Part shown: in pieces, positions 1 to 36,230 of the stretch
Numbering within the stretch: position 1 is the stretch's first letter
Layout: the number at the start of each line of letters is the position of its first letter
Virus record (IMG/VR): IMGVR_UViG_3300044522_000924
Span: 1 to 36,230 of that record
From: a virus
Reading direction: 5' to 3' (one strand)
DNA: 36,230 nt
Notes under the pieces: generated by a model
Databases searched by the model: none
The model's input: only the letters and a program-made list of their open reading frames with translations
What the model was told of the DNA's origin: nothing
Program-made: the position numbers and the translations under genes

Positions 1-400
1 CCTTGAGCATGTCAAGGAGGTCGGCTTCTTTGCGGAGGTCTTCGCTGCCACCCATGCTGACGGTCCAAGGATTATGGATCATCATGAGTGCGTTGTCGGC
101 AATGAGAACGGGAGCGCCGGCCATGGCGATGACGGAGGCCATCGAGGCGGCGAGCGCGTCGATGTGAACGGTCACCCCTCCTTTGTGCCGGCGGAGAGAG
201 TTGTAAATCGCGGTGCCTTCAACCACGGAACCCCCGGGCGAATTAATACGGAGGTGGATGTGTTGACCGGAGAGCTTGCCGATGTCTCCGAGGAATTGCT
301 TTGAGCCTGCGCCAAAAGCACCGATTTCGTCGTAAAGGGTGACCGTGGTTTCGTTGTCGCCGGATTTTTCCAGAGCATAAAAAGTAGGGTTGGTTGTCAT
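1..400 (-). CDS. ClpP-like capsid maturation protease, N-terminal part (gene runs off the window start)
   Basis: A serine peptidase of the ClpP/S14 class, which in phages cleaves scaffold and capsid proteins during prohead maturation. The start ATG at 400 overlaps the portal stop (ATGA). The 133 residues here contain INSPGGSV near residue 52, the nucleophile context AASMAS (Ser about 86) and MMIHNPW with the catalytic His about 109. The frame is open at base 1 and ends in LLDMLK. The other end of the window, 36227-35538, begins MLKVNLRNAY and carries the expected ClpP C-terminal part, so the gene is split only because the circle was opened here. The joined protein would be about 359 residues. 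Its place after the portal matches lambda gene C. Identification is confident; the joining is inferred from the 13-base overlap. Confidence 0.93.
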   Translation of the reverse strand, partial: MTTNPTFYALEKSGDNETTVTLYDEIGAFGAGSKQFLGDIGKLSGQHIHLRINSPGGSVVEGTAIYNSLRRHKGGVTVHIDALAASMASVIAMAGAPVLIADNALMMIHNPWTVSMGGSEDLRKEADLLDMLK

Positions 401-1857
401 TGTGTTGATTGGGTGGCTGCAAAGGTTGCTTGGTTGCGGAGGTTGCTTGGGAATACGGCGTTAAGATCAAGGCCGAGGGCGGCGCATTTCTGCTGGCGGC
501 GTTGGAATGTCTGGATGATGTCGTCTTCCTCTGCTTCGGCATCGAGGCCGAGGATGTTGCAATAGCGTTCCCATGACATGAGGCCACGGTCGAGGAGGTC
601 AGCGTAGAGGCGACCGTCGCGGCCATTGTCCACCGTGATCTTGCGAGGGGTGACCCATTCGACTCTCCACCAATCGTCACCAGGGTAAGGCAGGCGACCG
701 GCTTGGATCTCTTGCCAGATCCAGAACTTCCAAGCTGGAAAACAGAACTGATCGATGACCATCTGCTGGATGCGCTCTAAAAAATTCTGTGCGACCTCGA
801 TGAATCCGCGCATTTCTGTGCCGGCCAATCCGGTCAAGAGCATGATGGCCTCGGGCGGGACTCCCACCGCTCGGGCGATGTCCTCGGAGTAGCTTCGCAT
901 GAGTGGCTCGAATGCGGCACCGGGCGCTTCGTTTTTAAAAGATTGGATGGTCTCGCCGGGCTTGAGGCGAGGAATGAGAGTGCCGTTGTAAAGTGAGTCG
1001 GTGGTGATCTCGTCTCCGTCTTGGTTCGTAATCTTCGTTGCCCCGAGGCCGATCTTGACCGCTTCGTTGCTGGTGATGGTGAAGCCGATTTGTGATCCTG
1101 CTTTGTAAGCGCCTTTGACGTATCCGCGGGTTTCGGATTTATCCTGGGCGGGGATGATCGCGCTGTGGAACCATGAGACGCCACGGGGCTGGCCGACGCG
1201 GCGGACGTGGCGCATGTGCATCATGTCGGCCACGGGCACGTCAACGAACTTCCCATTCGCCCGGTCGGTGATGACGCGGTAGGAGGTGGGCGCTCCGAAT
1301 TGATCGAGGAGAAGGCCATCATAGGCACGGTCGCTTGAGCTTGCGGTGCTGCCGACTTGCTCGCCACCGATGAATCGGAAGCGTGCGCCTCCGGTTGCGG
1401 TCGTTAGCTTTTGCGCGAAGAAGTCACCATCGAGGGCGACCTGACGAATGATGAGCGATTGGGAGGAGTAGAAGTTGACGGAATCGGACGCGTCGAAGGC
1501 CCATGATTCTCCGCAGGCGCGATCTTCAAAATGACGTTCGGCGAGGCGGTTCCACTCTGTGTCAGCGGTGCGGGCCTTGGCAACGATGCCGGTTCCGATA
1601 GCTCGTTGCGCGATATGCTCCACGATGTAGGTGACCTCGGGCACATTATTGTAAAGCCAGCGGGCCTTGCGGATGAGTTGCTCGCGGGTGCGTGGGGTGA
1701 GTTCGCGCTTGGGGTCAACCGTATCGATGAGGATGAGGCCGCGTTGATGGGAGATATCCGCGGCCTCGAATGCTGACGCTTTGGGTGAGGGTTTGCGTCC
1801 GGAGCCTTCGCGTTTGCCGCCCCATCTTGATTTTTTGATTTCCTGCTTGGAGGCCAT
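397..1857 (-). CDS. Portal protein (lambda gpB-like)
   Basis: The portal forms the dodecameric ring at the head vertex through which DNA enters and leaves. The product is 486 residues, close to the usual lambda-type length. Family-like signatures are the middle region with DMMHMRHVRRVGQPRGVSWF (about 211-230) and the C-terminal core SYSEDIARAVGVPPEAIM, then TGLAGTEMRGFIEVAQNFL (about 320-365). The N-terminus has WGGKREGSGRKP, a basic glycine-rich motif often seen at the start of phage packaging proteins. The start ATG at 1857 has GGAGG just upstream and follows the stop of the 93-residue gene by 16 bases. The stop overlaps the protease start (ATGA). The order terminase, small protein, portal, protease matches lambda A-W-B-C. 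Confidence 0.93.
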   Translation of the reverse strand: MASKQEIKKSRWGGKREGSGRKPSPKASAFEAADISHQRGLILIDTVDPKRELTPRTREQLIRKARWLYNNVPEVTYIVEHIAQRAIGTGIVAKARTADTEWNRLAERHFEDRACGESWAFDASDSVNFYSSQSLIIRQVALDGDFFAQKLTTATGGARFRFIGGEQVGSTASSSDRAYDGLLLDQFGAPTSYRVITDRANGKFVDVPVADMMHMRHVRRVGQPRGVSWFHSAIIPAQDKSETRGYVKGAYKAGSQIGFTITSNEAVKIGLGATKITNQDGDEITTDSLYNGTLIPRLKPGETIQSFKNEAPGAAFEPLMRSYSEDIARAVGVPPEAIMLLTGLAGTEMRGFIEVAQNFLERIQQMVIDQFCFPAWKFWIWQEIQAGRLPYPGDDWWRVEWVTPRKITVDNGRDGRLYADLLDRGLMSWERYCNILGLDAEAEEDDIIQTFQRRQQKCAALGLDLNAVFPSNLRNQATFAATQSTQ

Positions 1858-1873
1858 GCCCTCCGTGCGGATG

Positions 1874-2155
1874 TCAAATCATCGAAGTGAAACTTGAAAA
1901 ACTGGCAATGGTCCCGAGTGATCGCGCTCCGTTGCCTTCGGAATAAATTTCCATGATGACGGCGAGGCGGTCGGTCTTGCTCAGTGAGCTCATTTGTGCC
2001 GAGGTGCCGGTGCCGTCTGTGGAAAGCTGGGTAATGATGGTCTCGTCAATCCCGCTCTCGAGGGCGGAGGCCATTGCAAGTAACTCGGCTTTGGTTTTAG
2101 CCTGGGCTTTTAAGAGCGCCTTGTATCCAGCGCGTGCAATGTCTTTGTCGGTCAC
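1874..2155 (-). CDS. Small protein in the gpW (head-tail joining) position
   Basis: A 93-residue protein starting at GTG 2155, chosen because GAGGA lies just upstream and the frame then gives MTDKDIARAGYKALLKAQAK. It is largely helical in its first half and ends with a Ser/Phe-rich segment (ASFSSFTSMI). I do not recognise the family from sequence. Its place between the large terminase and the portal is that of lambda W, so a head-completion or packaging role is possible from context only. The same frame upstream continues to an in-frame TGA at 2173-2171, so no longer start is available. A TTTGACA word lies at 2175-2169, 13 bases before the GTG. Confidence 0.7.
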   Translation of the reverse strand: MTDKDIARAGYKALLKAQAKTKAELLAMASALESGIDETIITQLSTDGTGTSAQMSSLSKTDRLAVIMEIYSEGNGARSLGTIASFSSFTSMI

Positions 2156-2289
2156 GTCCTCGGCGGGGTGTCAAAAAGAAGTCCCGTCCCCGGTGATCAA
2201 GCGGGTGAGCCTGTCGATTCAGGCGCTATTGGTGCGCGTGCTTAAAAGCAGAGGCGAAGCGGGAAGTGATTTTGCGGGAAAGTCAAAAA
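2156..2289. other. Non-coding gap between large terminase and gpW-position gene
   Basis: There are 134 bases here with no ORF that has a usual start. On the minus strand the frame of the downstream gene contains an open stretch between two TGA codons that would read IDRLTRLITGDGTSF and end at 2171. It has no ATG or GTG start, so it may be the remnant of a small gene or a leader. The segment ends with a T-run and the TTTGACA word. Confidence 0.4.
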
Positions 2290-3993
2290 TCAGTTTTTCA
2301 AAACATGCCAGGCGATGTGGCAGAGTTTGAGTGCGTCCATGTAGTGATCCTGTGCAACGGATTTCCAGATTAGCTCGGTCCCGCTGGCGGTTTTGCGTGG
2401 GACGAGGCGCTGACCTCCGAGGCCTCGGAAAAGTTCGTTGGTGGAATCCGCCGGCAACTTGAGCGGCGGGTGCGCGTTGCGGATGCGGTCGCTGAATAGC
2501 TCGGTCTTGATGGCGTGGTCAACGTAGGTATAGAGGACGACGCCGGGGAAGTCGGGCAGGACGGTGCGGGAAATCTTCGTTCCGAATGTGGCACCGGAAC
2601 CCTTGCTTGCGTGCCAGAATCCGCCGGAGGCTTGGCAGGCGGTGTAGACTCGGAATGTGGCGAAGCCGGAATCCATGAGGCCACACTCGGGCGAGACCTC
2701 GGCACCGGATGGCGTGCGGTAGGTGCGGCGGGGTGAGTCTTCGAGGAGATCCTCGATGGCGAGGGTGGTCCCGTAGTCGAGGACGTAGGATGCTCCGACA
2801 GCATCAAAGGCGACCGTTACCCAGTGTTGTTTGTCCTGGCCGATGTCCGCGCATGTGACGATGTGGGCTGGCTCGATGGGGCAAGTCCCACGAAGGTAGT
2901 CGCCACGGAGGGCGAGGATGTGCTGCTCGCCGATGGAGGTCTCGATTTGTTCCCATGGCATGGCCATGGTCGAGTTGGTGAAATCTTGCAGGCCGTTGAT
3001 CGTTCCCTTGTCGCGCAGGAATTTGATGGCAAGAGCGCCGAACGTGCAGGAACGCCACGGCGCGTAGAGGCTGTTCAGGTGGAAGGATCGGAAGCCGCGC
3101 TGGGCGGCGGGGTTGGTGGATTGCCACTTGCCGGCTTGAAGGGCTTCGATTTTCTGGCCGTCGTTCCACTCGCCTCCGCACCGCTGGCAAATGTAGCGTG
3201 CGGATTCTTCGACGCGAGCCATGTTCCACTTGCCGTCTTCCTTGGCGGTGGCATCCCACTTGACCTGTTCCCACAAAAGCTCGATGCGCTCGGAGCAATG
3301 CGGGCAGGCGAGCATGAATTTTTCCTGCGTGCCTTTCTGGTATTCCTGCCATATCGCGCCGTCCGGCGTGGTGGGCGTGCTGGTCTTGACGCGAAGCGCG
3401 CCGACGAATGACTTCGTGCGGTTCTCTGCGAGGTGAAGGGCGGAGGTTTCTTGGTCTGTCTCGCGGGCAAATTTGTCCACCTCGTCCATAAGCAGGAGAC
3501 CGGCGGGGCGGCTACTAAGGTTCGCGGGGGAGTTCGACCCTATGAACACGGCTGAGCATCTGGAAAAATGCTGCTCGAGGTTTTTGAATTTGTGCCGGTC
3601 GCTGGGGATCTGATCTCGGAGGGTGGCGCTGTCCTCAAAGAGCGGAAGCCAGCGGGTCTCGGAAAAGGATCGGGCGAGGCCTTCGGTGGGCATGACCCAA
3701 ACGACGGGCTGCGGTTTGTTCACGATCCGCCATGCCGTGCCGGCCTGCACCATCGTGGTCTTGCCGGTCTGCGTTCCGAAGACGAGCACAAGGTCGGAGA
3801 CGTCCACATCGCCGAAGCACTCGAGCGGTTCGCGGAGGTAGGGGGTCATGCGACAGGAGAACGCGCCGGGCATTTGTGTCTGGCGTTCGGAGAGAATAAC
3901 TTCATCACTGCACCACTCGGTGACGGTGCGCCGGTCAATCGGCGCATAGATCGAGCGGAGGTGTTCGCGTAGGGCTTCGGCGGCGGGGGTCAT
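2290..3993 (-). CDS. terL: Terminase large subunit (lambda gpA family)
   Basis: The ATPase-nuclease motor that cuts concatemers and drives DNA into the prohead. The product is 567 residues from ATG 3993, chosen because it overlaps the methyltransferase stop (ATGA); a longer frame starting at 4104 lies inside that gene. Visible parts are the Walker A-like GTQTGKTT (about 73-80), Walker B LLLMDE (about 166-171), a CPHC...CQRC zinc-binding pair in the middle (typical of the GpA family), and a C-terminal nuclease region with CADIGQDKQHW and DSG motifs, ending DHYMDALKLCHIAW. GpA-type terminases usually cut at cos, so cohesive ends are likely, though no cos site was proven here. Confidence 0.95.
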   Translation of the reverse strand: MTPAAEALREHLRSIYAPIDRRTVTEWCSDEVILSERQTQMPGAFSCRMTPYLREPLECFGDVDVSDLVLVFGTQTGKTTMVQAGTAWRIVNKPQPVVWVMPTEGLARSFSETRWLPLFEDSATLRDQIPSDRHKFKNLEQHFSRCSAVFIGSNSPANLSSRPAGLLLMDEVDKFARETDQETSALHLAENRTKSFVGALRVKTSTPTTPDGAIWQEYQKGTQEKFMLACPHCSERIELLWEQVKWDATAKEDGKWNMARVEESARYICQRCGGEWNDGQKIEALQAGKWQSTNPAAQRGFRSFHLNSLYAPWRSCTFGALAIKFLRDKGTINGLQDFTNSTMAMPWEQIETSIGEQHILALRGDYLRGTCPIEPAHIVTCADIGQDKQHWVTVAFDAVGASYVLDYGTTLAIEDLLEDSPRRTYRTPSGAEVSPECGLMDSGFATFRVYTACQASGGFWHASKGSGATFGTKISRTVLPDFPGVVLYTYVDHAIKTELFSDRIRNAHPPLKLPADSTNELFRGLGGQRLVPRKTASGTELIWKSVAQDHYMDALKLCHIAWHVLKN

Positions 3994-5120
3994 GCGAGGC
4001 GCTTGGGTTCTTTGCCGGTGGCATCGGCCCAGCGCTGGATCGCCACGGCGACATAGGCGGGCGAGATTTCGATGGCACGGCATTTGCGGCCAAGTTGCTC
4101 GCATGCCATGATGGTTGTGCCGCTGCCGGAATAGAAATCCGCAATCAGCACCCCATCAATAAAATCAACACACCATTTAATTAGCTCCACAGATTTTTGT
4201 GTTGGATGGACCTTCCCGTCACTAACACACGCGGCACGCGATAAATCAAAAAGCCTGATGGAGTTCTTAAAGTTTGTCCAAGCAAGTTCCCCCTCACCCA
4301 TCGAAAAGTTGCGCTGAATTTTATTCCAAACAAGCCAGCCAGCCGAAACAGGAAGGCGGGGGAAGAAATTACCTCCCCAAATAATTACCTGTTTTGCAAA
4401 GTTAGAAATAAAAGTAATTTGCTCATCTGTAGGTCTACTCTCATCCCACCCTCCTTCGTATTGCTTCCACCCAAACTTTTCTTGCCCTAACTTCATCGAT
4501 CCAGCATAACCGATTCCATAAGGCGGATCTGTAACGACACCATCAGCTTTCTCCCCACCCATAACTCTATCCACATCCTCCTTCTTTGTGCTATCCCCAC
4601 ACAGCAACCTATGGTCGCCAAGCTCCCAAAGTTGCCCGGGCTCGACGCCCCACTTGGCGCGGAGTTCTTCGGCCTTATCGATCTGCGGTTCGGCGTCGGC
4701 GTCTGATTTTTCAGGTTCGTCTTCCATCTCCAACTCGGCGAGGTCTTCAGCGCCGAATCCAATCTCGGCGACATCGACATCCAAGGCCGCGAGATCAGCC
4801 AGCTCGAGCTTGAGCATTTCCTCATCCCACCCGCCACCGATCTCGGCGAGGCGGTTGTCTGCGAGGATGTAGGCTCGGCGCTGCGTGTCGGTGAGGTGGC
4901 CGAGGCGGATGCAGGGGACGGACTCGAGGGCGAGGGATTGAGCGGCGAGCACGCGACCGTGACCGGCGATGATGCCGTTGTCGCGGTCGATCAGGACGGG
5001 GTTGTTGAAGCCGAACTCGCGGATGCTCCCGGCGAGCTTGGCGACTTGGCTGGCGTCGTGCTTTTTCGCGTTGCGCGCGTAGGGGATGAGGTCGGAGGTT
5101 TTGAGGTGTTCGATGGTCAT
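3990..5120 (-). CDS. ParB-like nuclease domain fused to DNA adenine/cytosine-N4 methyltransferase
   Basis: A 376-residue two-domain protein. Residues 1-90 are a ParB/Srx fold (DLIPYARNAKKHD, then IIAGHGRVLAAQ near 51-62). Residues ~165-370 are an N6/N4 methyltransferase with catalytic DPPY (198-201) and the SAM-binding FYSGSGTT (329-336); this order (DPPY before FxGxG) is the beta class. Such fusions are common beside phage terminases and may protect phage DNA from restriction or mark the packaging region. The linker (about 120-155) is acidic. The stretch 4140-4610, covering the methyltransferase core and target-recognition part, is much richer in AT than both flanks, which suggests that this portion was exchanged by recombination. 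It overlaps its neighbours by ATGA at both ends. Confidence 0.92.
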   Translation of the reverse strand: MTIEHLKTSDLIPYARNAKKHDASQVAKLAGSIREFGFNNPVLIDRDNGIIAGHGRVLAAQSLALESVPCIRLGHLTDTQRRAYILADNRLAEIGGGWDEEMLKLELADLAALDVDVAEIGFGAEDLAELEMEDEPEKSDADAEPQIDKAEELRAKWGVEPGQLWELGDHRLLCGDSTKKEDVDRVMGGEKADGVVTDPPYGIGYAGSMKLGQEKFGWKQYEGGWDESRPTDEQITFISNFAKQVIIWGGNFFPRLPVSAGWLVWNKIQRNFSMGEGELAWTNFKNSIRLFDLSRAACVSDGKVHPTQKSVELIKWCVDFIDGVLIADFYSGSGTTIMACEQLGRKCRAIEISPAYVAVAIQRWADATGKEPKRLA

Positions 5121-5791
5121 GGCTTGTTTTTGATGAGTTCTTTCATCCAGTTCAGGTGAAAGTCGGCAATTTCGGGGTCGTTCCAGATTGCAAATTGCTC
5201 GATGTTATCGCTTGAGCGGAGGTTGGCTGATCCTGCGACCGTGTAGAAATTCGGCGGCTGAATAATGATGATTACCTTTGCGTGGTTACGCGTGACCGCG
5301 GGCGCTTGCGGTCCAAGAATCTGACAGACCTTTGCGAATGTGCTGGTGGCATCCACGCTGGCAAAATAGTGGCTGACCACGATTTGAAGATTTTGAACCT
5401 GTCCGCGGGCGTGAAGTCCGGCCAACATTTCGGCGTTTTTTTCAGACATGCCGAGCGTGGCGATTGCGATGGTTTCTGCTGTTTTCTTTTTAAGGATGAC
5501 TGGAATGATTTCAGCCAGAACAAAGTCGCCGCGGACTATGGCGTGCGTGGTGTCTCCGGGGTCTGGTAAATAGGGAGCGAGGCATTGCGCGTTTTCTGGC
5601 TTGATGAATCTTTTGACGCCTTTTCGTTTTTTCCAGTCGGCATTTGCTGTGGCGTGGAACTGCTGCAGAAATCTGTTTTTTGATAGGGCAAACATTCCTC
5701 CCGGTTCTGGTTTCTGGATCGGTGGGGCGATGTTTTCGTTTATTGTAAGTTCCGAGGCTTCAAAATCTGCGCTAAGGTCAAAATCTGTCAT
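5117..5791 (-). CDS. Phospholipase D-like superfamily protein (degenerate HKD motif)
   Basis: The 224-residue product starts at ATG 5791, overlapping the small terminase stop. Its C-terminal half has the PLD signature order: NHAKV (His 170, Lys 172), a hydrophobic strand IIIIQ, then GSANLRSSDN (187-196). The Asp expected four residues after the Lys in HxKx4D is not seen, and only one HKD copy is present, so it would need to dimerise or may be inactive. PLD-fold proteins include nucleases and lipases. A nucleic-acid role is more likely here because the gene sits between small terminase and the ParB-methyltransferase. The first ~60 residues are not recognised. The product class is fairly sure; the function is not known. 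Confidence 0.72.
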   Translation of the reverse strand: MTDFDLSADFEASELTINENIAPPIQKPEPGGMFALSKNRFLQQFHATANADWKKRKGVKRFIKPENAQCLAPYLPDPGDTTHAIVRGDFVLAEIIPVILKKKTAETIAIATLGMSEKNAEMLAGLHARGQVQNLQIVVSHYFASVDATSTFAKVCQILGPQAPAVTRNHAKVIIIIQPPNFYTVAGSANLRSSDNIEQFAIWNDPEIADFHLNWMKELIKNKP

Positions 5792-6444
5792 ATTTTTTTT
5801 CTGATAATGTCTGTGAGGGTGTCGGCCCAATCTCCTAGTGTGCGCTCAATGGATTTTTGCGGTTGTCCGTAAAGGCGGGGCGCGAGCGTCTTGGGCATGA
5901 CTTCGAGGAGTTGCTTGGCTGCGATATGTGGCCGGCTGGCGATGTCGCGGGCTTCGTCGAAGTATAGGAGGATCGACTCTTGGCGCTGCCACTCTTTAAA
6001 ATCTTTTTCGGCTTTGATGCGGTTATTCCTCGACGCGATGTAGAGACTAGAGGCCTTGCGGATGTCTTCGATGCTTCCCCCGTTGCGCTTGCAGATGACG
6101 AGTTCATTGTAGCCAACTTTTTCGGCGGTGCGGGCGCGGCGGAGGGATTGGCGTGGCGTGTTATCTTCGTCGTCTGGCTCGGGTGCGCTGTCGTGAACCG
6201 GCGGTGGTGGAGGAACTGGCAGAGGTTCGGCAGGCTCTGACACTCTCGGAGGTTCGGCGACCTTGGGTAGTTTCGGCGCTGGTGGGGTCTCGCCTCGCTG
6301 GCCACGCTTGGCGCGGGGCGGGGCGTTGGTCTCCCTCCACGCTTGGGCGGCGTCCACCGAGTTGGTCGGCATCCCTTTCTTGACGAGGCGGCTGACCACC
6401 GACTTGTCGATTCCTAAAATGTTGCTTAGTTCCGTGACGCCCAC
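5788..6444 (-). CDS. terS: Terminase small subunit (Nu1-like, HTH N-terminus)
   Basis: This protein recognises the packaging site and recruits the large subunit. The product is 218 residues from GTG 6444 (MGVTELSNILGIDKSVVSRL). Residues 3-30 form a helix-turn-helix like the winged helix of Nu1. Residues ~45-95 are a Pro/Glu-rich linker and the rest is helical (oligomerisation and large-subunit contact in the family). GTG is preferred because no ATG gives the HTH and AGGG lies just upstream. The separation from the large subunit by two accessory genes is unusual compared with lambda, where Nu1 and A are adjacent. Confidence 0.82.
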   Translation of the reverse strand: MGVTELSNILGIDKSVVSRLVKKGMPTNSVDAAQAWRETNAPPRAKRGQRGETPPAPKLPKVAEPPRVSEPAEPLPVPPPPPVHDSAPEPDDEDNTPRQSLRRARTAEKVGYNELVICKRNGGSIEDIRKASSLYIASRNNRIKAEKDFKEWQRQESILLYFDEARDIASRPHIAAKQLLEVMPKTLAPRLYGQPQKSIERTLGDWADTLTDIIRKKI

Positions 6445-6548
6445 GCCCTATGCAACGTGTCAAAACTATGCAACACTCAGAAAAAGAACGAGCGTCGGTC
6501 AAACTGCTTTAGCGCATGCTTTTAAAAAGATTCCTTATGCCCCACCCC
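6445..6548. repeat. Gap upstream of small terminase with CTATGCAAC direct repeats; possible packaging-site region
   Basis: A perfect 9-base direct repeat CTATGCAAC lies at 6448-6456 and 6466-6474, 18 bases apart, and a related CTATGCAC at 6549-6556. Small-terminase binding sites are commonly repeated and lie close to terS. A TTTGACA word (minus, 6464-6458) falls between the repeats. Nothing here proves cleavage, so the cos/pac role is an inference from place and repetition. Confidence 0.35.
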
Positions 6549-6887
6549 CTATGCACTGGCGAGGGCTTTCCATCGCGCAATCGCTTCGGCGATCCTGCGC
6601 GCCTGCGCGAGGTGGTCGTCGTCTGGTCCCATTGGCGTGCGCGAGAGATGTAACCCGAGGTAACGTGCGGCGATTGCGGAGAGTTCATCGGCGACTGATC
6701 GCTCCTCGTCACGCTCTGTATTTGCTTCGCGCACCTTGCCTTGAGCGATAACCATTTGATCTGTTGCAATAACGAATGCCTCCCTCGCCTCGTCGCGCTC
6801 GCGCTCTAATTGCTGTGCCCACTCAACCGGCACGACATGGTTGCCTCTTGCTAGGTCGTCCGTCTCGGGTGTTGGTCGGTCACTCAT
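6549..6887 (-). CDS. Hypothetical helical protein
   Basis: The 112-residue product is overlapped by the preceding gene (ATGA at 6887). Residues ~20-80 are highly charged with heptad-like spacing (WAQQLERERDEAREAF, then GKVREANTERDEER), so a coiled coil is likely. I do not recognise a family. It is the last gene before the packaging cluster and ends just before the gap with CTATGCAAC repeats. Confidence 0.72.
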   Translation of the reverse strand: MSDRPTPETDDLARGNHVVPVEWAQQLERERDEAREAFVIATDQMVIAQGKVREANTERDEERSVADELSAIAARYLGLHLSRTPMGPDDDHLAQARRIAEAIARWKALASA

Positions 6888-7315
6888 ACCTTGGCGAGGA
6901 GTTCCCTTACTCGCTTGGCTTCGCGCTCCATTGGCTCGAGGAGTTCGAGGGCGCGGTTGAGCCTGTCCTTATCCCATCCTTGGATTTCGTCCGACATCTT
7001 GCGTTGCCATAGGATGAATGATTGGCTGAGCCCCTCGATGGTCACGATGGCCTTGGTCTTGTCTGATGGGTTGAGTGCGGGCTTGGCTTCCGGTAGGGCG
7101 AGGCCTAGGTCTAGCTCGAGCTGTGCCTCGGTGTCGGCTGTGAACTCTATGCCCCATCGTGATGTGCCGTAGTCGCGTGACTGCGTAAGCCACTTGGATG
7201 CGGCCTTCTTGCACGTCAGGATGTCGCGGTGAACGTCTGTCCACTCGGCTGGGGTGAGAGTTGCGGGGAGGTTCAGCGCGTGGAGCGTGAACATGGTAGC
7301 GTCGATTAGTTGCAT
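6884..7315 (-). CDS. Hypothetical protein
   Basis: The 143-residue product starts at ATG 7315 (MQLIDATMFTLHALNLPATL), inside the end of the upstream HTH gene (10-base overlap). The reading frame stays open to 7441, but that extension overlaps the HTH gene deeply and is low-complexity. The C-terminal ~45 residues are a charged helix (DKDRLNRALELLEPMEREAK). No known motif was recognised. It overlaps the next gene by ATGA, which supports co-translation. Confidence 0.72.
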   Translation of the reverse strand: MQLIDATMFTLHALNLPATLTPAEWTDVHRDILTCKKAASKWLTQSRDYGTSRWGIEFTADTEAQLELDLGLALPEAKPALNPSDKTKAIVTIEGLSQSFILWQRKMSDEIQGWDKDRLNRALELLEPMEREAKRVRELLAKV

Positions 7316-7806
7316 TTTTTTGTTATTTTGGTGGATGCTTTGTAGCGTTGTATGGCTGCGGCTTTTGCTGCGGTGAAAGGGTTTGTGGCCTTGGCTTTGA
7401 ATGTTGCCCGGCTGGCTTGGCTCTTCCGGAACTTGGTGCACTCGAATGAGCTATCCTTTCCGCTGAGGACATCGCGGACGCCGAGCGTGTAGTGCGATAG
7501 GAGCGCACGGGTGACGCCTAGCTCTCTTGCCACCTCGGCTTGGGATTTGGCGCCGTTGAGTTGGTCGAGGCCGGAGGCGAATGCGATGGCGTGAGCCATG
7601 GCCGGCAGGTTTGAGGCTTTGAGGAGTAGGCCGATTACCCTGGCGAGGATGAGGGATTGGCTCTTGCGGACCTCGGTATCGACGTGATCCATTACGAGGC
7701 CGGCGGCCTTGAGTGGAATGCCCAGCTCATCGGCGAGGGTCTCTTGCGGCGTATCGATTTCGGTGGCCATGTCCGTGCTGTAAGATCCAGGTGGTGGGTT
7801 GTTCAT
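7306..7806 (-). CDS. HTH-domain protein, possible late-gene regulator
   Basis: The 166-residue product has a clear helix-turn-helix near residues 88-112 (KSQAEVARELGVTRALLSHY), followed by a basic Lys/Ala-rich C-terminal tail (about 125-166). Residues 20-80 are helical and may mediate oligomerisation. The gene lies between the replication block and the packaging genes, a place where phages often encode the late transcription regulator, so that role is plausible. A DNA-packaging or replication-accessory role is also possible. The start at 7806 overlaps the upstream stop by ATGA. Confidence 0.72.
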   Translation of the reverse strand: MNNPPPGSYSTDMATEIDTPQETLADELGIPLKAAGLVMDHVDTEVRKSQSLILARVIGLLLKASNLPAMAHAIAFASGLDQLNGAKSQAEVARELGVTRALLSHYTLGVRDVLSGKDSSFECTKFRKSQASRATFKAKATNPFTAAKAAAIQRYKASTKITKKCN

Positions 7807-8195
7807 GGCGTTGCTGTTGCTGGCTTTGAGGTTGCGGGCTTTTTCCTGTTGGTCAAATTGTTTTTGCGTGGCTTAAATGCTTCATTGATGATGGCTTGCG
7901 CGGGTAGTTTGATCGGCATTGCCTCGCAGAGTTTCGGAAAGAAGGTGGATCGGAGGAAGTGCGCGGCGGTGCGGATGTTCATGTCCGCGTCTCTGGCGTT
8001 GCTGTATTGCGCGTATTCGCTTTCGTTGCTCACATCGTCCACGGCCTGCCATATCATTGCATTGAGTAGTTTGCGGTAGAAGTGCAGGAGTAGGCGTTCC
8101 TTCTCCTCTGGCGTCTGCTCTACCGGTTCGGCGGCGAGGTCTTGGGGGCGGGCGATTTCCTCCCACTTGCCGGGCTTGTAGCGTTTCGTTCTCAT
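7803..8195 (-). CDS. Hypothetical protein
   Basis: A 130-residue product with ATGA overlaps at both ends. It begins with a basic stretch (MRTKRYKPGKWEEIA), has a central helical region (EEKERLLLHFYRKLLNAMIW) and ends in a Lys/Pro/Ala tail. No family was recognised. Its place directly after the RuvC-like gene in a tightly coupled string suggests a replication or recombination accessory, but the sequence itself does not show this. Confidence 0.7.
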   Translation of the reverse strand: MRTKRYKPGKWEEIARPQDLAAEPVEQTPEEKERLLLHFYRKLLNAMIWQAVDDVSNESEYAQYSNARDADMNIRTAAHFLRSTFFPKLCEAMPIKLPAQAIINEAFKPRKNNLTNRKKPATSKPATATP

Positions 8196-8623
8196 TGGTG
8201 GGTGAGGCGGTTGTATTCGGCAATGAGGAGGGCGTCGGCATTGATGTGAGTTACCTTGATTGTCGGGAACAGATTTTTGGCGTAATCTCTGGTTACGTTC
8301 TTATTTCCACCAGTTAGGCATCCTAGGGCTTTTTGCCATACTTGGGGGCGTATTACGGTAAATGGGATATAAAAGTCCGTAAGCACCTGTTCTAAACGAC
8401 CAGACCCCCTCCCGAATGTGAATGCCGAAACAACTCCCATCTGCGGTGATGATCGGACAAACTCTAGGGTTGCGATAGGTTCGGCCAGGCAAATGCTATC
8501 CCGCAAGAGGTCGCGTAAGTCGCAGGGGGTTTCGGGCATTTTGTGAACCCATGGGTTACCAGTTGAAGGAATGAAGGCGACTGCGCCATTAATGCCGGGG
8601 TCAATGCCGATGTAGAGTTTCAT
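8192..8623 (-). CDS. RuvC-like Holliday junction resolvase
   Basis: The product is 143 residues from ATG 8623, which overlaps the upstream stop (ATGA); the longer frame from 8710 is in a different gene's territory. RNase H-fold signatures are present: IGIDPGINGAVAF (Asp 8), TLEFVRSSPQMG (Glu 54) and HINADALLIAEY (Asp 130). These give the usual three acidic residues of RuvC nucleases. Phage members resolve branched replication intermediates before packaging. The length is slightly shorter than bacterial RuvC (about 170) but usual for phages. Confidence 0.9.
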   Translation of the reverse strand: MKLYIGIDPGINGAVAFIPSTGNPWVHKMPETPCDLRDLLRDSICLAEPIATLEFVRSSPQMGVVSAFTFGRGSGRLEQVLTDFYIPFTVIRPQVWQKALGCLTGGNKNVTRDYAKNLFPTIKVTHINADALLIAEYNRLTHQ

Positions 8624-8910
8624 AAGTTTTGTTTTTTGATTCTGGTGAGTGATGCGGTGATGGATTTGCGTTGTTGCGCGTTGACTGCAAGAGGTCTGGC
8701 GGTAAGCCAATTTTCAAATTCTGAGTAAGTAGCCACGATGAGCACGGCTCCTCCTTTTCCTGCGTGGGTCAAATAGGGTTGCAGCGCGATGCGTTGCGAT
8801 TCTGTGAGCTGAAAGGGCCGACCGAGTTCGAGCGGGTTGATCTTTGTTACTTCGACGCCGTTGGCGCGTTGGAGTTCCTGCCATGGATGTTTTATTTCTG
8901 GGGCGATCAT
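8620..8910 (-). CDS. Short protein resembling the C-terminal part of an Hjc/RecU-type nuclease
   Basis: The 96-residue product contains GRPFQLTESQRIALQPYLTH followed by AGKGGAVLIVATYSEFENWL. This pattern (beta strand, Q-rich helix, GG, beta strand with aromatic) resembles the second half of archaeal-type Holliday resolvase and RecU folds. The ExK pair might be VEVTK near residue 18, but the N-terminal part of the fold is missing and an in-frame stop lies 13 codons upstream, so it is either a short divergent relative or a remnant. It overlaps the RuvC gene by ATGA. The similarity is judged by eye only. Confidence 0.6.
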   Translation of the reverse strand: MIAPEIKHPWQELQRANGVEVTKINPLELGRPFQLTESQRIALQPYLTHAGKGGAVLIVATYSEFENWLTARPLAVNAQQRKSITASLTRIKKQNL

Positions 8911-8952
8911 AAAGCTGGGACGATGAAAAGCGGACAGACAGTTCTCAGGTTA

Positions 8953-8981
8953 CCCAGGGGGTGGTGCGTAGCACCCCTGGG
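8953..8981. repeat. Strong hairpin in the gap after the helicase gene
   Basis: Outer arms CCCAGG (8953-8958) and CCTGGG (8976-8981) and inner arms GGTGC (8963-8967) and GCACC (8971-8975) pair around a 3-base loop, with a 4-base bulge on one side. No T-run follows on the minus strand, so a classical terminator is unlikely. It lies in a 184-base non-coding gap next to the replication genes. Confidence 0.55.
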
Positions 8982-8999
8982 AACTGACTGGTCGCATCG

Positions 9000-9039
9000 G
9001 TCTTTTCCTTTTTCCCTTACTATAGGGGATGGAAAAGAC
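9000..9039. repeat. Inverted repeat GTCTTTTCC / GGAAAAGAC
   Basis: A perfect 9-base inverted repeat at 9000-9008 and 9031-9039, with a smaller TCCC/GGGG pair inside and an AT-rich centre (TTACTATA). Together with the hairpin at 8953-8981 it makes a structured non-coding block just downstream of the polymerase, primase and helicase genes. A replication origin or an RNA-processing site are both possible. Confidence 0.5.
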
Positions 9040-9094
9040 TCGGTTTTATGGTTTAAGTTGCTGATGTTCATTGAGAAAGTTCTTTCCCTCGGGG

Positions 9095-10258
9095 TTAAAT
9101 GGCCTTCTTGTAAATTAGGGAGTTTTTCAGCCCTTTTTCCTCGGTCACTAACCGGGCCTTTAGGCAATCCTTTTTCAGCTCTGTGAATTTTGAATCCCTC
9201 GCGCAAATATCTTGTTCAGCGGCTGCTTTTTGCCAGTCCCCACTACTCAGACCAGCGGTTGGGAGCAGACGAACTAGTGCGCCTAAGTCGTAAGCCTTCC
9301 CGCCCGCCTTGATGTCGTCCCGCACCTTCCAAATAGGAAAATCGAACTCCACAACACGTGGCTCTGGGCAAGCCATGTTTCGGAGCGTGGCCTCGAAGGT
9401 GTAGAGGTTTTTCTCATCCTTTAGCTTTGAAAGGGTCATGATGCTGTCGGGATCGCGGGCGATGACGCCCGACCCGCTGATGCGGTCGATCTGGGACTTG
9501 CCCGCGGAGTCCCCCTTAGCAAAGTGGGATGCAATGAAGATCGCGGCGTCGAACTTCTCGGCGAAGCGTTCCATGCTCTCAAGCACGGCGGCCATGTCCG
9601 TGGCGCTGTTCTCTTCCTTACCTCCGTAGGATTTATAAAGCGGATCGATGACGATGGCGGCAAGTTTTAGCCCTGGCAACTTGCTGAGGCGTTCTTCTGC
9701 GACCGCACAGATTGTCTCGATGTCGTAGCATTTGCCGCGAAGGTTCCATTCTATAAACGCTGGATAATCCGGCTCTTCTTTACCCTCCTTGTTGATGCGC
9801 TTTTTGTATTCCCCTTTGGCATTAATTAGCCCGAGCGCCTCCATGACATAATTGACCCGGCGCCGGAAGGCCCACGGCTTGAGTTCGAAGTTGATGTAGA
9901 GGACGACGCCTCGGGCGGTTTGGTGGCCGAGGAACGGAGTGCCCGAGGCGATACAGAGGGCCTGCTGAAGCATCCACCAGGTCTTTCCGGCCTTAGACTC
10001 CGCTCCCAGCATTACCTTGTCGCCTTGGTGGACGAGGGCGTTTTTGCGGGGGTCTTGCTTGTCGGTTCCGCCAATCAGGAGCTTAGGCTCGGGAGGGGTT
10101 TCGAGAATATATTTAGGCCCAACAAAGCAGAATGGGGGAAGCGACGTTAAAGCAGGTTCTTGTGGGGTTTCCTTCGGGGCTTCGGGTTTGCTAAATGATT
10201 CCAGCAAGGCCCCCGCCCTGCGTTTACCATCCATGTGGTCGTGTTTTAGTGTTGCCAT
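9095..10258 (-). CDS. RecA-fold replicative helicase (RepA/AAA_25-like)
   Basis: An ATPase of the hexameric RecA-fold type, which would unwind the phage replication fork. The product is 387 residues. Walker A is GAESKAGKT (85-93), Walker B is LAAIVIDPLYK (Asp about 205), and IFIASHFAKGD fits the sensor strand after it. The N-terminal ~60 residues are a Pro/Glu-rich linker. It overlaps the primase-like gene upstream by 13 bases. The pair looks like a split primase-helicase, each part made as a separate protein. No zinc-binding or TOPRIM part is seen in this gene. Confidence 0.88.
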   Translation of the reverse strand: MATLKHDHMDGKRRAGALLESFSKPEAPKETPQEPALTSLPPFCFVGPKYILETPPEPKLLIGGTDKQDPRKNALVHQGDKVMLGAESKAGKTWWMLQQALCIASGTPFLGHQTARGVVLYINFELKPWAFRRRVNYVMEALGLINAKGEYKKRINKEGKEEPDYPAFIEWNLRGKCYDIETICAVAEERLSKLPGLKLAAIVIDPLYKSYGGKEENSATDMAAVLESMERFAEKFDAAIFIASHFAKGDSAGKSQIDRISGSGVIARDPDSIMTLSKLKDEKNLYTFEATLRNMACPEPRVVEFDFPIWKVRDDIKAGGKAYDLGALVRLLPTAGLSSGDWQKAAAEQDICARDSKFTELKKDCLKARLVTEEKGLKNSLIYKKAI

Positions 10259-11085
10259 AAAATAACATGCTGTTTGCGACCATCGCGTTGGCCGGCGGGT
10301 AGTCGGGCGAACTGGCTGCGTAGCCAGAGGCGGTCGTCTGCACCGAGTTTGGTTGCGTGTGAGAAAAAGGTGAAATCAGCGTGGGCATCGCCCGAAGCTT
10401 TCCAGTAGGCGTGGAGGCTTTTGCCTGCGCTATCGACTACGAGCGCCAGTTTGTGGGTGCCTCGGGCCTCGAGGGACCGGATGCGAGCCATCTGTTGAGG
10501 CTTGCCGGCGTGGTCAAACTCCGTGACGAGGTAGGCCCTCTCTCCGGTGTTGCTTTCGGCATGGAAGGACTCAGCGCCATCTTCCTTGCGCGGGCCTGTG
10601 GGGGAGATCATCGGAGACGGCACGAGAAACTGCATGCCGGCGAGTAGCCCGCTCCATTCGGAAAGAGGCTTGGTATCCATGGCAAAGGCAGTTGCCCCAA
10701 TGCAAAGGAGAGGATCGCCAGGGAATAGCGTGCTGAGGAAGTCCTCGGGGGTGCTCTCTGGGTAAGGTGGGTAAGGGACAGCTACGGGGTAGGCGTCCAC
10801 CTCCGCGATGAGTTCCGCCACGGGCTGCGGGAAGCGAAGGCCTTGTGGCTTGACTTCCCCGGAGTATGCACAAGCCACGGCGGAACGGATTTCTCGTTCG
10901 GGGGCCTTGCGAGCCATCTTCCCCGATGCGTAGTGTTTGCAAAGAAGATCGGCCTGTTCGGGTGTGAGGCCCGCCTCCTTCGAGAGAATGGCAATCTTAA
11001 AAATGGCCTTGTGGAGGGACATCTCGGCGGCATCCTTTTTGCGGAGCCATGCCTTGAGCTTTGAGAGGGGGTCGTTATTTCCCAT
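10246..11085 (-). CDS. Primase-like protein (archaeo-eukaryotic primase type, tentative)
   Basis: The product is 279 residues from ATG 11085 (MGNNDPLSKLKAWLRKKDAA), which overlaps the polymerase end by 11 bases; the longer frame to 11283 lies inside the polymerase gene. Residues ~10-75 resemble a helical primase-associated domain. The C-terminal half has LALVVDSAGKSLHAYWK (about 220-236) and FARLPAGQRDGRKQHVILW (about 258-277). The S-GKSLHxx and RLPxGxRxDGRxQ pattern is typical of phage AEP-like primases beside RepA-type helicases. I cannot place all the metal-binding acidic residues with certainty, so the function is probable but not proven. Confidence 0.68.
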   Translation of the reverse strand: MGNNDPLSKLKAWLRKKDAAEMSLHKAIFKIAILSKEAGLTPEQADLLCKHYASGKMARKAPEREIRSAVACAYSGEVKPQGLRFPQPVAELIAEVDAYPVAVPYPPYPESTPEDFLSTLFPGDPLLCIGATAFAMDTKPLSEWSGLLAGMQFLVPSPMISPTGPRKEDGAESFHAESNTGERAYLVTEFDHAGKPQQMARIRSLEARGTHKLALVVDSAGKSLHAYWKASGDAHADFTFFSHATKLGADDRLWLRSQFARLPAGQRDGRKQHVILWQH

Positions 11086-12790
11086 AAACCTCCATGAGAT
11101 GAGCCTCGCATTCGACGGGCAGGGTTGGCATCCACACCGGCGGGGTGGACATGATTCGGCGGATCTCCTCGATGGCTGCGGGGGCGGTATCGGTGGGCAC
11201 TTCTGCCACGATCTCATCGTGGACGTGGAGCACGACAGGGAAGCCTGCCGCTTCGATCTGGAGGACCATGCCCGCCATGACATCGCGGGCAGTGGCTTGG
11301 ATGAGGTTTTCCACGAGCTTGCCGCCGTAGAATTTCGTCAACGGCTTGCCCTTGACCGCGGAGGCTTGGCCGTCTTTTGGGTTGTAGTATCTCATCGCCC
11401 GTTTGGCGCGGGTCTCAGCCACCCATACCTTGCCCTTTGCTTGGCGGAAGGCCCTTTGCATCCTTTCCCATAGGCTTGTGATCTTGGGGTTTGTGGCACG
11501 GAACTCGGCCACGATGCGTTCAGAATCTTCGGCGGATATATCAAGTCCTGCCATGATCTTTGCCACGGTCACGAACTTCTGAGCCCCGCAAGAGTAGCCG
11601 AGGCCAAGGGTGCGAGCTTTAGCCAGGGCGCGGATATCTTTGTCCACTTCCTTGAGGGGTCGGGGATCGGTGTATCCCATCGTTGCCCTGGCGTGGGCTT
11701 CGTAGAGATCAGCGCCTGAGCGTAGGAAGGTCAGCATGTCTTCATCGCCAGAGAGGACAGCCATGCAGCGGGGCTCGATCTGGGAAAGGTCGGAGACCAC
11801 GAAGACATTCCCCGGCGCCGGCACGAGGAGCGCCCGAAGGTCGATTCCTCCCTCGGTATCCTTCGAGTTGAGATTCTGAAGGTTTAGCCCATCGGCTCCG
11901 CTCCACCTTCCGGTGATGGCTGCGCCGTAGTAGCGCAAGCCGTAGTGGAGGCGATTGGAGCCTGAGCGAGTGAGCATGGCCCCGATGACTTCACGGGTCC
12001 GATTGAGCCGACGCCAGCGGTTAAGCCCCCGCACCCAAGGCACTCGGGACTCGTGGGCATCTAGCCACGACTGCCAGAGCGGGTTTTTGTCCGCCGTAGT
12101 CGTAGGGCGAGGGAGGCCTAGCCGGTCACATTCGAGGAAGAGCTCATTACGGGAGGTCGGAGGGAGCCCGCGGATGACCCAAGGAATGGTCTGCTCCGTC
12201 TCAGCGAGTTGCGCGCCGAGAGAAGACACGGCGGACTTAGCGGCCTCGGTATCAAATCCGATCCCCCGGCTTCCCATCAATCGGGTATGACGAGAGAGCG
12301 CCCTTTCCCATTCCGGCCACCGGACAGAGAACTTTTGCCAGAGGCGAAGGCATAGGCGAACGTCCTCGAGGGCGTAGGCATCAAGCTCGTCTGATGTCGG
12401 GGTGAATAAGTCCCCCACGCCGGCACGCTCCCGCACCGACTTGTCCACCAAGATATCAAGCGCCTCCTTGCACGCTCCCTTGAGGTCGCGGGGGTATTGT
12501 AGATATGCCATGAGGTCCGCTGTGCAGTCCCACACTTTTGCGGGTTCCACTCGGAGCGCACGGCAAACGGAAGAGTCGAAGGCGGCATTATGCGATATCC
12601 AGCGAGAGTATCCCCTAGCCTTTTCCCAAGGAGCCTGGGCAGGATGCCCCACCCATTCCCACCCATCCGAACCACAAAACGCTACCAGATAGGCATTGAA
12701 TCGCGGGTCGTTGCAGTAGGCCCAAGCTCCCAGATCGGCCACGGAGTAGTCGCGGGAATAGTCTGTCTCGAAATCGACGGCGAGGGTCAT
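11075..12790 (-). CDS. DNA polymerase, family A, with 3'-5' exonuclease
   Basis: The phage replicative polymerase, 571 residues. The start is ATG 12790: it overlaps the HNH stop (ATGA) and has GGAGG five bases upstream, while the longer frame to 12835 adds only a non-family leader. The exonuclease is DEDDy type: AVDFET (Asp 6, Glu 8), NAAFDSS (Asp 72) and YALED (Tyr 139, Asp 143). Polymerase motifs are TGRWSGADGLNLQNL (about 294-308), motif A VVSDLSQIEPR (Asp 334), motif B KARTLGLGYSCG (about 391-402) and motif C HVHDE (524-526). It lacks the large spacer domains of host Pol I, as is usual for phage enzymes. Confidence 0.96.
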   Translation of the reverse strand: MTLAVDFETDYSRDYSVADLGAWAYCNDPRFNAYLVAFCGSDGWEWVGHPAQAPWEKARGYSRWISHNAAFDSSVCRALRVEPAKVWDCTADLMAYLQYPRDLKGACKEALDILVDKSVRERAGVGDLFTPTSDELDAYALEDVRLCLRLWQKFSVRWPEWERALSRHTRLMGSRGIGFDTEAAKSAVSSLGAQLAETEQTIPWVIRGLPPTSRNELFLECDRLGLPRPTTTADKNPLWQSWLDAHESRVPWVRGLNRWRRLNRTREVIGAMLTRSGSNRLHYGLRYYGAAITGRWSGADGLNLQNLNSKDTEGGIDLRALLVPAPGNVFVVSDLSQIEPRCMAVLSGDEDMLTFLRSGADLYEAHARATMGYTDPRPLKEVDKDIRALAKARTLGLGYSCGAQKFVTVAKIMAGLDISAEDSERIVAEFRATNPKITSLWERMQRAFRQAKGKVWVAETRAKRAMRYYNPKDGQASAVKGKPLTKFYGGKLVENLIQATARDVMAGMVLQIEAAGFPVVLHVHDEIVAEVPTDTAPAAIEEIRRIMSTPPVWMPTLPVECEAHLMEVYGK

Positions 12791-13323
12791 TCCGGCCTCC
12801 CAAAAGTGTGAAGTTTGGAGTGACAGGGAGAGCAAAGCGCCACTAATTGAAACAGAAGTTCATCCCCAACATTGGCATATGTGAGATGATGAACCTCGGT
12901 GGCGGCCCTATCCCCACAACCTTCGCAAAGATTATTCGCCCTGCTTAATACTTTTGCGCGTTTATTTTTCCACTCATTAGTCCCAAGGTATAAATGATAT
13001 TTCTTTTTCTCACTTTGTCTGATTGATTCTAAAACCCGCTCCCTTGTTTCCCTCCAAGCAGTAATTAGCGAGTCTTTCCAAACTCCAACATACGGCGTTT
13101 GAATATCTTGTTTTTTCCAGACCTTAATCGACTTCCCGCAAATCTGGCACTGTTCCACATAAGTCTTTGCCCCGTTTGCAAGAATTCGTTGGGCAATACC
13201 ACCAGATTTGCAATCGTGCGCCCATTCCTCCCAAGCAAAACTTTGCGGGTCGTTACTAAGCAGCCACTCTTCCAGAGGGGTCATCTCAGCGTCTTCAAAC
13301 GGCTTAAGCGGCAGAAGTTTCAT
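12787..13323 (-). CDS. HNH endonuclease
   Basis: The 178-residue product has a zinc-supported HNH domain at the C-terminus: LCEGCG (Cys 133, 136), EVHHLTY (His 145, 146), then LCSPCHSKLH (Cys 164, 167; His 168, 172). An extra CQICG near residue 59 makes a possible zinc knuckle with a distal partner. The gene is AT-richer than the polymerase and nuclease genes around it, which suggests later acquisition. It may be a free-standing homing endonuclease beside the polymerase. It is nevertheless tightly coupled to both neighbours by ATGA overlaps. No intron or intein was seen in the polymerase. Confidence 0.9.
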   Translation of the reverse strand: MKLLPLKPFEDAEMTPLEEWLLSNDPQSFAWEEWAHDCKSGGIAQRILANGAKTYVEQCQICGKSIKVWKKQDIQTPYVGVWKDSLITAWRETRERVLESIRQSEKKKYHLYLGTNEWKNKRAKVLSRANNLCEGCGDRAATEVHHLTYANVGDELLFQLVALCSPCHSKLHTFGRPE

Positions 13324-13502
13324 TTACACCCCTCCTTAAAAAGATCCGCCATGGCGCATTCATCCCCCTCGGCAGCGAGGGCTTCGAGTTGTTCACAGCG
13401 ACCGTGTTCTGGGCATCCGCAGGACGGGCAGAGGAGTTCGCCAAACCGGATAGGCCATTGGCGGTGGTGGGCTTTGTTGCCGCACTCTTTGCAGGTCATC
13501 AT
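13320..13502 (-). CDS. Small zinc-ribbon protein
   Basis: The 60-residue product contains CKECG (residues 4-8) and CPSCGCPEHGRC (residues 25-36), giving a CxxC...CxxC zinc ribbon. The remainder is acidic and helical. It begins at ATG 13502 overlapping the nuclease stop and ends overlapping the HNH start, so it belongs to one translational string. A DNA- or protein-binding accessory in replication is possible, but the function is not recognised. Confidence 0.75.
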   Translation of the reverse strand: MMTCKECGNKAHHRQWPIRFGELLCPSCGCPEHGRCEQLEALAAEGDECAMADLFKEGCK

Positions 13503-14305
13503 AGCGCGATCCTCCTTGGGTCAAACCCCTTGGTTTTGCGCCAGAGCACGCAGGCGGCTTTGAATGCCTCCCACTCTCCTGGTAGATCGTCATGCTTGCA
13601 GACCTCCATGCGCCCCGGCTCCGTGGTGGAGATGAAGATGTTGGCCGCGGTGACCTTATCGAGCATCGCCTCGCCCCATTGCGCCACCGCATAGGCGGCG
13701 AGCTGCATGCCTTGGCCATCGTAGGTGGTGACCTTTTCGCCCTCCTTGGTCTTCCGGGTCTTGTAATCGAGAATTACGAGCTGGCCTTTTTTACCCTTGG
13801 CGAGCACATCGCATCGTCCTGCATAGCCTTCGCCAGCATTCACGAGTGTGATCTCTCGGTGGGTGAAGGTCAGCCCCTTCTCAGCCTTCCACGCAAGAGT
13901 CGGCTGGACATACGGCAAAAGCTCTTCATCGGGATTTTCCCCTTCGAAGATTTTCTCAAGGGCGTCATGGATACGCGACCCGAAATCCGCGGCATCCACC
14001 ACCTGGTCGAATGCGGATTCAATGATGCGGTCCGTGAAATACTCCTCGCTTTCCTTGCCATCCGGCGGGGTCTTGAATGCGGCCTTTGCGACTTGCTGGA
14101 GCTTCCACTTATCGAGCCCCGGCTTGGCGATGATGCTTAGGATGTTGGTGACCGAGGGAAAAAGCCCCATCTTGCGAGCATCGGCAACCGTTGCGTTGCG
14201 TAGCTCCCCGCCCTTTGCTTTAGGAACTTGGTGACAGGCTGCACCTTCCAGTGTATACCAATGCGAGCCTTGAGACTTCTGTTTTGTGTCAGATAAAATA
14301 GCCAT
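13499..14305 (-). CDS. PD-(D/E)XK nuclease, RecB/Cas4-like
   Basis: The 268-residue product has the RecB-family nuclease core: GSRIHDALE (His 113), GRCDVLA (Asp 166), VILDYKTRK (Asp 180, Lys 182) and QLAAYA (about 201-206). This order (H, D, DxK, QxxxY) marks the exonuclease class used in phage recombination. The partner is probably the ssDNA-binding protein encoded just upstream (14367-14918). No RecT/Beta annealing protein was recognised. The N-terminal ~90 residues hold a SVTNILSIIAKPG segment, also seen at the start of this class. Confidence 0.9.
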   Translation of the reverse strand: MAILSDTKQKSQGSHWYTLEGAACHQVPKAKGGELRNATVADARKMGLFPSVTNILSIIAKPGLDKWKLQQVAKAAFKTPPDGKESEEYFTDRIIESAFDQVVDAADFGSRIHDALEKIFEGENPDEELLPYVQPTLAWKAEKGLTFTHREITLVNAGEGYAGRCDVLAKGKKGQLVILDYKTRKTKEGEKVTTYDGQGMQLAAYAVAQWGEAMLDKVTAANIFISTTEPGRMEVCKHDDLPGEWEAFKAACVLWRKTKGFDPRRIAL

Positions 14306-14366
14306 AGAATGGATTGAGAGGTTAGGGAGCCGGCGGACGCGCTAACGTCCCCCGGCCCCCGATTCA

Positions 14367-14918
14367 TCAGAACGGCATGCCTGCGTCCTCGTCTTCGGTC
14401 TCTTCGACGTGGCTAGGCTTGACTGGGGAGGCCTTGTCAGGATCGAGTAACCCAGCAAAGGCTGAGAGCTTGGGGTTTTTCCCAGCCATCTCCTCCATCA
14501 CTGGGGAAAGTGCGCCCAGGGTGGCGTAGAATTTTCCCGCCGTGCGCTTGCTTTCCATATGGGTCACGGTGATCTGAGCGCCGGAGCCGATAAGCTCGCA
14601 ATAATCCCAGCCGTATTTCGGAGCTTCCCCCGTTAGGCTTTGGAGGAACTTGTAGAGGCTTGACTTCTCATGCCCGGAGATTTTCATGTCGCGGGTCTTT
14701 ACGAGGTAGTATTTGCCATCTTTGCCCTTGAACCCAAAGACAAAGACGGTGAGATCCACCTTTTCTGTCACGGAGGGGTCTTCGAACTTCGGGCGTTCCA
14801 CGCCAAAGGTGTCGACGATGTCAACGATGGTAGCGAGATACGTGCCCTTGGGGGCGAGTTCGGTGATGTTGGGGCCGAAGCCCCCGCCTGTTGTTACTGG
14901 TGCAGTTAGTTGTGCCAT
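14367..14918 (-). CDS. Single-stranded DNA-binding-like protein
   Basis: The 183-residue product reads as an OB-fold protein: strands around GTYLATIVDIVDTFG (26-40), KVDLTVFVFGFKGKDGKYYL (53-72) and AQITVTHMESKRTAGKFYA (about 112-130). It ends in an acidic tail with a hydrophobic tip (DEDAGMPF), like the protein-binding tip of SSB. This suits replication-fork coating and recruitment of the nuclease encoded next. The identification rests on fold pattern and tail, not on a close known relative, so a recombination single-strand annealing role is also possible. Confidence 0.75.
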   Translation of the reverse strand: MAQLTAPVTTGGGFGPNITELAPKGTYLATIVDIVDTFGVERPKFEDPSVTEKVDLTVFVFGFKGKDGKYYLVKTRDMKISGHEKSSLYKFLQSLTGEAPKYGWDYCELIGSGAQITVTHMESKRTAGKFYATLGALSPVMEEMAGKNPKLSAFAGLLDPDKASPVKPSHVEETEDEDAGMPF

Positions 14919-15053
14919 ATTATTTATTTTGTTTTGTGCGCGGCTTTTGGTTGTCCCCCGCCTCGGTCGCCGCAGTCCGTGGCAGGGGTTGTTGGTCCGC
15001 GTTTTTTGGGATGCGCGGCCCCCCTTGATCCCCTGCTTATTCAGCGAGGTAAT

Positions 15054-15191
15054 TTATTCTTGGTCCTCCTCGAATCGGCGGCGGCGTTCGCGGCGGATTC
15101 GCTCGCGCTCACATTCGATGCCGAGTTGAAAAGTGGTGTAGAGCGACATCATGATTAGGCAGGCCGATACGATTGCGGTGGTGTCGCTCAT
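15054..15191 (-). CDS. Small membrane protein, 45 residues
   Basis: This short gene starts at ATG 15191, overlapping the upstream stop (ATGA), and ends with TAA at 15054. Residues 4-24 are hydrophobic (TAIVSACLIMMSLYTTFQLG) and could span the membrane. The rest is strongly charged (ECERERIRRERRRRFEEDQE). The coupled start makes it a likely real gene. No family was recognised. It is followed by 135 non-coding bases before the SSB-like gene, with a weak GC-rich hairpin but no clear promoter. Confidence 0.62.
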   Translation of the reverse strand: MSDTTAIVSACLIMMSLYTTFQLGIECERERIRRERRRRFEEDQE

Positions 15192-15400
15192 TGTCCGGCC
15201 CTTCTGTTGAGGAGTTGGTATAGTCCGTTCCGCTGACGCTCAAGGCGCCGGCTGGTCTCGCGGAGCGGGATACCGAATGTTGAGCCGCTGGCTTTCACGG
15301 CGGCTTCGGTCTCAGGTGTCTCGGTGGTCCAGTCGCACTCGGGGAGGGCTTCGGCGCGGTCGCGGTTGGCCTCAATCTCGCTCCAGTTTGGCGTGCTCAT
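15188..15400 (-). CDS. Hypothetical protein, 70 residues
   Basis: The start ATG 15400 overlaps the upstream stop (ATGA) and gives MSTPNWSEIEANRDRAEALP. An in-frame extension to 15481 exists but lies inside the upstream gene. The C-terminus is a basic helix (LRETSRRLERQRNGLYQLLN). The family was not recognised. It is part of the early string of small genes. Confidence 0.68.
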   Translation of the reverse strand: MSTPNWSEIEANRDRAEALPECDWTTETPETEAAVKASGSTFGIPLRETSRRLERQRNGLYQLLNRRAGQ

Positions 15401-15594
15401 TCCTCGTCCTCCGGTGGGAGTGGAAACTCGGCCCAGTGCATGACGGGAACATTGACCGATGCTCCGCAGCAGAATCGCCATCCGCTCTCGTCAATGAATC
15501 CGGTTTCGACTTGGCCGTCTCCGTGGTGCATGAGAACGGTCTGATCTGCGTCCGGTGGAGTCGCTGCCGGATTCCAAGTAATCGTGACGCTCAT
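15397..15594 (-). CDS. Small DUF551-like protein, 65 residues
   Basis: Start ATG 15594 is chosen because GGAGG lies seven bases upstream and the preceding small gene stops there (ATGA). The sequence WNPAATPPDADQTVLMHHGD, then GWRFCCGASVNVPVMHWAEF, resembles small phage/prophage proteins of the DUF551 type (W-x-P near the start, VL strand, HW-x-xP near the end). Function is unknown. The longer frame to 15801 runs through two other genes and is rejected. Confidence 0.72.
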   Translation of the reverse strand: MSVTITWNPAATPPDADQTVLMHHGDGQVETGFIDESGWRFCCGASVNVPVMHWAEFPLPPEDEE

Positions 15595-15710
15595 CGGGCG
15601 ATCCTCCAGGCGAAGATTGACAGCGAGAGAATTGGCACGGTCATGGTGAGAAAATCCAGAAAATAGCCGAGAGAGCGGCAGACGGCGGAGGGGTCGTGGA
15701 GGTCGATCAT
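15591..15710 (-). CDS. Very small membrane protein, 39 residues
   Basis: ATG 15710 overlaps the stop of the HTH gene and TGA at 15591 overlaps the next start, so the frame is coupled at both ends. Residues 15-36 (LGYFLDFLTMTVPILSLSIF) form one hydrophobic segment followed by AWRIAR, which fits a single-pass membrane peptide. No family was recognised. The exact tiling between two supported genes is the main argument that it is translated. Confidence 0.55.
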   Translation of the reverse strand: MIDLHDPSAVCRSLGYFLDFLTMTVPILSLSIFAWRIAR

Positions 15711-15895
15711 TTTGCCCTCCCGATTGCGCGGCTGAGGTCGTTTCCGTCGAGCTTGAGAGCCTTGGTGACTTCGGCTTCGTCAAACCTCCACCATCTTCCA
15801 ACTTTAAAAGCCGGTATGCGGCTTTTTCTAGCCCATTCCTCGATGGTGTATTTTGCCACTCCGAGGCGAGCGGCCATGGCGGTTGAGTCGATCAT
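15707..15895 (-). CDS. Excisionase-like / MerR-type HTH protein, 62 residues
   Basis: The sequence STAMAARLGVAKYTIEEWAR followed by RIPAFKVGRWWRF is the classic DNA-binding pattern of the helix-turn-helix_17 (excisionase) family, in which the wing (KVGRWWRF) follows the recognition helix. The size is typical for Xis. It is the second gene of the early operon behind the RHH regulator, and overlaps it by ATGA, so both would be made together. It could bind near attP to favour excision, or act as a Cro-like regulator. The assignment to the fold is strong, the role is inferred. Confidence 0.85.
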   Translation of the reverse strand: MIDSTAMAARLGVAKYTIEEWARKSRIPAFKVGRWWRFDEAEVTKALKLDGNDLSRAIGRAK

Positions 15896-16056
15896 TTGGA
15901 TGCCCTCCGTTCCTTAGCTGCAAGTTGGCTGATTGCTTGTGAGATGACCCTGCTCACAGGGATTCTCATTCCATTATTTTCGGCGCGCTTTTCAACGTAA
16001 GCCCATACCTCAGGAGGCAGGCTGATGTTGACCGCTTTGAACTTCGTTTTGCTCAT
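15892..16056 (-). CDS. Ribbon-helix-helix regulator, 54 residues (first early gene)
   Basis: A short gene starting at ATG 16056 and ending at TGA 15892, overlapping the next start. The product has the Arc/MetJ/CopG layout: strand KFKAVNISLP (5-14), helix A PEVWAYVEKRAENNG (15-29), helix B PVSRVISQAISQLAAKE (33-49). The two-stranded ribbon of the dimer would read DNA. The divergent plus-strand gene at 16220 encodes a protein with the same layout (NxSLP-x-E-x-x-x-x-V-x-K), so the two are probably distant paralogues. An inverted repeat lies 10-36 bases upstream of this ATG, where a repressor would act. No Shine-Dalgarno sequence is visible. Cro-like or antirepressor function is inferred. Confidence 0.8.
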   Translation of the reverse strand: MSKTKFKAVNISLPPEVWAYVEKRAENNGMRIPVSRVISQAISQLAAKERRASK

Positions 16057-16065
16057 GCCAGCAAC

Positions 16066-16093
16066 ATTGCCAATCTTGCCATTATTGGCAATG
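16066..16093. promoter_or_regulatory. Operator O1 (inverted repeats) over the early promoter
   Basis: ATTGCCAAT (16066-16074) and ATTGGCAAT (16084-16092) are perfect 9-base inverted repeats. An inner palindrome TTGCCA-TTAT-TGGCAA (16076-16091) shares the right arm. The full word TTGCCATTATTGGCAATG (16076-16093) recurs at 16185-16202 with two changes. On the minus strand the centre reads AATAAT (16086-16081), five of six matches to a -10 box, about 25 bases before the ATG at 16056. Repressor binding would cover that promoter. Confidence 0.65.
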
Positions 16094-16184
16094 AAATTAG
16101 TAGAACACCCTATGCCGAAGTTTTATTTTTTAGTTGACAACCCCATGAACACTAGCTCTGCGGGGCAAAATAAATTTTGCAATT

Positions 16185-16202
16185 TTGCTATTATTGACAA
16201 TG
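16185..16202. promoter_or_regulatory. Operator O2 over the promoter of the plus-strand regulator
   Basis: TTGCTATTATTGACAATG matches O1 at 16 of 18 positions. Its first half contains TGC-TATTAT (16186-16194), an extended -10 promoter element on the plus strand, about 25 bases before the ATG at 16220. The copy is less palindromic than O1, so the two sites may bind with different strength. The spacing between copies is 109 bases. Confidence 0.6.
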
Positions 16203-16219
16203 GTGCTATTGTTTTTTCC

Positions 16220-16489
16220 ATGAAAACAATCAAAACTCAGAACGTTTCGCTCCCGATAGAGCTGCACGAATGGGTGCAAAAAAAAATGGATGAAACCAAG
16301 AAAAGCACTCCTTGGGCTAAAGCCACATTTTCATCCATCGTTGAGCATGCGCTCGTGGAGTTGCAACGCACGGAACTCGAAGAGGGAAAAGCCAAGTCGG
16401 GTGTTGGTGTAACGATCCAACCAACCTCCGAAACTTTCGGTTCTGGACCATCAACTCGGGCCAAGAAAACCTCCCGCAAGGCTGGCTAG
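16220..16489 (+). CDS. Ribbon-helix-helix repressor candidate, 89 residues (only plus-strand gene)
   Basis: The start ATG 16220 is chosen because the RHH fold begins there: strand IKTQNVSLP (4-12), helix A IELHEWVQKKMDETKK (13-28), helix B KATFSSIVEHALVELQR (34-50). The frame is open upstream to 16025, but that part covers the operators and has no domain. Residues 51-89 are a charged, Ser/Thr/Lys-rich tail with no clear fold. It is divergent from the RHH-Xis early operon and convergent with integrase. It is the only gene facing away from the lytic operon, so it is the best candidate for the lysogeny repressor; no cI-like HTH or peptidase repressor was found. Function is inferred from place and fold. 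Confidence 0.78.
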   Translation: MKTIKTQNVSLPIELHEWVQKKMDETKKSTPWAKATFSSIVEHALVELQRTELEEGKAKSGVGVTIQPTSETFGSGPSTRAKKTSRKAG

Positions 16490-16600
16490 GAAAGATCATC
16501 GACCTAACTACCTGCGAAGACCACTCGCACCCAGACACTTACCCAGACAAAGACGGGGCTGATGGGGGGGGGGGGGGGTAACTTGCTTCCTTTAATTACT
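16490..16600. repeat. Convergent gap with a G15 homopolymer (16564-16578)
   Basis: This gap lies between the 3' end of the plus-strand RHH gene and the 3' end of the minus-strand integrase. It contains fifteen consecutive G on the plus strand. No stem-loop terminator was found on either strand. A G-run can form quadruplex or R-loop structures and stall polymerase, so it may serve as a collision barrier, but its length may also be unstable or an assembly artefact. Confidence 0.6.
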
Positions 16601-17605
16601 TTACAAAGCCCAAAACGCTTTAGCTTCGCTTTGACGAACTCCCCTAGCATACTTTTCTTCGACCATGCGCGGGGATGAATGACCGAGAAAATAAGCGGTT
16701 TTGCTGCTGTCCATGCACATGGCACGGTGCATGGAGGCCGCCGTATGCCGGAGACAATTTTGCGGCCACTCCGCCCACCCCATAGCATGCACCAGCTCGG
16801 TGCGCTGACGTTTAATAAAATCCTCTTCAAGGCAGTCCCATTTTTTAGGAAGGTGTCGGAGTAGCGCCGGCTGGATCGGGACGAATCGCGGGCGCGGCTT
16901 TGGGTCGGTGGATTTCCGAATGGGAATAAATATCTCTTCGGCCTCGATGTGCTTCGGCAGGCATCGCCCGACCTCCGAGACGCGCAAGCCTCCGAACAAC
17001 CCAAGGACAAGCCAAGCTCTCAGGCGGTTGTTTTTTTCCGTAATGGCGAGAAGGCGCTTCACTTGCGGGAGTGTCAGTAAATGGTGCTCCGGCGCGGCCT
17101 TTGGCGTGTCGATTTTGAGAACTGGGTTGACTGATGCGAGTTCGTAGCGAACGAGCCAATTCCATACGAGGCGAAGATAAACGAATCCCTGTTGCGCCGT
17201 AGTCCCGCACCAACTCGGGCGAGAAAGAAAAGCCTCGATGTGGAGAGGCTTAATGTCGTTGAGGCCCATCGCGCCGTATTTCTCAACGAAATGCCCCCAC
17301 CACCAATTCAAGAGCCGGGTATGGTTGCCCACCTTGAGCTTCGGCATTCTCACCAGGGTAAATTCCTTCCACGCTTTCTCAACTGAGAGCCCCGAAGATT
17401 CCTTGAAGGCATCCGTGCCTCCAGTCTCCAATTTCTCAGCGAGAGCATCGCGGTGAAGGCGTGCCTCGAGGCGGGTATTAAAGAACGTGCGCTTCTCCTT
17501 ACCGCCGATGCGCGAGAAAACCACGTGCCGGGGTTGGCCTCGCACCGTGGCCTCGCGGATGGTGATTACCGGCTTGTTGCGTCGTGTTGCGTCCGTTGCG
17601 TCCAT
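16601..17605 (-). CDS. int: Tyrosine site-specific integrase
   Basis: This enzyme recombines attP with the host attB. The product is 334 residues from ATG 17605. An N-terminal arm-binding segment (about 12-60, TIREATVRGQPRHVVFSRIG), a core-binding domain (about 70-165) and the catalytic domain follow. Catalytic residues are Arg 208 (FGGLRVSEV), a likely Lys 231, the CLRH box (Arg 286, His 287; the usual leading His is Asn 283), His 309 (LGHSS) and nucleophile Tyr 319 (EEKYARG). The gene reads away from attP, which lies 108 bases upstream of its start, and its first codons contain three GTTGCG repeats. Confidence 0.96.
   Translation of the reverse strand: MDATDATRRNKPVITIREATVRGQPRHVVFSRIGGKEKRTFFNTRLEARLHRDALAEKLETGGTDAFKESSGLSVEKAWKEFTLVRMPKLKVGNHTRLLNWWWGHFVEKYGAMGLNDIKPLHIEAFLSRPSWCGTTAQQGFVYLRLVWNWLVRYELASVNPVLKIDTPKAAPEHHLLTLPQVKRLLAITEKNNRLRAWLVLGLFGGLRVSEVGRCLPKHIEAEEIFIPIRKSTDPKPRPRFVPIQPALLRHLPKKWDCLEEDFIKRQRTELVHAMGWAEWPQNCLRHTAASMHRAMCMDSSKTAYFLGHSSPRMVEEKYARGVRQSEAKAFWAL
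17576..17600. repeat. Three phased GTTGCG repeats (candidate integrase arm sites, integrase side)
   Basis: GTTGCG occurs at 17576-17581, 17586-17591 and 17595-17600, spaced 10 and 9 bases, in one orientation. They fall in the first codons of the integrase gene. The same word occurs twice on the other side of attP. Lambda-type integrases bind short direct repeats in both arms of attP, so this is a plausible P' or P arm. Confidence 0.45.
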
Positions 17606-17712
17606 AGAGGCATTTTAAGCCATTTAGGGCAACTTTCAACAAGTTTCAAAGGTAATCAGAGAAAACCCGCACAACCAATGCTGAAGCGGTTTAGAGGGCT
17701 GTAGAGAGGAGA

Positions 17713-17757
17713 GCCGACGACGAGACTCGAACTCGTGACCTATCGATTACGAATCGA
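17713..17757 (-). other. attP: attP core: 3' half of a tRNA-Thr (anticodon CGT)
   Basis: Read on the minus strand this is the anticodon arm (TCGA, loop TTCGTAA, TCGA, anticodon CGT), variable loop AGGTC, T arm (ACGAG, loop TTCGAGT, CTCGT) and acceptor strand CGTCGGC with discriminator T. The D arm and 5' acceptor strand are absent, so it is not a functional tRNA gene. Phages that integrate into tRNA genes carry exactly such a 3' half as attP, so that the host tRNA is restored. CCA is not encoded. The integrase is 108 bases away. The anticodon identity is reliable; the exact crossover point is unknown. Confidence 0.85.
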
Positions 17758-17788
17758 AAAATGGGTGCTGAATATTAGCAACTTACAA

Positions 17789-17809
17789 GGGCGTTGCGCG
17801 GGCGTTGCG
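17789..17809. repeat. Two GGGCGTTGCG repeats (candidate integrase arm sites, lysis side)
   Basis: GGGCGTTGCG is found at 17789-17798 and 17800-17809, an 11-base period, in the same orientation as the three GTTGCG copies at 17576-17600. The position, about 32 bases beyond the core, fits an arm of attP. Base composition is GC-rich here, so some chance enrichment is possible. Confidence 0.45.
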
Positions 17810-17825
17810 TTTTTGGCTCTTTTTT

Positions 17826-18305
17826 CTACGCCAGAACGTCGATTTTTTTGGAGACTCGGTTTCTGAGGGTGGCGAGCATGTCGCGCTCGGTCATGCCTTT
17901 TGCCCACTTCGGCCGGAGCTGGTAGTGGGGCTCGTCGCAGAATTTCCAACGCCCTCCCCACTCGAATCCGAGCGATTCGCCGAGGGGTCCGAGCTCGCGG
18001 TATAATGCGTGGTCGCCGTGGTAGGTTTTGCCGTCTTTTGAAAATACGGCGACATCGAGGGCAAGTGAGTAGTTGTGCATGGAGGCCCCACCGGCGGCGT
18101 TACTGACCCTAGGGCCACTGGTGGTGCGGCCTTTGGCGTAGAGGGCGTCTTGCTCGGCCCATGTGCGGAGCCCACAGATGCACTTGACGTCGAGGCCGAG
18201 CGGGGCGGCGAGCTTTTTGGCGGCGAGGATAAAGGAGGCGGCGCGGGCGTACAGATCCGGGTGGAGGGTCGAGAGGTTGCGCTCGGATCGTTCGTCGAGG
18301 TTCAT
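17826..18305 (-). CDS. Endolysin, peptidase M15 (L-alanyl-D-glutamate / VanY type)
   Basis: A cell-wall peptidase that cuts the peptide stem or cross-links of peptidoglycan at lysis. The product is 159 residues from ATG 18305, overlapping the lipoprotein stop (ATGA); longer frames lie in that gene. Zinc-site signatures are SMHNYSLALDVAVF (His 77, Asp 84) and CDEPHYQL (His 127). The GLRTWAEQDALYAKGRT segment (45-61) is typical of phage enzymes of this family. No signal peptide is seen, so release depends on the holin-like proteins encoded just upstream. Confidence 0.93.
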   Translation of the reverse strand: MNLDERSERNLSTLHPDLYARAASFILAAKKLAAPLGLDVKCICGLRTWAEQDALYAKGRTTSGPRVSNAAGGASMHNYSLALDVAVFSKDGKTYHGDHALYRELGPLGESLGFEWGGRWKFCDEPHYQLRPKWAKGMTERDMLATLRNRVSKKIDVLA

Positions 18306-18550
18306 TTGTCGCGGAGGAGTTTGGCTTCGCCGTATTTTGACCAGGCGAAGGCCATGCCGTTTTCGCCTGGGGATTCGGGTGGCGGGTTTGGAATGTATTT
18401 TGCGGAGAGGGCGAGTTGAAGGTTTCCGAGCTCGCCGATGCGGTCTCCAAATGGCGGGATCGGCACGTTGACGCAACTGGTCAAGAAGGCCATGCCGAGG
18501 AATACGAAAGACAGGAGGACCATCAACAGCGCGATCCGTCGGGGTCTCAT
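18302..18550 (-). CDS. Small lipoprotein (spanin-like candidate)
   Basis: The start ATG 18550 overlaps the upstream stop, giving 82 residues. A basic start (MRPRR), a hydrophobic stretch (6-24) and the lipobox FLTSC (Cys 26) make a lipoprotein signal peptide. The mature part is Pro-rich (PIPPFGD, IPNPPPESPG). Rz1-type outer-membrane spanins are also short Pro-rich lipoproteins in lysis cassettes, so an o-spanin-like role is possible. No clear i-spanin partner is present except perhaps the 91-residue membrane protein (18723-18998). Confidence 0.72.
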   Translation of the reverse strand: MRPRRIALLMVLLSFVFLGMAFLTSCVNVPIPPFGDRIGELGNLQLALSAKYIPNPPPESPGENGMAFAWSKYGEAKLLRDK

Positions 18551-18720
18551 TTTCCTTTGCGGATCACGTTGATGAGGCCGACTAAACCGAGCCCGGTCGC
18601 CACGATTTGGTTCTGAAGCTCTGGCTCGAGGTGCACGCCTGCCGCTGTGGCAAGCAAAATGAGCCCCCGCCACGTTGAGTTCTGTGACAGCGAATCGATG
18701 ATTTTAAGTAGCATGAACAT
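18547..18720 (-). CDS. Small holin-like protein, 57 residues
   Basis: It runs from ATG 18720 to TGA 18547. A second ATG two codons later could also start it. The product reads MLLKIIDSLSQNSTWRGLIL, then LATAAGVHLEPELQNQIVAT and GLGLVGLINVIRKGK. Two hydrophobic segments are separated by a short acidic turn (HLEPELQ), a layout common in small phage holin-like proteins. It lies between another membrane protein and the lipoprotein, and overlaps the latter by ATGA. The role is inferred from topology and position. Confidence 0.68.
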   Translation of the reverse strand: MFMLLKIIDSLSQNSTWRGLILLATAAGVHLEPELQNQIVATGLGLVGLINVIRKGK

Positions 18721-18722
18721 AA

Positions 18723-18998
18723 CTATTGAGGGCGCGTGTCAAGTTTGCGCTCCACGCGCTCGATGACGCTGCGGGCGCTGGCGATGACGGATAGCATTTC
18801 GGAGTTGGCTGTTTTCAAGTGCTCCACAAACTCCTCGGTCTGTTTGTCCATGCGGTTCTGGAGGTTGTCGAGGCGTCCGGTGAAGTAACGAAAAAGGGTG
18901 AAGACGGCGGCGAGGCCGATGACGAGGAGGCAGACGAAGAGCCAGCGGTCCGACTGACCGCTGGCGTAGTTCGTGATGTCGAGGAGCTGCTTGTCCAT
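18723..18998 (-). CDS. Membrane protein with coiled coil (holin or i-spanin candidate)
   Basis: The 91-residue product has one strong hydrophobic segment (about 19-38, WLFVCLLVIGLAAVFTLFRY) followed by a long heptad-like charged helix (LDNLQNRMDKQTEEFVEHLK). One transmembrane helix plus a periplasmic coiled coil is the layout of an Rz-type i-spanin, and the Pro-rich lipoprotein nearby could be its partner. A holin accessory is the alternative. It opens the lysis cassette directly after the last tail-fibre gene. Confidence 0.68.
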   Translation of the reverse strand: MDKQLLDITNYASGQSDRWLFVCLLVIGLAAVFTLFRYFTGRLDNLQNRMDKQTEEFVEHLKTANSEMLSVIASARSVIERVERKLDTRPQ

Positions 18999-18999
18999 T

Positions 19000-21012
19000 T
19001 TAGGAATTCGCCTGGGCGATGAGGTTGCCGACGATGGCGGTGGTTGCCACGTTTGCGAGGCGGTCCGTGTTCAACAAATCGGATTTAGCTTTGATGGCCG
19101 TGATGTCCGAATTGCTTGGCGCGGTGTAGGAACTGCCTGCGAGGCGTGTGCTTGTCGCTACGTCTACTCGGGCCAACTCCGTTGCCAGCTCCGTGCGGAC
19201 CTGTGTGGCGATGGCGGCGGCGGTCGGGACGGTCGGCGCGTTGGTCAGCGTGGTCACAACGGCCAGCGTTCCGGATGGCGCGAGGCGGCTGGAGACGGCG
19301 GCGTCGATGCGGCCGAGTTCGACCGAAAGCTCGGTGCGGACTTGGCTGGCGATTTCGGCTTCGGTCGGGACATCGGGCGAGTTGGTCAATGTTGTGACCG
19401 TGCCGCCGGTGATTTCCTTGGTGCTTGCGGACCAGACGGCTGTTGCCACAGAGGCCGCGCTCGGAGCGGAATCGGTCGGGATGCTGTCGATCTTCCCACC
19501 GACGCGCTCGAGGTCGGCACGGACGGCAGCGACGAGGGAGACTTCGCTGAGGTTGGTGTTCCCGATTGCGCCCACGATGGCGTTGAGGACGGCTTGGCCG
19601 TCTGCCTCGTTGAGGAGCGATCCTTCGACTGCGGTGGCGATTTGCGCTGTGGTCGGGATGTCGGCGACGGCTGCGGGCGAAGCCGGTAGGCTGTCGGTTT
19701 TGCTCTTAATCGCGGTGATGTCCGAGTTTGCTGGCGCTGTGTAAGACGCCGAAGCGAGACGGCTCGAGATGGAGGCGTCGAGGTTCGAGATTTCGGTCAG
19801 TTCGGTGCGGACGGCTGAGGCTACCGAGGCGGCACTAGGCACGCTCGGGAGGTCGCCGGTCGTGAGGGTTGAACGGCTGGAGACGGCGGCATCAATGCGG
19901 GCCAGCTCCACGGCTAACTCGGCACGGATCGCGGCGGCGGTGATGCCGCCTTCGGTGATGGTGCGTGATGCGTGGCCCCACACGGCGGCAGCGATGTCTG
20001 ATCCAGTGACAAAAGCTGTGCCAACCGTGTGGTCTGTGGCGACTCCCACCGCAACCTGACTTGGCAGCGGCACTGCCAGCGTGCCTGTCATGCCGCTGTA
20101 GGTCACACCGCTGCGAACATGATTGGTCGCTGGTCCAAGGCCGGTATTGTCGGCGGTGAACATGTCCACATAGGTTCCCGTTCCGTTAAGCGCGTATCGG
20201 GTTTTCGCGGTAGTTGGGGTGGTTAACAAAATAAATTTTGTCGTGTTGACCGGAACGAGTCCATTTGACGCATAGATAAAGGAGCCGGAGACGCGAACAA
20301 TCGAACTGGCATTTGTTGAGATAACAGCGTGAGCGTTTGTGGTGGCTGTAAGTTCGCCTGTTAAAGTTATCGTCGCGGTGCTATTATTTGATAGTCCGGG
20401 ACTAACTGTGCCGCCACTCACATTTCCGGTAATTGTTACAGGTCCTGTGGTAACATTATTCACTCCTGGTGAGGCTGTATTATTCCCACCAATCACATTT
20501 CCGGTAATTGTTACAGAGCCTATGCCATTATTATTGACGCAGAGCGAGTTAGTCCATGTCGCTCCTGTGCAGTTGCCCGTTATATATATCGCACCAGAGC
20601 TGGCATTATTTACCCCAATTGCATTACTACCAAGCCCGCCAGGTGATACATTTCCTGTCAGTGTAAGTGTGCCTGTTCCGGCATTATTTATGCCACTGGC
20701 TGTGTTTATTGTCGCATAAACTACATTTCCAACAACATAAGCGATTGCGGGGGACGCCTCTAAAAAGCGCAAAACATAAGTGGCCGTAGTGGAACTGCCT
20801 GATGTGATATTGGCAGTAAGAGTGACGCCGTTTGAAATTACAAAATTTCCTGTTCCTAAATTACTGATTAAATCACAAGTTGCATTGGCACTAATAGTGA
20901 TGGTGTGTCCCGTGGAGGCGCGGGCTTCGTCGCCGACTCCGGGAATGATGCCGCCTGTCCATGTGGTGGTTGCATTAAAGTTGCCGCTTTGGGCAGAGGT
21001 GATGAGTGCCAT
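19000..21012 (-). CDS. Tail-fibre/spike-like protein with beta-rich head and repeated helical tail
   Basis: The 670-residue product is probably part of host attachment. Residues 1-45 (SAQSGNFNATTTWTGGIIPG, GHTITISANATC) resemble the beta-helix start of G8-like adhesins. Residues ~45-260 are Thr/Ser/Asn/Gly-rich with repeated TITGNV-type strands, suggesting a beta-solenoid. Residues ~350-670 hold at least four copies of an RTEL-x-x-ELARIDAAVSSR-like unit alternating with SYTAPSNSDITAIKAK-like units, which suits a trimeric coiled fibre shaft. The beta part is AT-rich and the tail GC-rich, so the two halves may have different origins. Confidence 0.8.
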   Translation of the reverse strand: MALITSAQSGNFNATTTWTGGIIPGVGDEARASTGHTITISANATCDLISNLGTGNFVISNGVTLTANITSGSSTTATYVLRFLEASPAIAYVVGNVVYATINTASGINNAGTGTLTLTGNVSPGGLGSNAIGVNNASSGAIYITGNCTGATWTNSLCVNNNGIGSVTITGNVIGGNNTASPGVNNVTTGPVTITGNVSGGTVSPGLSNNSTATITLTGELTATTNAHAVISTNASSIVRVSGSFIYASNGLVPVNTTKFILLTTPTTAKTRYALNGTGTYVDMFTADNTGLGPATNHVRSGVTYSGMTGTLAVPLPSQVAVGVATDHTVGTAFVTGSDIAAAVWGHASRTITEGGITAAAIRAELAVELARIDAAVSSRSTLTTGDLPSVPSAASVASAVRTELTEISNLDASISSRLASASYTAPANSDITAIKSKTDSLPASPAAVADIPTTAQIATAVEGSLLNEADGQAVLNAIVGAIGNTNLSEVSLVAAVRADLERVGGKIDSIPTDSAPSAASVATAVWSASTKEITGGTVTTLTNSPDVPTEAEIASQVRTELSVELGRIDAAVSSRLAPSGTLAVVTTLTNAPTVPTAAAIATQVRTELATELARVDVATSTRLAGSSYTAPSNSDITAIKAKSDLLNTDRLANVATTAIVGNLIAQANS

Positions 21013-21015
21013 GAC

Positions 21016-21297
21016 TTAAAGTCCTTTCGCTTGGATGTAGGTCTGGAGGGCGGATTGGATCGCGCTCACCGCTTGCTGGGTGGCTTCGTCTGCACCTGTG
21101 AGTGAACCAAGCGCGATGCCGATTGCGGCTTCGTCTGCGGCGATGACCTCGCCATTCTCAATGCGGGTCGGGACGAGACGCATGGCGACATTGGCGTCTG
21201 AAGAGCCGTCGCCCAGATACCGGCCCGATATGGCCAAATTGAGCGAGAATTTCGGGTAGGTTTTGCCGTCGATGGTGATGGGTGCTGTAGCGTTCAT
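21016..21297 (-). CDS. Small tail-region protein
   Basis: The 93-residue product begins with beta-type sequence (APITIDGKTYPKFSLNLAIS) and ends in a helical region (EATQQAVSAIQSALQTYIQA). I do not recognise a family. It is placed between two fibre-like genes and reads in the same direction with only 3 bases to the next, so a fibre-associated or chaperone role is likely from context. Confidence 0.7.
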   Translation of the reverse strand: MNATAPITIDGKTYPKFSLNLAISGRYLGDGSSDANVAMRLVPTRIENGEVIAADEAAIGIALGSLTGADEATQQAVSAIQSALQTYIQAKGL

Positions 21298-21312
21298 GGT
21301 GGTGGTATTAGG

Positions 21313-21678
21313 TTAGGAGTAGGAAAGGGATGTGCGGTTGCTCCACGCGCCGGTGGCGCTGGCTTCGGCGGTGACTTCGCCGGCTGCGTCGGTGGTGGTG
21401 CGGGAGACGTCCCAGAGGGCCGAGTCGTAGATGCTGCCGCTGTTTGGGAAGTCGGCGTAGGCGAGTTTGCCGTAGTAAAGATTGTTGCCGATGATGTCGA
21501 AGACTTCGACTTTATCGGGCACCGGACGAGTTCCGATGCGGAAGACATTGCCGCTTGCGTCTTTGCTGTACAGGCAATGGTCGGCGAGATTTTGCACTAG
21601 TTCTCCGACTGCGAGATCGCCAGCGAGTGGGATCTTGCCAAGGACGGAGGATTTTTTGGGAATGATTTGTGTGGCCAT
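21313..21678 (-). CDS. Short tail-fibre-like protein
   Basis: The 121-residue product carries LGKIPLAGDLAVGELVQNLA, then HCLYSKDASGNVFRIG, a motif seen at the start of phage fibre proteins (AGDLAVGE...LYxKDxxGxVxxIG). Its last ~28 residues (TTTDAAGEVTAEASATGAWS) closely match the end of the 540-residue fibre protein at 22934-24556 (STTDAAGRVLTNATATGSWL). This shared C-terminal module may be an assembly or receptor domain. Confidence 0.75.
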   Translation of the reverse strand: MATQIIPKKSSVLGKIPLAGDLAVGELVQNLADHCLYSKDASGNVFRIGTRPVPDKVEVFDIIGNNLYYGKLAYADFPNSGSIYDSALWDVSRTTTDAAGEVTAEASATGAWSNRTSLSYS

Positions 21679-21694
21679 GTGGCTTGTTTATTTC

Positions 21695-21739
21695 GCGGTG
21701 GATACCCCCGCGTGGCGAGGCGCTATGGAGCGCCCCGCC
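21695..21739 (-). repeat. Two tandem hairpins in the gap between fibre genes
   Basis: Reading the minus strand, GGCGGGGCGCT (21739-21729) pairs with AGCGCCTCGCC (21724-21714) with one wobble. It is followed by CGCGG (21713-21709) pairing with CCGCG (21699-21695). No T-run follows, so RNA stability or reduced read-through is more likely than full termination. Confidence 0.45.
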
Positions 21740-21759
21740 GGGGTTGGTTGGTTTAGGGA

Positions 21760-22653
21760 CTAGTAAGATCCTCCATCTATGCTGGCCTCGAGGCTGTCCA
21801 GTCGTGCGTCGAGCGCGTCGTCTGCACTGGCGCGGGCTGTTGCCTCTGCCGTGATGTTCGTCTGCAAGCTGGTGTCAGCGCTGGCTCTCGTGCTGGCTTC
21901 GCTTGTGATGTTCGACTGAAGTGTCGTGTCAGCGCTGGCTCTCGAGCTGGCCTCGGATGTGATGTTCGACTGAAGAGTCGTGTCGGCGGCTGCGCGGGCG
22001 GACTCTTCTGTGTTGATGTCTGCCTCGGCTGCGGTGACGCGGGTAGCGAGTGCTGTCGCGGCGGACTCCACGGTGTCGATGCGGCCACCGAGGGCTGTGT
22101 CGGCGCTGGTGCGGTTCGTGACTTCCGAAGCGAGAGCTGCGTTGTTGCTGGTGACGTAACCAGCGAACGCGGTGTCGTTCGTGGCATCAACCGAGTTGAT
22201 GAGGGTGACGATCTCGGCGAATGTGTCGCTGTTTGCGCCTGCTGCGCTGAGGATCGCGTCGATACGGCCTTTTTCCGTGCTGATCTTGCCGTCGAGCGTC
22301 GTGTCTGCGCTGGAACGAGCGGAGGCTTCTGAGCTGATCGCGGCGGCGCGGTCGCTGATTTCGGTTGCGAGGTTCGCGGCGATGACGCCTTCAGCACTTT
22401 GCGCCCGTGAAATTTCCGAATTCAGCGAGGAGGTGAGTGTCGAGTCGCCTGAGCTGCGAAGCGATGCTTCGGCTGCTACTGCGTCGTTGACGAAGGTCTT
22501 CTTGGAGAAGATGTGCTCGCCACCGATTGGGAGGACGCCTTCGGCTGTGCCGATGAAAAGTGACTTGTTTGTGGAGTCGAATGCGACCTCCCCGACTTGA
22601 AGCGAAACCGGACTACCGGAGCCTCTTTTTATGCGAATGATTGGATTGGGCAT
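21760..22653 (-). CDS. Tail-fibre-like protein with 18-residue tandem repeats
   Basis: The 297-residue product starts with IIRIKRGSGSPVSLQVGEVA, then FDSTNKSLFIGTAEGV, the common N-terminal attachment motif of many phage fibres. The rest is a long helical shaft. Near the C-terminus (about 215-285) an 18-residue unit (EASSRASADTTLQSNITS) repeats about four times, encoded by a 54-base tandem DNA repeat. Similar SAEG/SADT coiled repeats build trimeric shafts. The repeat number could change by recombination and alter fibre length. Confidence 0.8.
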   Translation of the reverse strand: MPNPIIRIKRGSGSPVSLQVGEVAFDSTNKSLFIGTAEGVLPIGGEHIFSKKTFVNDAVAAEASLRSSGDSTLTSSLNSEISRAQSAEGVIAANLATEISDRAAAISSEASARSSADTTLDGKISTEKGRIDAILSAAGANSDTFAEIVTLINSVDATNDTAFAGYVTSNNAALASEVTNRTSADTALGGRIDTVESAATALATRVTAAEADINTEESARAAADTTLQSNITSEASSRASADTTLQSNITSEASTRASADTSLQTNITAEATARASADDALDARLDSLEASIDGGSY

Positions 22654-22706
22654 GGCTAATTAGGGTGTTTGTTGGTTTTGGTTGGGTGTTCGTGGTGGGG
22701 AGATTG

Positions 22707-22934
22707 TCAAAAATTGCCGCAGTCGATGATCGGGATCATGAGGGCGTAGGCGGATGCGGTAGGGCTCCAGCGGTAGGGCATGCCTTCGTCCATCGCCTGA
22801 TACAAGCGGTCGGCTTTTCCGACGCTCGGGAAATTTGATCGCGACGGATATTCTACGATGATGCCTGGCAGGGTGAGGTCGAAGCTCGAGAGATCGAGTT
22901 GCTGGCTGAGGTTGCTCTCGGTGATCGTTGTCAT
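22707..22934 (-). CDS. Small tail-fibre module protein, 75 residues
   Basis: The start at ATG 22934 shares one base with the upstream stop TAA. The sequence NFPSVGKADRLYQAMDEGMP, then YRWSPTASAYALM, matches a widespread module of phage fibre and structural proteins (FP-x-xG-x-x-D-x-xY-x-x...YRW). It ends DCGNF. A separate gene for this module is unusual; normally it is part of a bigger fibre. It may bind the fibre encoded upstream. Confidence 0.75.
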   Translation of the reverse strand: MTTITESNLSQQLDLSSFDLTLPGIIVEYPSRSNFPSVGKADRLYQAMDEGMPYRWSPTASAYALMIPIIDCGNF

Positions 22935-24556
22935 TAGTAAGCGAGAGTCTCCCGGTTGAGCCACGATCCGGTGGCGGTGGCGTTTGTGAGGACGCGCCCG
23001 GCGGCGTCGGTCGTGCTGCGGCGGATGGTCCACGATGTCGCGGTCTCGGGCAGGGCTGGCAATGCGGGGCGGTCGGCATTGAGCAAGCGCCCGCTGTAGG
23101 TGGTGAGTCCGTCCGTGCTGGTGGCGAAGGCGAAAAGGTAGAGGGTCGGGTCGATGGGCGGCTGGACGCTGCGGAGGCCGAGGGCGGTGGCGGCGATCTG
23201 TGTTCCGGCGGCGGGGGCGGCGTCGAATGTGATCGTGCCGCTGGCTTCGCTGACCACGTAGTCGGTGACGGGGGTCTGGGTGACGCCGTTCAACGCTACG
23301 AGGACATGCTCGGGGTCGTTGCCTGCGAGGCCATCAATCGGGAATGTGAGCGCGGTGCCGTCGCCGTAGCGGACGGTGGTATTTATTGAAAGGCCGGGGG
23401 CGCTGGCGATGATGAACGAGGAAAGGCCGGTGATGGAGGTTGCCGGGTGGGTGTGGACGGCATCGGCTTTTGAAAGCTCGACCCAGAGCTTGAATGCGGG
23501 CGAGGCGGATGGATTGAATGGTGCCCAATAGCTAGTGCCAGGGGGATAGCCGGGGTTTGGCTCGCCAATGCGGACGTAGAGAGCGCCGCCGTAGCTGACG
23601 ACTTGGCCGGGGTAGTAGTCTCCGCCGTTGTCGTAGGCTCCACGGTAGTCTGCGGGCTCGGGTTGGAGGGCGGTGTCGGCTTTGGCTCCCTGCGCTGCGG
23701 TGGCTTTGCCGTCTATCTGCGTTTGAAGCGAGCCAATGCTGGCGGCGGCTTCGGCGATGGAGTCCAGTGCGCCGGGGTCGAGATTTGCGGCGAGGTAGTC
23801 GATCCGCTGGCCGAGCGCGGTATCGGAGGCAGTGAGGGCGGCGAGGTCGGCATTAAGGCCGGTGATCTCGCCTTTGAGGTGCGTGTGCGCGGACGGCGCA
23901 AAGGTGGATGGCTTACCGGTAAGGGATAACCAATCGACGGGCGGGGAGACAGCGACGACGGCGCTGGCGAAGTCGGTGATGTCGGCAGAGGTGTGCGTGT
24001 GGGCGGACGGGGCGAAGGTGGAGGGCTTGCCGGTGACGCTGGCCCACGTGGGAGGCGGCGCGAGTGTCGCAATGGCCTGCGCGGTCCGCAGCGGGGTCAT
24101 CCATGAGGCGTTGTCGGTGCCTGCTTCGGCTTGGGCTTGGGTGGCTTTGCCGTCTGGCATGGCCAGCGGCGTGGCTTCCGTGCCGAGGATCACGGAGTTT
24201 TGGATCTCAACCGGGAGCGTGGCGGTGCGGGTGGCTTCGCCGGTGGAGGTCCACTTGACCTCGAGTAGGGCGCTGACTACGGCGGGGGAGGATGCGAAGG
24301 CGGCCTCGAGGGGGATGGTGTTGAGATCGAGCACGCCGGAGGCGGCGAGGGCGAGAAAGTTGGCGTCTGCGTATGTGGCTTTGAGGGCGGTGACGAAGGT
24401 CGTGCCGACGGGCGTGGCGATAGCGGCCCCGCGTTGGACGAAGACGATCTCGAGGGCGAGGGAGTCGCGGCGCTTGAGCGTAAGCGCGGGGAGAGCGGCG
24501 GAGCTTGCCGCGCTCTTAACGAACCGCCGAGATGTGATATCGATGAATAACTTCAT
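22934..24556 (-). CDS. Tail-fibre / upper-baseplate-like protein
   Basis: The 540-residue product begins with a beta domain (MKLFIDITSRRFVKSAASSA, then LKRRDSLALEIVFVQRG). It then has two copies of W-x-SLTGKPSTFAPSAHTH (about 178 and 208), a module common in tail fibres. A collagen-free coiled region (LAALTASDTALGQRID) follows, then a DYRGAYDNGGDYYPGQVVSY carbohydrate-binding-like stretch (about 303-322). The final part has a beta sandwich and the TTDAAGRVLTNATATGSWL end shared with the 121-residue protein. It probably takes part in receptor binding. Confidence 0.8.
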   Translation of the reverse strand: MKLFIDITSRRFVKSAASSAALPALTLKRRDSLALEIVFVQRGAAIATPVGTTFVTALKATYADANFLALAASGVLDLNTIPLEAAFASSPAVVSALLEVKWTSTGEATRTATLPVEIQNSVILGTEATPLAMPDGKATQAQAEAGTDNASWMTPLRTAQAIATLAPPPTWASVTGKPSTFAPSAHTHTSADITDFASAVVAVSPPVDWLSLTGKPSTFAPSAHTHLKGEITGLNADLAALTASDTALGQRIDYLAANLDPGALDSIAEAAASIGSLQTQIDGKATAAQGAKADTALQPEPADYRGAYDNGGDYYPGQVVSYGGALYVRIGEPNPGYPPGTSYWAPFNPSASPAFKLWVELSKADAVHTHPATSITGLSSFIIASAPGLSINTTVRYGDGTALTFPIDGLAGNDPEHVLVALNGVTQTPVTDYVVSEASGTITFDAAPAAGTQIAATALGLRSVQPPIDPTLYLFAFATSTDGLTTYSGRLLNADRPALPALPETATSWTIRRSTTDAAGRVLTNATATGSWLNRETLAY

Positions 24557-24574
24557 GCCGCTTCGAGGAGCGGC
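24557..24574. repeat. Hairpin directly before the 540-residue fibre start
   Basis: GCCGCT (24557-24562) and AGCGGC (24569-24574) form a perfect 6-base stem with a 6-base loop. It is adjacent to the ATG at 24556, where a ribosome-binding site would be; no clear Shine-Dalgarno sequence is exposed. It may control translation of the fibre, but the role is not shown. Confidence 0.45.
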
Positions 24575-24603
24575 GAGATGTCAAATGCGCGGAAGGCGCG
24601 GAA

Positions 24604-25539
24604 CTAGGTCAGGAGCGGAGCGGAGGACTCACGCGGAGGCGCGGGGGTCGCGGAGGGGGAGATTTCAGGTCTCAGGTTTCCAGTTTCAGGTTTCTCTTCA
24701 GCTTCCCATTTGCCTATCGGGCAACGCTCGGTTGCCATTCTTAGTTTTGCCCATGTGCTGCACCCGCATTTGCGGCAGCGGCCCGTTTTGTTCAGCGCGG
24801 CGGCGTCCCATTCGGGACAGGCGCGGCAGGTCTCTTGTCGGGCGGCGAGGGCTTCGGGTGGGGTTGTCGCGAAGCCTGCGCGAGCGAAGCGGTGCGCGGC
24901 TTGCCCAGCTCTAGCAAGCATTTTGCTATCAAATGTTGCTCTCATTTGGAGCGAGTCACTACAAAAATGATGCAAATCCTTCTCTAATTCGTTGGAAGCA
25001 ACAATAAGTTTTTTAGGAGATGTAATTTGTTCCCAAAGATGAAAATCCTGTTGATAGATTTCACGGAGTTCTGATTCTTTAACTAGCGATTCTTGCCGAT
25101 CATAAATAACAGGAGGCTCTCCAAGATTCATTTCCTTCCAAAAATCCTCAACATGATCTGGCGCACGCCACCCATAAACTGGTTCCTTGTGATTAAGAAG
25201 ATAGCGGGATTGCGGGAAAAAGTGGAAAGAAGGAAACGAATGGAAAGGAGAAAGTTTATTGCCAGATTTTATAATTTCTAATGCCGCATCTGGATCAATT
25301 TTATCTTCACGGCAAGCGGCATAGAATTTAGTTATGGGATTGGCAACTAATAAGGCAATTTTTGTGTTTGGCTTTATTTGATTGGGCAATGCAAATTGCT
25401 GGCGAGTCGTGACGTTTTTCCCAGAAATTTGTTGAGCGATAATTGATGAAAAAACTTTGAAATTTTGGGCAATGTTCCATTCTCCTCTTTCTAAGAAAAT
25501 CATGAAACTCTGCGGTGGTTTATTGGACAAGTTTTCCAC
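24604..25539 (-). CDS. Sulfotransferase-like domain fused to a phage zinc ribbon (chimera)
   Basis: The 311-residue product has two unlike halves. Residues ~1-195 are AT-rich in DNA and resemble the C-terminal part of carbohydrate sulfotransferases: KIALLVANPITKFYAACRED (about 58-77), FHFFPQSRYL, WRAPDHVEDFWKEMNLG and ELREIYQQDFHLWE. A PAPS-binding loop of the usual form is not seen. Residues ~230-285 are GC-rich with CRACPEWD and CRKCGCSTWAKLRMATERCP, a zinc ribbon found as a small stand-alone phage protein. The last ~35 residues are encoded by a GC-rich dispersed-repeat-like sequence. Placed among fibre genes, it might modify a surface sugar or fibre, but activity is uncertain. Confidence 0.6.
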   Translation of the reverse strand: MENLSNKPPQSFMIFLERGEWNIAQNFKVFSSIIAQQISGKNVTTRQQFALPNQIKPNTKIALLVANPITKFYAACREDKIDPDAALEIIKSGNKLSPFHSFPSFHFFPQSRYLLNHKEPVYGWRAPDHVEDFWKEMNLGEPPVIYDRQESLVKESELREIYQQDFHLWEQITSPKKLIVASNELEKDLHHFCSDSLQMRATFDSKMLARAGQAAHRFARAGFATTPPEALAARQETCRACPEWDAAALNKTGRCRKCGCSTWAKLRMATERCPIGKWEAEEKPETGNLRPEISPSATPAPPRESSAPLLT

Positions 25540-25544
25540 AATAT

Positions 25545-26225
25545 TTAGGCAAAGCTAATGTTCCACGAATTAGAGGTATACGCACTATCATCATCGTAAT
25601 AAATATCTGCACCAAGGAATGAAAAAGAATTAGTTGTTCCATTGCTGTACACCTTTCCAACATATCTGTATTGCGAAAAGCACCATGATGTTCCATTCCC
25701 TACCGGACATTGTATATATCCAGAGATATGCGTATAATACTTGACTTCCCCTGCATCTTCTTGCTGAAAGAACAAAATATAAAATTCCATTGAACTATAC
25801 CTTACCTGCGATGGAAGTGGCGGTGGGCCATAATAAAGCGGATCGTTTATGCAAGTGGGCGATGTTGAAACATCCCAGCCGCTAAAAATAGTTGTCCAGC
25901 CGAGGCTGGAGCAAGCAGCATTAGGTGCAGCAATTATAGGATCTGAGTTTGCGGAGAATGAACAATTTAGTTTTGAGCTGAAATTAATAGATATGGATGC
26001 TGACCCGTTAAATGTTCCTCCCGCTTGCACAAGATTATATTTCGACTTACTAATTTCATAGGAATTTTCTTTGTCAAAATATCTGTATGCCCCGAACATA
26101 TCGTAGTAATACCCTGGCCCGCAAATTACAGGAGGCACACAACATACGCATTTCACAGCGCGAAGGCCGAGTGCGCCGTCGGTTTTGATCTTGATAGCGT
26201 TGGAAGCGGTTCGGCCTAGTGTCAT
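25545..26225 (-). CDS. Cysteine-rich, AT-rich tail-region protein
   Basis: The 226-residue product starts at ATG 26225, chosen over an ATG at 26261 because that would overlap the upstream gene. The N-terminus MTLGRTASNAIKIKTDGALG, then LRAVKCVCC, is a phage-like lead-in. The body contains about ten Cys (CVCC, ICGPG, NCSF, AACSS, TCIND, QCPVG, WCFS), many aromatic residues and Ser/Asn, suggestive of a disulfide-held or metal-binding extracellular beta domain. It has no signal peptide, so it would be virion-borne. The family was not recognised. AT-richness contrasts with the genome and suggests recent exchange. Confidence 0.65.
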   Translation of the reverse strand: MTLGRTASNAIKIKTDGALGLRAVKCVCCVPPVICGPGYYYDMFGAYRYFDKENSYEISKSKYNLVQAGGTFNGSASISINFSSKLNCSFSANSDPIIAAPNAACSSLGWTTIFSGWDVSTSPTCINDPLYYGPPPLPSQVRYSSMEFYILFFQQEDAGEVKYYTHISGYIQCPVGNGTSWCFSQYRYVGKVYSNGTTNSFSFLGADIYYDDDSAYTSNSWNISFA

Positions 26226-26226
26226 T

Positions 26227-26484
26227 TTAGCATTCTTCGGTTGCGATCCAAGTGAGCGCACCCTCCACCGCGCCGAGGACGTGGGTGCCGGAGGCTGGCG
26301 GCTTGGGGAATTTAAATCTCCGAGCGGAGTAGTTATTTACGAATGCCGGTTCCGTGAATGCGGCATCCACAATCAATTTTGCATCCGCAAAGTTCTGCAT
26401 CAGGTCGCTGGCGGAAATAGAATAGACAGGCTTGCCTACAATTTTCGCCTCAAAATCGACGGGCAGATTGTTTTGGTTGTTCAT
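26227..26484 (-). CDS. Hypothetical tail-region protein, 85 residues
   Basis: It starts at ATG 26484, 5 bases after the large tail protein, and ends 1 base before the next start. The sequence has VYSISASDLMQNFADAKLIV and TWIATEEC at the end. A small baseplate or fibre-linking protein is likely from position, but no family was recognised. Confidence 0.68.
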   Translation of the reverse strand: MNNQNNLPVDFEAKIVGKPVYSISASDLMQNFADAKLIVDAAFTEPAFVNNYSARRFKFPKPPASGTHVLGAVEGALTWIATEEC

Positions 26485-26488
26485 TTTT

Positions 26489-29170
26489 TTAGAACGGGAT
26501 GAACTCGGTTCTGCGAATTGCCTTTATCTCGAAAGCGGAAAACGCCAACCCCCATGTTGCCGTCACCTCGTCTATCTCGCCGTAGTTTGCGCGAGACAAC
26601 GAGACGAGTTGAGCTAGTGAGGCCAGAGCTGTTTCTGGGTCGGGGGTGATGGTCGTGTAGCTGCGATTTGTGCCGCCGACGCCTTGCTCAAATGTGGGCG
26701 CGAATATTTGCAGAAATTCCGAAAATGAGGAGTAGCTAACCGATGTCGTGTTGTTCGTTATTTCGTATACATCAAACTTGATTGCCTCAGATGGTAGGCC
26801 GATTTCCGTCATTGACGTAGTTTCTCCGATTGTGAATTTCTTCGTGATTGTGTCCGACAAAATTCTCAGGGTATAACCGACCGGCGCGGCATTGGGGCCG
26901 CGATTTAACGTCATCGTAACAGACGATAGCTGAGTGCCAAAAACGGTCGGCACATCGACGGGCACGCTGATATTTTTTCGACCAGAAAAGCCGGTGATGG
27001 AGAATTTTGCAAAGCCTGCGCTGTCGATGTTTTGGGAGGCGGAATCTTTGCTTATGTGGTCGGGGAAATTTGGCAATGGAAGGCGCGCTTGCAATAGGCG
27101 GGCGGCACTCTGTGCATTTGGCGTGGGGCAGATGTACTCGGCGGAGACGACAGATAGACCAGAGTCGCTGGCTTGACGCTGGTGGCTAACCATCTGGAGA
27201 TTTTTGTTCCCGCGATAAATGTAGGCGGATTTTAAAACTCGAAGCTGGAGCGTGGTCGTCGTCGAGCTGCCACCGGCGGATACTGTGATAGCTACCGAGA
27301 CCGGCGCAGTAACTGAGGTGGGTCGCCATGTTATTTCGCCGGTGGTCGCGGAGATCGCCGCGCCAGAGGGTAATCCTGTGGCTGACCACGATGTGGATGG
27401 GCTATTTTGAGGGTCCTTTAAACGAGGATAATAGCTCAAATCAAAATCCAACCAGGCGTCGATCTTTTGCGCGGGATCGACCTCAGGGATACCTGCCTGA
27501 ATATCGAAATTGACCGTCTCGGTGGATGATCCGAAAACGCTGAAAACCGATATTTCAAGTGCAAACGACTCCAGTTTATTTGGGGTGCCGGTAAGAGTCC
27601 CATCGTCTTCAATGGTCAACCAGAACGGTTTGCCAATAGCTTTGAAATAAAGCGGTGGCGCGCTTATTGAATCAAGCGCCAGCGACGTGGCGAGGGCTAC
27701 ACCGACGCGCCCGGCGATGGTTTGGTTCGGCGGAATTACGGCAAGACCGCCGACAATGCGGAATGTGAAAACAACGGAGGCACTCGATCCATCCCCGCCC
27801 AGCGCGCTGATGGTGGGGTTAAATGTTCCGACGGCGGTAGGAGTCCCAGAAATGAGTCCCTCCGGGCTTATCGTGAGCCCATCGGGCAGGCCGGTCGCAT
27901 TCCAGTTTGAGGCTGGCGTGGCGCGTTGGTCATCGACCGAGCACTGGAATTCGAACTCTTGTCGCGCAGGAATAACAACATTGCCGACATTAATATTTGG
28001 CGCGCCGCCTACTCCGCCAAACGAGATGCTGGCATAGGGGCGAGGAAAAAATAGGCTGCGATCTTCATTTAAAAAATTACCTCCATACCATTGCGCTTGA
28101 CCGGTGGTTTTAATGGAAAATGTAGTATGAGGGGATGTGCGGGCTTTTGCTATTCCGCTACCCTGCTTCTGTTGCCTATCCCACCCGGAGTAAAGGCCTG
28201 TGCCGAGGTTGTCCCAAACAAGCATCTTCCCGTCAGAAAAAACAGCAGAGCTCCTAGACCCATTCGAGGCCACCGATACAATCGTGAATCCTAATCCAGC
28301 GGAGGGAAAGCCTCCCAATCCGGGGTTCAGAACAAAGGCGGTGCCGTCTGTTTTTCTGATAAGCAACTGCGCAGAGCCTACCGCCAACTCAGCCACAGTC
28401 CCGCCAATTCCCGTTATGAGAGCAGGCGTCCCAGATATGTTTGAAAAAACAGAGCCGTCTGTTTTTTCCACCACCCATTGGCCGCCATCGCCATAATTCG
28501 TTGCAATTTTGCGGACGTTGCTATTGACGGTGACTCCACCAACAACACCAAAATCCGCATTGCCAGATATTGTCCTGTTCCATTCATACACCGTTCCGTC
28601 TGGTTTCAATGCCCAAAAAACTTGGTTGTAATGATCGCCACGAACGCCGATCTTTGTGACCGTACCGCTTGGCAGGTTTGGAAACGGCTCGCTATTATAG
28701 CCGGGCAGCGTTTCAACCGTGCCATTGCTTTTTAAAGCGATGGAATTGCTTCTGCTTTGTGGGTAGTCCGGCACCGTGAGTTGGCACACCTGCACAAAGT
28801 CGCCATAGGCGACCATTGATTGAGCGATGCGTGGATCGGTATAAGAGTAGGCCCCTGCGGCATAAACACTGCAGGATAGAACCACGCCATCGGTGGTTAC
28901 GCCGAGCACCCTATAACAATATTCGTAGCCGGGGGTATTGCAGTGTGGCGGAATTACGATAAAAAGGTCAGCCCACTCTGATTGGTAGGAGACTTTTGCA
29001 TATCCGCTGTAAATTTTACTTAACGTCCCAGAGAGAACGCCTGTAGTCGCGTCGATGCCGATCCACTCCGGCGTCTCTGCCAAAAATCCGGTGTGAGGTA
29101 TCGATGTTAATACGGGCGCGGTAAATGGCACGCCTACGACGGGGTTAAAAACTTGTCCGGGTGTAATCAT
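26489..29170 (-). CDS. Large tail-tip / adhesin-like protein with Ig-like and RCC1-like repeats
   Basis: The 893-residue product follows the tape measure (ATGA overlap). It opens with a putative Ig domain (PGQVFNPVVGVPFTAPVLTS, then TGVLSGTLSKI). Residues ~125-370 hold repeats of VALKSNGTV / VEKTDGSVFSNISG / IRKTDGTAFVLN type, like RCC1-type beta-propeller repeats. Two or three more putative Ig domains (WNATGLPDGLTISPEGLISG near 440; WSATGLPSGAAISATTGEIT near 605) follow. The last ~200 residues (NLQMVSHQRQASDSGLSVVS onward) look like a virion anchor. Its position and length suit a tail-tip or central-fibre protein contacting the cell. Confidence 0.82.
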   Translation of the reverse strand: MITPGQVFNPVVGVPFTAPVLTSIPHTGFLAETPEWIGIDATTGVLSGTLSKIYSGYAKVSYQSEWADLFIVIPPHCNTPGYEYCYRVLGVTTDGVVLSCSVYAAGAYSYTDPRIAQSMVAYGDFVQVCQLTVPDYPQSRSNSIALKSNGTVETLPGYNSEPFPNLPSGTVTKIGVRGDHYNQVFWALKPDGTVYEWNRTISGNADFGVVGGVTVNSNVRKIATNYGDGGQWVVEKTDGSVFSNISGTPALITGIGGTVAELAVGSAQLLIRKTDGTAFVLNPGLGGFPSAGLGFTIVSVASNGSRSSAVFSDGKMLVWDNLGTGLYSGWDRQQKQGSGIAKARTSPHTTFSIKTTGQAQWYGGNFLNEDRSLFFPRPYASISFGGVGGAPNINVGNVVIPARQEFEFQCSVDDQRATPASNWNATGLPDGLTISPEGLISGTPTAVGTFNPTISALGGDGSSASVVFTFRIVGGLAVIPPNQTIAGRVGVALATSLALDSISAPPLYFKAIGKPFWLTIEDDGTLTGTPNKLESFALEISVFSVFGSSTETVNFDIQAGIPEVDPAQKIDAWLDFDLSYYPRLKDPQNSPSTSWSATGLPSGAAISATTGEITWRPTSVTAPVSVAITVSAGGSSTTTTLQLRVLKSAYIYRGNKNLQMVSHQRQASDSGLSVVSAEYICPTPNAQSAARLLQARLPLPNFPDHISKDSASQNIDSAGFAKFSITGFSGRKNISVPVDVPTVFGTQLSSVTMTLNRGPNAAPVGYTLRILSDTITKKFTIGETTSMTEIGLPSEAIKFDVYEITNNTTSVSYSSFSEFLQIFAPTFEQGVGGTNRSYTTITPDPETALASLAQLVSLSRANYGEIDEVTATWGLAFSAFEIKAIRRTEFIPF

Positions 29171-31659
29171 ACGAGCACTGTTTGGGGGAGCTTGGGTTCT
29201 ATTTTTTTGACGAGGTCGAGGATGGATTGCACTATAGAATCAAGCGTGGCCTTTTGAGGTTGATTTGATGGGTTGGGACCTTGTTTCCCGGGGTCTCCAG
29301 AGGGGGGAGCTCCCATTCTTCGCGGGGCCTCGCCAGCCTCGCCAGCTTTGGATTCCCCAGGTTTAAGGTCAGCAAATCTGTCCAGCCCTTTTTTTGTTCT
29401 GTCTTGAAATTTTGAGAAATCCTTAAAGACACCTTCCTCGCGAGCGAGTCGCGAGAGCTCTAGTCGTTCCTTGTCAGACATGACGGGAGCACGATTTCCG
29501 TAATAATCACTCAAAATATCTGCTGCCGCCCGCCTATCGCGCCCCTCTCCGAATCCAGCGACAGAAGTACGAAGTTCGCGGGCCGCTATCTGTTCCCCAA
29601 CAAGCTCGGCCTCTTTGTATTTTCCCCTTGAGATTAGTCCTTCCGCTTTTTCCTGTAACTTCCCGCCTGGGTCAATGGACTCGGATTCTTGCCGAGTTTT
29701 AATTTTTTCCCCAATCTTTGTGGCGAGGGAGTTCTTGACGCGGTCGGCTTCGCGTGCGGCACGGGCCATTTCGTTTGCCATCTTTGTGGCCTCGCTTCCG
29801 CCCATGCCAGATTTGATGAGGTCTTGGATTGTGGCATTGAGGGCCTTTGCATTTTTGAGCGCCTCGGCTTGCTTTGTATCGCCATCGGCAATGGCGTTGG
29901 AGATGGCGATCTGGAGCTTGACCTCTTCGCGCTTGAGTGCTGCGGATTCTTTGAGCTTTTCCTGCCGAGCTTTTTCAGCGTTGGCAGCCCGCTCGTCTTC
30001 GGCGGTTTGATCTGTTGCCAGAGTTTCTTGGTTGGCCTTTTTTTCCTTAAATGCTTTTTGCGAAGCATCAACATCTTTGTTGATGCGATCCATCGCCTGC
30101 TTCTCCCATGCCTCATCGGCAGAAATAATGGCATCGGTGCCTTTTACGATCTCTTCCTGCTTTTGCGTGACGGTATCAAAAAGCGGCTTAACTCCTGCCA
30201 TGTTGGCCTTGAATGTCTCGGGGATATTGCCCATCGACTCGCTGGCTTTTTCGGCTGTGAGTTCAGCATGGATCGGGATGGCGTTCAGTGACGTCTGGAC
30301 TTCGCGGGCGGCGGTGTCGGCTTGGTAACGGAATGATTCGGCCATGCCGGACTTGCCGATGGCGTCCATAAATTCGGCCATGACAAGGTAGAGCTTTTCC
30401 GAAATATAGCCCGAAATCAGCCTGGCGAAATCTTGGAACAATGCCACAAGCGGACCGGACGAACTGAACTGCGACGCTATAAAATCGCCTGCCGTTTTAA
30501 ATGCGGCGACGATGTTAGTGTAAACGCTGTTTGCCGTCTCCATCGACTGCGTTTTGATCGCCTGCCACGCTAGTTTGAATCCGTCAGTGAAGTTTCCAGT
30601 TTTAAACGAATCCACGGCACTCTGGAACATTTTCATTCCCTCCCCGGCACCGACGAAAAAGGCGGCAAGATCTTGGCCGGCCTTGGCTGCGTCAAACATT
30701 GAGAGAGCCGTAGTCACGGCGTCGAGGGCGGGCTTGACCTTGTCAATGATGCCAGCGGCAAACTCGATGAATTTACCACCGACGACGACAAGGTTGTCGG
30801 AGATCCGGTCAAACTGCGACGATCCCGCTTTCATTATGTCTGGCAACGATCCGAGTTGATCCTTGGCCGTCTGAATCTCTCCATCGAAATTGGCGAATAC
30901 TTGGTTAAGTGCGCCACCGGATTTCCCAAAAATATCCATGGAGAGCGCGGCGCGCATGGCGGGATCTTCCACGCCTGCGATGGCCTTGCCGATGGTGCGA
31001 AGTTGCTCTTCGGGGGAGAGGGAGGCGATGGCTGAAAGGGAGAGGCCGAGCTTAGAAAAGGCAAATGCCGCCGCGCTGGTGCCGTCTCCGGCGTCCACGA
31101 TGGCTTTCTGCATTTTGTTGATGATCGGCCCGAGAGAATCCGCACCTACGCCTGAGTTTTGAAAGGCTCGCTCGAGGAGCAAGACTTTATCGACGGCGAT
31201 GCCGGTGCGGTCTGCGAGATCGTTAAGGCGTCCGCCCATGTCAAGTGCTGCGCCAAAGCTGGCGATGGTCTTGGTCGCGGCTGCGGTGGCGAGCTCGACG
31301 GCCATCATGCCGACCTTTACAGCGGCACCAGCGAGGGCGGCACCGGCGGCGATCTTCCCGAATCCGAGATCGCCTTTCTTGCCGGCATCTTCCGACTTGT
31401 CGCCCATGCCTTTAATGTCTTTGCCTAGACCGTCAACCTTCGGGGCGCTGTCAGCGGCCTCGGTGCCCATGGCTTTGAGCTTAGTCTCGAGTGCTTGAGT
31501 CTGCGTGATCTTCCTCATCGTCTGATCGAGTTCCTTAAAGGACATGTCGCCAGATTTTATCTTATCTTCGAGTCGAGTGATCTCTCCTTTGACAGCTTGC
31601 AGAGTGCTAGTTAATCCGGCGTCGGATGCGCCGATTTTGACTTCGAGGGTTTCGCTCAT
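29167..31659 (-). CDS. Tail tape measure protein
   Basis: This protein sets tail length and is released on infection. The product is 830 residues. The N-terminus is a coiled coil (LQAVKGEITRLEDKIKSGDM). Residues ~95-145 are hydrophobic (GKIAAGAALAGAAVKVGMMA and on), and a DRTGIAVDKVLLLERAFQNS segment matches the conserved phage tape-measure region. A long charged helical section (about 540-700) precedes a Pro-rich C-terminus (GAPPSGDPGKQGPNPSNQPQ). Its length predicts a siphovirus tail of roughly 120 nm by the usual 0.15 nm per residue rule. Confidence 0.93.
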   Translation of the reverse strand: MSETLEVKIGASDAGLTSTLQAVKGEITRLEDKIKSGDMSFKELDQTMRKITQTQALETKLKAMGTEAADSAPKVDGLGKDIKGMGDKSEDAGKKGDLGFGKIAAGAALAGAAVKVGMMAVELATAAATKTIASFGAALDMGGRLNDLADRTGIAVDKVLLLERAFQNSGVGADSLGPIINKMQKAIVDAGDGTSAAAFAFSKLGLSLSAIASLSPEEQLRTIGKAIAGVEDPAMRAALSMDIFGKSGGALNQVFANFDGEIQTAKDQLGSLPDIMKAGSSQFDRISDNLVVVGGKFIEFAAGIIDKVKPALDAVTTALSMFDAAKAGQDLAAFFVGAGEGMKMFQSAVDSFKTGNFTDGFKLAWQAIKTQSMETANSVYTNIVAAFKTAGDFIASQFSSSGPLVALFQDFARLISGYISEKLYLVMAEFMDAIGKSGMAESFRYQADTAAREVQTSLNAIPIHAELTAEKASESMGNIPETFKANMAGVKPLFDTVTQKQEEIVKGTDAIISADEAWEKQAMDRINKDVDASQKAFKEKKANQETLATDQTAEDERAANAEKARQEKLKESAALKREEVKLQIAISNAIADGDTKQAEALKNAKALNATIQDLIKSGMGGSEATKMANEMARAAREADRVKNSLATKIGEKIKTRQESESIDPGGKLQEKAEGLISRGKYKEAELVGEQIAARELRTSVAGFGEGRDRRAAADILSDYYGNRAPVMSDKERLELSRLAREEGVFKDFSKFQDRTKKGLDRFADLKPGESKAGEAGEAPRRMGAPPSGDPGKQGPNPSNQPQKATLDSIVQSILDLVKKIEPKLPQTVLV

Positions 31660-32273
31660 TTTGTGTAAAGGCCGGGATATTTTGAGGCGATGGTTTCGAT
31701 GCTTTTAAAAACACCTATTTCCATGTTTTTGCGGAAGAATTTCTCGCGTCCATTCATGGCCTTGCGGATGGCATCGAAGACCGAGGGCGAGTAGGTGCGA
31801 GAGTTGCGAAGGACGATGGCAAAGTCCGAGCCGTTGGATTCCTCGGTGGCTTTGCCGTCGCCCGGATAGTCGCCGTTTTTAGTAGTGGCAGATTCGACGT
31901 AGCCTGGTGCGCTAACTGAGAGGCCGATGCTTTGTGCAACTTGAATCCAACTTTTCTTAGCAAGACCACGAGAGGCTTTGCGGCGCTTGATGGAGGCGGC
32001 GATCTGAGCTTGCGCCATCGCCCACACGGCATCGGGCATCTTCCAAGACATTTTGTAGAGCTTGCCATTAAGTTTCCGCCTCGGTGCCGCTTTGGCGTTT
32101 TCCTCAATGAGCTTAACTTGAGCGGCAGCGGTATTCTTTGAAGCAGCTTCTAGAATCTTGGCCGCTTCGCTGCGGACCACTTCCTTGTAAGTCACGCCTG
32201 CGGCCTTTGCGATCTCATCAAACGCACGCATAAGGCCGAGGTTGGCGACTGACATGGAAAGGGATTGGCTCAT
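31656..32273 (-). CDS. Tail assembly-region protein
   Basis: The 205-residue product sits between tail chaperone T and the tape measure, and overlaps the latter by ATGA. It is basic and helical at the start (MSQSLSMSVANLGLMRAFDE, then IAKAAGVTYKEVVRSEAAKI), with RRKLNGKLYKMSWKM and a C-terminal NGREKFFRKNMEIGVFK. No family was recognised by eye. A TTTGACA word overlaps the upstream gene's stop codon 21 bases before the ATG. A role in tail tip or tape-measure folding is inferred from position alone. Confidence 0.72.
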   Translation of the reverse strand: MSQSLSMSVANLGLMRAFDEIAKAAGVTYKEVVRSEAAKILEAASKNTAAAQVKLIEENAKAAPRRKLNGKLYKMSWKMPDAVWAMAQAQIAASIKRRKASRGLAKKSWIQVAQSIGLSVSAPGYVESATTKNGDYPGDGKATEESNGSDFAIVLRNSRTYSPSVFDAIRKAMNGREKFFRKNMEIGVFKSIETIASKYPGLYTK

Positions 32274-32296
32274 AGTTTCTTAATCAACGCGCCCTG

Positions 32297-32940
32297 TCAA
32301 AATGCCTTTAGTTTATCGAAGACGGCCTCGATCTCATCGAGGGCGTCCACCTTAGAAGTGGCGATGTCGTTCGAGTAAATGCGCGGAATGTCCTTCGCAA
32401 AACAATCGGCATCGAGTATCTGAAGCCCAGCGGCGAGTGGGATCTCGTTCATTATGTCGTTGAAGCTCCAACCGGTCAGCGTTGCGAGGCGGTAAACGTA
32501 GGAAGAAATCCAGTTGGGGCTGGCTACTTTCCCAGGCTGTTCCCTCCGGAGGATGGGTGTTTCGCTTCGCTCTTTGCGGCAAGATAAATCGAGATGCCTT
32601 CGGACATGGCGTCGGAGTATGGGGCCATGTCGAGGTGGTGCTCGAGGTTCTCATCGAGCCAATCATCCACGGCGGTCCAGAAAAGGAGCTCGTTATTGAC
32701 GACCGCTTGAATCTTATCTTTCGGCTCGGAGTGCAAAAAGACATACCCGGCTGTGCGCTGGAGTGGGTCGCCCTTGTCGTCGTTAAAAATGCCGCGACGC
32801 ATGATCTGCGAGAATGAGGTGGGCGTGATCGGACGGAGTGTGATCTTGGCGACTTGCACGGGGCCATCGGTGAGGCCTCGCTCGCGGAGGACTTCGTCGT
32901 CGGTTTCTAGTTCGTTGGTTTTTTGGTTTTTGTTTTTCAT
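32297..32940 (-). CDS. Tail assembly chaperone GT (programmed -1 frameshift product)
   Basis: Shifting back one base on GGGAAAG (zero frame G GGA AAG) lets the ribosome read on as VASPNWISSYVYRLATLTGW, then SFNDIMNEIPLAAGLQILDA, to a stop at 32297. The total is about 214 residues (138 G residues plus 76). The T part has no usable start of its own at its beginning, which supports translation only as a fusion. In lambda GT links the tape measure to tail tube subunits. The reading frame and site are seen directly; the frameshift rate is not. Confidence 0.85.
32524..32940 (-). CDS. Tail assembly chaperone G
   Basis: The 138-residue product overlaps the upstream stop by ATGA. The position before the tape measure, acidic helical character and the frameshift site at its end mark it as the functional match of lambda gpG. 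It contains LRPITPTSFSQIMRRGIFND (about 36-55) and AVVNNELLFWTAVDDWLDEN. It ends GNSLGK-stop at 32524. Most ribosomes stop here; a minority shift to the T frame at GGGAAAG (32533-32527). Confidence 0.85.
   Translation of the reverse strand: MKNKNQKTNELETDDEVLRERGLTDGPVQVAKITLRPITPTSFSQIMRRGIFNDDKGDPLQRTAGYVFLHSEPKDKIQAVVNNELLFWTAVDDWLDENLEHHLDMAPYSDAMSEGISIYLAAKSEAKHPSSGGNSLGK
32527..32547 (-). promoter_or_regulatory. -1 frameshift signal: GGGAAAG with upstream GGAGGG
   Basis: The slippery heptamer X-XXY-YYZ is GGGAAAG at 32533-32527, identical to the one in lambda G-T. A Shine-Dalgarno-like GGAGGG lies at 32547-32542, 8 bases upstream. Such an internal sequence stimulates -1 shifting in E. 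coli dnaX. The zero-frame stop TAG follows the heptamer at once. CTGG/CCAG flanking arms could form a small hairpin. Confidence 0.85.
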
Positions 32941-33341
32941 GAATTTCTGGCAAAGCGCGCCCGTTCTTCGGGCGTGGCGTTTTCGCTGATGGAAATGGTG
33001 CGGCCATTCCTCTCGATGATGACTTGGCGCGGGGTGGATTTGATGACGCCGACGAGCTCGTCGCGGTTGGCTAGAGCGGCGCGCATGTAGGCAACGGGAT
33101 GCTCAGGGTTCTTCTCCGCGAAGGAGTCGGCTTCGGTAGTCATCCATCGTGAAATCTGTTCGGCTTGCTCGCCTGTCTCGGGGTGCTGGGCTTGAAACCA
33201 AAAGACCGTGCTCTCTTGGCCGGATGGGCGAAGGACACGGGTGACGGGTGCAGTCTCGTTTTCAAACTGGAAGCCCATCGCTGTGAGCGCGGCGGCGACC
33301 TTGAGGTTCTGCGTGCTAAAAAGCTGGATTATCTGGGACAT
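32937..33341 (-). CDS. Hypothetical tail-module protein
   Basis: The 134-residue product lies between tail tube and chaperone G. It begins MSQIIQLFSTQNLKVAAALT, then AMGFQFENETAPVTRV, with a mixed beta/alpha pattern, and ends in a helix (NATPEERARFARNS). No family was recognised. A tail-completion or tube-chaperone role is inferred from location. A GC-rich hairpin pair separates it from the tube gene. Confidence 0.7.
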   Translation of the reverse strand: MSQIIQLFSTQNLKVAAALTAMGFQFENETAPVTRVLRPSGQESTVFWFQAQHPETGEQAEQISRWMTTEADSFAEKNPEHPVAYMRAALANRDELVGVIKSTPRQVIIERNGRTISISENATPEERARFARNS

Positions 33342-33352
33342 TATTTCTGGTG

Positions 33353-33411
33353 GGGCGCGGCCCCTGCGAGCGCATGGGGAGCGGGCGAGTGGCCCTGCTC
33401 CCCTAGTGCGC
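33353..33411 (-). repeat. Hairpins between tail tube and next tail gene
   Basis: On the minus strand GCGCACTAGGGGAGC (33411-33397) pairs with GCTCCCCATGCGC (33382-33370), leaving two unpaired bases and one mismatch. It is followed by a second small stem GGGGC/GCCCC (33366-33354). No T-run follows. The likely effect is RNA stability or partial attenuation that keeps tube protein more abundant than chaperones. Confidence 0.5.
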
Positions 33412-33423
33412 GGGGTTGGCGAC

Positions 33424-33786
33424 CTATTCGGCCATGGTCACGGGGTAATGTTTCGCCGTGAGCGAAAAGCTCTCGAATTGCTCGGCGGCAAATTTGGTGT
33501 CGATTTTTGTGATAATCGTGGTCCCCCCTGAAGCGATGCCGGGGATAGTCAGGGTGAGAGCGCCGCCAACTGTCTCCGTGAACGAGCCAGTCTTCAGGCC
33601 TTCGATGGAGATATCTTGGACCGGCTCGCCTACGGCAACGGCGACCACACTTCCTTGGTCATCTTTGACCTCGGTGAGGGATGCAGAATCCGAGACGTTT
33701 AAAGATTTGACGATGAGTCCGGCAACGGTAGGCGTGCCATAAGTGGCGGTGGAAACTGCTGCGGAGCGATAGATTGATGCGGCCAT
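33424..33786 (-). CDS. Major tail (tube) protein
   Basis: The 120-residue product is mostly beta (VAGLIVKSLNVSDSASLTEV, then KDDQGSVVAVAVGEPVQDIS, and GALTLTIPGIASGGTTIITK). That suits a tail-tube subunit: short beta-sandwich with a long loop. It is between the terminator-like protein and the chaperones, as in most siphoviruses. The family was judged by fold pattern and synteny. A hairpin follows the gene, as for abundant products. Confidence 0.78.
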   Translation of the reverse strand: MAASIYRSAAVSTATYGTPTVAGLIVKSLNVSDSASLTEVKDDQGSVVAVAVGEPVQDISIEGLKTGSFTETVGGALTLTIPGIASGGTTIITKIDTKFAAEQFESFSLTAKHYPVTMAE

Positions 33787-33827
33787 GGTGGTGATTGGTG
33801 GGTTGAGGTTTCACCAATTCGCCCGTG

Positions 33828-34229
33828 TCAAATTTCGATGACGGCGAGGGAGAGATCCGCTGTCGTGGTGAATCGTTCGCTGCCGATGGAATCGCCGAAT
33901 GAATTGAGGTCGGCACCGGCCAGAATGAGGCCCGAGGGGAGGAAGGAGACGAGGCCAGCGATGGTGAGGAGGGAGGATTTCACGGCACCGGAGATGCCTT
34001 GGTGCGCGGCGAGCGAGTCTTCGATGACGGCGGGGGTGCTGACGATGAGCTGGGCGCGGACCTTGTAGTGCTTGAGGGCGAGCGTGTCGGTGTTTTCGCA
34101 GGACACAAAAACCACCGTCTGGTCGGCGGGGATCGTCTCGGCGCTTTGTCCGGTCAAGATAGTGAGGTCGGCAAGGTCGGGATCGGCGAGGAGCCAATCG
34201 CGGATGGCGAGTTCGAGGGCTGCGTTCAT
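33828..34229 (-). CDS. Tail completion / terminator-like protein
   Basis: The start ATG 34229 overlaps the preceding stop (ATGA); the frame extends to 34694 but that part crosses the neighbouring gene and the capsid terminator. The 134-residue product shows alternating helix and strand (ALELAIRDWLLADPDLADLT, TVVFVSCENTDTLALKHYKV, RAQLIVSTPAVIEDSLAAHQ) like lambda gpU/Z-type completion proteins. The assignment depends on synteny and fold pattern and not on a clear motif. Confidence 0.72.
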   Translation of the reverse strand: MNAALELAIRDWLLADPDLADLTILTGQSAETIPADQTVVFVSCENTDTLALKHYKVRAQLIVSTPAVIEDSLAAHQGISGAVKSSLLTIAGLVSFLPSGLILAGADLNSFGDSIGSERFTTTADLSLAVIEI

Positions 34230-34555
34230 AAGGAGGAGCCGGGCGCGATGGTGGCGACGTATTCGCCTGGGGTGGTGACGACTTCCTTGAGGGTCTGGAT
34301 CGTGTAGGCCTTGCCGCCGATGAGGATCTGCTCGCCACGGCGCGGCGGGGTGGCGAGGGACGTGGCCAAAAATCGGCAAGTGAACTCTCCGCCCTGGCGA
34401 AGTCCGCCGGTCTCGAGATCGAGGCCGATGGCGATGGGCGAGAGCACGACGCGGAGGGGCTGGCTGCGGAAGGTGGCCGTGGTGCCAAGGGCGGAGTTCC
34501 GCAGCGCGGCGGCGGAGAGAGTGAAGGTGCGGATCGCGTCGGGCGACATACCCAT
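34226..34555 (-). CDS. Head-tail connector / stopper-like protein
   Basis: The 109-residue frame from ATG 34555; a second ATG at 34549 lies 13 bases after a TTTGACA word and may be the true start (107 residues). Beta-rich sequence (TFRSQPLRVVLSPIAIGLDL, GEFTCRFLATSL, GEQILIGGKAYTIQTLKEVV) is typical of small head-completion proteins of the FII/gp16 type. It is the first gene after the capsid terminator and overlaps the next gene (ATGA). Confidence 0.72.
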   Translation of the reverse strand: MGMSPDAIRTFTLSAAALRNSALGTTATFRSQPLRVVLSPIAIGLDLETGGLRQGGEFTCRFLATSLATPPRRGEQILIGGKAYTIQTLKEVVTTPGEYVATIAPGSSL

Positions 34556-34565
34556 GCTGCTGTGT

Positions 34566-34607
34566 CAAAAAGAAAAGCCCGGCAGGGAAAGGCTCCTGCC
34601 GGGCTTT
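34566..34607 (-). terminator. Strong rho-independent terminator after the major capsid gene
   Basis: Reading the minus strand, arms AAAGCCCGGCAGG (34607-34595) and CCTGCCGGGCTTT (34586-34574) pair perfectly over 13 bases with an 8-base loop. They are followed by TCTTTTT (34573-34567). It lies 32 bases after the capsid stop. Partial termination here would make capsid RNA more abundant than tail RNA. Confidence 0.88.
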
Positions 34608-34638
34608 GCGGGTTGGGCGCTGTGAGGCGCGAGGAAGA

Positions 34639-35490
34639 CTACGCTGCTGGCACGATGAGGGCCATCGTTCCGCCTGTGATGCCTTTGGCAGCACCGAACA
34701 TCACTTCCAAGGAAGCGATGATCGAGCGGGTGCTCTTGTCGCTGTAGACGTTGTAAGCGATGGTGAGGCCGATCTGATCAAGGGTCACGCTGTCGGAGAC
34801 CATGTAATCGTTATCGGCAAGTGCTGGCACGGCGGAGGCCATGACGAGCGCTTCGGGAGCGCAAGCGAAACCAGCGAGGTTGGCTTGGCCGCCGAATGAG
34901 GAGGCGTAATGCACACCATTCTCGAAACCATAAGCGCCTTCGCTGAGGCTGAGGTTTGTTGTGTTCGTTGGGATGAGGGAAGAGTAAATGACGGGATTCA
35001 CTACGAGGCCTTTGCGTGCGCTCTTCGATACTGCTGCCCAGAGGTCAGGAAGATCGCCGCTCGATGCGTTGATGCTGCCTGCCGCTGTGGTGACGGTCGC
35101 TGCGCCGAAATTGGCAACGGTGATAGGAGCGGTAACGAGCGCCCAGATTTTGTCTGCCATCGCGTCCAAGTTGATTTGGATGAGGCGGTCCAAGCGGTGG
35201 GCGCTTTGGAGGTCGCTGTATGCCAAACCGAAGGGCTGGTAGATGTGATCGAGAACGACCGAGGCTTTGCCGACGGTCGTGCCGCCGATGCTGTTGAAAA
35301 CACTTGGATTGACCTCTGTGCTCGCTGTCGCGCTAGCGATAGGAACGTGGACGGTATCTTTGGGTTTCTTCACGTCGGACGAGAAGTCGGACGCGAACAA
35401 GTTAAGAGCCGTGAGGCGCTTGCTGAGGATTGTTTTTGTCTGTGCGGCGATGGAGTCCGCAACCAGAGCGCTATCGAATGAATTTGCCAT
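34639..35490 (-). CDS. Major capsid protein
   Basis: The 283-residue product lies directly after the protease/scaffold gene, and a strong terminator follows, as expected for the most abundant structural protein. It contains DTVHVPIASATASTEVNPSV (about 46-65), SFGGQANLAGFACAPEALVM (about 195-214) and a C-terminal DKSTRSIIASLEVMFGAAKG segment, as in phage coat proteins with the HK97-type fold. Thr, Ala and Ser are abundant. The start ATG 35490 is the first in frame with no Shine-Dalgarno motif in view. Confidence 0.92.
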   Translation of the reverse strand: MANSFDSALVADSIAAQTKTILSKRLTALNLFASDFSSDVKKPKDTVHVPIASATASTEVNPSVFNSIGGTTVGKASVVLDHIYQPFGLAYSDLQSAHRLDRLIQINLDAMADKIWALVTAPITVANFGAATVTTAAGSINASSGDLPDLWAAVSKSARKGLVVNPVIYSSLIPTNTTNLSLSEGAYGFENGVHYASSFGGQANLAGFACAPEALVMASAVPALADNDYMVSDSVTLDQIGLTIAYNVYSDKSTRSIIASLEVMFGAAKGITGGTMALIVPAA

Positions 35491-35537
35491 AATGGGTGAT
35501 GTGGTTGTGTTGGGTTGTTGGTTGGGTTCTCCTCGGC

Positions 35538-36230
35538 TTATGCCTTGGAAATCTTTTGGCGGGCTTGCCAGATGAGAGCTTTGTGCTTCTCAAAAAGGGC
35601 GGATGCGGCCTTGCGGTCGCCGGACTCTACGGCGGCGAGATACTCGGCGACGGGGTCGAGGGCTTCCGGTGCCGCATTTTCGATGATCGGAACGACGCGG
35701 GCGGCGGAGAGGCCGAGGCTACGCTCGAGGCGGGCGAGGTCTTGGCTGACGGTGTCGAACTTCGCTTTATAAGCGGAGGATTCGGCTAGGGCGCTGTCGA
35801 GCTTCGCTGAGAGTTCGTTGTATTTCGCAAGGATCGAATCGGCGATGTTTGCCTTGGCTTGCGGTTCGTCCACGATGATCTCCTCGGCGACCGGTTGCTC
35901 TGCCTCTACGGTTGGAGTTGGTTCGGAGGATTCGACCTCGAGGATGGGCTCGGCGGCGATGGACTCGCTGACTACGGTTCCAGCTTCAGGAACTTCGATC
36001 TCTGCTTTTTGGCTCATGCCCTTTGCGAAGTTGTCAAATCTGGCACGGAGATTTTCGGGGGTGGCTGTTGCGGCTGCTGCGACTCCCTCTTCGATGGCGT
36101 CGGCAAATCCGAGGGCGACGGCATCCACGGCGTCGAGCCATGTTTCTTTGTCCATCATGTCTTGGATCTCGGTTTCTCCGAGGCCTGTCTTGCGGACGTA
36201 GGCGTTGCGGAGATTGACCTTGAGCATGTC
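35538..36230 (-). CDS. ClpP-like protease C-terminal part plus scaffold-like tail (same gene as 1-400)
   Basis: This is the continuation of the protease gene cut by the window ends. The first ~50 residues (YVRKTGLGETEIQDMMDKET, then WLDAVDAVALGFADAIEEG) are the typical ClpP alpha-helical end. After a linker the last ~160 residues are rich in Glu, Ala, Lys and Ser, with a predicted helical, coiled-coil-like stretch (about residues 105-170 of this piece). That suits a scaffolding domain fused to the protease, as lambda Nu3 is nested in C. An in-frame ATG at 36017-36015 (MSQKAEIEVPEAG) could start a separate scaffold of about 159 residues. It has a GA-rich AAAGGG before it, but only one base from the ATG, so independent initiation is uncertain. 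The TTTGACA word seen at other late-gene starts lies at 36038-36032, just upstream. The stop at 35538 is followed by the capsid gene. Confidence 0.9.
   Translation of the reverse strand, partial: DMLKVNLRNAYVRKTGLGETEIQDMMDKETWLDAVDAVALGFADAIEEGVAAAATATPENLRARFDNFAKGMSQKAEIEVPEAGTVVSESIAAEPILEVESSEPTPTVEAEQPVAEEIIVDEPQAKANIADSILAKYNELSAKLDSALAESSAYKAKFDTVSQDLARLERSLGLSAARVVPIIENAAPEALDPVAEYLAAVESGDRKAASALFEKHKALIWQARQKISKA

Follow-up and report, generated by a model that had tools for sequence, protein, structure and literature searches.

The window, an IMG/VR virus record analysed over its whole length of 36,230 bp, holds a presumably temperate phage genome of ~36.2 kb in which 2 genes, here called L and R, diverge from an intergenic region of 163 bp (Table 1). 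The stop codon of L overlaps the HTH_17 excisionase-like gene by the sequence ATGA, and this gene and the integrase are both what a temperate phage would be expected to carry. The ends of the record share a 13-bp repeat (positions 1–13 and 36218–36230) and a ClpP-type gene remains open, without a stop codon, across the joined ends. These 2 features show a complete genome, either circular or circularly permuted, and the absence of another repressor from the window is therefore meaningful. No end repeats are annotated for linear-class records of this kind, yet the terminal repeat is present. Beside the terminase genes, a ParB-like domain is fused to a DNA methyltransferase (3990–5120; PHROG 498, E-value 4.5e-97).

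Table 1. Features of the L–R locus in window coordinates and the evidence for each.
Feature	Position	Strand	Description	Basis
L	15892–16056	-	54-aa RHH protein; opens the leftward early operon	Kept in relatives; Arc-like model
R, short form	16220–16489	+	89 aa; N-terminal RHH head at about residues 1–52	Homologues; match to the L profile
Slippery heptamer G_GGA_AAA in the R frame	16384–16390	+	Proposed -1 frameshift site	Single phase in relatives
R tail, -1 frame	16390–16581	+	Conserved domain SQVGCWCNDPTNLRNFRFWTINSGQENLPQGWLGKIIDLTT...; predicted long form of 120 aa	Coding-type substitutions; relatives; no in-frame start
O1	16065–16093	none	Operator-like palindrome CATTGCCAAT(n9)ATTGGCAATG, directly upstream of L	Inverted and direct repeats
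O2	16180–16202	none	Second copy of the motif (20/23 bases), directly upstream of R	
Type-independent core	16134–16178	none	TTGACA..CATG...TGCGGGGCAAAATAAATTTT	Alignment of 15 intergenic regions
HTH_17 protein	15707–15895	-	Excisionase-like	Pfam HTH_17 2.3e-8; PHROG excisionases 2.9e-7 and 5.9e-7
Tyrosine integrase (int)	16601–17605	-	Convergent with R	PHROG 1, 5.6e-31; 32 relatives

The first-pass annotation had described L and R as ribbon-helix-helix (RHH) proteins of 54 and 89 residues facing away from each other, and the coordinates it gave for both genes were confirmed. L recurs identically in 3 other contigs, and in a second clade its identity is 61%. For R, eight relatives were found in IMG/VR, and its homologues show 67–74% identity in the alignment and conserve the start at 16220. 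A longer ORF for R, from 16025, is without support, the start of the homologues being 16220. That R is the sole plus-strand gene, as had also been proposed, agrees with the coding scan, in which the ORFs picked by coding score were all on the minus strand, while R itself is backed by its homologues. Homologues of R or L were not found in isolated phages (no match among 50,697 phage records), and a genome scan using the R alignment gave no match.

Neither the L nor the R protein of the window reaches the Pfam cut-off, and assigning their fold thus required relatives and profiles. Structure prediction of both proteins bore out the RHH reading for L only. The L model, for which 13 L relatives were used, had a pLDDT of 83 with helices at residues 15–25 and 34–53, and its first PDB matches were the Arc co-crystals 1bdv and 1par (probability 0.95–0.96, E-value 0.2), followed by other RHH proteins; the weak E-value is as expected at 50 residues. 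In addition, the L sequence profile matched Arc, Mnt, and CdbA with E-values of about 0.01. The R model placed helices at the RHH positions (13–29 and 37–54) with low confidence (pLDDT 67), and a PDB fold search with this monomer model returned no RHH match. The R protein of locus L091, which has another head and the same tail, scored 26.1 bits with Pfam RHH_1 (cut-off 20.5). As far as profiles and models can tell, L and R are both RHH proteins, the assignment of R resting on profile evidence.

The N-x-SLP pattern earlier noted as common to the 2 proteins is exact (N-I-SLP-P-E-VWAY-V-E-K in L and N-V-SLP-I-E-LHEW-V-Q-K in R), and the suspected paralogy was upheld by profile comparison: hhalign matched the R and L profiles with a probability of 97.8 and an E-value of 7.5e-13 over the whole RHH region, and partners outscored non-partners (R-L score of 55.6 for own partners versus 38.7 when permuted, sd 3.0). 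By this measure R and L are homologous. At the extreme, as in locus L123, the 2 proteins consist of almost the same domain (R, SAGISLEPALIKKAKEFSEKNGFGSLSNYVRFLLTQEL; L, SAGISLPPQLIKDARKHAYGRGMSLSGLVRQLLLERL), and this also holds for the partners of locus L149, from a Chthoniobacter MAG. Such resemblance would be expected of partners that have to read the same DNA and that change backbones together with it.

We surveyed 20 of the 32 integrase relatives, those with an intact neighbourhood, together with the window (21 loci); the R of locus L035 entered at the stage of operator comparison. A divergent pair of short RHH-like proteins lay between the integrase and the excisionase-like gene in 20/21 intact loci, and these pairs belong to many mutually unrelated types. 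The exception, locus L036, has no R and a different RHH-like L; int (which ends at 1165), Xis, and the intergenic core are kept there, and no R is recognisable downstream of int. Loci L088 and L091 encode an R with a CopG-like head, and no RHH L was seen in the divergent position. In locus L009 (6001–6260, on the same contig as L124), there is a frameshift within the RHH head of R and 2 different RHH-like ORFs occupy the L position, which suggests a switch that is decaying or misassembled.

Types are exchanged between phage backbones. Integrases that are 90–98% identical and Xis proteins that are 81–100% identical can go with R heads only 15–29% alike, as in loci L021 and L022 (integrase 94% and Xis 95% identical, but R heads 23% and L 38%) and in loci L038 and L043 (integrase 98%, Xis 100%, R heads only 19%). 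Conversely, R and L types can be 50–72% alike despite integrases of 72–74% identity and Xis proteins that are half-identical, as in loci L022 and L038 (integrase 74% and Xis 50%, yet R heads 63% and L 72%). The similarities among R proteins and among L proteins rise together (r=0.81 over 16 types), and none of 20,000 permutations gave a value as high. The loci are kin and not independent samples, so that all permutation values given here overstate significance. Read from these comparisons, L and R types are co-inherited and move between backbones like lambdoid immunity cassettes.

The exchanged sets appear to include DNA sites. Before L there is a 10-bp perfect inverted repeat (16065–16074 and 16084–16093), and the motif TTGCCATTATTGGCAA, allowing up to 3 mismatches, occurs in the whole genome only at O1 and O2. 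Other types have other motifs at both intergenic ends (GGTGCAC, CGGTGCTACYGGT, GTATTACTRGT, and TTTGYGCACAAAAAA). The match between left and right motifs averaged 10.9 within a phage and 8.1 between phages, with 0 of 20,000 permutations as high; in loci L028 and L032 it is unconvincing when taken singly. By comparison alone, and without binding data, each type has an operator-like motif of its own, present at either end of the intergenic sequence. Between the motifs, a core of ~45 bp (TTGACAtcCGCATG...TGCGGGcGAAAATAtaTTTT) is common to all types across backbones while both flanks differ. It contains the inverted repeat CCGCA/TGCGG and is probably a promoter or a host-factor sequence. A consensus scan of the intergenic region for a sigma-70 promoter found none. 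By eye, there is an extended -10-like sequence, TGC-TATTGT, 7 nt upstream of the R start codon, and an R mRNA transcribed from it could be leaderless; against this, other types have Shine-Dalgarno-like sequences at that position. At the other end of R, several relatives have the stops of R and int 19 nt apart, which makes it unlikely that an attachment site generally lies between these 2 genes.

The short form of R stands as first annotated, but the most unusual feature of this gene, a tail in the -1 frame, had been missed. Translating the 3' half of R in 3 frames in all relatives identified the -1 frame as the conserved one, with the consensus (C.C)xxxxVREFRFWxINSxxExLPxGWxGxIIDLT and the core FRxWxxNS...LPxGWxxxIxDLT. 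Over 17 diverse sequences, substitution rates in this frame were 0.40, 0.24, and 0.47 at codon positions 1, 2, and 3, changed codons had a mean BLOSUM62 score of +1.6, there were no stops, and the frame was the best of six. A search for the tail domain produced 131 loci, of which 80 were kept, and heptamer statistics were computed on 74 distinct loci within 40 codons upstream of the tail-domain motif. GGGAAAN was present in 62 of the 74 and always in the phase at which a simultaneous -1 slip out of the R frame would be possible (62/62, none in another phase), although the heads that precede it are of many types; by chance, an in-phase heptamer is expected in ~1% of loci (equal base frequencies, 40 positions x 4^-6). 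The remaining 12 lack a perfect heptamer, and several of them have a G_GAA_AAG-like or A-run sequence there. ATG, GTG, and TTG are absent from the -1 frame before the tail domain in 54 loci, a start codon between heptamer and tail domain occurs in only 1 of 62, and in 16 loci a -1 frame stop precedes the heptamer by 5 codons or fewer.

Heads and tails recombine separately, as indicated by loci L030 and L033, in which the heads are 98% and the tails 52% identical; locus L043 is without a tail. Pfam and PHROGs searches with the long R gave no credible match to the tail, and the tail domain had no credible relative among solved structures. How far the R frame stays open through the tail is accounted for by the peptide of the -1 frame (median P 0.57), with no sign of a constraint of its own, and the tail sequence of the short form may for that reason be unimportant. 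R seems to be made in 2 forms, and 16489 is probably not its only end. The heptamer and the selection on the -1 frame can be read directly from the alignments; the shift itself and the function of the tail are inferred from them. A run of 15 G (16564–16578) encodes the GGGGG end of the -1 frame tail directly before the stop codon TAA at 16579. Relatives also have G-runs, of variable length, and a number of IMG/VR contigs stop at such runs, which are either assembly breaks or hypervariable tracts.

We consider it likely, from comparative sequence evidence only, that a temperate phage family has in this locus its primary immunity region and its lysis-lysogeny switch, with R as the repressor, L in a Cro-like role, and a frameshifted tail on R. 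The proposal in the first-pass annotation of a switch run by 2 RHH relatives that share operators is backed by the position of the genes, their homology, the motifs at both intergenic ends, and the set-wise exchange, all of which are visible in the sequences. Binding of DNA by R or L is inferred and has not been measured, and the separate roles of the 2 proteins, the lysis-lysogeny decision, and the identity of the protein that maintains lysogeny are likewise inferred; for R as the repressor, the inference is from gene order. R, which is transcribed away from the lytic genes, would silence the prophage from O1, where its binding would block the leftward early promoter, and would tune its own promoter through O2. 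L, the first gene of the lytic operon, before the excisionase-like gene, would act on the same sites in a Cro-like manner and turn R off, so that homology and shared sites would lead to mutual repression. Since the RHH head would read the operator, a phage could acquire a new immunity by swapping the whole set of L, operators, and R head, while the second half of R, common to all types, would recombine separately. At G_GGA_AAA a fraction of ribosomes would slip by -1, and the resulting long R would end in the conserved C-terminal domain, which perhaps joins repressors together or receives an induction signal. RHH proteins bind as dimers or higher assemblies, and long subunits, as a fraction of the R molecules, could add a contact or a sensor to such a complex. 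We lean, without firm conviction, towards regarding this as a new immunity class, in which RHH-pair cassettes of many specificities combine with a common tail reached only by frameshifting, so that the ribosome would determine the proportion of 2 repressor forms, of which the long one has a domain for oligomerisation or induction.

A canonical repressor elsewhere would refute the pair as the main switch. Peptidase_S24 and HTH_3 were searched for in the window and 11 related records, some of them fragments, and nothing exceeded the cut-off in these 12 phage records: there was no S24 match and HTH_3 matches were sub-threshold only, in keeping with the earlier statement that no cI-type, Cro-type or peptidase repressor gene was found in the window. 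The weak HTH_3 match of the window (7474–7545, 18.8 bits versus a cut-off of 23) belongs to a replication-region gene on the minus strand (7306–7806) and is seen again in several relatives. The product of this or another gene could be the true repressor, unrecognised, and the RHH pair, which sits between int and the excisionase-like gene, could serve only excision and integration or be secondary like P22 immI. We hold this to be unlikely without dismissing it: it is the RHH pair that forms the hypervariable, set-wise exchanged module, as immunity predicts, L comes first in the early operon, the sub-threshold HTH match falls in a co-directional gene without a divergent promoter of its own, and the locus, unlike P22, has no antirepressor gene. 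A toxin-antitoxin or partition module is hardly credible. RHH proteins are common in both, and some L proteins have weak Pfam matches to the CopG, RelB, and HicB antitoxin families, but here both partners are RHH proteins homologous to each other, neither a toxin nor a ParA-like gene is adjacent, and the location and mosaic pattern fit immunity.

Granting that the pair is the switch, the roles could be reversed, with L as an autoregulated lysogeny repressor and R as its antagonist. The stronger palindrome, O1, is at the L promoter, and autoregulation, established for Arc-type proteins, is frequent among RHH repressors. Against this, L is co-oriented and overlapping with the excisionase-like gene and so would be made with the lytic genes, whereas R has a transcript to itself, running opposite to the lytic genes, and has the extra domain; the reversal is to our judgement decidedly unlikely. 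About as doubtful, and quite unlikely too, is that the -1 frame tail involves no ribosomal frameshift and arises from a separate non-standard start or from polymerase slippage, or is a relic. No consistent conserved RNA structure was found 3' of the heptamer (z mostly between -2 and +0.7), nor any strong stimulatory structure, and A-runs, a possible cause of polymerase slippage, are present in some loci without the heptamer. The -1 frame stop that closely precedes the heptamer in 16 loci leaves almost no room for a start, however, a relic would not evolve as coding sequence, and the heptamer keeps one phase despite very different heads and flanks. This single phase across backbones with different flanks, together with the exchange of heads between backbones, is the firmest part of the evidence.

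Integrase relatives are present in MAG contigs assigned to Terrimicrobiaceae (locus L135, which also carries the RHH pair and the tail) and Chthoniobacter flavus (locus L136), and the tail domain was found in 4 of 213 genomes of the same order, the only one examined, mostly with RHH R and L proteins and the heptamer. The hosts of the family are probably Verrucomicrobiota, with the reservation that MAG binning of viral contigs can go wrong. The well-studied primary switches of bacterial phages mostly use helix-turn-helix repressors, and RHH proteins have previously appeared as pairs in a secondary layer (P22) or as a single repressor in the archaeal virus SSV1. In the present case, RHH pairs of more than a dozen types seem to serve an entire family of phages. 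These would constitute a natural library of matched repressor-operator sets in which the evolution of DNA specificity can be followed in one of the smallest DNA-binding folds. The frameshift between exchangeable heads and a common tail would let a modular repressor recombine and keep its 2 isoforms, and the role of the frameshift ratio in a bistable switch becomes testable. The locus also provides a sequence signature for the immunity region of Verrucomicrobiota phages, of which standard family searches miss both the repressor and the tail.

A literature search, mostly without subscription journals, did not find a frameshift-extended RHH-pair phage switch described. The heptamer belongs to a known class: in E. 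coli, ribosomes shift very readily at G_GGA_AAG, and halovirus tail genes use G_GGA_AAC and G_GGA_AAG (PMC5009743). In phage tail genes such as G/GT, G_GGA_AAN serves to make tail chaperones. Among regulators, the cro gene of phage A2 has been reported to undergo a -1 shift that apparently does not matter in the phage's host (PMC5009743), and a +1 shift gives rise to FseA, an activator encoded by a Mesorhizobium ICE (PMC5009743, PMC5882170). None of these cases joins exchangeable RHH heads to a common tail.

In P22 the main switch is c2/cro. The P22 immI region, in which Arc represses mnt and Mnt represses arc and ant, controls the antirepressor and is dispensable for lysogeny (PMC7549136, PMC11016777), and the earlier description of Arc/Mnt as a secondary region is correct. 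The window resembles immI in having 2 related short RHH repressors, and Arc gives the best structural matches of the L model; it differs in that the pair lies between int and an HTH_17 excisionase-like gene, that no other repressor was found, and that R has a frameshifted tail. F55 of SSV1, an RHH protein of 55 aa, is the main regulator that maintains lysogeny (the carrier state); it binds to its own promoter and to several early ones (PMC9608457). Unlike the pair described here, it is a single RHH protein of an archaeal virus, with no divergent partner and no frameshift. In Pseudomonas Pf prophages, Arc-family genes are found close to xis and repressor C, within a regulatory region that varies (PMC7549136); this separate repressor C (Pf4r) sets them apart, and they have no divergent RHH pair as the sole switch.

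By its logic, the locus is like the lambdoid phages, as matched regulator-operator sets are exchanged between otherwise similar phages, with binding and mutual repression being inferred in our case. Lambdoid CI and Cro are divergently encoded, homologous DNA-binding proteins that share operators and are swapped as a set between phages. Both are helix-turn-helix proteins, and CI has an S24-type C-terminal domain in frame. The pair of the window, in contrast, consists of RHH proteins without S24, and its second domain is encoded in the -1 frame.
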